A stretch of 64,000 nucleotides of DNA. Origin: Mangifera indica (lineage: Eukaryota > Streptophyta > Magnoliopsida > Sapindales > Anacardiaceae). The notes below the pieces were generated by a model. That model saw only the letters and a list, made by a program, of their open reading frames with translations, ran no database searches and was not told the DNA's origin. The stretch spans positions 7,006,001 to 7,070,000 of the forward strand of contig NC_058152.1 of the NCBI RefSeq assembly GCF_011075055.1. The letters run 5' to 3'. Position numbers and translations under genes: made by a program. Each line of letters begins with the position of its first letter. The stretch's first letter is position 1. Below, in pieces: positions 1 to 64,000 of this stretch.

Positions 1-491
1 CTACAAAGCATAAGAGAGATATCAGGGGTTTATATATGGGTTACCCATATCACTTAGGAATGCTATGTTATGACTGATGAAATAGCTCAAAACCATGATG
101 GATTGTATGTCCAAAGTAGACAATATCTTGACAATGGGTTAGGCGATTAGATGAGAGATATTACAAATGGTATCAGAACCGCTCTACATGTTCTCTTAAA
201 CAATAGTAGGACAAATCTTAATAAAGATGCTAAGCCTCGTAAGGGGATGTATATGACACATTTAGGCAAATCTCACATTGAAAATGTAGATACAGATGTT
301 GGGTTTATGTGTGTGCATCCCACATTGCTTATAGATGTTAAGTTGTGACTGGTTAAATAGTTTGTGAGCTCCTTAAGTTATCAAGATACATTTTAAGTTG
401 TAAAGTCTTGAAACAAAACTATGATGGAGTGTGTGTTTAAAGTGGATAATATCTTGATAATGGGTTAGATTATTAGACTAAGGATGTTACA
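1..491 (+). mobile_element. TRIM-like small LTR element, left end outside window
   Basis: Two direct copies of an LTR-like sequence end at about 165 and 491, roughly 325 bp apart. Both contain a diverged 'aagtrgayaatatcttgayaatggg' type block ending in a ttaca motif. After the first copy comes TGGTATCAGAACC (168-180), resembling a primer site for initiator Met-tRNA. The sequence between copies (about 140 bp) has no coding signal, so a terminal-repeat retrotransposon in miniature fits. The family is not named with certainty. The second copy abuts the next repeat at about 500. Confidence 0.45.
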
Positions 492-504
492 ATATGTCTC
501 TAGA

Positions 505-1530
505 ATGGTAAAATTGTGACAAGGGGATCAAATGACTAATCATGGGAACCCTATGACACATTAGATGACTATTCTAGAAATGTCCATAATTTTGATATTA
601 CTATAACCAAAGGCACAAGTAATAGTGATGAGATTATTATAGTGTTAAGCGATTCTATCAAAGATGTTAATAGTTCTCATATGTCGAAGTTGTTAGTAAG
701 TGACTTAGTGCAACACATGGGTGCACATTATAAACGTGTTTATCAGATAAACCTGACAAAAGCATTTCTAAACAAATGGTTACTTATGTTTATGGAAATA
801 AATTCTTTGACTCATGTGTACATGTAATCTTTAAACTTGAGGTCATTAGACCATTTTGTATAAAGATCGGTATAGTTTGACACTATCTAATATATTGTTG
901 TAACTAACATACCATAAAGATGGGGACTAGCCATATTAAGATTTGTATGAAAGCTATAGTGGATCAATAGAGGATTTGTCAATCACTGAGTATAAGAGGT
1001 GATATCTCACATGAAAATACTTAAAAATATTATAACCACTCAAATTTGTGGCCATTGTGGGATTAAGTCATAGCTTGGCTTGAGTCATTCAATTATTGAT
1101 ATGTATTAGTTCGTAACGAAGAGTTACTAAGATAAATATACATTTATATTTTAACCTCAAAAGATATCAATTGACGAAGGGATTGAATTGTATGCAATCA
1201 TATAATTGACAAAGCCTAGAGTTGTTTGTTGAGACTTTATCATTCAAGTGGCCATTATGCCTTGCTAGAGGCCAATCTTAGTCTATATCAAGATTCAACT
1301 TGAATTTGAACATTAACTATTCAATAAAAAGCTTATAGGTCACACAAATATATAAGTTGATTTAAACTCTAAGGTATTAGGTTATTTGGTAATAATCTTA
1401 GTGTGTATGGGGTGGTAGGAATTTTGGATCAAATTGGGCTTGTTCGATAGGAATGAATCAACTTAGTTTGATTTTCACTAAATTAGGAAGGAATGGTAAT
1501 GTGATATGAACGCTCATTCTTTTTAAGTTC
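505..1530 (+). repeat. Truncated copia-type LTR, plus orientation (family L, copy 1)
   Basis: This stretch is the reverse complement, with divergence, of 1556-2494 and of parts of 3785-5682 and 24257-26954. Landmarks are the block at 545-655 (mirrored at 2210-2330) and the block at 1325-1425 (mirrored at 24740-24840). The expected TGTTAGGG start is missing, so it is truncated at its 5' end. It has no believable coding sequence: the ORF at 642-827 is not conserved among copies. Confidence 0.7.
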
Positions 1531-1555
1531 AATTGTCAATAAATAATTCTCACAT

Positions 1556-2494
1556 TTAAGTTCAATTCAAATTCTTTATTATTGTGAGTTATAAGCTTTT
1601 TATCGAACCAATAGTGTCTAGATTTGATTCAAATTTGAACACAAACCAAGATTGGCTTTTAGCAAAACATTATAACCACCTGGATGATAAAGTGTCAGTA
1701 GATATCTCTTAAGGTTTTACAACATTATAATTACATGCAATTTAATCTTTTTATCAACCAATATGGATTACGCTATAAACTAATCTTACTATAACCACTG
1801 ATTCAAGCAGTCATGGGTGTTATTCTGTATTCTCATATAAGATATCTTCTTTTGTGCTCAGGAATGATGAATCTTTTATTGATCAATCATAATCATAGCC
1901 TCTATGTATCTTGTGATATGATTGATTAATACCTTTATAGATACCCCAATTATGATGGTATGTTAGATAATATCAAACTATACTAATCCTTACATGAAAT
2001 GGGCCAGTGACCTCAAGTCAAAGGATCACATGGAACTATGACGTTTAGAGGATTTATTCCATAGACACTGGAGTAATCATCCATATGCATATCCTCTGTG
2101 GTTGGGTCAATCTGAGACCACACGTCTACAAAGTGCACCTATATGTTATACCAAGCTGTTTACAACAATTTTGATATGTGAGAACTATCATCACTTTCAA
2201 TAAGGTCACTTAACACTATAATAATCTCATTATCATTACATGTGCCCTTATTTATTGCAATGTTAGAATTATGAAAATATTTAGAATGACCACTTAATAT
2301 GCAAATAGGGTTCCCACGATTAGTCGCCTAATCCCTTTATCATAATTCTACTATTCTGAGAGCATGTTATTCATATTATCATATAATTAAACACATATGA
2401 ATAGAATAACAATAAATTTTTTTTATTAATGATTAATATAAAATTATATTGAGTAATATCAAGTGCGATTGACTCTAGGGCACCTACCCTAACA
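1556..2494 (-). repeat. Copia-type LTR, minus orientation (family L, copy 2)
   Basis: Inverted relative to copy 1 and nearly adjoining it. On the plus strand its right edge reads ccctaaca (2487-2494), the complement of the TGTTAGGG start shared by the family. Its other end is missing compared with the longer copy at 3785-5682. The shared segments diverge by point changes and small gaps, so this is an old pair and not a recent palindrome. Confidence 0.7.
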
Positions 2495-3139
2495 CATTGG
2501 TGCATCTAAGTGTTGTGCACTTATACCTTAGATAATTTGGAGGAAGTACGCTTGAGACTTGACTAAAGGGTGATTGTACATATGAAAAACCATTACGTAT
2601 GCCTAAGCATAACTAGGTGTACACTTGTGCTTAAAAGAAAAAGTACGATTGTGACTTGGTTATGTATTTTGATTAAGAATTAAAACTCATTAAGGTGTTA
2701 AGATATACCTAAGAGGTAGAAACCTTAGAGGATGATTAGATATGATCATGAGAGAAACCTAGGTAGAGATAGAATAAGCTAAAGAAAAATCTGAGAAAGT
2801 TTTGAGAAATTAGGTATTTGTATTGATTGAGTATCTTAATGAGATATGATATGAGTTGATACCTATAAGACATAGATGATAAGATTATAGGCTAATTAAG
2901 AGAGTACTCATGACCTAGGAAACCTATAGATAGGGTAAAGTTTGTCGATTTATGTGTTTCCATAGATAGAGAGATAATTGCTAAGACAATATGTCTGTTG
3001 ATTGGCCAAAAATTACTAAGACATAAATTCTGAGAATTAAGGTCTATAAAATGATAAATCAAGACTAGAAGCCTGTCAATTAGTAATGAAATAGGACAAC
3101 CAAGACTAAAAAGCCTAGAGAATGGTCACAAGAGTGGGT
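2495..3139. other. Unassigned AT-rich sequence between LTRs
   Basis: About 645 bp with no ORF above background, no tandem repeats and no recognised domain. It lies between the end of an LTR of family L and the TGTTAG start of the SIRE-like LTR at 3140. It may be old flanking DNA. Confidence 0.4.
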
Positions 3140-6100
3140 ATGTTAGTTCTTTTATGTTAAACCCCTAAGTGTTTTTGATAATGATAAAAACAAAAGTTAA
3201 AATGTTTATTAATATCCAAATACTGTGTTAAAAATATTGCCAAATGGACACAATTTGAAAAATGTAAAAACAGGACATGCACGCTCATGTGTCACAATTG
3301 GACACTCGTGTGTTTTCCATTTTACAGGTTAGTATGAGGAGAAAGTCTTTGTACATTCGTCCCTGTTTAAGTTAAAGAGAATTCAATGCAGTCAAGTGTA
3401 GAAACATTACACATGCCCATGTGTTGAATAACATACACTTGTGTATATTTGGGAAAAGACTTATAAGGAGTTTTCCTCATTCAATCTTGTCGTGCTTTAT
3501 AAATAAATTAAAAGGTGAAAACCATGAATGCCCATTCATAAGCCAAACACGCCTATGCATATGCAAAAATTCATGCATTTGCATTCTCGTTTGTTTCTTT
3601 ATTCAATTCCTTATTCATGGCTTTTGGAATCCTAAAAGAACTTCAAACATAAAGAAAGGAACAACTATGTTCTTTAAAGGAACATCCATTAGAATGTATA
3701 TTAAGAAGAAAATTCGACCACTGGGAGCTCTAACTGAGGTTGACCTTACTTAAAAAAAGAAGAAAAACAAGTTAGGGATGCTCATGTTGTAAGGTTTTTA
3801 GGGTACCAATAACTAACAGTGCAATGAAATTTAAAATTAAAAACTAAAACAATCTTGAAAAACCTAGTTAGGATACCCATTTTAAACATAGTAATCATGA
3901 AACATGTAAAACACTCATACGGTGTTTTAGAATTTTATCTACATTGATAGCTTCTTTAATCTTCACTTGGCTTGAGAAAGTACATTCACAAGGCGAAACT
4001 TGGTATCAATGTAGAACACAAACATGAAAATAGAAATCCAGGTAAAAAGATTATTAGGGCTCTTAACTAGAATCACCATTCACAGTTAAAGGAGAAAATA
4101 TAGAACTAGTAGTTAGGGTTTTGTGTTTTATGTATATTTATTATTTTTATACGAAACATCATGCCTTATACATATATGTAGGTATTCGAGCATGGCTAGA
4201 ATTACAAGCATGTATGACACTCTCAATACACAAATGCATTGTTGGCATGAAAGATTGTCTAGTTGGCATTTATCAGGATATTTACAATGTCAGTATTACT
4301 TATGTGTATCAATTGGTATGGCCAGGGCTTGTATACTGGTACACACAGATATGCCAATTGGCATGGCTACAAACTTGTATGGCTGGCATACATATTTGTG
4401 TCGACCAACATGTTTTATTACAAAGTGCCAGTCATCATCATGTATTTGCATGGCTAACACCTCTCTCACCAAGTGCATGGTTAGCACTTCATTATGTCAT
4501 GGTCAAATTGAGTCTTCTCAACCTACTGGACAAACCTAGTCTATTCGCGGTCTCTCTCTCTGTCTTCTTTGAATACTAGGATTGTCAACAAATAATCTAG
4601 TCTTTTGAGTTTGATTCAACTTCTTTATGTGCGTGACCCATAAGCTCTCTATTAAGCTAGTAGTATTCGAATTCAGGATGAATCTAGAGAATGACCAAAA
4701 TTGGCATCTAGTAAAGCATCATGGCCACCCGAATTATAGAGTATTAGCAAACATTTTTAACTTTTACAACATCATAGTTACGTGCAATTCAATCTTTTCA
4801 TCAACTAATATCTTTTAAGGTTAAGACATAGAAATATGTTTATCTTAGTAGTTCCTTGGTATGAACTGATACATATCAATGAATAACATGGATTAGGCTA
4901 CGACGTCATCCCATTATGTCCACAGATTCAAGTATTCATAGATGTCATTCAGTATTCTTATATGAGATATCTTCTCTTGTACTAAAGAGTGATAAATCAT
5001 TTATTGATCTATTATAGCTTTTATGTATCTCATAATATGACCAATTACTATCTTTATAGTTACCTAAATTATGGCAGCACAATGGATAATGTCAAATCAT
5101 ACTAATCTTTACACGAGATATTTTGATGACCTTAAGTCAAATGATCACATGCACCCACAGTATTCAAAGGATTTATTTTATAGACACTAAAGCAACCATT
5201 CATATGGATATCATTTGATCAGATTAGTCTGATAGACACGTGTACAACATACACTAATTTGTTATATCAAACTATTTGTAACAACTTCAATACATGAGAA
5301 CTTTTACCACTTTTGATAGGGTCACTTAACACTATGATAATCTCATCATCATTGCATGTGCCCTTATTCATTACAATGTGGGATTATGGACATTTCTAGA
5401 ATAACTACATAATGTGCACATAGGGTTCTCACCATCAGTCATTAGATCCCCTTTTCACTGTTCCATAATTCCAAAGACATGTTATTCCTATGATATATAA
5501 ATAAACAACATATATCAGATTCCCTTTTCACTGTTCCATAATTCCAAAGATATGTTATTCCTACGATCATATAAATAAACAACATATAAATTGAATAATA
5601 ATAAATCCTTTTATTAATGATTAACATAAAATTATATCTACAAATGTCAAATTCGATTGGCTCTAGTATAGTTACCCTAACACGTGCATCATGCTTTTCC
5701 ATCAAGAAAATGTCTCTTCCAAAGCTCAGCATATACAAAATCCTATCTAACAGTCATATTAGCTATTCCAGCCATCTAAGACTATAAATTAAAAATTTTA
5801 TAAGTTAGAAGTTGTATTCAACCACACTTAGGTAAAAACCTAGATAAACTATTGTATTGGACTCAATCTTAAATCAACTAATGTAACTGAGTGAAATCTA
5901 TAACAAGGGGATTATTTACGAGTAAAACTTTAAGCCAGTTATTTAAAGAAGTGGACGTAAGAGGCTGGAAAGAAAAAACTTCAAACCACTATAAATCTTA
6001 AGCCTGTTAGTTCCTTACTCATTCTTTATGCATTATATTTTGTATTGTGTGCTTTTGATAAATTGTTGAGTATTACTTATGCATAACTATTTTGTTAAAA

Positions 6101-6212
6101 TTGCTTGTGTGATTTTCCTTCATTAATGTTTGTTTAAAAGATTTAATTTGTTTCAAAATTTTAAATAATCCTATTCACCCCACTAGGATTATTATCCATT
6201 AAGGGTTTTTCA
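3140..6212 (+). mobile_element. 5' LTR of SIRE-like Ty1/copia element, split by a nested LTR
   Basis: The LTR starts TGTTAG at 3140 and ends in CA at 6212, directly before a Met-tRNA primer site. Two pieces, 3140-3784 and 5683-6212, carry sequences like SIRE/Maximus-type LTRs: a 'tttttgataatgataaaaac' block near 3173 and a 'cctattcacccc' block near 6170 just before the gag leader. The middle (3785-5682) is an inserted LTR of another family. Without it the LTR is about 1.18 kb. Lineage assignment is from motif resemblance only. Confidence 0.6.
3785..5682 (-). mobile_element. Solo copia-type LTR (family L, copy 3) nested in the SIRE-like LTR
   Basis: On the plus strand it runs from tgttgtaagg (3785) to ccctaaca (5682), so the LTR reads on the minus strand from TGTTAGGG to CA. 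It aligns with 24257-26954 over most of its length: the first 130 bp match 24257-24400, and 4620-5000 matches 24800-25160. No primer site or internal coding sequence adjoins it, so it is a solo LTR. The 5-bp flanks (gctca and cgtgc) do not match, so the target duplication has decayed or an edge is off. A near-exact 70-bp direct duplication lies within it (about 5453-5585). Frames open at 4121-4579 are not coding by any sign I can find. Confidence 0.7.
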
Positions 6213-6214
6213 AT

Positions 6215-6226
6215 TGGTATCAAAGA
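6215..6226 (+). promoter_or_regulatory. Primer binding site (initiator Met-tRNA) of the SIRE-like element
   Basis: TGGTATCAAAGA lies 2 bp after the LTR end (CA at 6212) and matches the 3' end of plant initiator methionine tRNA (TGGTATCAGAGC type) with changes expected of an old copy. Confidence 0.7.
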
Positions 6227-6281
6227 CTAGACTCTAGGTTGCAAAATCTAACCATTTTTAGAGTTTAAGATCCAATTTATA

Positions 6282-7889
6282 ATGGCTAGCACATATACCT
6301 TTGTTTTGCTGAAGGACATAACATTACAAGACCACTATTATTTTATGGGTCAAACTACCATATATGGAATATTAGGATGAAACTTTACATTTAATCAGTA
6401 GATTATAAGTTGTGGAGAATCATAGAAAATGATGACCTTATGCCTAAGGACCCTAGGACAAATTTGCCTAAAACTAAAAATGACTATGATGAGAAAGATG
6501 AAAAATTAATGAGTTTAAATGCAAGAGCTATGAATATGTTGTTTTGTGCTTTAAATTCAGTTGAATTTAATTGTGTTTCCTTATGTGAATGAGGTTAAAA
6601 GATATGGCTATCCTTTATACTACTCATGAAAGAACCCATCAAGTAAAAGAGTCTAAAATTAAGCTCATTATCTGGGAATATGAGCTATTCGAAATGAAGT
6701 AGGAGGAAAACATAACCGACACGTATAAAAGGTTCTCAAACTTGGTTAATAATCTTAAATGACTTGGAAAGAAGTTTGAGACTATCAAACTTGTTAAGAA
6801 GATTCTTCAATCATCACCAAAATCTTGGAACATAAAGGTAACCATAATCAAAGAATCAAAAGATCTCAGCAAAATAGGCATGGATGAGCTTATTAGAAGT
6901 CTATTTACTTATGAGACGAAGAGAAAGCCTAAGAAGGAGGAGACCAAACCAAAGAAAAATCTCACCTTGAAAATGGAAAATGAAGAAAACGATTCCTTAA
7001 AGGATTAGGAAGACATGAGTCTTCTTGTAAGGAAATTCAACAAATTCCTTTCAAGAAATAAAGGAAATAACTTCATGAAATCAAAGTATAAAGAGGATAA
7101 TGATGATGAAATCATATTCTATAAATACAAGAAACCTGATCATATCTAATAAGAGTGTCTTTAACTTATAAAGAGAAAGAATGACAAGAAGTTCAAAAAG
7201 AAGGTGTTTACAGGCATTTGGAATAGAAGCAATAATTCAAGTAATGAAAGTGAGTTAGAGTCTAAGAGAATAAATCTCTACTTCATGGCCATGAGTGAAT
7301 TGAAGAGAGAGGATTGCAATTCTAACTCTTACTTATTTAATGAATAAGAAGCATTTGATTATCTAATGGATGAATATAAATAAATGTGTACTAAAAATAA
7401 ATTATTAAGGAAACAATTGACATGCATTAAAAATGATTATGAAAATCTCATGAAATAGCATGCTAAAATTAAAAAATGTTTGAATTGATTAAAAAAGAAA
7501 AGATTTTAGTATCAAATGATTTAAAAGGCCCTATGAACAAAAATGATGCAATAAGGAAGGAATGATCTAAATCAAATGAGATTTTAGAAAAATTCAAGAT
7601 AGACACAAAAAGGTTAGATGAGATGCTTGCATCTTAAAAAAATGAATTAAATAAAAAAGGCCTAGGTTATGATAAAAGTAATCTTTTGGTTAAATCATAT
7701 AGGCCACTATAAAATTGTCATTTATTGCATTTAAAATGTAAATTTTGTGCTTACATTGGACATGCTATTGGAAAATGTCTTATTAGAAATGACAAACCAT
7801 TCAAAATCTGAAAGGTTTAAGTTCCTAAAGGGACATTGAACACTAACCTAGGTGGACCCAAGACTATTTGGGTACCAAAGAATTCTTGA
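6282..7889 (+). pseudogene. Ty1/copia Gag (SIRE-like), degenerate
   Basis: Translation starting at the ATG at 6282 follows the copia Gag (UBN2 / DUF4219 type) pattern: a Tyr-x-x-Trp-Asn region, then 'LWRIIENDD' near 6410, 'NARAMNMLFCALNSVE' near 6517, 'VKESKIKLI' near 6645 and 'MDELIRSLFTYE' near 6882. A damaged CCHC zinc knuckle follows near 7110, and a second one (Cys-x2-Cys...Gly-His...Cys) near 7740, ahead of a closing 'IWVPKNS' and stop at 7889. In-frame stops (for example at about 6704, 6762, 7006) and frameshifts make it non-functional. Gag would form the cytoplasmic particle that packages element RNA. No protease, integrase or RT follows, because the element is cut off by other insertions. 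Confidence 0.75.
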
Positions 7890-8491
7890 ATTTCTTTGTA
7901 AATGTGTCTTGTAACATTGAAGACCAAAGATTATCAAATGAGTAGCTACACAAGGTAATAATTCCAAAATAGAGATAGGTGAGGTTTAAGACAAACAAAA
8001 AATTAAATCTCTTTATAAGAGCTTGAGATGATCAACGTACTATAAGTATGTACCTAATCCTTTCAAATTGAGAACCATGTGATTTGAATTGGTTGAGTAT
8101 GTGAATATATAAATTTGTTCGATTTTTTTTTTTGAAAATTGATTATCTTATGACCTTTCATGAAATTGGTTGGATGATGTATTTGAATCAGTCAAGTGTG
8201 CTTGATTGAATGATTCCATGTGTATCCTAATTAACATATATGATTATGTGGATATTTGTTATGTCTTACATGCTTGCATATTTATATGATTGGTAGGTTT
8301 TCATTTTTAGTATAGTTTTTGGTTTGTTGACATATATGTGATCTTTGATTTTTGTTTGCATAATTGTGTTTAATACTTATTGTGAAATCAAGTTGAATCG
8401 ATCTGAATTTGTGTTTGAAATTGATCAAAACTTGACTTATAAAAATATTCCTAAAAAACAATCAAGATATCTAAGATTTATATCTTGCAGT
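7890..8491. other. Post-gag sequence of the SIRE-like element, no readable gene
   Basis: AT-rich sequence between the end of the Gag remnant and the gypsy LTR at 8492. I find no protease or integrase motifs. It probably belongs to the SIRE-like element or its target. Confidence 0.35.
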
Positions 8492-8509
8492 TGATGTGAA
8501 CACTATATA

Positions 8510-11500
8510 TAGGCATGTCAATAGGTTGGGTCAGGCCCTATGCCCATATAGTAATGGGCCTTTAGGTCGAGCCAACCCATTGACTTGTGAAGGCCTAAGA
8601 CCTGACTCTATATATATAGGGTCAGACCTGGCCATTTAAACAATATTTTTAAAAAATTTTTAATTAAAATTTTTAAACACAAATTTTTTTCAATTATTAA
8701 AATCGAAAATAGTAGCCCGAATATTTTATTTATAATCTCTCACTTGTGGTGGAGAAATATTGTGGTTACATGATGAAAAATATTATAAATTTATAATATA
8801 GTATAAATAAATTAATTTGCATACTGTATAAATCACAAAATATAAATATAATATATATATTATATCATTTACCTACTCATCTTCAACTTCTAAAACTCTG
8901 AATTCTTTGAAGATATCTTATGCCACACAATTTTCTATTTTGAAATCAAATTTGACCTAATCCTTCATACACATTATCGCTTTGATCATGTTTGAGTGTA
9001 AATTAGATCGCCTATCATCTAGCACGCACCCATCTATACTAAAAACAGATTTTGAAGCTACAGTTAACACTGAAGGTGTTAATAAATCTCGGGTATAGTA
9101 GTAAGCACAAGAAAAGTTTTTGCCTTTTTTTTCCACCATGCTAAAACATCTAATTTTTCAGCATTATATTTTTGAAAAATTTATGGATAATGGTCAATAT
9201 GATATAATTATAAAACTGACTATAATTTGTACTTTGACTGGCAGGTTTTGTACCTTTGCATCAAAGAGACCATATGCGCGACTTTTTATTGTCTGAACTA
9301 TCAAAACTTACCTCTGGTATAGAACTTTTTCCAATCCTTCGATATTTTTATTTATAAATACTATAAATATCAAGTAAACAATCTTGAACATATTCAATAG
9401 AATTAACATTGCCATTAATTGACAAATTTTCATTAATAACATCAAATAAATTTCGTAATCCATTAGTTTTTGCCCTAGGATCTAAAACAGAAATGTAGAA
9501 TAAAGTAAAGAAATTTCACTCCAATATTTTTAAAATTTTTGTTCTATTTACATAAATATATTCTAGAAGTATGATAAGAGTGATGATACTTACGTTCATT
9601 AAAAATATCACTTATTTCTGCTATACTATATATTATTGAACAAGTTATTGGATAATACACTTTTGAGCAATGATTTGTGGCTATCTTCAATGCCTCTAAT
9701 ATGTTCATTAAAGCCATAGCTATCTCCTAATCTTGATCTGTAAAAAAAAAAGATCTGTCGAATCTTTTGGTTGAGTATTGAAGTATCGTGTTATAGGAAC
9801 TTCATATCCTTCGCACTCTTTCAACATAAGGTATGTTGAATTTCACCTAGTTTTAGTATCTATTTTTAATTTTTTTCTTCTAAACCCTATTAATTTACAT
9901 AATTGATGATATACTTGTACTCGTGATTGAGATGATAAAATGTATGCAATGACATATTTAATTACTTGTAAATGTTTTTTAACCAAACTCAAACATTCTT
10001 GAGCTATTAAATTAATAATATGACATGCACACCTAATATAAAATATTTTTACATTAAATGGAGGAAATAAATGATTATAAATATATTCAATAACTTTATC
10101 ATTATTTTTGGCATCATGAAAAATAATTAAAAAATAGAATTATTAATTTTATATTCTTTAAAACTATTTGCTAATGTACGATAAATTGTAAAACAATCTT
10201 GTGGGTATTTTAATTTCTAAATGCAATAATGTTTTTGCATAACTACTAATAAAAATTAATATAATGGGTAGTTACACAAAGATACTTTATATGTTGATTT
10301 GTAACAATATATAAATCATAAGTTATTGAAATAACGTTATTAAAATTACTTAATTCTTCAATAATTTTTAATTTTATTAATTCATAATTTCTCAAGATGT
10401 CTGACTTAAGAGTTGACATAGGAATTCTTCTAAATGCTGGTTGAATATTATTTTGCATTATCCATTCCAAAATTTCCTCTTTTGCATAATTAAAAGGTTG
10501 ATTAGAAACAACTACATACCTAGCCATGTAGTCATACATCTTCATTTGGTTGTATAAGAAAGTTGACATTTCTCCCATGTGTCTAAAACTACTTGGACCT
10601 CTTATTGAATGGGCACTAAGACCAATGGACTGCGATTGAGTGAATGCAATTTGTTTTTATCTTCTGAGCTCATATGGAATTTTTTTACAGTAATCAATAA
10701 TGTGTTGGCGAAGATGTCCAGTCCTACTTATATTTGCACATGTCAAACAAGAACCATAATGTTTACATACTACTCGACGAATTAATTTTCCTTTTATTAT
10801 TTCCTCTATTTAATCGAAGTGCTCTTACACCATTGACGTTTGTTTTCTTTTTCTCTCTGTCGAATAATGTGAAATTATACTTTTACCACTTTCATTTGTT
10901 GGTGCTCCACCTATTCCACCTTATGCATCATTAATAATATCATTAACACCAATATGATAATATTCAAATGGACTAAATTCATTTGACATTGGATCCATTT
11001 GTAATATTTTGTAATGATAAAATTAAAATAAAAAATGAAATTATAAATTGAAAATGTAGATAGTTTCACAAAGAGAGTTGATGAGAGAAAATGATATTGG
11101 AAATATAATGAAAAAATTGAGATTGAGAGATTGAAAAATTGAGAGATTTGTAGATAAAATTGAAAATGAAGAAAAGTTGAATTGGTTTATATAGAGAAAA
11201 ATAAACAAATTAAAAAAATTAAACAAGTAGTCATTGAAAAAGCCAACGACTTCTGCCACAAAGATAGAAGTTGTTGCTTCTGTCTCAGGAGAAACTTGTG
11301 GCAGAAGCCTTAATTGCTTTTGCCACAAGTAAGCAAATACATATTTTTTAATTTTTATTTTTTTACACAGTGTCACATAATACTAAAGCCTTAAGCCCGA
11401 CCCGACAAGCTTATGGGTCTGGCCTAACAAGCTACAGTATCGAGCTAGGCCTTTTCGTGTCGAGCTTCATTTTTATGTTTTAAGTGAGGCCTCTATTTGG

Positions 11501-11522
11501 CTTGACCTAATTGACGTGTCTA
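8510..11522 (-). mobile_element. hAT-superfamily DNA transposon
   Basis: The ends are imperfect 13-bp terminal inverted repeats (TAGGCATGTCAAT on the left, TAGACACGTCAAT read inward from the right; 11 of 13 identical). They are flanked by an exact 8-bp target duplication ACTATATA (8502-8509 and 11523-11530), the duplication size of hAT elements. Subterminal regions are rich in GGCC/GGGTC-type words at both ends, as in many plant hATs. It inserted 10 bp into a gypsy LTR: the intact sister LTR at 14012 shows the empty site. The encoded transposase is broken, so any later mobility would need an enzyme from elsewhere. Confidence 0.92.
8957..10998 (-). pseudogene. hAT transposase (zf-BED type), degenerate
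   Basis: Read on the minus strand from an ATG at 10998. The N-terminus is about 25 residues, then a zf-BED-like segment near 10800-10680 (Cys-Lys-His-Tyr-Gly...Cys, later His-Leu-Arg-Gln-His). Next is 'MARYVVVSNQPFNYAKEE' at about 10524-10470 and 'ITYDLYIVTNQHIKYLCV' near 10330-10280, the usual start of the RNase H-like core with an Asp. The middle (10240-9400) is full of stops but keeps 'FFTDQDxEIAMALMNILEA' near 9740. The C-terminal dimerisation domain is well kept at 9090-8957 ('RDLLTPSVLTVASKSVFS', 'VLDDRRSNLH'). The family uses this domain to assemble the transposase and cut-and-paste DNA in the nucleus. Multiple stops and frameshifts rule out a working protein. Confidence 0.85.
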
Positions 11523-11530
11523 ACTATATA

Positions 11531-12588
11531 CCAATATGACACCCATAGTCAATATTTAAAATCACAACCACAAAAAAGATTAAAACATGTTTATTAGGAA
11601 AACCTTGACCGGATGATTATAAACAATCACGAACTAAAGGTATAAAATGTCACTCCTAAAAACAAGTTAAGAAGGTGAGAGATAAGTCAAGTTTGATTGA
11701 CACAAATATTAGCTTGATAATATCGCAGAGTTTGTAAAAGAACAAAAAGAAAAGTTTTCTTTTTTTCATTCAACAACCAAAGATAGTTGTGTAGTTTATG
11801 GTTACACAACTCTTATATAGGGAAAAAAAATCCTAAACCAACTAGGATATAACTAATCTTAATAAAACCCTAAATCAAACAAATGAGCTTAAGTTAAAAT
11901 AAGATTTTAGCCAAAAACAAACATAAGAAGAACTAAATAAAAACTCAGTATAATTAAACATAATTTAAGTATAATTTTAGGTGCAAAACATAGCCCCTAT
12001 ATAGAGATTATAACTGTTACCTCCAGTTGCATGACCCACAACAAATTAAGCCCAAATTGTGCATCCCTCTTTTGTGTTTTTGCCTAATTGCCCTCAATCT
12101 TGATATTCTTAGGCTTCAATGATGTTTTTTAAGCTTTTGTGACTCCTCCAAGCTATCCAAATCTTGTTGCGCATGATACTTGGCCCAAATATCCTTGTTT
12201 AGCCCAATTAGTGCTTTTTTTATCCTCCTAGCTTTGGCCATTGTCATTGGTCCACTATTGATGCATAAAGGATCATTAGAGTGTTGCTTCTAATTGCATG
12301 ACCCATAACAAATTAGGACCAAATCACGTATTCGCCTTTGTGTTTTGGCCTAATTGCTCTCAATGTTGATCTTCTTGGATTTGAATGATGTTTTTAAGCC
12401 TTTGCGACTCTTCTAAGTTGTCCAAATTGTGTTGCACATGAAACTAGGCCCAAATATCTTTAACTAGCATAATTAGCGTTTTTTTCACCCTTTTAGCTTT
12501 GGCCCTTGCCATTGGTCTAGCATTGATGCATAAAAAATCATCGGAGCAAATTTATCATTCTTCATGATTATTACATTGATTTCCATCA
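11531..12588 (-). repeat. Gypsy 3' LTR (main part) with internal tandem duplication
   Basis: Matches the upstream LTR 14012-14821 along its length but is about 266 bp longer. The extra length is a tandem duplication: about 12017-12283 is repeated as about 12284-12550, each containing 'gcatgaccca(c/t)aacaaatta' and 'gcttttgtgactcctcc'-like blocks. The sister LTR has only one copy, so the duplication arose after insertion. The first 18 bp of this LTR lie on the far side of the hAT element at 8492-8509. Confidence 0.8.
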
Positions 12589-12606
12589 TTCTCTCTCTCC
12601 TCAAAA
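12589..12606 (-). promoter_or_regulatory. Polypurine tract of the gypsy element
   Basis: On the minus strand a GAGGAGAGAGAGAA-type purine run directly precedes the TGATGG start of the LTR. This is the site from which plus-strand DNA is primed in LTR retrotransposons, and it confirms the element's minus orientation. Confidence 0.8.
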
Positions 12607-12616
12607 TGATTTGTTC

Positions 12617-13380
12617 TCAAATTGTCACCTGCATCAAAGGACAAAGATCCAAAACTTTAAATGTAGCACTAACATTATACTTACCAGAAAAATCTATCTT
12701 GTAGGTATTATCATTGATTCGTGTAATCATTTGGAATGGACCATCTCTTCGTAGTTGCAACTTAGATTTCCTTTGGAGTGGAAACCTTTCCTTGTGCATA
12801 TGCACCCAAACCCAATCATTTGGTTTAAATACCACTTTCTTATGTCTTTTATTAACTTGGATTGCATATTGGTCAATTCTCATTTTGTGTGTTGCCTAAC
12901 CTTCTTATAGAGCTATTTAACAAATTCAGCCTTTTATATTCTTATCCTAAATAGGCATCAAGATCATTTTTTCCTTAAAATTGTGGAATCTTTATTTTTA
13001 TTCTACCCAAATCTTTATCTTGCTTTATGCCTATTCTTATCTCCTTTATAGAACTTATCTTTTTGACCTCTTCTACCTTTCACAAATATATCCATATTAA
13101 CAATGGTAACTTGATCATCATCAGAATCCTCTTCATCATCATCTTCAATCACATCATTCCTTCATACATTAAGAGCTTCTAATGGCTACCCTTTTTATAA
13201 ACAAGCGATAACAACATCTTGCTTATGTATTTTGTCTTTAATTTCTCCAAACATGTCGTTGATCCTCTCAAATTATTGTTGTATTGCTCAGACTAAGAAT
13301 GATTCATCTGCCTTTTCTCCCTTATTTATATTATTGTCTCTGCTTATTCACATGATTAAAACCTGAAAAGAATTGTTAGA
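12617..13380 (-). pseudogene. Gypsy Gag remnant joined to integrase C-terminus
   Basis: The part at 12883-12617 is an open frame of 88 codons matching the C-terminal end of Ty3/gypsy integrase: 'KVVFKPNDWVWVHMHKERFP', then 'LRRDGPFQMITRIND', then 'YNVSATFKVLDLCP'. Upstream (12900-13380, minus strand) is a Gag-like stretch with acidic runs and a diverged 'DAYLDW'-type region, interrupted by stops. In a complete element these parts are some 3 kb apart, so protease, RT, RNase H and the integrase core were deleted. The integrase tail stays open, either by chance or because the copy is younger than its neighbours. The function is DNA binding during integration in intact relatives. Confidence 0.7.
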
Positions 13381-14011
13381 AATGACCTCACAACATTCCC
13401 TCACGTGTTTCACTCAACTCACTCTTGTATTGTCCATCAACACTTGTGTTACAATTTTTTCAATTTTGTCCCTTTTTTTTAACTTATACCATTCCCACTG
13501 AGCTCTTTATTGAACTAATAGATCAAACCAAGGTTACCCTTGAAGTAATCTTACCTAACAAATCTCAACAAGGAAACACACATACAAAAGAAAACAAAGG
13601 AAACAAAAGAACAATAAAGAAACAAAAAACATGAAACAATCAAGAAATAAAAGACAACAAGGTGAGAAACAATAAAAAATGAGTTGATTTCAAAAAAGAA
13701 TTTAATTTGATATCATAAGGTGTTGCCTTGCAAATAAGGTAATTTCACACTTCAAATCCAATTCAACTTTTATCTTCTTTTTTTTTAGAACACTCACCCA
13801 ATGAAAATAATTTTAAAAAATGCGGATTAAAATGTAAACTAACAGTATGATATGGATTTAATTAGTTCTAATAATAACTTATGGAACAAAAAAAGAAAGA
13901 AATCTATGTTTTGTATGAAAACGATGCAGAATTAAAGAGATATGATATGAACACTAAGAAAAAAATTTGATAACTAAACTTGAATTAATAACCAAAGTTC
14001 TGATGTTAATA

Positions 14012-14821
14012 TGATGTGAACCTCATATACCAATGTGACATTTGCAGTTAATATTTAGAATCATAACCTTAAGAAAGATTAAAACATGTCTATTGAGAAA
14101 ACCTTGACCCAATGATTATGGAAAATCATGAACAAAAGTATAAGACACCATTCTTAAGAACAAGTTAAGAAGGTGGGAGATAAGTCAAGTTTGATCGTCA
14201 TAAGTGTTAGTTTAATAAGATCGCAAAGTTTATAAAAAAAACAAAGAGAAAAGGGTTTTTTTTTTTTATTCAATAATCAAAGTTGGCTATGTAATTTAGG
14301 GTCACACAACCCTTATGTAAGAAAAATAATCCAAAACTAACTGCAATATAACTAATCTTAACAAAACCGTAAAATAAAAAAAATGGACTTAAGTTAAAAT
14401 AAGGTTTTAGCCCAAAACAAACATAAGATGAAATAAATAAAAAACTAAGCATAATTGAGCATAATTTAAGTATAATTTAAGACCCAAAACGTAGCCCCAT
14501 ATGAGGATAATAAGTGTTGCCTCCAATTGCATGATCCACAACAAATTAGGCCAAAATTATGCATCCCTCCTTATGTTTTGGCCCAATTGCCCTTAATCTT
14601 GATCTCCTTGGATTTGAATGATGTTTTTAAGCCTTTGCGACTCCTTTAAGTTGTCCAAATCATGTTACACATGATACTTGACCCAAATATCCTTGATTAG
14701 CCTAATTAGCCTTTTTTTAATCCTCTTAGCTTTGACCCTTGTCATTGGTTCACCATTAATACGTAAAGGATCATTGGAGCTACCTTGTCATCCTCTATGA
14801 TTACTACCTTGATTTTTATCA
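14012..14821 (-). repeat. Gypsy 5' LTR
   Basis: An 810-bp direct repeat of the LTR split around the hAT element, starting tgatgtgaac and ending ttatca on the plus strand. The adjoining sequence at about 14000 resembles a badly decayed Met-tRNA primer site. It preserves the un-duplicated and hAT-free state of this LTR. Confidence 0.8.
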
Positions 14822-15491
14822 GCGATGTTTTGATTCAATGCATAAATCTTGAGTTTCGTGGCATAGTACTTAATTTTAAATTTCTTGAAAATTCTGTTGA
14901 TGAATGATTATTTATATATATGAATGCCCATTCACGATTTTTTGTTGACAACTTCATACAAAATATCAATTGTTTTTCAAATAGTAATGAACGTTCATAT
15001 GTTATAAACATTCGTTCATATCTAATTTAAAATAATTTTAAATCTTTGCATGCACAACTATGTACATGTGGTACATACCTGTATGTTTTTGTTTAACAAA
15101 AATTCAAAAAATGTCTCACATGGTCATGCATATGAAGTAGACACCCATATGAAATTGGGATTTTTGGTTTTAAAGTTCAACAAAAACATGCTTGTTTGTG
15201 CGCAACTATAAAAGAAATTTAGGTTTCCTCATTTTATTCACACAAACCCTGGTCAACATTTCCTATTTCATCTTGACTCCAACAACCATTTTTGGCTAAT
15301 CGTCTATCAACTTTGATAACTAGAAGCTTCAATCTTCACTGAAAAACATCCTTTTTGCCTTAACACTCTCGATTTTCTCCTTTCTTAAGTAATTCAAGAA
15401 AAAATCTATGAGGTGAAGATGGCTATAAGAAAGAAAATAAGGGCAAATCGGTTTTCCAATAATTTTATGACCTTCAAGGTGAGGTGTTACA
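14822..15491 (+). repeat. 5' LTR remnant of Tekay/Del-like gypsy, left edge unresolved
   Basis: The right edge is clear: gaggtgttaca ends at 15491, the usual ...GTGTTACA end of Tekay/Del LTRs, followed by a Met-tRNA primer site. A TATA-like box (ctataaaag, 15206-15214) lies about 280 bp before that end. I cannot find the TGTAACACC start, and similarity to the downstream LTRs at 18179 and 18858 is poor, so this LTR may be truncated by the gypsy insertion ending at 14821. Confidence 0.5.
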
Positions 15492-15492
15492 G

Positions 15493-15505
15493 TTGGTATT
15501 AGAGC
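15493..15505 (+). promoter_or_regulatory. Primer binding site (Met-tRNA) of the Tekay/Del-like element
   Basis: TTGGTATTAGAGC follows the LTR end by 1 bp and matches the TTGGTATCAGAGC primer site of plant gypsy elements with one change. Confidence 0.75.
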
Positions 15506-15719
15506 CCATATTTTGGAAACCCAAGCATTTAGAATAAGAATTTGTGTACTAAAAATTAGTCTCGCATTTCACACTGATTACTCACACCTACCTGTCACTA
15601 TAAGTAAGATTTTAAAAACTTGTAAATTAGATTGATCATATTGTTTATAAATTATGGGTTATTAACAGATTAAGAAATATGAGAGCATAATAAGTTGTTA
15701 TAAATCCTCTTTAAGATAA

Positions 15720-16830
15720 TTAATCAAAAGTGCAAAACTCGAGGACTATTACACCCACACTAAATGTTGAGGACATCTACAACATTATTAAAAAAATGTT
15801 AAGGAAGTATCAAAATGCTCTTAAAGATGAGATTGAGTTGGTTCAAACACCAATGACATATGGTGAAATCGAGGGACACAATGCACCCTATTAATAGATT
15901 GTTGGGAACATATTAATCACAAAAGTTCCTTAATATGAATGATCCCATAATAGTTGAGGAATATATAAAGGTCATAATAATGTCATGTCTATATTTACCC
16001 TTATAGACAAGGAAAAGATTTTACACCACCTATAATGGTAAAAAGGTCTTCCAATCAAAAGATAAAAAGAAATAGAAAGGCAGTAAAAAATAGTAGAATA
16101 ATGATGTACCCATTTGCCAAAAATTTGGAAAATAAAATAAAAGGGAATGTCTGACAAGTGTCACCAGCCTAGACACTTTATGAGAACTACACCATAACGC
16201 TACATCAAGTTTATCAAACTAAGGGAAGTGTTATTGCATGAGTTAATACCATTGCTCAAGGTCAGGTGACGACCAATCCAAAATTAATGATCGGTCATTT
16301 ACTTTTTATACTTTAGCAACAATGACCAGTTAGTTACTCTTGTTTAATACTCTCTTGTAAGCATTAATTGATTATGGTGTAACATATTGTTTTCTTATTA
16401 ATGGAACAATAGAGAGATTGGGACTAATACCTACTAAGGTAGTTTAGAGATTTAAGATTGAGTTACCCGATAAGGATATGGTTATGAGTGGTAGAATTTT
16501 GGTTAGCCAGATTATTGAGATTAAGGAGAGAAAAGTAATAGTTGATTTCTTTTTTTTTTGGCATGATTGACTTTGTGCAATATAGGGGATGGATTTCCTT
16601 TGAAGATATGGAGTTGAGATCAACTATAACAGAAAGAAAATCAAGTTGACCCTCGAGAATAAGGACAATCTTAGCTTCAATGAAGGGCATTTGCATAGTA
16701 TGATCATAAGTTACATGAAAGTAGGAAATTTATTGATGGAAAGATAAACAAGATATTTAACTCATGTGGTAGGCAGTGTTAAGATGGAGAACCCCTAGTT
16801 TGAAAGATGTGTCAGTGGTTTATGATTTCC
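15720..16830 (+). pseudogene. Gypsy Gag zinc knuckle and protease remnant
   Basis: Only traces of Gag remain. A knuckle-like 'CHQPRHFMRTT' (compare Cys-x2-Cys-x4-His-x4-Cys) lies near 16160. From about 16355 a protease-like segment reads 'ALIDYGVTYCFLINGTIE', where the aspartic protease motif Asp-Ser-Gly is changed to Asp-Tyr-Gly. It is followed by a 'GMDFL'-like piece near 16590 and a 'YLTHVVG' linker near 16755 that in relatives precedes reverse transcriptase. Stops and shifts occur throughout. The protease would have processed the polyprotein. Reverse transcriptase and RNase H are absent: the linker passes directly into integrase. Confidence 0.65.
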
Positions 16831-16859
16831 TTAATGATAAATGGTGTAAACTATTTAGA

Positions 16860-18120
16860 AAAAGACTGGCAAAGGGCATTAAGATTAAGTTCCAAGTCGA
16901 AGATAAGATTATAAAGTTCTAAGGCTGAGCATGCATCCCTCAGGTAGCCAAATTAAAATAAAAGATTTAATCAAGGCTCATAGTTCTTTTTACATAACTC
17001 ATCCTCAGAGTGTAAAAATGTATCAAGACTTAAAGAAAAGTTTTTGGTATTGTATCCTTTAAGTATACCTAAGTGGAAATGGGAGCACATCTTAATGGAC
17101 TTCATAGTCAGGCTTCTAAGAGATTAGAAGGGGTATAATGCACTTTGGGTGACCATGGATCAATTAATAAAGTCAATATATTTCTTACCAATCAAAGATT
17201 TTATCTCTACCAATCAATTGGGACGATATACATTTGAGAAGTGGTGAGATTACATAAAGTACCCCACATAATTGTTTGTAATCACAATATAACATTTGTA
17301 TACGTTTTTCTTGAGGAGTTACATTGATCATTAGGCACAAATTTGAACTTCAGTACCATATATCACCTATAGATAGATGATAGACGGAGAGGAAAAATCA
17401 GATTATAAAAGATATGCTCTAAGCTAACTATATTGACCATAGGGCCACTTGGGTTTAAATTCCACCATTAATATAGTTTGCTTATAACAGCGATTGTTAA
17501 ACAAAAATAAAGATGATGCCTTATAAATCCTTTTATGGAAGAAAATTACCTGTCCATTGGGATGATTTAGGTGAAAGAGCTATACTCAAACAATCACTTG
17601 GGATTGAAATGACTGAGAAAATGATATAAAATGTTTAGTTGATCAGATAAGGAATGAAACAAGCCTATGATTGCTAAAAGAGCTATGTAAACAAAAAAAG
17701 GAAAGACTTAGAATTTTTTAAGTAAGATTGACTTTTCATCAGAGTGACTCCCTACCAACATATGATGAGGTTCATAAGGAAAGGTAAGATTACCCCTAAA
17801 TTTATCAGTCTAGTCGAGATCTTAGAGAAAATCAATAAGGTAGCCTATAGACTAGCTTTACTAATATGCATGGATCATATTTACAACGAGTTCCATGTTT
17901 TGTTGCTTTGTAAATACATGAGAGCCCTGAGCCATATTTTAAGGACTAATGAGTTAAAGTTGACTAAGGATCTTGCATACTAGGAACAAATAATGAAGAT
18001 ATTGGATGGAAAAGTGAAAATGCTCCAAAACAAGCAAATCCCCTTAGTCAAAATCCTTAAAAGGAATAAAAAAGTCGAAGAGGTTATTTGGGAGGTCGAA
18101 TAGGATATATGAGATTGTCA
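16860..18120 (+). pseudogene. Gypsy integrase (Tekay/Del-like), degenerate
   Basis: The N-terminal zinc-binding region survives near 16975-17040 ('AHSSFYITHPQSVKMYQDLK', the His-His half of the HHCC motif); the Cys-Cys half is deleted. The core starts 'WEHILMDFIV' at about 17080 with its first catalytic Asp. The second Asp is replaced by Asn in 'IVCNHNITF' near 17275. 'GTNLNFSTIYHL' follows near 17340. The C-terminal DNA-binding part is readable at 17744-17983 ('GKITPKFISLVEILEKINKV', 'YRLALL') and ends with 'EVIWEVE' near 18090. It would splice element DNA into the genome in intact relatives. Stops and at least two frameshifts inactivate it. Confidence 0.8.
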
Positions 18121-18178
18121 CCCAAATTTACTCGAGATGAATTTTAGAGACAAAATTTCAAATAAGGACAAAAGAAAT

Positions 18179-18850
18179 GTAACACCTTCAAGAACACTTT
18201 AGGGGCCTCAGTGTCATTTTCATATGTTTAGAATAGACTTCAGATCGAACTGAGCCAAAAATAAGAACATAATGACCGTTTTGGCCTTATGTATAGTTAT
18301 GCACCCTAGGATTGCACCCCCGTATGTTGTTAGGCTGATGTAAACTCATTCATCTTATGATGCACAGTCTACATCATTTTGGAATTTGAGTCCTAAAAGG
18401 AAAAGCAATTTTAAAGGCATGAGACCATAAATGTACACATGCAATCTCATTAATTTAGCTTCCCTAAAACTAAAAAACCTTAAGCAACCAAGAGTTTTGG
18501 AGCAAAATAGACTATCACACAAGGCCACTAATGACTTCTAGCGAGAAATGAGCTCTAATAATCAAACTTGTTGATAAAGAGAGAGTTCAACATTGAAATA
18601 TTACTTACAACGAATCAAGTAAGTAAGAATACCTACCACTTAAGATATGTGATTTGAATGTTAAATTGAATATCATATTAAGAGTCTTGATTTTGTTTTT
18701 AATGATTCATTTTTTCTTTCTAATTATATGTTCTATGTTTGCATGATGGATTCTTAATTTACATGATTAATTATTGATGAGAGCATGTCTATGTTTTATC
18801 AGAATTGTAAAGCCTTATTCCTAATTAAGTTATGTTTAGAGCATACAAAA
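18179..18850 (+). repeat. 3' LTR of Tekay/Del-like gypsy
   Basis: Starts TGTAACACC right after the end of the integrase remnant. Its first 250 bp are repeated at 18858 (shared: the opening, 'tttcatatgttta', 'tggccttatgtatagt', and the 'tgagtccta' region). Length to the next copy is about 680 bp. The end is not sharply defined. Confidence 0.6.
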
Positions 18851-18857
18851 TTGAATC

Positions 18858-19420
18858 ATAACACCCTCAGATATGCTCCAGAGGCATTATTATCCTTTCC
18901 ATATGTTTATATTAGAATTCAAGTTAAATTAGGTCTAAAATAGAAACAAATTATGTGTTTGGCCTAATGTATAGTCGTGACCTATGAAGAGTCATATCCA
19001 TACATTGTTTTTATTAGTGTATACCTACACCTCATGAGAAAATATAGTCCTATGTCTATGGAATTATAGACTCTTGATTTTTGTACGAGTCTTAACAAAA
19101 GAGGGAATTTTTGGAGTATATATAAAGTCCTTCCCTTTCTACTAAACTTTAATCTTAGCCATTGATTTGCTCTGTAATTAACAAAAAAGAGAGAGGACAT
19201 GCATCCAATAATTATGAAAAAAGAGTTTAGTGTAGCTAATGTGGTTGAAGACTAAGGTCAATGGAATGAATTAGTAGCAAATGCATTACATAAAATCCAT
19301 GTAAGTGGAGAATGATCTTTCCAAATTCCTAGATACGACCATATATTCCTTGATTTCTTAGTTTATAGATTATATATATAAATCTTGATTAAGAAGTAGG
19401 CTATGAATTATTGTGAACTT
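18858..19420 (+). repeat. Second, tandem LTR copy
   Basis: Begins taacaccctcagatatgc and repeats the start of the LTR at 18179 in the same orientation with no internal region between. It keeps a TATA-like box gtatatataaag (19115-19126). Two adjoining LTRs can arise by insertion of one element beside another followed by loss of internal parts. Confidence 0.5.
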
Positions 19421-19889
19421 TGGTTATATGGTACTGTATCATTGAAGATCATGTCAAACACTTGTTTAAGTTGATCCTTGAATAATGCTTTTTCTATGGA
19501 TGTTATTATGGTTTGATATTAAGATTATTAGAGTCTATGAAAAAAAAGTGAAATTCGACAAAGAATTGATGGAAATTTATTTATAGAATGACATGTATGG
19601 TCGTGCCTTACATGGTCATAGGCATACATAGGCTATCTCATAAGAAAACTCCAAAGGTGTACACCCTTATATGAAACCATGCATTCTTATTTGTCCCTCT
19701 CCTAAACTAGATTAAAATTTCAAAGAAGATGAATTGAAATAGGGAACATACACCCAAACATTGAGTAGTGTATGCTCATATGCCTCTCTCTTATGCATGT
19801 ACGCCCATGGATTTCAAAAGGAGTGATCATACATGTGAACTTCAATTAGGTACATACATACATAATCTTAATGCACAGGTACATGATAA
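19421..19889. other. Unassigned AT-rich sequence
   Basis: No coding or repeat signal that I can name. Short direct echoes of 'tacacccttatat' and 'tatgctcat' resemble gypsy LTR sequence, so it may be decayed LTR. Confidence 0.3.
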
Positions 19890-20515
19890 CCCATGTAACA
19901 CCTACAAGTAAGCCCATTTATATTTCATTCCTTTTTTTCCTGATATTTATATGATTTAATTAAGCATATATTGTGTAAATAAGTGAATAGTTGTTCATCG
20001 CAAGGGTAGATGCCCATTTGTGCCTTAGGAAGGGTGGAAAGGTCATTTCATATTGAGTGCATGAAAATTGGCTAAATGAAAAGATGAATGGTTGATCATG
20101 GTTAGGGAAACACCCATTTATTCATTTGTCAAATTTGAAATTGGATAAGGACCAATTTTGCAGTGATTTCAATAATATACATTAAGTGGAAATAGCAAGA
20201 AAGACCATTCATGAAAAGTGAATGATCATTCATTGTGTTTTTTAGTAATGAATGATCAATTTAGTTTGATCCATATTCGATTCTAGCAACCAAAAATCAA
20301 TGAGAAAGAATCTTAAGAGTGCAATGGGGGATTGGATTGTAGGATTTTCACCAAGCCATGCAAAAATTAAGCAAGGTCTTTGAAAGTCAAATATGTTAGC
20401 TTCTTTCTTTTTAGTTGATGGATCCAAGTGTTGTGTTTGTAAGTTAGGCCTTGCCATGGTTGGTTTGATGGTAAAAGTATATTTATATATTGAATTGGTG
20501 ATACAAGGTCGTATG

Positions 20516-20561
<46 letters not shown>

Positions 20562-21490
20562 ATGCATACACACACACACACACATATATGCATGAATATT
20601 GTGCATGATAGTGATAATAGGTTGGTTGGGTTGTGATTTGAATTGAATGGATTGATGAATTCCAATAAGGTTATTTTGATGGGATTGAATTATTTTATCA
20701 CTACCCTTTTAGTGCTTAAAATATTTTTGAGGACATTATTATAAGGTTTGTTGAAGAAAATATGCTTAGGAATATATGATGTTTTATTAGACGCATGTGG
20801 AGAATTTGTGTTGATGTATTGAAATGTCATTTATCGATGGTGCAACTATTTCTTGATTTATTGATGATTTGGTGCTAAATTTGCTGAATTTATAGCAAAC
20901 ATTTTGGAGTACAATTTGATTGAAATGTTGTTTATTAACTGTTGCCTTATTGTTATATTGTTGTTAGCTTTTTTGATATGTTGTTCTATGAATATTGAAA
21001 TGTTAAGTTTATTGAAATACTGTTGCTAATTTGCTGGTTCTTTAATATTTTGATGATATATATTTTTGGGTTTGTTTATTCATAATTGTGGATGGTGTTA
21101 TTATCTTTTCCTTTTCCTTGGTTGGATGCAATTCTTTTAGACCATTTTTGCTAGATAGTGCAGCTTTGTCCATATTGGCTCATTCTAATTTTGATGAATT
21201 TCTTTATAGCACCCACAAGTATGTCCAAGTTTAATTTTGTCTTTTGCCTTTTAACTTATGTTGATTATATTATGTTTATATGATTTTTGGGTTATATGGC
21301 CATGTGGGAAGGCCACACACCCGTGTGTGTGTTAACGAGGGAAAAATGGTATTTCTCGCTAAATGCATGAAAATTGGCTAAGTTTGGAACACACACACAC
21401 CTTTGTATGTTGTGGTGCATGCCCATGTGTGGTCAACGTGTTTGAATTTTGGATAAGGATGCAATTTCCCTTTTTTCCAACATGTGCAAT
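19890..21490 (+). repeat. Pair of LTR-like direct repeats about 1.31 kb apart
   Basis: The block starting gtaacacctacaagtaagcc (19895) recurs as tagcacccacaagtatgtcc (about 21207). 'gcatgaaaattggctaa' occurs at both 20059 and 21365, and 'ttggataaggaccaatttt' has a counterpart near 21454. The repeated blocks are about 290 bp each. The start resembles the TGTAACACC start of gypsy LTRs. I find no coding sequence between them, so they may be two LTR fragments or one LTR with an internal duplication. Confidence 0.5.
20514..20592. repeat. Palindromic compound microsatellite (AT)n(GT)n...(AC)n(AT)n
   Basis: A TA run is followed by about 15 GT units, then tatgtatgcatac, then about 9 AC units and a short TA run. 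The GT and AC halves are complementary, so one strand can fold into a hairpin. Open frames across it on both strands only translate the repeat. Confidence 0.9.
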
Positions 21491-24246
21491 TATGTTTATT
21501 GTGTTATAAACTAAAATTTGATTATGTGATTGTGGTTATAAGACTAATATTGATGCTTATATAAGATGATGCTATTATGAGATTGATGTTAAGTTAACTA
21601 CATGGACAAGTATATGAATAAGAATAGTCATAAGACATGTTGTTCTTGTAGTTTTGGTTAGTGGCTATATTCTGGCATTACGATATCATGAAAGTATGTA
21701 TGTGTATGACAACTATAGATGTGTGAAGAAAATGATTTTTCATCATTGATGAAGATGGTTTAAAGTTTTTAGATTAGGAAGCATAAATTATGATATATAT
21801 GAAAGTGTGAATGATGATTAGTTGTAATGAATATAAACTTGAAACGGGATCAATTGGTCTATAATTGAGTGTCTAGCTTTAGGTTTTTAGTGGTAAGAAA
21901 TTGTCGTTTAGGCAAAATTGCATTCTATAGATTGACGCTACATATCTGTGTATGGTAGGACACATAGTTGTGTATAATTGTGTATAAATAGTTTTTGTGT
22001 TAGGTTAATTCACAAGCTTGTTAATTTGGGATCAAGTAGATGTCATTATGGTATAAGACATATGGTTGTGTACCCTACCCCAAGTTACATGGACATGTAT
22101 ATAGTATGCATGCTAGTGTAAGTTAAGCAAATACACCTCAATGTGTGTTTCAGGATATTTGGAAGTTAACATGCATGAAGTTAGTGATGTTCATATGAAG
22201 TTAAGATATTCCTATGATGAAGAAATATAGGGAAAAGGATTATTGAGACCCTGACAAAGGCTTATAAGATCACCATGACCTTAATGAAGGCAAAATGAGA
22301 TGATGAGTAACTCAGGGTGCTTGACTTTGTTTGTGTCAGCACGGACTCCAACCAAAGTGATATTAAATAAAAAATTGAGGATGATGTATTATCCTATTTT
22401 GTGAAAGCATTTGGGTCAGTTTGTGTGACCTTGATACCTATTGATAATTATGCAAACATTGGGCATTTTAACATTTAGCATGCTTGTACACACATTGACA
22501 TTGGACATATCAGTATCTAAGATGCTTATGTAATATTGGAGAGGCTTGTGGTCTTACTCCTCTTGTGATATAGTATCCATAGTCGAAAGCTTGACTAAAA
22601 AGTGTATTGAATGCATTTTATGTTTGACATTTGGGACGTCACATATCCAGAACGTCGATATTCATTATTTAACATTTGTCATTTAGGATGACATCACTAT
22701 TGGAGTTTGGGCATTAGGTGCCAAAATATTCAAACAGGCATTCAAGGTGAACTTCAATTGTGACTCTTGGTATCAACAGAGTGGATACTACATATCTTTT
22801 TACATTGATAAATGTATTCTTTACTCTTGCCTCTAACATACCATACCATCACTTTGACTAACAAGCAAAATCCATTAGTTAAATCAAATCTAATATGATC
22901 AACACCTGATTTTCCACCTGGTAAAAGTCTACCGTTCACATTAGTGAACAACATTCTGATGAATAGGGGCTTAATCAAGGTGTCATATTGGAATAGTTTA
23001 ATTGAATTAAATGCCTCACCACTTTTAGTCTACATGTGAGGTGTTATTGAAAAATAAAACCTAAACATGCATTCTAAACATAAAATAAAATTTGTCGATA
23101 TACAAGTTTATTTTAATGTCAAGCCCCTCGAGCCATAAAGGGTTTGACTAGTCAACTTAAGTCCTATTCTGTGGGATCTTCAATTGCTTTTTTGTTTTCA
23201 TTCTCTAAAAGTACATGACTTTGTTTCCTAGTTACATATTTTCTAAGAAAAGAAAATAAATAACATGATTCTAATTTTTAAATAAAAAATCAAAAAACTT
23301 GAGTTACATTCAAGATGAGTTAGATAAGAAGAGAGAAGTATTTTGAGACAAATTAGCAAGAAACTATGACATGCAAACCTGATTTTCCAAAATAAAAATC
23401 ACATCCCAATATAAAACATTCATAGGTCATTCAAGTGTCAAGTTACTCTTAATCTCTTAAGTTTTGCAAAACTTTCAATTTAACCTCAAAAGCTTAGAAT
23501 ATTACAATTCAATCCCTGTTTCTCAAAATAGAGTTAAAATTATAAATTCAGCTTGGAATGGACATTCAAGGCTTAAGGACATTCACTCATTGTTTTGCAT
23601 TTGAAATTCATGAAAATTCCAAAATATGAACAAGTGGACAAACAAGGAATGAACAATTAGATGCACAATTGAATTTTCAATAGAGAATGAACATGCAAAT
23701 CAAATAAGTGATCAATATCATTGTCAAAAACTTTTATAATAGGGAATATCCATGCACCTTTGTGTGGCAAAAAAAATTGACAAACGATCGTGCATTTTTG
23801 CATGCATGGTCATTTGTGGCATGTTTTCCAGATTTTATAATGATGCAATCACTAGAAAACTTTCTTGAATTCAACACGCCTTCACTAGGATGAGGTAACA
23901 TCGCATGAATGTCATCCTCACACTAGCAACAACCCTTGAGGTGTTTGTCGAGGGTGATTTCACACAACAACGTGAAACCTAAGCAACAATTAATCAAATC
24001 TTTAACCTGCAAAATTTCAACAATTCTTAAGCAAAAGCTTAGAAATCAAAACCCAATAAATTAACACATCTTTACATTGTTACGTGAGACTCAACAACTG
24101 TGCAACAACACAATTGCAAATTATCTTTACAATTTTTTAATAAGAATCAATTGATATTTATATTTTTATATGCATCAACATATATATAAGTACAATAAAT
24201 CAAATTGCAGGTATTAATTTCATGAAATTATTCCTAAACGATGCCT
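21491..24246. other. Degraded sequence without identifiable genes
   Basis: About 2.75 kb. The last part (roughly 23000-24246) is probably internal sequence of the minus-strand copia element whose primer site is at 24248-24255, but I could not read Gag or Pol motifs in any frame. The frame at 22754-22978 (minus) has no recognised domain. Confidence 0.35.
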
Positions 24247-24247
24247 T

Positions 24248-24255
24248 TGATACCA
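24248..24255 (-). promoter_or_regulatory. Primer binding site (Met-tRNA) next to LTR of family L
   Basis: TGGTATCA on the minus strand directly follows the LTR end (...CTCAACA at 24257), the standard place for a Met-tRNA primer site. It shows that the LTR at 24257-26954 is a 5' LTR read on the minus strand and that family L is an LTR retrotransposon. Confidence 0.7.
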
Positions 24256-24256
24256 C

Positions 24257-26954
24257 TGTTGAGTTTTAGGGTAGTCAGATACCAACAAGGCAGTAAAATA
24301 CATTACAAAATTTTTAGTCTGGAGAAACCCAAAAGCCCTACCAAGGACACGTTACAAAGAATAATTCCATGAACATGCAATTAAATAACCATAGGGTGTT
24401 TAAAGAATACCATACCTATGTTTGATGACTCTTCCAAATTTTTACATCACGTCTAGGTATCCATACAAAGCATAGACTTGGAAAGGCTAAAATATGCAAG
24501 AAAGGTCATTAAGGCTTTGTGGATAGTGTATATGTGTATTATGAATTATGCATGATGGTAAGGGTTTACAATGAATGCTTCTAAATTCTAAAATCATGTT
24601 CATACAAATAGAGGATGTCATGCACAGTCATGCGTCTTTACAACAACGATCACTCATGTCACATGACCAGTCGTTCCTATCTCTGTAAAAGTCATTCTCA
24701 GTTGATTCAATCCTATTGGATGAGCTTAGTACGATACAAAATTCTTACCACCCTATATACACTAAGATTATCACCAAATAACCTAATTTCTCGAAGTCTA
24801 AATCAACTTTTATATGTGTGCAAACCATAAACTCGCTATTAAATCGATAATATTTGTATTTAGGTCAAATCTTGACACAAACCAAGATTGTCCTCTAGTA
24901 AGGCATGATTACCACCCGGCTAATAGAGTGTGAACGAACTACTCTTAACTTTGTCAATTTGATCCCTTTATTAATCAATATCTCTAAGGGTTAAGACACA
25001 GATGCGTGTCTATTTTAGTAACTTATTGATATGAACTAATACCAATCAATAACCGAACAACTTGGACCAGGCCATGACCTAATTCCACTATAGCCATATA
25101 TTCAAGTGGTTATGATCTCTTTCAATATTCTTATGTGAGATATCACTTTTTGTACTTGGTGAGTGATGAATACTCCATTGATCCACCATAGCCTCTATAC
25201 AAATCTTGATATGGCTGGTCACCATTTGTATGGCACTCTAGTTACGATGGTACCTTGGATAATGTCAAATCATACCAATCTTTGTATGAGATGATCTAAT
25301 AGCCTCAAATCTAAGAATCACATGTACCTCTGAGTTAGAGGATTCATTCTCATAAACACATGAGCAACCATCCTTCTTGAAATCTATTGAGTTCATAATT
25401 TGCATATTTATTGTCTAATTATTAGGTATTAGTTCTTATTATTTCATGTGACATATCCCTCTGTTTTTAATTTGATTTTATTAGTTTGTTACATGATAAT
25501 TCCTCATTTTAGTTAGATATTGTTAGTTTTAATGTTAATTTTGTGATATTTTCTTATATTAATTTTTTTAAGATTTTACGATGTTTAGTGAAGATTTGGT
25601 GGCAATTGTAGTAAATTAGAACAAATTTAGAGTGGATCAAAAACGATTTGGTAGCTTGCATAAAATCTAGCATGATTTCCTAATACACGTGGGAGTTTCC
25701 TGGTACAAAGGACTGAAAAGGAAACTAATACAAGTAGAAACATGAAACTACTAAAACTAAAATAAGAAACTAATGTGAGCATATCTAACAAAATCTGCAT
25801 AATCCTAGTATATTTAGGATTCTTAGGTACGCGTTAGTTGTCAATAACATGCTATTTAAAAATGTTTTTCAAGCAAAATATTAGTTTTTTTTTCTACCTC
25901 TTCAACCTTCGAACCATCTAAAACTCAGTAGAGATTAAGGATTCAATGCAAAAACACAAGATTAAAGGCCAAGACTTGCGGATTTCCTTAATATTCAAAA
26001 AAGTCAAGTTAGAGCATTCTACTAGGATTTTCTAAACTTCAACTTTTTATATTTTTTGCATTAAGTATTATTGTAAATTATTAATCTGTGCTTTTGTAAC
26101 TATAAATGACTAAATATATTTTCTAGCAATTTAGAGGGATCGACTATGTAGTTGTTTTTATTATTTGTTTGATAAAATTTATGATGATGTTTTTGATTTA
26201 ATAATTGGGAATTGAAGTCTTATGTGATGTTAATGGCCAACTATCATACATGTTTGTAGATTGATATAGGTTATCAAAAGACTCGTACACAACTAGTTCA
26301 TGCAATCGTTAAATATGTAAATCTATGTCTAGAAATAAATTAGAATTCTTGTGGAGTTATTGATTAACATAACGCTTAATGTATTTATATTAATTGAGTA
26401 CCACGAAAGTAGGTATTCCTTTAATATTTACACACTTAATCCACCTTGAAAGAAGAATTAGGCATAACTAACCATTAAAGCATATCAAATTCATCAGTGA
26501 ATTAAAATCACAAGCACTACTAGTTATGTGGAATTGATAGTGAAATCTTAACACTTGGTTCTGGGGAAGTGACAAAACGTTCGTTCGATTCCATATCGAT
26601 TCAGATCAAGGGTCATTTAGTGACAAAACTGATTCAGTTCTGAGGAAGTATCTTCTTGGGCATTGGGTCTTGCGTCAAATCATCAAGGTTCGCGTCAATT
26701 ACCCATATCCTTAGTTATAGTAATATCGAGATTATAAATGTTTCTAGAATGGTAATCTTATGTGTCATAGGATTTTTATGATTAATCATCTGATCCTTTT
26801 GCCACAATTCTACCATTCTAAGGATATATTATTTTTACAAACATATTTGGTTTAACATCAACATGCATGAAAAATGGAATACTTTTTTATTAATGAATAG
26901 ATAAAATACATAGTCACAAAGTACAAACCAATTGGATCTAGGGTATTACCCTAA
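24257..26954 (-). mobile_element. Copia-type LTR (family L, copy 4), split by a nested LTR
   Basis: The plus-strand start tgttgagttttaggg (24257) matches 3785, and the right part 26740-26954 matches the right ends of copies 2 and 3, ending ...tattaccctaa. The central piece 25388-26690 is absent from the other copies and is a different LTR. Without it the LTR is about 1.4 kb. Frame 24615-24830 is not conserved in the other copies. Confidence 0.7.
25388..26690 (+). mobile_element. Tat-like gypsy LTR nested in copia-type LTR
   Basis: This insert resembles the second Tat-like LTR at 27400-32235. Both contain a 'gtagattga...' block with 'acaactagttcat' or 'acaattagttcat', then 'gaattgatagtgaaatc' (26531 and about 31993). 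The right end has cttgcgtca (26685-26693), resembling the typical LTR end of Tat/Athila elements. No internal region adjoins it, so it is a solo LTR or fragment. Edges are approximate and I cannot read a target duplication. Confidence 0.5.
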
Positions 26955-27399
26955 AAATGATCATGTAGATCTTCACTTTTCTTATTAGTAGTATGCTTAC
27001 GTTTATTTGTTTATTCATCTATCCTTTTTATTCTTTAATTCATATCAACATAAGTGGAGATAGGTTATTTGATTTTACCTATAGGACTTGGTTGATTTCA
27101 TTTAGAGACCATAGAGGTTGCCAATATGTTTATGTTTATTTAAAGTGCAACAATTTTTTATTGATTGATGATTGCATGCATTTTCAGTTTGATATTTGTG
27201 ATTTTTGTTTTCTTTGGATACGAGATTGAGTATTTTTTGCACTTAGAGCTTTTGAGGAGCAATTTTTGGTTTTCGATTATATAAAGTTGTTTTGAAAATT
27301 TAATCATCTAAGCCCTATTATTTCTTAAACTTTTCCCTTCGATTTTACTTTGGTCTCTTTTTGCTTGAGGACAAACAAATTCTTAAGTTTGGAGGAGTT
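26955..27399 (+). other. Probable 3' untranslated part of a Tat-like gypsy element
   Basis: Lies immediately upstream of the Tat-like LTR at 27400 and ends in 'gcttgaggacaaacaaat' plus a polypurine tract, a signature found just before the 3' LTR of Tat-type elements. The frame at 26993-27229 (78 codons) has no recognised domain. Confidence 0.45.
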
Positions 27400-29084
27400 T
27401 GATATATGTATAAAATACACACAAATAGGGTTTATAATAGTATTTTTATAAGTGAATTTTAGTTTATTTTGTTTGAATCCTTTTAGTTTTATTTCTTTTT
27501 ATCCTATTTTACACTTTGAAACATCTTTTTAGATGTTTGGAAGAAATTATAGCCTTTTTAGAGTGGAAACGAAAGTTTAAAAAAGCAAAGAGCATAACTT
27601 TGTGAAATAAGGTAGTTTCAATTATACGAATGATCATAATTGCATCCATAATTACTAGGTGAAAATGAAATGAAAAATATAGCAAAATAAGGTTAAATGG
27701 TACACTATATAAAGAAAGTTATGTATTTTACATTGACTATTGGATCTAGTCCACCCATGATGGGTTGACCTAATTCATTATGGTTGAAATGTCTAACTAA
27801 CCATAGTGAAGAATATGACCTTTATGCCATTGGCAGTTATAGAAGTTAATAACAGTTGAGATTTCAAAGTTTGATCTCCCAATTGTCACTTTATATTAAA
27901 AGCAAAAGTTATGTAACTTCTATGTAACCTAGGATCTCTCTCTGGAATGTTCTCTATTTCTTCTTCTTCTCTATAAAATAACCAATAATTTACATTATAC
28001 AGAAAGAGAAACAAAGGCAAATTGTGTTGTGGATTAATAATCAGAACACGTTGATCATCAAACATTAGCAAAAGATGTGTATATTCAATCTAGGTATGAA
28101 GTTTATGATCCTAGAACTATTTAATTTTCGATTACATTGTGATGTTGATGATGTAAGCATGTTTCTAGAAAAATAAATTGCTGTAAACAGTGATATATGT
28201 ATGGATCTATGTTCAATTTGTTGATGGATTTAACATAATTATGTATAATTGTTGCCTAGAATCATGTTAGGGTGATTTCTAGAAGTGATATGCATGCTTT
28301 GTGATAAAAGATTGCATCAAAAACGCATCAAATTGTCAATTTTTAGGCTATTTTTCCACCCAAAAAAACCTTGACATTCATGTTTTAAATTCACCAGATT
28401 TTGGTGACTTGGGTAGCAAAAATTGTATCAATCTGAAGCTTTATGATGTAGGTTTCAAAAGCCTTATCATTTCACTGTTAATAGTCGGTTGGAAGATAAT
28501 CAATTTCACCAGCTAAAAACCTAGGGTTTTTAAGGCATCGTAGGTTATAATCGAGTTGGGAAAAACTAATTACCCAACTCTTGGTCAGTCAAAACCTATC
28601 GATCAACAAGTCAACCCGTTAGTCAATCAGTCGACCAAACCTAAGTTTTAACCTATGGGTCGAGTGATTGACAATGGTAATGTTTGATTAGTCAATAGTC
28701 AAAAGTTTGACTGACACAAAAAAAGTCTGGTATCACATGAAAACGCGTAAGGACATTTCTCCAGTGCATGAAGGCATGTGAGAACTTTCTTTGGTGTGTG
28801 GTAGCTTGTTTAGACTTGGATTGTTATGTAGATTTGGATTCCATTGGTTCTATTCTGTACAAGAGCCTATACAATTTGTTTTTGCATGAATCTAACACTT
28901 ATCGGTTTTGAATTATACAAGATCATAGTTTTGGATTCCATTGGTTCTATTATGTACAAGATCATGGTTTTGAATTATACATTGCTAAACATGTGAACAT
29001 ATGTTGTTTATACAGTTATGCATGTGTTATTTACTATTATCCATTTATTAGTCATATATAAGGTGAACACGTTGACTAAGGACA

Positions 29085-29590
29085 GCTATATGAACTATGA
29101 GATGAATCCAGAACATAATTTCTTCAAACACCTTGGTGTCATGAAAGATATTGTGATTTAAAAGATAAAGACATAAAATTAACCAAAATGGAAATGATAT
29201 ATGGACTGTTAATGTCATTGCCAGATCATTGGAATCCTATAATTCCTAATCTTGTCTAGGACAAGAAATTCAAGAATTATTGGTAGTGTGTGGATGAATT
29301 ACAACTCGTTAAAGAACGAAAAATTGTAATAAACATAAGAAAATCTACAACTCTTTCCATTTTCCTAAACTAGAGAAGTGTGAGGCATGTTCACTATCGC
29401 AAATAATGTACAAATTTTATCATAGATAAAGTAACTCCCAATATTGTTAGGGAAAGAGAAAATGTCTTTTCTCACTCTAATTGGTAGATATCAACTTCCT
29501 ATAAATATGAAGAGCAACTGATTGTTAAGATGCCCTGTTTTAAATCATACAAATCTCAAGCCAAGAATTGTTCAGAAGTTTGTCCTAGTC
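29085..29590 (+). pseudogene. Copia Gag fragment
   Basis: The readable part is 'LTKMEMIYGLLMSLPDHW' at about 29176-29232, matching the copia Gag pattern in which a short hydrophobic stretch precedes 'LPxxW'. 'DELQLVKERKI' follows near 29298, and a possible remnant of a Cys/His-rich segment lies near 29535. The start of Gag is not found. Stops and shifts inactivate it. Confidence 0.5.
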
Positions 29591-29835
29591 ATTAAAATGT
29601 TTTGAATTTCATGCATATATTTTTTTTCAATTTTAGTAATGCTATTGTATTGAACTTCATTTTGAATTATAAATATATTGAACCATTTATTGATTCGATA
29701 AATTGTCTTGACTATTGGTGGAATTTTGATATTGGTAGAATTTAAAAATTCTCATTTAGAATACACATTAGCGCAATTGGATTAATTTTAAAATATTGAA
29801 CATTTATGTCATAGATGATGACTGGAAACCAAGTA

Positions 29836-29997
29836 TATTGACACTAGATATAACTTTGTCAAAGACATTATTTTGAAAAAGAAGTGATTGTATAATATAT
29901 TTATATGCATAATATAGTTGTTGATTTTTTAACCAAACCAATTCCAAGATATATATATCTTGCATATGTTAAATCTCTTGGTTTGGGTAGAATATGA
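29836..29997 (+). pseudogene. Copia RNase H C-terminal fragment
   Basis: Translates as 'KYIDTRYNFVKDIILKK', then after a one-base shift 'DFLTKPIPRDIYLAYVKSLG' and a stop at 29997. This matches the conserved end of copia Pol, where 'KHIxxxxHFxRE' and 'DxLTKPLP' are hallmarks. Protease, integrase and most of RT and RNase H are missing between this and the Gag fragment. Confidence 0.8.
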
Positions 29998-32262
29998 TAA
30001 ATGAATTATTAAGTATATATTGTACTTGTAACACAACATTTGAAACCTAAAGAACCTAAATTTATTTTATTCTTCACATGTTTGAATTGTTAGTGTTTTT
30101 TTAATTTTTATATACACATTATTTTGAAAGCTCAACAAGATGATAATGTCACACTCACACAAGTAATCGCCTTTGATGCTGAGAAGAGCATGTAAAGATA
30201 AGACATATTTCTTGAGTTGGTAACACTAAGAGAGCACACTTAAAAGATGAAAGTTACTCAAGAAACGAATTATTATTATTAGACATGTTGCCTTGATAAT
30301 TAATCAAAATGAGGTTATAAATAGATGAATTTTACAATGACTGGTTTGGATTCCCTACATCTAAATAATTTGTGAATGTCAAATATGAGTTTTTAATATA
30401 TAGTAACACCTACAAGATTAGAGAGATGATTAAAAACTCAGGTTCAACACTAAGTATAGTGACTGAACTAAGATCTATATAATATTGGTAATAACATTTG
30501 TGTAGATACACATTGTAGCACATGATTCATAATATGTGTATAAATAAGATGACCACTTGAAGTACAGAGAAGATTAATCTCTATTCCCTCACTGTGTGAG
30601 ACTTTATAAAGATTACCTCACGTTGATACCCTTAGACTTTTTGCTATTATTTGATGTTGTTATCTTAGCTTTGCACCTATGGCCACACACAATTCAATCT
30701 ATAAGACATGACTAGAAAAGTAGCTAAACTTAAATTAAGAATTTCAAATAGAAAAATAATACTTATATATTATGTGTGTCCATTGGCCAATAGTTCATGT
30801 CACTCATATGAGAGAATGGACTTGATCATGAATGCATAGGAATGTAACACAATAATAAATGAGGGATTAAAAGGAACTAGTGTTATCAAGTAAGTCTAGG
30901 GTGCTACGAGACTAACGTTTTATCATTTTATTTGGGTTAAAACGATTATGTTATTCCTAACAAATGCATAGTAATTTAGCTCCCAAGTGTAGGTTGCTCA
31001 CAAGGTTGCATGACACATTTGCCAATATGAATTGCTCTATTCTAGGAGATTTCTATAGAAGAGTTTTAGTTCAAATCACCCATCATGTGTAAGTGAGAGA
31101 TATTGGATCCAATCCACCTATGATGGTTTGACTTGATTCATTAGGGTTGAAATGTCTACTTCTTCTTCTTCTCTGTAAAATAAATAGTAATTCATAGTAC
31201 ACAAAAAGAGAAGCAAAGGCAAATTGTGTTGTGGATTAATAATCGGAACACGTGGATAATCAAATATCATCAAAGGACGTGCATATTCAATATGGGTATG
31301 AATTTTATGATCCTAGAACTATTTAATTTCTGCTTAAACTGACGTATCACCAAAATACAATAGCCAAAAGGGATTTTAATAAGAGAAAACTTCAAGAAAT
31401 AAGGAAAAGATTCAATATTTAAGATCAGAGGAAGACCCAAGAATATCAGGATTTGAAGAATCTAAAGTTTATCTTATCTCTCTCTAAATCTTCTTTTATT
31501 GATTAAAATGTTTCTTTCTTCAATTTTATCTTGTAATTTGGGCTTGATTGTCAATAATAGATTAATTCCTTCTTTAGGGTTTATGATGGATTTATAAATT
31601 CTCAAAAATTATGTAATAGGTTTTGATTTTTATCAATGATTATAAATGTTTGATTTAGTAATTAAGTTTTTAATCTTTGCTTGGTGTTAAAGCCCAATAC
31701 CATGTTTATTTGTAGATTGACGTGTGATATTAAGAAATATACATACAATTAGTTCATATTTTTGCTAAACCTAGAATTTTATTTAGAGATAAATACAAAT
31801 TCTTCGTGGGTGAATTGATTATCACTTAAATTAATGAGTTTTAATTAATATCATACCATGAAAATATGTAAACTTTTAATCTTAACACGCCTAATTAACC
31901 TGTAGACAGGATTTAGGTAAAATTGGATAATCAACAATTGACAATTCATTTTATTATTAATCTTAATTGGATTTGTTAGTAATTATTGAGTAATTGATAG
32001 TGAAATCGTAAACCCTGAACTTCTTTATATTCGTATTTGACTTTTAATTTATAGGATGTTTATTTCTTTTCATTAATTTTAACTAGTTGGTTATATCTTA
32101 ATTCATTTTTATTGATTTTACCTTATTTAGCATTTTATTTCTCTAGCCAATTTTAATTATAAAACGAATTAGCACTCTAGAACTAAACCCTGTAGGAATA
32201 ATATCTTTTTAAACTACTTGATTGACGTGTATACTTGTAAGTCATAGACAACAATTAGAAAA

Positions 32263-32710
32263 AAGGTTGCCAATGGTGATTGGTATCTGATTATTTGGTA
32301 TAAAAGGAACATCCCTAGACATGTTGTTATTGCTTGGCTTGCCATCAAGAGGAGGCTCCAAACAAAAGAAAAGTTGAGAAACTTTGGTATTATTATGGAT
32401 GATAGGTGCTACTTTTGTATAAATGTTAAGGAATCTTTAGACCACTTATTCTTTTCTTGTGAAGAAACTTCTAGGGTTTAGAAAGAAATCCTTTTGCTTA
32501 GCAACTTGAGGTATGATTTGAGACCTTATAAGGATTATGTTCACCATTTGGCTCTTTCTTGGGCTTCAAACAATTTGAAGCATTGTCTTGGAAAAATCAG
32601 CTTAGGTACTACCATTTACCATGTTTGATGCCAGAAATGAAATGGTTTTCACTAATGAGAGTAGAGATTTGTCCTTTGTGGTAAAATTCATTAAAACCAC
32701 AATTTGAAAT
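32263..32710 (+). pseudogene. LINE reverse transcriptase C-terminus (zf-RVT domain)
   Basis: Reads 'DWYLIIWYKRNIPRHVVIAW' near 32279, then 'LQTKEKLRNFGI', then the zinc-binding 'CYFCINVKES' with 'HLFFSCE' at about 32408-32465 (Cys-x2-Cys...His-x4-Cys). This is the zf-RVT domain found after reverse transcriptase in plant L1 ORF2. The next part ('TTIYHV' and, one frame over, 'ARNEMVF') matches the family's 'YxIWxERNxRxF' end. Stops (32479) and a frameshift near 32625 break it. Confidence 0.8.
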
Positions 32711-33730
32711 AAGGCTTCAGATCTGTCTAAATTCACCAAAAATGGAGAAAATGAACAAATTGCACTCTCTTGGTCTTTGTCGAATTGCATTTTCAAATAA
32801 TGGTGGTAGTGGTGGTCTTGCTTTTTGTCGAGGAAAAAGGATTGGTTTTTTCCTAACTTGTTTATTTATTTTGTAGGTTTTAGCCTTAAACTCTCTTGTT
32901 GCTCTAAGTCTTTTGTGCCTTGTTCTTATCTTTGGCATAGCTTGGTTCTTTGATTTAGGCAAGTTTTGTTGCTTTCAAAGGTCTCTTATATTGTTTATAT
33001 TCATCTCGACATCTTTTCCCATCTTGTTTATCTTTATCTTGACATTTTTTCCCAGGTATGATAGGCCACCCTCATCAGCTTTCTTTAACTATTACTCACC
33101 ATGTACGATCAACTGTGTTCCCATCCAAACCCCTCTTAGTTTTGTTTCCTAACTACTCAACTTGGTTAGGCCAGGAATCTTATTCCATCTTATGTGCAAC
33201 TCCAATCATATTCCCTATAGGTCCAGTTCCTATGTTATTTTTTAAAAGTCTAGAGGTTGTTATCTTTGGAGGTTACTGGTTGTGTTTTCTTCTCGTCTCT
33301 AACTCTTGTCTCTTGATGTTTGGTAGTCCTTTACCAAGGCATTTCACCCTTTGGTTGTGATCTTTATCATGTTGTTATCCTTCCTCCCACCTTCTATTTT
33401 ATTGTTATGTGATGGTATTTGGTTTTTTTGTTGTATCTTTGTATATCTAGGTTTCATTCTCTTTTGATTTTTTCTGCTAGGGGATTATAACTTGGTTTCT
33501 CCTTTTAAACTCTATATTGATAGGAATTTAGTTAGACTTTCAAGAGAAGGAAACTCTCTTCCCCCTTACCATCTCTTGTTTTTATTTATTGCTCTTTACA
33601 CTTTAGGTCCTGGATCTTTGGTGTTTATTTGTCTTTATCTTGTACCTAGTTTACTTGGTTGTCTTCTTTTTTGTTAGGTGAATTTAAGTTGTTTTCCCCT
33701 TATAGGAATGTGATTTCTTTAAATATTTTA

Positions 33731-33732
<2 letters not shown>

Positions 33733-33764
<32 letters not shown>
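33733..33764. repeat. (TA)16 microsatellite
   Basis: Thirty-two bases of perfect TA repeat at the presumed 3' end of the LINE. Plant LINEs often end in short simple repeats or poly(A), so it may mark the insertion edge. Confidence 0.95.
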
Positions 33765-33769
<5 letters not shown>

Positions 33770-34379
33770 TCATTTTTATTTTTATTTTTATTTAGAATAA
33801 TATATGTTTTGTAATAAACAAAAATACCATTTTAAGGAAAAGTTTCAGTGCAACAAACTTAGGTGAGAAACCAATGTCCTATCTCAATAAAATTAAGAAA
33901 AAGGTATTTTTGGAACATAATAAAAGAATTTTCGAATATTCATTTCTTAAATAAATATTATTTAAAAGATATTTGAACCCCTAAGGTTTTACCAAATCAT
34001 GATAAACTCTTATGATATTCATAATTACTTTAAACGCCTTTTAGTTAGCTTTTAAAGATTTTTTTGTTATTATAGATGAAACCAAGTGTGTAAAAGAAAA
34101 ATGCACCTAAATTTTTTTAATTGCTAGAGTTATGCTATGATACCTAATTTCATTACTAATACACCACGCACCTCAAAACTTGTAAAACTATCTTATATCC
34201 TAAAACTTTCCCCAACAAGAATGGGAGTTGACTGAATTAGACCCTATACAATTAGGAATTATCCTAATTATATCTTGAACTTGGTTGATTTACCTAAATT
34301 TATTAACAACTAATTTTAAAATGAAAAGTTCAATAACTAAAAGAACTTAAAATTTTCACTTATTTTTTTATTAAATATA
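33765..34379. other. Unassigned AT-rich flank
   Basis: No ORF, repeat or domain recognised. It forms the left flank of the gypsy insertion, ending in the target duplication tgtaa (34380-34384). Confidence 0.4.
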
Positions 34380-34675
34380 TGTAATGTAACACCCTATTTC
34401 TAGGTCATACCTCTAGGAGTAATTTATTGGGACGACGTGTCACATATGTAGTAACAATTCTCATTTATTTGAAATTCAAGAAATAATCTAATAAAATATC
34501 TCAAAAATTTATTAAATAAAAAAAGAAATCCTCACTTTACTGAAATCATACTAATGATAATAAAAGTAATAGTCCCAAAACAATTTAATTCAAAGATTAA
34601 AATAAAAAGTCTTCGATAGTGGTCACGTCACCACTAAGTTAAACCATTAGCCTACGCCGCCCTCACATTTACCTG

Positions 34676-37512
34676 TGTAACATCCCTCTCTAGAAGTACT
34701 ACCCATCGAAGGAGAAATGTTACGAATTAATATCCGGAGTGTCCATTTTTTTCCTTTAAAAATATTTTAAAATGAACGCATCACTAAAAGTATTTAGAAA
34801 GTATTCTAAGAAAACTGAAAATCTGGAAGCGAACAAAAGATGTATATACTCATATGAAAACTCATCTGAAAGCATATGAAAACATAGAGTAATCATATAC
34901 AATTGTACAATCATCTTAAAAAGGTCCAAAAGCAACAAGAACATGTGACTGTATGCATGTAATTTAAACCAGAGATAACCTGCTCCAGCCAGATCTACCT
35001 ACGCTGACCTGACCCTGCCTCACAGTTACCTCAATCACTTGTACCTGTAATCATGAAAGAAAAGGAAATGAGAGATAAGAACACTCAGTAAGGGGAAAGA
35101 ATTAAGTAAACTATCTTCTTTCATGTTCTAACTCACTCTTGAGACTCAACCTCACTCACAACCCCTATAAGAAATCGAAGGGATAATCTAGTTCATTCTT
35201 TGCTATTTGGGTTATACTTTGTCCCATCTGGTGTCTATTTGATACTTTCTAGAAGCTAACTATAGGGATTTGGCACTTTTCTAAGCTTAAGCTCTCTTTC
35301 TTTCTTTCACTACACCATTTCAGAATCTGAATAAAGCTCTACTGCGAGCATACTCTACTACGAGCAGACCCTACTAGGGTCTATGTCTTACTACAGACGT
35401 GTCCTACTGCGGACGTACCCTACTGCGGGCGGTGTAATGTAAAGTGCCCCCTCATAGTTGTATATGAAGTAATCATATACAATTGTACAATCATCCCAAA
35501 AAGGTCCAAAAGCAACAAGAACATGCGACTGTATGCATGTAATATAAACCAGAGATAACCTGCTCTAACCGGATCTACCTACGCTGACCTGACCCTGCCT
35601 TACAGTTACCTCGATCACCTGTACCTGCAGTCATGAAAGAAAAGGAAGTGAGTGATAAGAACACTCAGTAAGGGGAAAGAATTAAGTAAACTATCTCCTT
35701 TCCTGTTCTAACTCACTCTTGAGACTCAACCTCACTCACAACCCCTATAAGAAATCGAGGGGATACTCTAGTTCATTCTTTACTATTTGGGTCATACTTT
35801 GTCCCATATGGTGTCTATTTGATACTTTCTGGAAGCTAACTATAGGGATTTGGCACTTTTCTAAGCTTGAGCTCTCTTTCTTTCTTTCACTACACCATTT
35901 CTAAATCTGAATTGAGCTCTACTGCGAGTATACTCTACTGTGAGCAGACCCTACTAGGATCTATGTCCTACTACGGACGTGTCCTACTGCAGACGTGCCC
36001 TACTGCGGGCAGTGTAGTATAAAGTGCCCCCTCATAGTTCATAGCATGCATGCATGTCTTATATCTTACTAATCTTGGTTCTATATAAATCTATTCATAA
36101 TTCACCAGACCATATTCTTGGGACGACCCCTGAATCTTAAGCCCCGAATTCCTTTTCTTGTTTTTCTTTCTTTTCTTCTTCTTTTTTTTCTCTCCTTTCT
36201 TTCCTTTCCTTTCCTTTCTTTTCTTTGTTTTCCTTTCCAAAATTGTGAAATACTGTTCACAGCCCTGTTCATTTGACAGGGCAGCCTTCTATTTCATATA
36301 ATTTTACAGTACAAATGGTATCTAATTCATCCACGCTATATATAATTTGAAAGAGGATTCAAAGATCTTTCTAAAAAGCTACAATAGCACGCACAATGCA
36401 TTAGATAAGGCAGCCAAAATGTGAAATGAAATCAATGGCAAAAAACTGACTCCTCTGTTTATTTGGTAAAGTAGCTCTTGTGGTTCATACAATATTTAAC
36501 AGTACAAATGATCCCCAATTTATACAAGCTATAGATCATAGAAAAGATAATTCAAAGAGTTTTCCAACAAGCTATAATAACACTCATAATGCATTAGCTA
36601 AGGCAGTCAAAACGTGAGATGAAATCAGTGGCAAAAACTTTTCCCTGTTAATTTAGTAAATCAGTCCTTTTAGTTCATACAATATTTAATAGTCCAAATG
36701 ATCTCTAATTCCTACAAGCGATATATCATTGGAAAGAGAATTCAAAGAGATTTCCAACAAGATATAATAAAACTCATAATTCATTAGATAAGACAGTCAA
36801 AACGTGGGACGAATGTAGTGGCAAAACTGTAAATATTATGTAACTTTCTGCCATGAACAAAATCACACACATAGACATCCCAAATAGCAAAACAACATTT
36901 CTCAACTTCAAAATCATCATTTATAACATAGATCCAAGGAACCAAAAGCCTAAAACATGCAACATATCAAGGTTGATACCCCATTACCTTGTTTCAAGTC
37001 AATCTTTGCAAGTTGGCTCTCTTCTCTTTGTTTTGCTTCCTTTATCACCAAAATCACCTTAAATCAACACCAAAACATACTAACATATTCATATAACATG
37101 CATCCAATATATATATACATAGGTAAAGGGAAAAGGAAGATATATTTTGGTTACCAAGGCTCTCAAAGTGCTTCCTTTTATTTTCCTTCCTTATTTATCT
37201 TCAAAAACCCTCTCAAAATCACTCACTGTTCTTAAAAAATGCAGCAAAGAAAGGACGAAGACTGCCTTCTTCTGGATGAGACAAGAGAATGATGGAAAAA
37301 GCAAAAGGTGAAGGTTTCCTTTATTGACTTTTCTCTCCAACATATATACCTACATACTTTTTCAATATATTATTTTATATATATGTGTGTGTTTTTTTTT
37401 TTATATATATCTATATATATATATATCTAAAAACACACACATACGATTGAAAATATCTCCAAATAGGGTCAAAAGACGTAGTTGCCCCTGGAATATACTT
37501 GAGGGTATTACA
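34676..37512 (-). mobile_element. Solo LTR of a second gypsy family, with exact TSD
   Basis: TGTAACATCC (34676) to GGGTATTACA (37512), flanked by an exact 5-bp duplication ACCTG (34671-34675 and 37513-37517). No internal region is present, so it is a solo LTR formed by LTR-LTR recombination. It holds a 580-bp tandem duplication and TA/TG-rich runs near 37374-37440. Orientation is taken as minus from the position of pyrimidine-rich and promoter-like sequence and is uncertain. Confidence 0.9.
34889..36040. repeat. 580-bp tandem duplication inside the solo LTR
   Basis: Copy 1 starts gtaatcatatacaattgt at 34889 and copy 2 starts with the same bases at 35469, exactly 580 bp later. The copies differ by scattered substitutions. 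Each contains a short minisatellite of 'ctactgcggacgt'-like units (35338-35430 and 35918-36010). Confidence 0.92.
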
Positions 37513-38857
37513 ACCTGCAAGCCAAAGTAAAACACATGAGTGATAATTCACCTAGTAAGCAGCATTTTTGAAATATTCTTGTACAATCTTGCTGTCTATT
37601 TATCCATATCATCAAGCATCTTAGACGTATATCAAGTAGACATCCTAAACACCTCTTACACCTTATTGAGAATTGGTGTGGACGTCTCGAATGCCTCTTA
37701 TAACCTATGTATCAATGAGACGGACATCTTGAATGCCTCTTACAACTCATATACCAATGAGATGGCCATCATGGATGCCTCTTACAATTCTTGCATTATC
37801 ACAATAGACATCTCGAATACCTCTTATTTGGACGTAATCGAAATGTATGTCCAGGGCTTCTCTTAGAGGGTAGAATATCTTTTCCATAACCCTCAATACG
37901 ACATTCCCTTTTTTGTTATTATGAGGAATGATTGTTCCACCTTGGAACGATCGTCTTTTCCTTTATGAGAGACGACTGTCCCAGAACAAATAGGGATGAT
38001 CGTTCCTCCTGACCTCATTACCACAAGTCTAATTTTCGTCACAGTTAACATTACTGATCTACCCTTAGATATAACAATAAATATTGTCTCTTGCCTCGCA
38101 ATAGGACAAACATCCCTCTTATAAGGGGATATATATCCCTCACCTCTATAACTTCTAGATTCTTACCATTCAAGCATTTATTAGAAATCCAACAATCCAA
38201 AATTAAGCTACGACTTCCTTGAACTTATTTAGTTCACTAAAACAATTCCAAAACACCGATAAACTCAACAATCAAAATAACTCAAAACAAACAGAATCCA
38301 ATTCATGCATATTCTTAGTATTCTATCTTCTTCTAAATCAGACTGATAGGATCAATCGTATATACACATATATAAATTGCAATCACTACAATTCAACTAT
38401 TATCCAGCAGATTATACATAACACTGATAGAACATGGTGTTACAAAAGGAAGTGAGAAGGAAATTCGCTTACCTCTCCTCTGACGATGCTTAGTTTTTAA
38501 TGGTAAGAATCTGACAGTAATCCTCTACTCCAATGGCTCTTTAAGGCTCTCAAATCCTTTTTACACTCTCTAATACAATAAGGTACACATAAACCTAAAC
38601 AAAACATGCAGAGAAGTTTTATAATCGCTAGAAAACACGTTTAGGATAGTCGTCCCCTAAAATAGGATGAGCGTCCCTTAAGACATACATCGCAAAAATC
38701 ATGTGAGCATAATTTGAAATTGCTATCTCATAGGGACGAATGTCCCACAAGTTTGACTTTTGTATCGACTTTGAAAATTCAACACTGTCAAACCTCTCGA
38801 AAAACTTGGATCATGCCAAAAAGCCAACCTACCCTTGACATACCTAAGGTTGTTACA

Positions 38858-38961
38858 TGTAATATGCTATTTTTTTTCTAATTAACTTATGTGAAATGTT
38901 GTTATTTCATTGTGATGTGTTGTTTTATTTATATTTCAAGTAAATGAATCCTTAACTTGAA
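38858..38961. repeat. 104-bp copy of the element's right flank beside LTR A
   Basis: tgtaatatgcta...cttaacttgaa matches 42658-42761, the DNA just outside LTR B, over 104 bp with no length difference. It lies where the polypurine tract and the end of pol should be and abuts the RT remnant at 38962. Confidence 0.88.
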
Positions 38962-39360
38962 CACTGTTACGATATCAGTCAAGTCGAAAGGCATCATCAC
39001 AAACACGTAATGCCCATATCTAGTTTTGAATATAGTCTTTGATATATCCTTCTCTACTACCCGTATCTGATGATATCCCAACCTTAGATATATTTTTGAG
39101 AACATTAAAACACCTCTTAATTGATCAAACAAGTCATCGATCCTTGATAATGAGTATTTATTCTTCATTATCACCTTGTTTAATTCCTTATAGTTAATAC
39201 ACATATGCATTGACCAATCCTTTTTTTTTTTTTACAAAGAGGATTGATGCACCCAACGATGAATGACTTGGTCAGATAAACTTACTATCAAACAGTTCTT
39301 GTAACTGTTTCTTCAATTTATGTAACTATTGGAGCTATGCAGCCTCAAGCCAACTATATT
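38962..39360 (-). pseudogene. Gypsy reverse transcriptase, N-terminal half
   Basis: On the minus strand the frame reads '[20 protein letters not shown]', then '[18 protein letters not shown]', then '[18 protein letters not shown]', '[18 protein letters not shown]' and stops matching at 38962. These are the first RT blocks of Ty3/gypsy. The catalytic Tyr-x-Asp-Asp block that should follow is missing because the sequence jumps to the 104-bp flank copy. Upstream, 'LFVKKKxG'-like sequence near 39225 is disturbed by a poly(T) run. Confidence 0.85.
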
Positions 39361-40000
39361 TTGAATTCTACCTCTCTCTTTGGTGTTAATCTCAGTAAAT
39401 TATTGGGGAACATATCTAGGAACTTATAAACCATTGGCATGCCATCTACACTTAAAGTTTCTTCTGTCTTGGCTTTACTACTCACATAGGCCAAGTATCT
39501 CATACAACCTTTATTTAACATCTTTCGGGCCTTAACACTGCTGATTATCATGCTAAATACTTGACCCTTACCAAAAGTGAACCTATCCCTACTATCTAAG
39601 CTAAACTTAACCTTTTTCTTTCTGTAATCAATCTCAACCCCCTTACCTACTGATGAAGTCTATTTCCGAAATCATATTGAAGTTAGGCATCTTAAATACA
39701 ATTAGATCCACCCACAGGTTTCAGCCATTTAATATCATTGTTTGTCCCAAAAGCATAACATTGCTTATTATCTTATCACCATTTGGCATTTTAATGCTAA
39801 TATGATTAACTATTGTAGGCTTTAACCCTAGTTTCTACACTGATCCTTAAGCCACAAAACTATGGATAGCACCTGAATCAATTAAAGCATAAATAGGAAT
39901 AGTATAAAAAAGCAACTGTCCTATAACTGTAGCAAGATTGGCCTTAGCCTGTGCCTAGGCCATTGTATAGACTCAAGCTTGTCCATCACCTAGCTATCGC
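39354..40000 (-). pseudogene. Gypsy aspartic protease and linker
   Basis: The protease motif 'YALIDSGAIHSFVA' is readable at about 39895-39855, with the catalytic Asp-Ser-Gly intact. Downstream the linker toward RT reads 'MIISSVKARKMLNKGCMRYL', 'AYVSSKAKTEETLSVDGMPM' and ends 'FLDMFPNNLLRLTPKREVEF' at 39551-39354, an open stretch of 65 codons typical of Tekay/Del elements. Stops between these parts show that the protein is broken. Confidence 0.8.
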
Positions 40001-40990
40001 TCAATTAGTGCTGGTAAAAATGTCGATATTGGGTTAGCTTTATCAAGGCACTTTCCAGCAAAGAAACCTAGCTAATTACATCTAAAACACACTCTTAATC
40101 TTGTTTGGTACTCTTTAAGATACCAATGGCTACACCTTTCGTACACTAAAAAGTCCTTCTTATGGGATCTTTTATCTTTGTCTGCTTTTTCTCAAGCCTC
40201 TTGTCGCAAATGTCTTCTTACCTCTTTTGTCCTTGATAAATGTAAGTCCCTAACAAGTTGAATCCATTTAAACTGAGCCTTAGTCAACTTCTCTAAATGT
40301 TAGTGGTGACCTTGAACTCGTCTCTCTCTACATCTTATCCAGCATAATCTCGACTCTTAGGGCCCTATTTAAAGCCTCAGAGTAAGTAGCAAAGGTATGA
40401 TCTTCTACCATCACCTTATTGGCTAAATCATCTCAAAGCCCACTGCCTTGAACTGTATCAGTTACCCTACATGCATATATAACAAAAGTATTGAAATAGG
40501 TCAAGAACTCTCAGACTATTATGTTACCATACTTCAAATTGAAGAACTCTTAAGTACAAGACCTAATGACATTAGTCGATCAATACTTCTTATTGAAAAC
40601 TCGTTTGAAATCGGTCCATGTCATGTTTTCCATAAGACAAGTAATGCATACAAGCCTTCATCAGGCCTTAACATCCTCTCTAAGTAGAGATGTAACATAC
40701 TTGACCTTTTCCTAGTTAATCATAATGAACATAGCCATGGCCTTCTTCACATCATCTAACCACTCGACGGCCTCAACTAAGTCTATGGTACCTCTAAACT
40801 CTAACAATTGATGTCAGCCTACTAACCCATAAATAGGATGTATCTGATCTTGCCTTTAGCACCTACTACACTAAAGGTGAAATAAGTGGTTGGGTGGATT
40901 GAGGTTGTTGGTGCCTCTACTACATACCCCACACTAACAAATAACTCTCGGTGTTCTCTCAACACCTCATGCATAATATTCTTGATTTTT
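40001..40990 (-). pseudogene. Gypsy Gag remnant with zinc knuckle
   Basis: On the minus strand a knuckle-like 'CFRCN' followed by 'LGFFAGKC' (Cys-x2-Cys-x3-Gly-x-Phe...Cys, with the His position changed to Phe) lies at about 40095-40055. Upstream there is a Lys/Arg-rich stretch near 40200 ('KADKDKRSHKKDF') and Gag-like fragments up to 40990, all with frequent stops. Confidence 0.65.
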
Positions 40991-41005
40991 GCTTACCCTA
41001 GTCTA

Positions 41006-41109
41006 TTTTTATTATTATTAGTATGATTTTAGTAAATTGTGGATTTTAAATTTATTAAATAAAAAATGAAATCCACAATTTACTAAAATCATACTAATAA
41101 TAATAAAAA
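41006..41109. repeat. 41-bp perfect inverted repeat with 22-nt loop
   Basis: Arm 41006-41046 is the exact reverse complement of arm 41069-41109; the spacer is 41047-41068. The right arm belongs to LTR B (it matches 34525-34565 in LTR A). The left arm has no counterpart in LTR A and replaces the missing first 120 bp of the LTR. Confidence 0.95.
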
Positions 41110-42089
41110 GTAATGGTCCTAAAACAATTTAATTCAAAGATTAAAACAGAAGGTCTTTGATGGTGGTCATGCCATCACTGAGCTAATCCACTAGTCTTTT
41201 TGCTTACCCTACTCTAATGTCTACCTACAAGCCAAAGCAAAAGACATGAGTGATAATTCACCTAGTAGACACATACAATCACTGAGCATTTCTAGAATAC
41301 CTTTGGATAGTTCGACTATCTATTTATCCATATTATTTAGCATTTTGACACATATCAAATGGATGTCCCAAACACCTCTTAAACCTTAGTGAGAATCAGG
41401 GTGGACATCCCAAATGCCTTTTATAACCCAGGTATCAATAAGACGAACGCTTTAGATGCCTCTTACAACTCATTTACCAATGAGACAAGCATCCCAAACG
41501 TCTCTTACAACTTATGTACTATCACAACAGACATCTTGAATGTCTTTTATTAGAACTTGATTGGAATAGGCATTCTAGACATCTCTTGCATCCCCTTCAA
41601 CTATCATACAAAGGGTAGAACATCTTTTCCCTAACCCTTGGTATAATATTCCCTTTTATATTATCGTGAGTGACGATCATTTGGCTCTAGAAGATGGTCG
41701 TCTTCTCTTTCATGAGGGACAACCGTCCTAAAACAAATACGAACAGTCGTTCCCCTATAAGCTTATTACCACGAGCCTTATCTTAGTCATGGTTAGAATT
41801 ACCAATCTACCTTTGATATACCCATAAATACCATCTCCTACCTTGTGATAGGATAGACATCCCTTACCTCTGTAACTTCTAGAACCTCATCGTTCAAGTG
41901 TTGGTTCAAAAATCCAACAATCTAGAATTAAAGTAGGACTCCTTAAACTTTTTCAATTCACCAAAACCATTCCAAAACACCCATAAACTCAACGATCAAC
42001 ACAACTTGAAATGAATAGAATCCAATTCATGCATATTCCTAGTATTCCATCTTCCTCTAAATCATACTCATACGGATCAATCGTATACA

Positions 42090-42160
<71 letters not shown>

Positions 42161-42657
42161 TGCAATCGCTACAATTCAACTATTCTACAGTAGATTATAT
42201 ACAATACTGATAGAACATGGCATGACAAAAAGAAGTAAGGAAATTCTCCTACCTCTCCTCCAACAGTGCTTAGTCTTCGAGTGGCAAGAATTCGATGGCA
42301 ATCCTCTGCTTCGATGGCTCTCCAAGGTTCTCAAATTCTTTTTACACTCTGATACAAGAAGGTAAGGTTAATGACACATAACCCTAAACAAAACACATAG
42401 AGAAGTTTTATAACCACTAGAAAACATATCTAGGATGATCATTCCTTAAAATGGGATAGGGGTCCCTCAAGACGTGCATCACAAAAATCACTCGAGCATG
42501 ATTTGAAATTGTTACAAGTGTTCTAGAGACAAGGACGAATGTCCAATGGGTTTGACTTTTGTATTGACTTTGAAAATTTAATGTTGTCAAACCTTCTGGA
42601 AAATTCGGATAATGCCTAAAGACCGACCTACCCTTTATCATAACTGAGGTTGCTACA
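41048..42657 (-). repeat. LTR B of the gypsy element
   Basis: About 1.61 kb matching LTR A from its position 34505 on, ending ggttgctaca. It lacks the opening 120 bp (the end next to the primer site, in minus orientation), so the primer site is also gone. It has its own 42-bp minisatellite near 41370-41545 and a long CA microsatellite absent from LTR A. Confidence 0.85.
42093..42160. repeat. (AC)27(AT)7 microsatellite
   Basis: About 55 bases of AC repeat followed by AT repeat in LTR B. At the same place LTR A (about 38360-38378) has only atacacatatata, so the long array grew after the two LTRs separated. Confidence 0.93.
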
Positions 42658-42761
42658 TGTAATATGCTACTTTTTTTGTAATTAACTTATGCGAAATATC
42701 GTTGTTTTGTTGTGATGTGTTATTTTATTTATATTTCAAGTAAACAAATCCTTAACTTGAA

Positions 42762-43227
42762 ATTTTGTAAAGTATGGAGGATGGTGGGAGTGTGAGAGTA
42801 ATGGTTAAAGCAGGGACCAACCATCCAAAACAAAAGCGTTTTAAATACATTCAAATCTTATACTCTTGGCAAAAGCTTCTTAATATAGAAATGGATAGGG
42901 TAGATTTGTTTTTTTAGCTTTATTATGCTGTTCAAAGTGATATAATTGTTGTTTTGCATTATGTTTTAAGGTTTTCAATGTATGAATTCTATTGTTGTAG
43001 TCATTTAAAGTGATATAAAAAGTAATTATGTTATAATGAGTACTCAGAATATCATAGATTTGAATGGGTATAGGTATTGCATAACTTTTAATTATCTGGA
43101 AGCTCTTATTTTTAACTTTGTAAGAGATCCAAACACCTTAATTACCTAGGAAATATTGTACATTTCCTGTCAAGCGCGTAAGTTTCAAGTAAAGGTGTAT
43201 ATTTTGTGAGGTCAAAGATGCTTCATT
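42762..43227. other. Unassigned flank between gypsy and MULE
   Basis: No gene or repeat recognised in about 465 bp. Its right end supplies the 9-bp MULE target duplication atattttaa (43228-43236). Confidence 0.4.
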
Positions 43228-43236
43228 ATATTTTAA

Positions 43237-43335
43237 GGGAAATTTTAAAAAATGGCCAAAATGCCCTCCCATTAAGCAAAAATACCCAAAATCATTATTT
43301 TCAAGCCAAAATGCCCAAAATCACTGTTTCAAAAA
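43237..43335 (+). repeat. MULE left terminal inverted repeat
   Basis: GGGAAATTTTAAAAAATGGCC followed by words such as caaaatgcc and aagcaaaaatacccaaaat. These recur in the right end (49556 inward) with small gaps. The first 15 bases are identical to the right end. Confidence 0.85.
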
Positions 43336-43416
43336 AAATGCCTATGACTTTTTTTAATACCAAAACTACCCTTCCCCTCATATTTATATAACTCTCCCAC
43401 TTACTATAGGGTTTTA

Positions 43417-43635
43417 ATGTAATTTTAGATAAATATGAGAGGTTTTTGGATATTTTACATTATAAAGGCATTTTAATATTTATTTATTTATTTCAAACTT
43501 TTTCTAAAATGTCAAAATTACCCTTTCTTTCATTTATATAACTCCCCTCACTCATTATGGGGGTTAAAATAATTTTAGATAAATATGAGGGGTTTTTGGA
43601 TATTTTACATTGTAAAGGCATTTTCATTTTTCAAC
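43417..43635 (+). repeat. 150-bp direct duplication near MULE left end
   Basis: aattttagataaatatgag occurs at 43421 and 43571, followed in both by 'ggtttttggatattttacatt' type sequence and 'aaaggcatttt'. The offset is 150 bp. It lies between the terminal repeat and the 119-bp array and has no coding signal. Confidence 0.8.
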
Positions 43636-44215
43636 TTTTAGAATTCGAATTTCAGTTCCGTTTTTTCGAATTTCACCGTTTTACGATATATCGATTCGTA
43701 TTTTTCAAATTTCTGAAGGATTTTCCGTTTGTTGCCATTCTAGGGTTTTTCAACTTTTACAATTCGAATTTTAGATTCCGTATTTTTCAGATTTCGGATT
43801 TTATTCGTTTTTCAACGAAGATATCGACTCGTATTTTTTAGATTTCTGAAGGATTTTTCGTTTGTTGCCATTCTAGGGTTTTTCAACTTTTAGAATTTGA
43901 ATTTCAGTTTCATTTTTTCGGATTTCACTGTTTTACGAGATATCAACCCGTATTTTTCAGATTTCTGAAGGATTTTTTTATTGTTGCCATTCTAGGGTTT
44001 TTCAACTTTTAGAATTCGAATTTAAGTTCAGTTTTTTTGAATTTCACCGTTTGATGAGATATCGACTCGTATTTTTCAGATTTTCGAAGGATTTTTTTAT
44101 TGTTGCCATTCTAGGGTTTTTCAACTTTTAGAATTTGAATTTCAGTTTCGTTTTTTCAGATTTCACCGTTTTACCAGATATCGACTCATATTTTTCAGAT
44201 TTTTGAAGGATTGTT
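43622..44215 (+). repeat. 119-bp tandem repeat, left array (5 units)
   Basis: Five units ending in a '(c/t)t(g/c)gaaggat'-type anchor at 43713, 43846, 43965, 44084 and 44203. The last three steps are exactly 119 bp; one step is 133 bp because of an insertion. Each unit holds 'attctagggtttttcaactttta', 'aattcgaatttcag' and 'cgatatcgactcgtatttttcag'-like blocks. It is the inverse of the right array. Frame 43557-43841 only reads the repeat. Confidence 0.93.
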
Positions 44216-44685
44216 GGATTTGGTATCAGGTTGTTGGATTCGGTGGATTCATGGGTATTGTGGACTTTGGTGACATGTCTTGCACGTGTAGAAAATTTCA
44301 GCTTTCACGTATTTCGTGCAACCATGCCATTGCCGTTGCAAGACATATGAGACTGACGAATGTGCACGCATGGGTTCATCCATTCTTCCGCACCGATATT
44401 TATCGTGCAATATATCAGGAACCAATCAATCCTCTTGGAAATCAATGTGATTGGTTACACTCACCGGAAGACAGAGTTATATTGCCCCCCGTCCTCGATA
44501 GTCGTCGTCCAGGTCGTCCAGCCAATAGAAATCGACGTCCATCACAAGGAGAAATTGTTACACCGAGGATTTGTAGTCGTTGCCATGAACCGGGGCATAC
44601 ACGAACCCAATGTAAATCCCCAGCACCGGTCCCGAGCTCTACCCCCCAGCGTTCACATACAAAAGGCAAAGGAACGAGATCTTGA
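44203..44685 (+). pseudogene. MULE transposase (MURA) C-terminal part: SWIM finger and zinc knuckle
   Basis: The frame is open to the stop at 44683-44685. From about 44254 it matches the tail of MURA-type transposases: 'IVDFGDMSCTCRKFQLSRIS' with 'CNHAIAVARHM' gives the SWIM zinc finger (Cys-x-Cys...Cys-x-His). 'HPFFRTDIYRAIYQEPINP' follows, then a Pro/Arg-rich linker with 'RRPGRPANRNRRPS', then a CCHC knuckle 'CSRCHEPGHTRTQC' near residue 130. In active relatives this tail lies C-terminal to the MULE DDE core and binds element DNA in the nucleus. Here the N-terminal and catalytic regions are absent: the 119-bp array runs directly into it, and about 15 leading residues are repeat-derived. A clean frame over about 145 codons suggests recent truncation. 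It could be a last exon whose other exons were lost. Confidence 0.85.
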
Positions 44686-45041
44686 CATACTTATACTCAA
44701 TTTTGTTTTTTATATGATTCTTCATTGTTCTACTTCAGGTTTATGTAACCGATGTATTTTTATTATTGTTTCAAATGTGTAATTGTATTGTCATTTGATG
44801 TAATAAATTTAGTGTTACTTAATTTCAGTATTATTTTATTTTCTCTAATTGTTTCAATTGTGTTAATGTTTGAGTAATTATACGTTTTTATTGTTTTTTC
44901 ATGACAAGATTATTTAAAAAATGAACTCAAATACGATACACATCCATATATAACCACAAATAAAGTATATCATATACATATGAAAATACAATAAATATAT
45001 ACATCTAAACATAGAAATAATGATAAATATACATCCGTGAG
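44686..45041. other. Intergenic gap between convergent MULE genes
   Basis: About 355 bp of AT-rich sequence between the stop codons of the MURA tail and the Ulp1-like gene. It probably holds the 3' untranslated ends of both. Possible AATAAA-like signals occur at 44801 (taataaattt) on the plus strand. The frame at 44914-45141 (minus) overlaps the end of the protease in another frame and is not a separate gene. Confidence 0.5.
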
Positions 45042-46410
45042 CTACTCGATACAATGAAAATACAACTGTGTCGCTAATCGTCGACGCATAGAGGTAGACG
45101 ACTCTCGGGGAAAAACGTAGCTCCGTGCCAATGCCAAACACTCAAAAAATCACAACATAAAAACGCCACAGTCACCGGAGCCCAACCCCTATTGAGGGAC
45201 ATCTGACGCTCGATGTAAAGTGAGGGGATCATGTCGTGGAGTCCTCCTAGAAGCTGTTCAAAAAGTCATCGCCTCTAATAACGCGGGAATAAAGGTCATG
45301 TATGGTCGCATGCGACCCAATGTCTGAATCATACACCATATGAAACATCTGAATCATACACCATAATCGACCACTCACGGAAATCTATAACTCCAGCGAC
45401 CCCATGTGCGTTCTCGAAATTTATAGGGATGAAAACCTATAAACAATGAGACATTTTAGTTACAATTCGTTGTCGTTAACCAATTGAATATAATAGAAAT
45501 ATATATAAACTCTACCTGATCGACCATCCCCCATGGTTTGTACAACAATCCCGGGGTGTACGATGCATCAACCATCCTCTTGAAGAGCCCCGAAAACTCA
45601 AACTCTCCAATCGGTGTAGTCTGCCAACTCTTCCAGGCCATCTCAATATGGCCTCCGAAGAATGTGTGGGCAGTCGTCCAACGCTGTGAGATAGTCGACT
45701 GGTGATCGTCCTGCTGCCGACGTAATAAAGGCAAAAAGGAATCCACATGCTAAAATGATATAAACAAGTTCACGTGTTAGTTATTAATAAATATATCTAG
45801 CTTTTTATCAAATTATATAGTATAGACAACTCACATCGTCGGTCAACCATTCGTGTAACTCTACAACAAGCCTCCAGAAGTTGTCCTTTGACTTTGACCC
45901 GATGAAGTAGACATCATGAGAGTCGGAAGCCGCAGCGCTGGTGTACCATGTGAGGAAAGATTCCTCACGCTCAGAGGCAGAGGATGGAATGGTCGTAGGT
46001 TGCCGTTTCGCCCTCCCTTTGAATGGATTCGTATACGGGGTGCGAACCAGCGGACCCTTCCAGACGATCCGGCCACGTGCTGTACGAATCATCTACATGA
46101 TCCCAAAAAAATAATTAATTCATCATTCATTTTACGCAACAATTAGCATTAATCGATTTATCTTACCTTCTCCATGTATGCAGGAGGAGGTTTAGCTGGA
46201 GAATCTTGAAACACGGTCAAGTCCACCACGCGTGCTCCCTCGACAGACTAGAGAATACAAATTTTGAACATCTCAATGACCAGTATATACAACTATTTAT
46301 ATACTAAGTATAATTGATATACCTCAATAAGGATGGCCTCAAAATCATCCTCCTGCAAGTCCTCCTCCTGTGAACCAATATCCACAATGTTTTTGGTCGA
46401 GCTCGGAAAT
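45042..46410 (-). pseudogene. Ulp1-like (C48) cysteine protease gene carried by the MULE, five exons
   Basis: Exons on the minus strand: about 46410-46323, 46247-46167, 46092-45835, 45749-45516, 45436-45042. The four introns are 75, 74, 85 and 79 bp, all GT...AG, and the three complete internal exons are multiples of 3, so the frame stays open across them. Exon 3 ends and exon 4 begins 'EWLTDD'/'HVDSFLPLLRRQQ', the entry of Ulp1 domains in plant MULEs. Exon 5 starts '[19 protein letters not shown]' (catalytic His; the usual next Trp is Gly), then '[10 protein letters not shown]' (catalytic Asp), and at 45173-45165 'SGDCGVFML' (catalytic Cys) before 'SSTSMRRRLATQLYFH' and a stop at 45042. A 25-bp tandem duplication (45323/45348) and at least one more frame change between Asp and Cys, plus stops, break exon 5. 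The family removes SUMO-like tags; the role in MULEs is unknown. First exon start is uncertain. Confidence 0.85.
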
Positions 46411-46469
46411 CAGCAAGTAACCATAATCGCTCGTCCTGAAAAACAGTCAAAACATCATTAAATAAAATT

Positions 46470-48250
46470 CTTCAGAAATCTGGAAAATACGAGTCCATAT
46501 CTCGTAAAACAGTTAAATTCGAAAAAATAGAACTGAAATTCCAATTTTAAAAGTTGAAATAACCTAGAATGGTAACAATCGAAAAATCCTTCAGAAATCT
46601 GGAAAATACGAGTCTATATCTCATAAAACGGTGAAATCTGAAAAAACAGAATTGAAATTCGAATTCTAAAAGTTGAAAAACCCTAGAATGGGAACAATCA
46701 AAAAATCCTTCAGAAATCTGAAAAATACGAGTCCATATCTCGTAAAATGATGAAATCTGAAAAAACGGAATTGAAATTCAAATTCTAAAAGTTGAAAAAC
46801 CCTAGAATGAAAACAATCGAAAAATCCTTCGAAAATCTGAAAAATACGAGTCTATATCTCGTAAAACGATGAAATTCGAAAAAACGGAATTGAAATTCGA
46901 ATTCTAAAAGTTGAAATACCCTAGAACGGAAACAATCAGAAAATTCTTCGAAAATCTGAAAAATACGAGTCCATATCTCGTAAAACGGTTAAATTCGAAA
47001 AAACAAAATTGAAATTTGAATTCTAAAAGTTGAAAAACTCTAGAATAGGAACAATCGAAAAATCCTTCAGAAATCTGGAAAATACGAGTCCATATCTCGT
47101 AAAACGGTTAAATTCAAAAAAACAGAACTAAAATTTCAATTTTAAAAGTTGAAATAACCTAGAATGGCAACAATCGAAAAATCCTTCGGAAATCTGAAAG
47201 ATAAGAGTCCATATCTCGTAAAACGATGAAATTCGAAGAAACGGAATTGAAATTCGAATTCTAAAAGTTGAAAAACCCTAGAATGGAAACAATCGAAAAA
47301 TCCTTCGAAAATCTGAAAATTACAAGTCCATATCTCGTAAAACGGTTAAATTCGAAAAAACAAAATTGAAATTCGAATTCTTAAAGTTGAAAAACTCTAG
47401 AATGGGAACAATCGAAAAATCCTTCAGAAATCTGAAAAATACGAGTCCATATCTCGTAAAACGGTTAAATTCGAAAAAACGGAACTAAAATTTCAATTTT
47501 AAAAGTTGAAATACCCTAGAATGAAAACAATCGAAAAATCTTTCGAAAATCTGAAAGATAAGAGTCCATATCTCGTAAAACGATAAAATTCGAAAAAACG
47601 GAATTGAAATTCGAATTCTAAAAGTTGAAAAACCCTAGAATGGGAACAATCAAAAAATCCTTCGAAAATCTGAAAATTACAAGTCCATATCTCGTAAAAC
47701 GGTTAAATTCGAAAAAACGAAATTGAAATTCGAATTCTTAAAGTTGAAAAACTCTAGAATGGGAACAATCGAAAAATCCTTCAGAAATCTGAAAAATACG
47801 AGTCCATATCTCGTAAAATGGTTAAATTCGAAAAAACGGAACTAAAATTTCAATTTTAAAAGTTGAAATACCCTAGAATGACAACAATCGAAAAATCTTT
47901 CGAAAATCTGAAAGATAAGAGTCCATATCTCGTAAAACGATAAAATTCGAAAAAACGGAATTGAAATTCGAATTCTAAAAGTTGAAAAACCCTAGAATGG
48001 GAACAATCAAAAAATCCTTCGAAAATCTGAAAAATACGAGTCCATATCTCTTAAAACAATGAAATTCGAAAAAACGGAATTGAAATTCGAATTCTAAAAG
48101 TTGAAAAACCCTATAATGGAAACAATCGAAAAATCCTTCGGAAATCTGAAAAATACGAGTCCATATCTCGTAAAATGATGAAATTCAAAAAAAAGAATTG
48201 AAATTCGAATTCTAAAAGTTGAAAAACCCTAGAACGGAAAAAACAGATAT
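46470..48250 (-). repeat. 119-bp tandem repeat, right array (15 units)
   Basis: Anchor cttc(a/g)(g/a)aaatctg occurs at 46470, 46589, 46708, 46827, 46946, 47065, 47184, 47303, 47422, 47541, 47660, 47779, 47898, 48017 and 48136: 14 steps of exactly 119 bp with no indel. Units carry 'gagtccatatctcgtaaaacg', 'gaaattcgaattctaaaagttg' and 'ccctagaatggraacaatc'. It is inverted relative to the left array at 43622-44215. It has no spacers and no coding sense. Confidence 0.97.
46946..48016 (-). repeat. 357-bp higher-order repeat within the right array
   Basis: Three unit types recur in the same order. The type with 'aactaaaatttcaattttaaaag' is at 47065, 47422 and 47779. The type with 'gaaagataagag' is at 47184, 47541 and 47898. 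The type with 'cggttaaattcg(a)aaaaacraaattg' is at 46946, 47303 and 47660. Three 3-unit blocks of 357 bp fill 1,071 bp. Units outside this block do not follow the pattern. Confidence 0.9.
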
Positions 48251-48364
48251 AAAATTCGAAAACTACACAATCAAAAACCCTAGATAAGAAAAATCTCAAT
48301 TTACCCCCTCATAAAAACTCAAACTGAAAGGTCTACTGTGTTCTAACGAATTACCCCAGCTTCC

Positions 48365-49540
48365 CAATATTTTAAAAAAGCTACTTTACCCCCCTAAAAA
48401 CAGCCAATCTTGGCTGAACGTGGGATGCGCGATTTTGACGTGGGAAACACTGTTCCCACGTCGGACTGCCGATCTCTTCGGCAGTCATTTTCGGCCAAAT
48501 TTTGGTCGTTTCAGCCTCCGATTTTCACATAAATCAGATCTAAATGTTGTCTAACACAAAACCCCTCAATCAATTGAACAAAAACAACCAAGAATCAAAA
48601 CATTTTAAGCATTATTCAAACCGTAAACCCTAAAATTTCAAACCGAAAAATCTCAATCAAATCTCAATAATATGAGCAATAACTTGATCCAAACAAGATT
48701 ACGAGAGATATACTAACCTTCTTTGCCATTTGTGGGTGCTGGAAATCAAGAAAATCGACGGAAATCAGATCGCCCGTGGGATGAACGTGGTGACGTGAAA
48801 ATTTTTGAAATTTGAGAGAAATGCACAGTAAATTCGCTAATATTAACGTGGGAAATAGGAAATTTTTTTCTGTATTATATATGTGGACATTTTCGTAATT
48901 TTGCCAAACTCGCGTTGACGTGATAAATTTCAAAAAAACCCCACGTGGGATAAGGATCTCCCACGTCACCCCAATTGTTTTAAAAAGCTAAGTTACCGCC
49001 CTAAATTAGGCTGAACGTGGGATTTTGATTTTGACGTGGGAAACACTGTTCCCAATCGGACTGCCGATCTCTTCGGCAGTCATTTTCGGCCAAATTTTGG
49101 TCGTTTTAGCCACCTATTTTCACATAAATCGAATCTACACGTTGTATAACACAAAACCCCTCAATTAATTCAACAAAAACAACCAATAATCAAAACATTT
49201 TAAGCATTGTTCAAACCGTAAACCCTAAAATTTTAAACCGAAAAATCTCAACCAAATCTCAATAATATGAGCAATAACTTGATCCAAACAAGATTACGGG
49301 AGATGTGATAACATTATTTTCCATTTTCGGTTGCCGGAAAGCAAGAAAATCGGCGAAAATGACGTTCGCCGTGGGATTGCCGTGGGATGCGTTAAAAATT
49401 CGAATTTTCTTTGAATTGTACAGTGAAAATTTGCTGTGTTTATATATGGGGGCATTTTCGTCATTTCACAAAACCTGGGCATTTTTGCTTAAACCTGAAT
49501 TTTTTGGGCAATTTCGCTTAGACCCCTTTGATTTTGCCTA
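48365..49540. repeat. 595-bp direct duplication at MULE right end, with hairpins
   Basis: gagcaataacttgatccaaac is at 48674 and 49269; gactgccga is at 48464 and 49059: both offsets are 595 bp. Each copy holds a 9-bp stem hairpin gactgccga/tcggcagtc with a 5-nt loop (48464-48486, 49059-49081). Copy 1 also has a 10-bp stem gacgtgggaa/ttcccacgtc (48437-48462), damaged in copy 2. It is richer in G+C than the surroundings. It is followed by terminal-repeat-like sequence in both copies (near 48885 and 49440). Confidence 0.9.
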
Positions 49541-49556
49541 ATTTTTAAAATTTCCC
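49450..49556 (-). repeat. MULE right terminal inverted repeat
   Basis: Inverted match to 43237-43335. Reading inward from 49556 it starts GGGAAATTTTAAAAA and contains gcaaaaatgccca and gaaaatgcccc. It is directly followed by the target duplication copy at 49557-49565. Confidence 0.85.
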
Positions 49557-49565
49557 ATATTTTAA

Positions 49566-50199
49566 TCACAATTAAAATTTTAAGAAGTTTAATCGAGTCC
49601 TAGTCAAGATCATTTCAATAATTGACCTTCTTGGATAATAATAATCCCAAGCTTTATTGGAGTTAGGCGCAATCGGCTTAGGGATTGTTTATTTACAATC
49701 ACACAACTAATCATAATATAATATTAATGTGCTGTGCTGTGCTGTGCTACCTTTAATATTAGAATTTTTCTTAATTTCTAATAACATTCTATTTAATTCC
49801 AATTTTGATTTACATTCCTTGAATGCGGACTCTTTTGTTTTGCTTATCTATTCTTTATCTCTTGTCTTGCCAAAAACTGACAAAAAACCTTCTAAAAGTT
49901 TTTTTGTTTTTATGTATTTTATCATTCTTGTCAAATGAGTTCAATTAAGTGCATATCATATCTAAAAAGAATAATGTCATATACGTATATTTTTTAATAT
50001 CAAATTAGATATTTAAATAATATGTCATTAATTAATTAATTATTATTTTATTTTTAATTTAAAATTATTCAATCACTTAATTTATAATATATTATCTGAG
50101 TACTTTATTAGAGACAAAAAAACAAGTGTATATAATTTTATTAATCAAATAATAATAATAAAATACCATAAAATAAAATAAAATTTGTTTTATCTCCAG
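49566..50199. other. Flank with a short GTGCT repeat, no gene
   Basis: AT-rich. A pentamer run tgtgctgtgctgtgctgtgct lies at 49731-49748. The frame at 49729-49938 starts in this run and has no recognised domain. Confidence 0.4.
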
Positions 50200-50344
50200 A
50201 CTAGAGAAGCATAAATTATTAGATGCCATCAAAGTAGGCCTGGAAATTGAGGAGGAAAATGCAAGGCTGCTACAATTTTTGAGTGGGATGATAGGATTAG
50301 GATACTTCTGCGAAACAGGAGGCAACAAAAATACAAAACATTAG
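50200..50344 (+). CDS. Possible terminal exon of a host gene (unrecognised)
   Basis: A pyrimidine-rich tract ending tttatctccag (to 50199) looks like a 3' splice site. The following frame is open for 47 codons to a TAG at 50342-50344: 'LEKHKLLDAIKVGLEIEEEN', then 'ARLLQFLSGMIGLGYFCET' and a short polar end. The composition (helical, charged, then hydrophobic) is unlike the repeat-derived frames around it, and G+C is higher than its flanks. No upstream exon was identified; preceding DNA is AT-rich intron-like, then the MULE. It could be chance. Note that a minus-strand frame (50092-50328) overlaps it, with no recognised domain. Confidence 0.25.
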
Positions 50345-50644
50345 TGTCCTCATTGCCTATCTATCAATTGTTTACTTTTCTTTTTCTCTAATCTTTTTTT
50401 CTTTTTTTCAAAATTAGGGTTTAGAATACTGGTCAAAATTAAAGAGTTCAACAAAAAATTCATTAGTAGTTAATGTTTCTCTTAATAGAACCTATATATA
50501 ATGATTCTTTGAAGAGTAAAAAATATGTAAAAGATAAAGTAAATAATTAGAAGAAAAATAAAACAGATAGTTTATTATATACCGCCCTTATATTGCGAGG
50601 TAAACCTTAAGATATGCGTTGGCTTGTGCCAATAATCAAGGTTC

Positions 50645-50932
50645 GATGATGGGGTGAAGTACTCTGTTGAAGGTTTTCAAGACTTTGACCAAAATATGAG
50701 GTTAGATTTTCGTAATCCTGAACCAGCTAGACATGACTTGGAAACCATGATTCTCTTTTCCACCATGAGGTACGAAGCAAGAATATTGTTTGGAAATCAA
50801 CATCCACCAGAAACAGTGCTTAAAAACCATTGGCTTCTTCATTCACCTTGTCAAGCTGTAAAGAAATGCCAACTGCCTTGGCCATCTCCATTATTTTGTG
50901 TGGAGCCCCGTAATCCCTTATGTATCAGTTAT
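50645..50932 (+). CDS. Open frame of unknown identity between MULE and copia
   Basis: The frame runs from about 50645 with no early ATG; 'VKYSVEGFQDFDQNMRLDFR', 'NPEPARHDLETMILFSTMRY', 'EARILFGNQHPPETVLKNHW' and 'CQAVKKCQLPWPSPLFCVEP' are readable. I do not recognise it. Balanced amino-acid use, with Trp, Cys, Pro and His, and G+C above the local level suggest a former exon or captured gene piece. It ends near the copia insertion at 50967, which may have disrupted the gene. With 50200-50344 it is the only stretch here that is not clearly repeat. Confidence 0.3.
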
Positions 50933-50966
50933 TACAAAATTTTGTCCTTTTTGTTTTTGAAAAACT

Positions 50967-51173
50967 TGATATTGTATACACTATACATGAAAAAAATTAA
51001 GTTTGTACACAGGTAAATTAGTTTTCATTTCCTATAGTTTATTAGATTTATTATTTTATACTTTGTTAGCTTTATCCATATTTTCATTATAATCTACAAA
51101 TGTATTATAATATAAATACCAATGTAATTTATTTCTACAACAGAATAAGTTTTCATTCAAGAATAATCTTATA
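50967..51173 (+). repeat. 5' LTR of the copia element
   Basis: 207 bp with a TATA-like box tataaata (51111-51118) some 60 bp before the LTR end, the likely promoter core. It is followed immediately by the Met-tRNA primer site TGGTATCAAAGCT (51174-51186). Confidence 0.9.
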
Positions 51174-51186
51174 TGGTATCAAAGCT
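51174..51186 (+). promoter_or_regulatory. Primer binding site (Met-tRNA) of the copia element
   Basis: TGGTATCAAAGCT adjoins the LTR end and matches initiator Met-tRNA primer sites with one change in the core. Confidence 0.88.
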
Positions 51187-51263
51187 AAATTGATTTTCTT
51201 TATTTGTCTCTATTATTTTTTTCTCTCTATTTTGAGTCAGTTTATTCCTTGCTTCCTTACACC

Positions 51264-54200
51264 ATGACCACCCAAAAATGTAAAACTAAAATTTTTTCAT
51301 CTTATGCTCTTCTAATGTCATCAAATCTCTCACAAAATGAATTTTTATTCTCTGTTTCAAACATAAAAAATTATGTTGGGAAAACTTTAACTTATACTAA
51401 TTATTTATTTTGGAAATCTTTTTTTCCTCTTATCCTTATCACTTATGATGTTCTTAGGCATGTGGGTGGTACTTCTCTTTGTACACCAAAAACCTTTATG
51501 AATGATAATGGAGAATTTGTTTCTAATCCTTCTTATTTCATATGGATCAAAATTGATAATCTTATTCTTTCATGGATCCAATCTACTTTATCAATTAACA
51601 TTTTGTGACAACTTCTCAAACCAAATCAAACAATGACAACTAGAGAAGTTTGGCCTGAGATTAAAAACTTTTTCAAGATCAATCCTCCTCTCAGCTTTTG
51701 CAATTACAAAGTGAGTTTTACAACACTCAAAAGAACTATCTCTTTATTGATGCATATCTTTAAAAATTGAAAACAATATTTGATTCTCTTACCTCTATTA
51801 GGTATACCATCACTGAAGCCAATATTGTCTTTCAAGTTATTGAAGGATTACCTCCAAAATACGATAGTGTTGTCGTAAACATTAGTGCCCAAAAACTTTA
51901 TCGTCTTTGATTGATGCCTGTACTCAATTATACCTTCATGAGATTCGTCTTAGACATAATTGTCTTTCACCCATAAACACTTCTACTGCACTTGTTGCTA
52001 ATCAACGTTTGACATAGGGTAAAGGACAAAGTATCACATCTAGTTCATTTTGATAATATTGGTCGCGGATGTGGACGTAATCGTTCATACAACTTTAATA
52101 ATCATAGTTTCCTACCTAGTCAAGGATCCCAAACTAGTCATGACTTTCATTCAAGGCATGACTTCTCTTCTTATTATAACTCTCCAATACCGGGTATCTT
52201 AGGTCCTAAACCAAACTTTGCACCAAATTTTTCTCCCTCTTCCCAACCTGTGCAATGCCAAATTTGTTATGAAAATTCATACAACTCGTGAATGTCTTGT
52301 GTTATATCGTCAACATCAACCTTCTCTTTCTCCTTTCAATGATAATCTCTTTAAATCCTTTGTTTCATTCTATCTTCAAAAGCCCTCACCATTGTCTTGG
52401 TTTCCAACACCAATGTTACATCACATCTTCAAGAGCCCTCACTATTGTCCTGGGTTCTAAACACCAGTGCTACATCACACATGACTAATGATTCTGGTAA
52501 TCTTCTTTAATCTTCCACTTATATTGGTAATGATTTTGTTGTGTTTGGTGATAGTTCTATTCATAAAATTTCTTCAATAAGTTCTGTAAAGTTACAAACA
52601 CCTTAAGGTTATTTTCTTTTGAATGATGTCTTTGTCGTTCCTTCATTCAATATCAATTCCAATTTACTTTCTGTTAAAAAGTTTACTAAAGATAACTCAT
52701 GTAGTATTGAGTTTGATCCAACTAATTTTTATGTAAAGGATCTACAGGCACAGACTCCACTTCTTGGGTGTAATAATCCAAAAGCTCAATACCTTTTTAA
52801 TTTTTCCTCTTGTCATATTCTAAAATACATTTAGTCATTAGCTACAAGTCACATCCCAAATGAACTTTAGCACCGTCAGCTTAGTCATCCTAATTCTCAA
52901 GTTTTGCCTATAGTTTTATCATTCAATAAGATGTCCTGCTCTTTAGATAGGTATTTCAAGTTTTTATGTAATGTTTGTTCTTTGGGAAAACATGTTAAAC
53001 TTCCCTCCTTGCTCATGTAAGAGCTCCAACTCCATTTGGAATAATTCATTTAGATCTTTAGACATCACTTGTTTCTTCTTTTTTTGGCTTATGATACTAT
53101 GTAGTGTTCTTGGATGATTATCATATTACATTTGGATTTTTCCATTGCATTATAAATCACAAGTTCTTGAAAAATTCAAATTATTTCATAAATTTATAAT
53201 TAATCAATTTGGATGTTCCATTAAAACATTCCAATATGATAGCAGTGGTGTATTCACAAGCAAATTATTCAAAGATTATACCAATTTACATGGTATCAAA
53301 ATGCAATTCTCTTGTCCTTATACACCCAACAAAATGGTGCAACAAAGAGATCACATCGGACAATTATTTAGGTAGTTCACACTTTGTTATTACAAGCTAA
53401 ATTGCCATTGATTTTTTAAGTAAAGGCCTTCATATGTCAATTCATTTCCTTAATTTGCTATCTAAGAAATCTCTTGCAAATTGTTCTCCCTTTCAAATGT
53501 TATTTCGTTGAACACCTAATTATACAAATTTGTGAGTATTTGGGCATTTGTGTTCTTCTAATCTTACTACCAAATCACAACACAACTTATTAACTCGATC
53601 AGTTGCCTGTATTTTTCTTGGTTTCTCGGATAGCTATAAGAGGTTCAATGTTATGATCTTATTTCAAAAAAGGTATATCTCTCTTGGCATGTGTTGTTTT
53701 TTGACAATGTTTTTCCATTTTAAGCTTATCCAAAATCGAAGACTTTCATTCCACCACAGACACTTTTCCTTTAAAGTCTCCATTTCCTGTATTATCTTCT
53801 ATTTTATCTCTACCTCAACAATTAATTTCAACTCACTCTATCCAAAATAAATCTTCAAACCAACAATCCATATTTACTTCCTCTACTTCATTTTTATCAC
53901 TACACCATGATAATTCTAATCCTCATCTTATTGATTCCTCATTATCATCTTCTTCTTTATCCTTATCATCACCCTTAATTAACTTTTCTCAAGATATAGA
54001 TAATTTTTCCTTATCTTTTTCTAATTTATCTTTATCACCATAACAAGATACCTCTAATCAACTAAATAATGTTTCTTTCCCATCTTATCCCTTATCTTCT
54101 TACCCACACGATAATATCTTTTTTACATCATAATTAAAACCTTCAATAACACCACAACATGGTCCTACCACAACTTCTCTTTCCAATGTATCCTTACATG

Positions 54201-55790
54201 CAAACCAATAAAAAAATACACAACATATGCAAACAAGGTCTAAGACAAGTCATTCCAAAACACATTCACGTTTTTCCTGCCATATTGAAAAATAACAACG
54301 TAACTGTGAGTACCACTTATACTACCCTTTCTAAGCCACTTAATTAATGGCGTCATGTAATGAAAGATGAGTGCAATGCTTTAATTTAGAACAATAATTG
54401 GACTTTTATTCCATGTCCTGCAAACATAAATTTGATCAATAGTAAATGGGTCTATAAAATCAAAAGAAAGGTAAATGGTTTTATGGCACACTATAAAACG
54501 TGTTTAGTCGAATGGGGTATACTCAACAAGCTGGTCTAGACTATGATGAGACATACAGCCTAGTTGTAAAGCTGACAACCATTCATACAGTATTAATCAT
54601 TGCAGTTTCATGGAGTTTGTGCATTCGACAATTAGATGTCAAAAACGCCTTTTTACATGCCAACCTACAAGATGTTTACATGAAATAGCCAAAAGGGTTT
54701 GAACATCCTAACAAACGAGATTTTGTATGCATGTTAAACAGGGCCATTTACTACCTCAAATAAGCCCCATAGGCTTGGTTTCATAGATTTGCATCATTTT
54801 TGCACCAAATCGGATTCAAGTCTTGTGCTACAGATAAATCCATGTTTACTCTCAAAACTAGTACTAGTATGACAATTTCATTATTGTATGTTAAGGATAT
54901 TGTTTTAACTGCATCTACAATAACACTTTTGCATAAATTTCTTTCTTTATTGAGAACTATCGATCTTGGTTCTTTAAATTATTTCTTCAAAATTTTGATT
55001 ACCAAGAATTCATAAGGGATCTTTTTAGATCAATTTAAATATGTAGCTTCCATTATTCAACAAAAATGGTCTTCAACATGTTAAACTCGTTGTCACACCA
55101 ATAACATGTACAGATAAACTATCTATCACTGAAAGTCCTTTATTACATGATGTTCAATTATATTGCAGTCTTGTTGTTGTGTTATAATACTTGACATTTA
55201 CTCGACCTAACATCACTTTTGCAGTTAATCAAGTTTGTCAATTTTTAAGTGCTCCTTGAGAACATCATTTGAAAGTAGTCAAGCGCAATATTAGATACAC
55301 CAAGGGTACTGTAACTTATGGGCTCCAATTATTTTATAGTCTTATTGACCATATGTTTGTATACTACAATGCTAATTAAGCAAGGTGTCTAGATACTAGG
55401 CATTCTACATCTGGTTTTTGCATTTTTTTGGGTTCTAATTTAGTTTCCTGGCCTACAAAGAAACAAGCTACAATTAGTTGCTCTTCTGCTAATGCAAAAT
55501 ATCGTGCCTTAGCAAGTGTAATAATAGAGGCATGTTGGTTACAAAATATGTTTCATGAACTATCCTTCAGTCTCTCACAACCTTGAGTTATCTATTATGA
55601 CAAAGTCAATACAACTTACATGGTTGCCAATCCCCTTCAACATGCTCACTCCAAACATATTGAAATTGACATTCATTTTGTAAGAGAACTTGTTAAAATA
55701 CATTCCTAATGTTGATCAACTTGCAGATGTCTTCACCAAGGGTTTTGACTCTAATAGGATTCGTAGTCTTTATGCTAATCTTTGTGTCAT
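51264..55790 (+). pseudogene. Copia Gag-Pol polyprotein, degenerate
   Basis: Gag starts at the ATG at 51264; 'LTYTNYLFWKSFFPLILI' lies near 51377 and 'VIEGLPPKYDSVVVNIS' near 51838, with a damaged zinc knuckle near 52255. The protease/pre-integrase part holds 'VVPSFNINSNLLSVKKFT' (52633-52686) and the integrase zinc region 'HRQLSHPNSQVLP' near 52871. Integrase core traces are 'FLDDYHITF' (53108) and 'YDSSGVFTSKLF' (53236). RT is best kept: 'GLDYDETYSLVVKLTTIHTV' (54533), 'IRQLDVKNAFLHANLQDVYM' (54625) and 'LLYVKDIVLTAS' (54883), where the catalytic Tyr-Val-Asp-Asp has become Tyr-Val-Lys-Asp. RNase H shows 'HSTSGFCIFLGSNLVSWPTK' (55401) and '[18 protein letters not shown]' (55643). Many stops and shifts; no part is functional. 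Confidence 0.9.
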
Positions 55791-55809
55791 GCCTCATCAC
55801 ACAAATCTT

Positions 55810-55818
55810 AAGGGGGGA
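55810..55818 (+). promoter_or_regulatory. Polypurine tract of the copia element
   Basis: aagggggga directly before the 3' LTR start TGATATTG at 55819, the site where plus-strand synthesis is primed. Confidence 0.92.
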
Positions 55819-56025
55819 TGATATTGTATATGATACAGTTGAAAAAAATTAGGATTGTACACATGTAAATTAGTTTTCATATCCTACATTTTATTAGTTT
55901 TATCCTTTTACAATTTGTTAGCTTTATCTATACTTTCATTGTAATTTATAGATGTATTATAATATAAATACCAATTTAATTTATTCCCATAGTGGAGTGG
56001 GTTTTCATCCAAAAATAATCTTGTA
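55819..56025 (+). repeat. 3' LTR of the copia element
   Basis: 207 bp, the same length as the 5' LTR, with tataaata at 55963-55970. It ends at cttgta, followed by the target duplication aaact. Confidence 0.9.
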
Positions 56026-56030
56026 AAACT

Positions 56031-56869
56031 GAGATCGTAAATCTAATGGACAAGTGTTAAGGCATTCACATGATCATTTAAAAAGAAATTTTTATGGATA
56101 TAAATCTCAACAAACCCTTTAAAAAAAGGGAAACTGAAAATTTTATCTTATTTAGTAACCACCTATACATAAATGTCATACCTGTAAACTTTTATATATT
56201 TATACCATAAAACCCATTAAAACCTAAAAACATCATTAATTTTAGCATTCATGCATGAATCCATAACAACACTCATGAACCATTAAAAGTTGACTTTACA
56301 AAAAAATCAGTGGAGTAAGATTTTGTCAAATCAAATGCCCAAATAACTAACCCTTGAGTGAAGCGAAATGACGACAATCGATAACAACCAATGACTCACC
56401 CAAAATAATCAATGACATAATGGCAAGACAGGTTAGTTATTATTTCTGGTTAATAACATAATTAATGGATTATTAATGGTGGATGCATGTCTTTGTTAGA
56501 TTTAGGGTTTAGGTATAAAAATAAGGCTTGATTTGTTGTTTATGATTTGGTTTGAGCATGATTTTAATTGGTGGTTAAGGTTTTGTTTGGAAAAATAGGT
56601 TAACAACCTCTTCAACCTTACCTTGTTGATAATAGATGCATTGTTTTGTTAGATTTAGGGTTTAGGCATGAAAATGATATTTAATCTATTGTTTTTGATT
56701 TGGTTGAGTGTGATTTTAGTTAGTGATTGGGGTTTTATTTGGAAGCCAAGGCTTGACCTAACCTTTGCCATAGTTACATTTATATCTTTGTAGAATATTA
56801 GATTTAGGGTTACTACTTTTGTAGTTACTAATTTTGTTATTATGTCAAGAGAATGCAATCAACTACTAG
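56031..56869. other. Unassigned flank with a 153-bp direct duplication
   Basis: gttagatttagggtttagg occurs at 56495 and 56648, with similar sequence for about 105 bp after each. No gene is recognised. It precedes the second Ulp1 unit and could include its decayed terminal sequence, but I cannot match it to the right side. Confidence 0.45.
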
Positions 56870-59800
56870 GAAGGGCCTCACAGATTCCATGAGGCAATAA
56901 AATTTCGAATGCACTTTATGTTTCTCCTATTAAAGATAGACACAATGAGTGTCATCAGGGACAAACTAATGATAACTTAGAAAGATGTTTTGAATGACCA
57001 GTTTTGGGTGCTTCTTGGAATTGGAAGAACCCTAGTTTAGCATGGTTTTTATGCATGTAATGCTACTTTGTATACTTAAATATAGGGACCCGATGAGAGA
57101 ACTTTGGTTTAGATTAAACAATGTTAATGTCTAGTTTGGCCTTGTAAAGTTTGCTCTAGTGACTAGTCTATTCTTTAGGCATGATATAGACATGTCTAAC
57201 TATGTCGATTGTTCAGTAACTCTTTGATTGAAGAAAGAATACTTCTCGGATCCTAATAAGTCATTAATTTATAGCGACATCTAAAGCGTAATTGAGGCAC
57301 AAATATAGGGAGACAATGATGAGGATGTTGTAAAGTTTACGACATTGTATTTATCGCATATGGGACTATTATAGGTAGACAATAGAAATATCATCAAAGA
57401 TTGCTTCTTGTATTTAGCCGATGATCTAAATGCACTTAGTTGTAACTCTTAGGGTATGATGTCATGGAATAAGATAGTTAACTCCATATGGCAAGGCGTA
57501 TAAAGAAGATACTAGTATTGTCTACAAAAACACCAGCCTTACAGAGAGTTGATCCTTATGGTTACCTATTTGATTATGAGATTCCCTATTGCATTCCATG
57601 TAAGCATCGCATATTCTATCAAGTTAAAATTCATACAAATGATCATAAATACTAACCTGTTTTATAGTATTGGAATTATGAGATGGTAGGAAACCTAGTG
57701 CCTTTTATCAGTCTCTAAGTAGACAATCGGGTTTCCTATATGCAAAAGTGGAGAATTGTTGTCTTATTGACATGAGATAATGTATAGCAAGTTGGGATGT
57801 TCATCTAATTAATGAATCATTCATACTTTCTAGTTAATCGTTTGAAATTACATTTGTTTACTTCTAATGAATTTATGTTTTGTTCCAAGAGTTTGTTTCA
57901 CATGTATTATGTCCAATTCAAATTGAGCAGGAGACCAAGTGGTATATACAAGAATTAGAGTTCATAGGAGAAGAGACACCAATTACCTCATTAGATGATG
58001 AGATGATAGAATTTGATAACAATGATGACACTCATTCAACACGTCATCCTACTTTCTAAGCACCCTTAAAAGGGTCTTCTCAATCATTTATTGTTGAGGT
58101 TTGGAGCCCCCAACTCCTCATGCCCACCCTCTAACTCATGTATCCCTTACATGGGTAGCCAACCCCTAACTTTCTAGCTTTTTTATCTATGTATAAAGGT
58201 CCACATCACAAGGCTCCCAACCTTTTGTCCTAAGTGTTTTCCTTTATGTACAAATGTCCCCTCTACAAATGTTTATCTCTTGCTCTTTTCACCCTCAAGA
58301 GTTTCAGAGGGTCTTTCCTGTAAAACACTTATTTCATAACACTACTTACAATAGTGTATTAGAGGATTGTCTCTAGTAACTCTTTTCGTAACATGTCTTC
58401 ATGATTAACTGTTAGATGTAATAACATCTTAACTAGCAAGTTGCAATGATACTAGGAGAAATGCAACAGCTCCTTCAATAGTAGGCAACAATGATATAGG
58501 GAGAGATGTAAGAACTCTAATCTTTCATAATGTATTGGATGAAAGCACTTGAAGATTCATGTATTCAAAGATTGAGACTAGTACACATTCACGATAGTTG
58601 TCTTTTTCATTTGATTACATGTGTTTATATGTGTAATGATGAAATAACAGGTATGTAATTTATTCAAGTGGATATGCCCCTACCAGTAGATATGCCCTAG
58701 CAAAAGGTTATACCCTAGTAGGATAATGTGCCATAATAGCAAGATATCCCATTGAAAAATGTTGGAAGGCTTTAATAGTTCCAAAATAGTCAGCATTTGG
58801 TTATGTTCTTTAAAAAGGTAAATAGTTTATTAGTCTATTCACAGATCCAACGAAACATATGGAAGATTGTTACATTGAAAGACAATATGCCCATTGATAT
58901 CCCTTCCAATGCATCACAAAGAGAGCCCGTTGTTGTCTTAAAGCTAACATTGGTCCAATTCTATACAATATTCAAATGGTAGTTCCTTAGTGATTCATAT
59001 AATGACAATAGACGTGTCTTCCTTGTTGGACCTAATTGTACCACTGGACATGTAAGCAAAGGTGCCTAATAGACCCTATTGGTTACGCAGGGGTTGCATA
59101 ACACGGTATGCATTAGTCTTGTATATATTATTTTATTTCTAAGTTTAACTAATGTTATTATTTCTTCTCTAACACAACACATTGAAGTTTTTCTCAAGGT
59201 ACTTCATAAAACCTTTCTAGATAATAATTGGATAATGGTCTTTACCTAATTTATGGCACATCTCTCAACCTATGTAAGAAAATTCAAGCATTTAGGTTCG
59301 AAAATGGAATGACCTTTTTTTTCATGCATTAAATCCACGACGTGTCCCCTCCCAACTACCCAATGAATTTTTTAAAAAATAAAGCTTAATCAAGAAAGTG
59401 CTATAATTTTATTAGTTTATTCAATTATATGATGTTAAACAATATTTTTAATTTGCATTGCGTCCCAGATATTCTTTCCCATCAACTTTGACAACCAATA
59501 CTAGGTAGTGACGTATTGGCTTTGAGCAATTAGACGTTATATGTACATGACTTCATAAAATATACCACTAGTAAAGTGAAATTCAAGAAGCTAATTACAT
59601 TGTATAAGGTACTACCATATATGATTGTGACAAGCAATTATTATCAATCAAAGGGTATCCAACCACCACCACTTAGACATTGTATATATATGACTCTATA
59701 AAACATATCGCCAGAAAAGTGAAATTCAAGAAGTTAATGGCACCGTATAAGGTACTGTCATACATGATTGCAACAAGCAATTATTATCAATCAAGAGGTA

Positions 59801-60030
59801 TCCAGCCACAGCGCAACGTTAAAATTCATGTGTGTTTGGAATGTCCCTAAACAAGAGCTAGTAACAAGAGACTGTGGAGTTTTTATGCTAATGTTTATAG
59901 AGTAGCTTGCCTAGAATCATGAATTCAACTTTACATCTAAAACTTTGAGGTTGTTGAGGAAGCAAGTCCTCATGCCTTTATTTCATGGAAGGGCCTTTGG
60001 AAAGAAATATTTGTTGCGCATATTATAAAT
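56870..60030 (+). pseudogene. DUF1985-Ulp1 type protease gene of a second MULE, degenerate
   Basis: The N-terminal half resembles the DUF1985 domain that precedes Ulp1 in plant MULE proteins: 'MRELWFRLNN' (57093), 'FGLVKFALVTSLFFRHDIDM' (57139), 'DNDEDVVKFTTLYLSHMG' (57314) and 'CFLYLADDLNAL' (57406). The Ulp1 part starts to be readable near 59475 with 'FFPINFDNQY', where the catalytic His is Tyr and the next Trp is a stop. It continues through 'KKLITLYKVLPYMIV' (59587) to 'TRDCGVFMLMFIE' (59859-59897) with the catalytic Cys intact, and 'LRLLRKQVLMPLFHGR' (59948). A 143-bp tandem duplication (59574/59717) interrupts it. The family is a SUMO-protease relative; here clearly dead. Confidence 0.8.
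59527..59812 (+). repeat. 143-bp tandem duplication in the Ulp1 remnant
   Basis: aagtgaaattcaagaag occurs at 59574 and 59717; the sequence matches on both sides ('gtataaggtact', 'caagcaattattatcaatcaa'). The unit is 143 bp, not a multiple of 3, so it also shifts the frame between the Asp and Cys regions of the protease. Confidence 0.9.
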
Positions 60031-60690
60031 TTACATGATTGATTAGATGTTTTCATTAATGAAATATTTTAGTTGTCTAAGCAAATTTAGGGCAATTCAA
60101 TTAATGGAGGGTGTACATGCAAATGTTGAGGACTTTATTTATTTGTACTCAGATATAGGAGCATTTACATTTGATTGGTGTTTTATTAATTTAATCACTT
60201 TGTATATAATTACTTTATACACTTTTGACTATTTTATTATGGATTATTATAGCTATGCACATTTCTTTGTTTAATCACATAGTCATACAAGATTATTCAA
60301 CGTCAAAGTAGTAAACTAAATATTATACATATACAATGACTATAACATAGAATTGTAAACTACATCAAATCAATGACTTAACTTAATTGAATATGAGATC
60401 AATGTGGTTGTAACTTATATAACTTGTGTGCCTTCACCACAACTTCATTGCAAACTTCACCAAAAGTAAATGTGCAATGAAGTAATGAAGAAAGGACATT
60501 AACACAATCAACCTTAACAAAGCTTATCCAATGTGCTTGCAATTATAATCCTATATCTGAGACAAATTAAGGTAGCATATTAATATCTAATAAAACATAA
60601 AATTAACACAAAAAAAATTAAAGGTTTACACTTGATTTCACCAATAAATTACAATTAAAGTGTATACACAAAATAAACCATGATAAACTA
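60031..60690. other. Gap between convergent MULE genes
   Basis: Sequence between the end of the Ulp1 remnant and the end of the minus-strand transposase. The frame at 60047-60274 has no recognised domain. It is the likely place of both 3' ends. Confidence 0.4.
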
Positions 60691-60694
60691 TTCA

Positions 60695-63098
60695 GCTGAA
60701 TAGGTTTAGCGGTAGCTACGATAACCTTGTCCTTTATTGTAACCTGAATTACCAGATATGGTAACAATGAGCACTGGAGCAAGACTCAAACAATTTAGTC
60801 AAGTATGTCCAAGTTGATGACATTTATTACAGTTTTGTGGTTAAACTTCCTCTCCTTCTAATAGCCTCATTACATGGTTGGACGAATGATTAGACTGTCG
60901 TAGTTACATCATAGATGGATAAATTGTCGACATATTAGATAATGCCCAAGTTGACTAATCCCCTATCAGATTAACATATTCTCTATACATCTTTTGTACA
61001 TATTCAGTCGAGTAATAATATGAGAGATTATTGAACCTTGCCATAAACTCGAAGTGTGCACATAGAATCTAAGATAGTCAAAACTTCCTATAATCACATG
61101 TTTGCTGTAGAATATTCATGACATACGTATGCTGTCAAGAATCATGTACTTTGTATTTGTGGACGTTGATTGGTTTGACCACTATATTGACAAATTTATA
61201 AACATGTCCAAGAATCTTGTTCTTAGCCTAGAGTGTTAACGAGTAAGACCTCAACTAATAAAAACCAATGTAACAAAAAATTAATAAAAACTAATTTTAT
61301 TAATTTTAGTCAAATATACCTATTAGGTTTTGCCTATTGTAAAACCAATGTTGTATTGTGTTCTTAAGAAACTCAACCAATACAATGACAGACAAAATGT
61401 GAGCAATCTATGTCAAAGCATTAAAGGACTCAGCAATATTAGTCATCATAATGTTGTACCGTCATCCTCTAAAGTATGTGCGCACCAATTTTTCATATCT
61501 AATATTAGCCAAATAGGTTGTCGTAGCAGCATTTACCTTGGTAATTCTACTCATGGAAAATTTAGAATCACAGATGAAATATGTTTTAGTAGCTCTCCAA
61601 AATAATCTTTATGTATGCTTCGTTTTTTTTGTACTGTGTATACATGTTACCTTTTATATTATAGTTACAAAAACCATATAGGGCATGAGGCAATATGTTG
61701 ACCACTAACACAGTGATTAAACGATGTGGATTAGAAAAAGTGGCCAAATGTACACATAAGAATGACATTTATGTCTCGATTCCCCCCTTGTTATCGATAT
61801 AAAAGGCCAGTGGATATATTTAATTATGTCATCTTTCATAACAATAATGAAAAGAGTCCAAAGGTACTTTCCTTTTAAATGTTAAACGTCAATGCAAATC
61901 ACCAGGCAACAAAACTATTATCGAACAATCCAATCTAATGAAAAAAAATGGAAACTTATTTTTCACATGGATATCAATATGTGTTATAGCTCTTGGGTTA
62001 TTTAGCTCTAGATTGTGATAATACTCAGGTAAAAGTATGAAAGATCCCCCAAGAGATCCTCGTAATGCATTTATTGCATATGTTTTCACACACTACGTTT
62101 ATGTGTATGAAATATTGATTTTGTACCTATCTGCCATGCCAAAAATAATTTTCTTCAGTCAAAAGATTTAATCAACTACAAACATTGATTTAAAGATAGT
62201 CCCCGATAACCTAGCACCAACATATCTATAATGTGATAATATTTGATTTCGTAGACAAGTGTGTGCATCATCGATATGTTGTAATGTGTAGTTGTCTCTA
62301 TACTCCTCTCTTATTGCACATGCTAGCCATTGGCATTGTTCATATACACACTAAATCTCATGTTATTTCCCATCAAAGTAACCTACTTTCCATTGAATAC
62401 CGGCCTTTAATGCATATTTTTCAAATAATGTTTTCAATTCTACTTTTGAATTATAAAAGCCCATTACTTTTAGACTGTTGTCTCTTTGTGTTTTCCGATT
62501 ACTAATACTCATGTTCTCAACATCCACGACAAGCTTAAAAACCAAAAAATAGATTAGGATTAAGAATGTGACTTGTATATGCTTCAATATCTATGGAGTC
62601 ATGGCCTTCCACGCTACACTCAACCTCGTCATTACAAACATTTGTTTGACTTCTCCTAACGTCTTGGATCGATACATCATACATGTCATCACCATCATCG
62701 AACTTGACAAATTTATTATCATCGTCATCATCATCATTACCCTCAGTATCATCATAGTAATCCAAACTCATGTCATCATCATTATCATTATCAACACCAT
62801 GATTTACACCATCATCTTGAAAACTTTGTGGTTGTGTTTAGTCGTATGTCAAATAATTCTCACTTTCTTCCTCGTGAACCTCTTCATCTTGTAGATTGTC
62901 TGTTCCTTTAATACGACTCTTGGTAATATAAAATTTTGTCGATCCTCGTAAACTTCTTGCTACCACTATCACATACTTAAGATCATCATTGTCTCCAATC
63001 TCATATGACCTTTCACCCACCGATACATCGCTAGAGATACATTTGTGAATATTTGACTGACTTTGATCAATTCTAAGATGATAACATATTTTTTCCAC
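60695..63098 (-). pseudogene. MULE transposase (MURA), near full length but degenerate
   Basis: Read on the minus strand from 63098. The acidic N-terminal region (62771-62650) has an Asp run encoded by a CAT/ATC repeat. The MuDR zinc region is 'SLKVMGFYNSKVELKTLFEK' (about 62475) and 'CQWLACAIREEYRD' (about 62312). Then 'FILLPEYYHNLELNNPRAI' (about 62040), the start of the DDE core with 'HLKGKYLWTLFI' (about 61885), and 'IMMTNIAESFNAL' (about 61455) with 'IVLVEFLRTQYNIGF' after it. SWIM is damaged: 'QQTCDYRKF' near 61100, where Cys has become Tyr. A knuckle 'CNKCHQLGHT' with a final 'LNC' lies near 60815-60775. Order and spacing fit MURA-type transposases; stops and shifts are frequent. It points toward the Ulp1 remnant at 56870-60030. 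Confidence 0.85.
62660..62815. repeat. Imperfect (CAT)n/(ATC)n repeat
   Basis: Clusters of atc/cat triplets, for example 62718-62760 and 62770-62815. On the minus strand they encode the acidic run of the transposase N-terminus, so the repeat is at least partly coding in origin. Confidence 0.7.
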
Positions 63099-63249
63099 AA
63101 ATCATTCAAAATCAATACTTATGCCAATGTAGATTGGTCTCTCATCCCCACCGACATATCTCATTATATTGTTATCACTTGTAATCCATTGCCCTTCGAA
63201 ACAAATTTTAAATGTGGTTTTTTTTCCATTTTTTGCTTAAACTAAACTT

Positions 63250-64000
63250 GCAACGTAAAACAAATAAATTTGGATAACTAATTGAGAATTTACAAGTCTT
63301 GAAAAACATATTGGCGAGATCGCCTACAATTAGCGAGGTCATCAACCAAGTCCTTAGATGGATTTTGACCGAAATTCACCTTATCTTGGTAAACTCATTT
63401 TACATAATCATTTCTTATTTTTCTAGTTGAACTATCAGTACTTCAACTAGTTTAACTTAAAATTACAATATTGAACAATAGATTAAAATAAGTTCTCATA
63501 ATCACCTATTTGTCTAGTTTACATTCTAGTTAGTAAATACACATATTATTAGCGTATTAAACGTATTCAAAAGAATTTTTGAACCCAAAATATATTAAAC
63601 ACGTATTTTATACCCTTCCTGTATTAAATGCGAATTATACATCATATTTTATATTTGTTGTATTTTTAAATTTTTTGTTAAACTTAAAGTACAAAATTGT
63701 CCCTTTTATTTTCAATTATTTACAAAAATGCCATTGACATTTAAAAAAATCCCAAAGACATTTCTTTCTTAATTCTCAACCCTACTTTTGCATTTTCTTC
63801 TCTTATGGCATATACGAATATTCACTCTAATTTGAAACTTTGAAATTTAAATTGATTAATTTATTTATTTTTCCTAATTGACTAATAATATACTTATTGT
63901 ACAAAGAATTTTAATTATATATTATGTTATATTAAGTTTTATAATTAATTAAACATTTTACATTTGAATTATTATATTGATTTTCAATAAAAGATTTATG
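63250..64000. other. AT-rich end of window, nothing identified
   Basis: No gene, LTR or terminal repeat recognised. The 'acaaaaatgccattgacattta' block near 63722 resembles MULE terminal sequence, but I found no inverted partner left of 56870. Confidence 0.35.

Follow-up and report, generated by a model that had tools for sequence, protein, structure and literature searches.

Inverted arrays of a 119-bp repeat upstream of both genes in a mango MULE family, and their possible role as docking sites for an element-encoded DUF1985 protein

The 6,320-bp MULE at positions 43237-49556 of a 64,000-nt stretch of Mangifera indica (mango) DNA from NC_058152.1, the whole of which we call the window, belongs, as a deleted copy, to a mango MULE family whose fuller members carry an array of 119-bp units in front of each of two genes. 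In our assessment there is about an even chance that the element's DUF1985 anti-silencing protein uses these arrays as docking platforms specific to the family, and thereby finds its relatives and lifts their silencing. Address labelling of this kind is a known strategy, of which the mango version would be an unusually large example.

The element in the window

The exact 9-bp target duplications claimed for this MULE in an earlier note, which was made from the sequence, are present, with ATATTTTAA at 43228-43236 on the left and the same letters at 49557-49565 on the right. Alignment of the two element ends gave a left TIR at 43237-43317 (plus strand; 15 bp perfect within a weak match of approximately 81 bp) and a right TIR at 49476-49556 (minus strand). 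The left terminal region (43237-43626, plus strand) is nearly devoid of CpG, with an observed/expected ratio of 0.04 over 15 copies, and was found essentially at full length in the window and at 39 other places at 96-98% identity (40 scored of 896 first-look candidates). The right terminal region (48235-49556, plus strand), which adjoins the array in 20/20 first-set sister loci, holds an internal 595-bp direct duplication (48461-48760 and 49056-49355, 91%); as 595 is 5×119 we considered an origin from the array, found no array-like similarity and take the figure to be a coincidence.

Between these ends lie gene fragments which the earlier note had described as cargo, with the arrays flanking a protease gene, and which proved to be remnants of the element's own genes. 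The first, at 44221-44685 (plus strand), is the C-terminus of a MULE transposase with a SWIM zinc finger (PF04434, E 7.2e-6) and 93% amino acid identity to the corresponding piece of a sister copy; a zinc knuckle was also seen by eye in this stretch. The second, at 45045-45436 (minus strand), is the protease fragment, a Ulp1 (Peptidase_C48) remnant of the second gene that matches the C48 piece of the sister in two pieces at 90-91% amino acid identity. The transposase catalytic part, the MULE transposase domain and the DUF1985 exon are all absent from the window copy.

A unit profile bore out the opposite orientation of a five-unit left array (43627-44220, minus strand) and a 15-unit right array (46464-48234, plus strand), and detected no further 119-bp units elsewhere in the window. 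The right array has a TRF period of 119 with 14.9 copies and 88% matches, and its 14 successive start-to-start steps are all exactly 119 bp, as had been claimed; unit comparison revealed a three-unit higher-order repeat (units 5-7, 8-10 and 11-13), with unit 10 identical to unit 13. The left array has 4.9 copies with 82% matches and spacings of 119, 133, 119 and 119 bp, and where the two arrays pair without gaps the longest arms reach 402 nt (85-88% complementary). A genome-wide count of one exact unit 20-mer gave 744+776 occurrences, and its reversed control gave 0, which excludes chance. The consensus unit contains eight CpG sites, and the CpG observed/expected ratio of the units is 2.1-2.2. 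The arrays begin 390 bp (left) and 1.3 kb (right) in from the element ends, outside the 81-bp TIR. No 10-mer of the consensus unit occurs in the outermost 81 bp at either end, which rules out a multiplied TIR of the tandem-TIR MULE kind. Nor is this a foldback element in the sense of a long TIR itself built of tandem repeats, the arrays being subterminal.

Arrays and genes across the family

The genome search and unit counts in sister copies proposed in the earlier note placed the array next to the terminal regions of the window-type MULE in 27/27 array loci examined, window included, and so ruled out a genome-wide satellite unrelated to MULE ends. An assembly artefact is unlikely, because these 27 loci differ in unit number and 11/13 elements tested have a 9- or 10-bp TSD. 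The number of units ranges from 0 to 44 per side, so that the 15-to-5 layout, which had been thought unusual, is ordinary within the family. The mirror order of the arrays is identical in 19/19 two-array loci and the outer edge of the right array has a single register in 21/21 loci. The left array is missing in 3/18 elements whose left end was available (L009, L019 and L030), of which L019 has its left end and a perfect 9-bp TSD. MULE TSDs range from 8 to 11 bp. Of 13 elements that had their two ends within a single stretch, ten had a TSD of 9 bp and one a TSD of 10 bp, the exceptions being L017 (only 6 bp) and L026 (none); the 9-bp TSD of L022 sits within a T run. Three gene-free copies (L010, L013 and L020) have arrays and 9-bp TSDs, and diverged element copies still retain arrays.

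Unit number is highly variable and the higher-order repeats are array-specific; in 21 loci the left arrays and the right arrays have stayed separate lineages, and among 360 units there was no sign of left-right exchange. Copies without the transposase start had a mean of 7.8 left units compared with 3.4 in copies with it, a difference that was not significant (Mann-Whitney p 0.12, 12 vs 5; uncut arrays of the first locus set). A rough extrapolation from the 1,520 exact 20-mers, which 11-40% of detected units hold in the two locus sets, gives approximately 4,000-14,000 units genome-wide.

The organization of the genes was read from the sister copies. In an 11.6-kb near-full-length sister the transposase gene runs rightward, and the DUF1985 and Ulp1 regions run leftward on the other strand, convergent with it. 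The transposase domains were identified in L029 (PF10551, E 3e-21; PF03108; PF00872), the reading frame of the sister transposase being broken by stop codons; a sister DUF1985 region matches PF09331 (E 6.5e-26), and the C48 region of L011 matches PF02902 (E 2.4e-22) on the minus strand, opposite to the transposase. From their order and strand, the DUF1985 and Ulp1 parts would belong to one (spliced) gene, a combination of the VANC/KIU type.

Each of the two sister genes has an array of 119-bp units in front of it, and the arrays are oriented alike with respect to the genes that they precede. The DUF1985 start codon lies 52-132 bp inward of the inner edge of the right array in 13/13 first-set loci with residue 1 aligned; in the second set it lies 117 bp from the array at L034 and overlaps it by 10 bp at L031. 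The transposase start lies 316-328 bp inward of the left array (5/5 loci). When positions of DUF1985 at 150 scored places were compared with the arrays, DUF1985 was found downstream, in the same sense and within 1.5 kb, for 12/34 type-A and 17/40 type-B arrays among the best-scored arrays listed, and on the wrong side or strand of none of them. As two convergent genes each have an array upstream, the inversion of the arrays is accounted for and a hairpin is not needed to explain it.

Array type and DUF1985 lineage

In a related lineage, the DUF1985 genes have a diverged 119-bp array, type B, in front of them, and array sequence follows the DUF1985 protein lineage in six loci, two of which also belong to the first set. 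Where DUF1985 has 92-100% amino acid identity the array is of the window type; at 81% it is of the diverged 119-bp kind (72-75% over its length); at 40% it is an unrelated 20/40-bp array. At 49% identity, in L036, no array was seen in the flank. Tandem arrays of one of these three types thus stand upstream of DUF1985 in 5/6 loci read.

In addition, there are mixed elements. By coordinates, a left end with 96-98% identity to that of the window element is combined with a type-B right array in eight cases; at four of the eight (C1, C2, C4 and C18) the listing includes a left array of the window type as well, and the left arrays at C2, C4 and C18 are approximately 75% like type B. Right arrays can differ by approximately 25% between elements with a nearly identical left end.

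The docking reading and its competitors

In the reading that we prefer, each array would be a dense, family-specific dock for the element-encoded DUF1985/Ulp1 protein, much as VANC acts on VANDAL tandem-repeat motifs. Such binding would hold the promoter region of the two genes in a demethylated, active state and thereby ensure a supply of transposase; gene-less copies such as the window element would keep the address and be served in trans. Slippage or unequal local exchange would alter array length, and address and protein lineage would drift in step. In the literature covered, VANC anti-silencing was established in Arabidopsis, where VANC proteins are described as containing DUF1985 and binding tandem-repeat motifs that gain, lose and co-evolve (PMC5735166), and Ulp1-carrying VANC genes (KIU) as acting on their own family (PMC13317346). 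Like the mango MULE, VANDAL elements are reported to combine a transposase gene and a DUF1985 protein gene with family-specific noncoding tandem repeats, rapidly gained and lost in VANDAL; unlike them, the mango family has one 119-bp unit in large inverted arrays of up to 44 units per side before both genes. The KAONASHI (KI/KIU) MULEs of Arabidopsis and the ULP-carrying MULEs of grapevine and melon likewise have an Ulp1-domain gene opposite the transposase, KIU being described as VANC with Ulp1. KI-MULEs are called non-TIR, whereas the mango element has a weak TIR and inner inverted arrays; in the part of the KI/KIU and ULP-carrying MULE literature covered, such arrays are not mentioned, and a literature search of partial coverage found no description of this mango family.

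Other data speak against the docking reading. Among 439 units no 9-bp core was conspicuously conserved (permutation p 0.48). The best-conserved stretch, AAGTTGAAA, has AGTTG in common with the published VANC6 motif, a likeness that we considered insufficient to build on. C-to-T type change exceeded A/T change within the arrays in each of the three cytosine contexts, and did so too in most other parts tested; the arrays have therefore not escaped methylation. The three elements that lack a left array, the array-free flank of L036 and the stop codons in the sister transposase frame also count against this reading. The DUF1985 structure model (pLDDT 62) was too poor to reveal a DNA-binding fold.

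A different, and in our view unlikely, explanation is that the arrays are multiplied transposase-binding sites that aid pairing of the ends, as proposed for Galileo, whose THAP domain is reported to bind sites within TIR tandem repeats (PMC3688188). Inverted arrays do stand at both ends, also in the three gene-free 9-bp-TSD copies, and TIR repeats of variable number occur in the MULEs Muta1 and Tm1 (PMC5225508; PMC3169594). Foldback-type MULEs (Tm1, Muta1 and FARE) resemble the mango family in their variable-number inverted tandem-repeat blocks, 8-9 bp TSDs and gene-free derivatives, the comparison with FARE being drawn from citing literature. However, the Muta1/Tm1 repeats are described as 12-15 bp long and part of the TIR, whereas those of mango are 119 bp long, subterminal and upstream of two genes; tandem-TIR MULEs (Ferguson and Jiang 2012), in which an end module is similarly multiplied in amplified families, multiply the TIR itself, with which the mango unit has no 10-mer in common. 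In addition, three elements keep the left end without a left array, one of them (L019) with its perfect TSD, and elements with near-identical left ends can have right arrays that diverge by approximately 25%.

The absence of the left array in those three elements, the lack of a conserved core motif, the strongly variable unit number and the array-specific higher-order repeats would also suit a neutral expansion, in which a promoter-near tandem duplication grows without function for the element and is carried along. We regard this as rather unlikely, as the left and right arrays remain separate lineages across loci, arrays are retained in diverged copies and the sister lineage has its own version at the same place.

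The earlier note had suggested that transcription across the element could yield long double-stranded RNA. This stands as a physical possibility: complementary arms of 86-90% over 586-1057 bp were found in 4/4 hand-picked elements tested, the arms in L010 are only 14 bp apart, and the CpG-rich units show methylation-type decay. That mirrored arrays would give hairpin RNA and RdDM silencing of the family, as host control or self-limitation, seems improbable to us nevertheless. The convergent genes account for the inversion, left and right arrays show no exchange, and the elements that pair type-B right arrays with a window-type left end indicate that strict self-complementarity is not kept. Least probable are multiplied promoter or enhancer modules for host factors with no element-encoded partner, which would fit the position and polarity of the arrays directly upstream of both genes, and for which Mutator TIR promoters are a known parallel (PMC3310237), but which do not by themselves explain the match between array and DUF1985 lineage, though linkage could.

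Returning to the docking reading, a fuller version, which we offer tentatively as a possibility, would be repeat-addressed anti-silencing in a tree crop: the paired satellite-like arrays before both genes would be the address of the DUF1985-Ulp1 protein, gene-free copies would parasitise it via longer arrays, and the mixed A/B elements would be bilingual intermediates during a joint change of address and protein. The mango family is an example of a MULE spreading satellite-like arrays through a genome. Its many copies, which range from 0 to 44 units per side, carry two diverged types of array and include mixed as well as gene-free elements, form a natural series of dose and specificity. Such a series bears on the way in which a transposon protein locates its own family and on changes in the address.

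The window element and its relatives

The deleted mango MULE copy at 43237-49556 (6,320 bp; window C16:7006001-7070000 of a 391 Mb assembly) has a perfect 15 bp TIR, lying within a weak 81 bp TIR, and the TSD ATATTTTAA. We confirmed the layout described in the earlier note, i.e. opposed arrays of five units on the left (43627-44220, minus strand) and 15 units on the right (46464-48234, plus strand) inside a MULE with a TSD, including the 14 exact 119 bp steps of the right array. Of the genes, this copy retains only a C-terminal transposase remnant and a portion of C48. Its right end also carries a direct duplication (48461-48760 and 49056-49355, 91%) with a spacing of 595 bp, which shows no array-like similarity to the 119 bp unit, although 595 is 5 × 119. 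An (AC)n microsatellite of approx. 30 copies (42087-42147) lies just beyond the element edge.

A 597 bp array probe gave at least 202 matches in the genome (best 40 of 1,492 candidates scored); by our own count the matches listed merge into at least 39 loci, 20 of which were retrieved for comparison, and the right end abuts the array in all 20. As the loci of the first set (21: the window, 19 single loci and an extended C12 locus) had been chosen by similarity to the window, a second set was added on that account, consisting of six of the 16 C1 clusters with an exact 20-mer, which had few, one-strand hits and were picked as the likeliest strays. All six have a terminal region at the array (77-94% identity), touching it directly in L030, L031 and L034 and within 150 bp of it in L032, L033 and L035. 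The genome-wide unit search proposed as a check places every array locus examined (27/27 in the two sets, window included) beside a terminal region of this MULE, and the 119 bp array is a trait of its family. TSDs, judged by eye from the flanks, measure 9 bp in ten and 10 bp in one of the 13 elements with both ends on one stretch, the exceptions being L017 (6 bp) and L026 (none); that of L022 lies inside a T run.

Arrangement of arrays and genes

Wherever both arrays are present their order is minus to plus, as seen in 18/21 first-set loci; of the other three, L009 and L019 keep the left end but lack a left array, and L023 is a cut locus. L032 from the second set is a nineteenth case, and the same order was found in all seven two-strand 20-mer clusters among 22 C1/C2 clusters (first 100 of 1,520 hits). 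Of the 18 elements in both sets whose left end is available, 15 have a left array and three (L009, L019 and L030) lack one. Three loci without genes (L010, L013 and L020), in which the two arrays meet, are hairpin-like copies with 9 bp TSDs. Part of the left end is repeated at a period of approx. 392 bp in L012, L014, L018, L022 and L029 (transposase start kept), which have just three or four left 119 bp units each, and also in L009 and L030.

Loci L011 and L029 together make up one 11.6 kb copy, in which three left units are followed by transposase pieces (PF03108, PF10551 and SWIM) whose reading frame is broken by stop codons, then, on the opposite strand, by DUF1985 (PF09331, E 6.5e-26) and Peptidase_C48 (E 2.4e-22), which are probably spliced together, and finally by a right array of 15-16 units plus the right end. 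Distances derived from our locus alignments place the right array 52-132 bp from the DUF1985 start codon in all 13 first-set loci with residue 1 aligned, five of which (L012, L014, L022, L026 and L028) retain just the DUF1985 exon start; two second-set loci gave 117 bp and a 10 bp overlap. The left array lies 316-328 bp from the transposase start (5/5). The arrays are therefore inverted because both genes face the same unit strand upstream. One annotated mango protein, P0007, has both MULE and DUF1985 domains, so that either the gene model or the transposon gene itself is likely to be a fusion.

Array lineages and DUF1985 loci

When 360 full units from 21 loci were compared, with ties shared, the closest relative outside a unit's own array belonged to another element's same-side array for 271.75 of 272 right units and 87 of 88 left units. 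These data indicate that left and right arrays are distinct lineages travelling with their respective ends. At its outer edge, the right array stops at unit position 105-112 in 21/21 loci. Higher-order repeat patterns vary from array to array, with three units in the window and L009, two on the left side of both L010 and L017, and near-homogeneous right arrays (96-99%) in L012, L014 and L028.

DUF1985 is plentiful in the genome (the best 150 of 1,608 candidates scored as matches), and six such loci were read. A window-type (type A) array lies upstream of DUF1985 in L037, L038 (the L011 copy itself) and L041 (the L023 locus), with 92-100% amino acid identity to L011. L040 (81%) has a diverged 119 bp array upstream (type B; 72-75% over the array), L039 on C24, of another DUF1985 lineage (40%), has an unrelated 20/40 bp tandem array upstream, and L036 (49%) has no array in its flank. 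Searching with the L040 array gave, after our own merging, 40 type-B loci (best 40 of 1,404 candidates scored). Among the matches listed, paired by coordinates alone, a scored DUF1985 lies up to 1.5 kb downstream in the same sense of 17/40 type-B and 12/34 type-A arrays (39 probe loci minus five with both strands listed) and on the wrong side or strand of none, and a listed array lies upstream of 29 of the 150 scored DUF1985 places. Among these matches, eight type-B arrays are paired with a left end that shares 96-98% identity with that of the window, and beside four of these eight left ends a window-type array is also listed. The array beside a window-type left end is a 74-76% match to type B on C2, C4 and C18, and is shown by exact window-type 20-mers on C1 and C2. 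Mixed A/B elements are suggested by these coordinates.

Possible function of the arrays

Passages of PMC5735166 and PMC10398659 describe VANC proteins as containing DUF1985 and binding tandem-repeat motifs of their own VANDAL family, with which they co-evolve, and part of a 2026 review (PMC13317346, citing Sasaki 2022) describes Ulp1-carrying VANC genes as KIUs acting on their own family. The mango family matches this plan in its DUF1985 and Ulp1 regions and its own tandem repeats and, by analogy, its DUF1985 proteins may bind the arrays and bring about demethylation. A conserved 9-mer core sought in 439 units did not exceed chance (p 0.48).

CpG observed/expected ratios are 2.1-2.2 for the units, 1.19 for the right end and 0.36 for the remaining window; the left end (43237-43626, and in sister copies), with a ratio of 0.04, is nearly without CpG and adjoins CpG-rich arrays. 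C-to-T type changes exceed A/T changes in the units in every cytosine context (right units: CG 9.3%, CHG 22.7%, CHH 9.1%; A/T 1.7%). The right end (3.3, 5.5 and 2.3%; A/T 0.7%) and the middle part of the element show the same excess, the sole exception being CHG in the left end (0/26 cells). The excess in the units indicates that the arrays were methylated at times, and such past methylation speaks against lasting protection.

The main rival to binding by DUF1985 proteins is foldback-type binding of the arrays by the transposase (parts of PMC3688188, PMC5225508 and PMC3169594, the last including part of its Tm1 discussion). The double-stranded RNA proposed in the earlier note is possible, as the arms are 86-90% complementary over 586-1057 bp in 4/4 elements tested and, for L010, the inner 1,385 nt have a folding energy of -782 kcal/mol, compared with -281 for one mononucleotide shuffle; complementary arms would thus allow a hairpin, but the layout requires no mirror identity between the arrays, and this identity is not strictly kept. 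The mirrored-array MULE is real and common to the family; it is not categorically new, but an elaborate form of a known kind.
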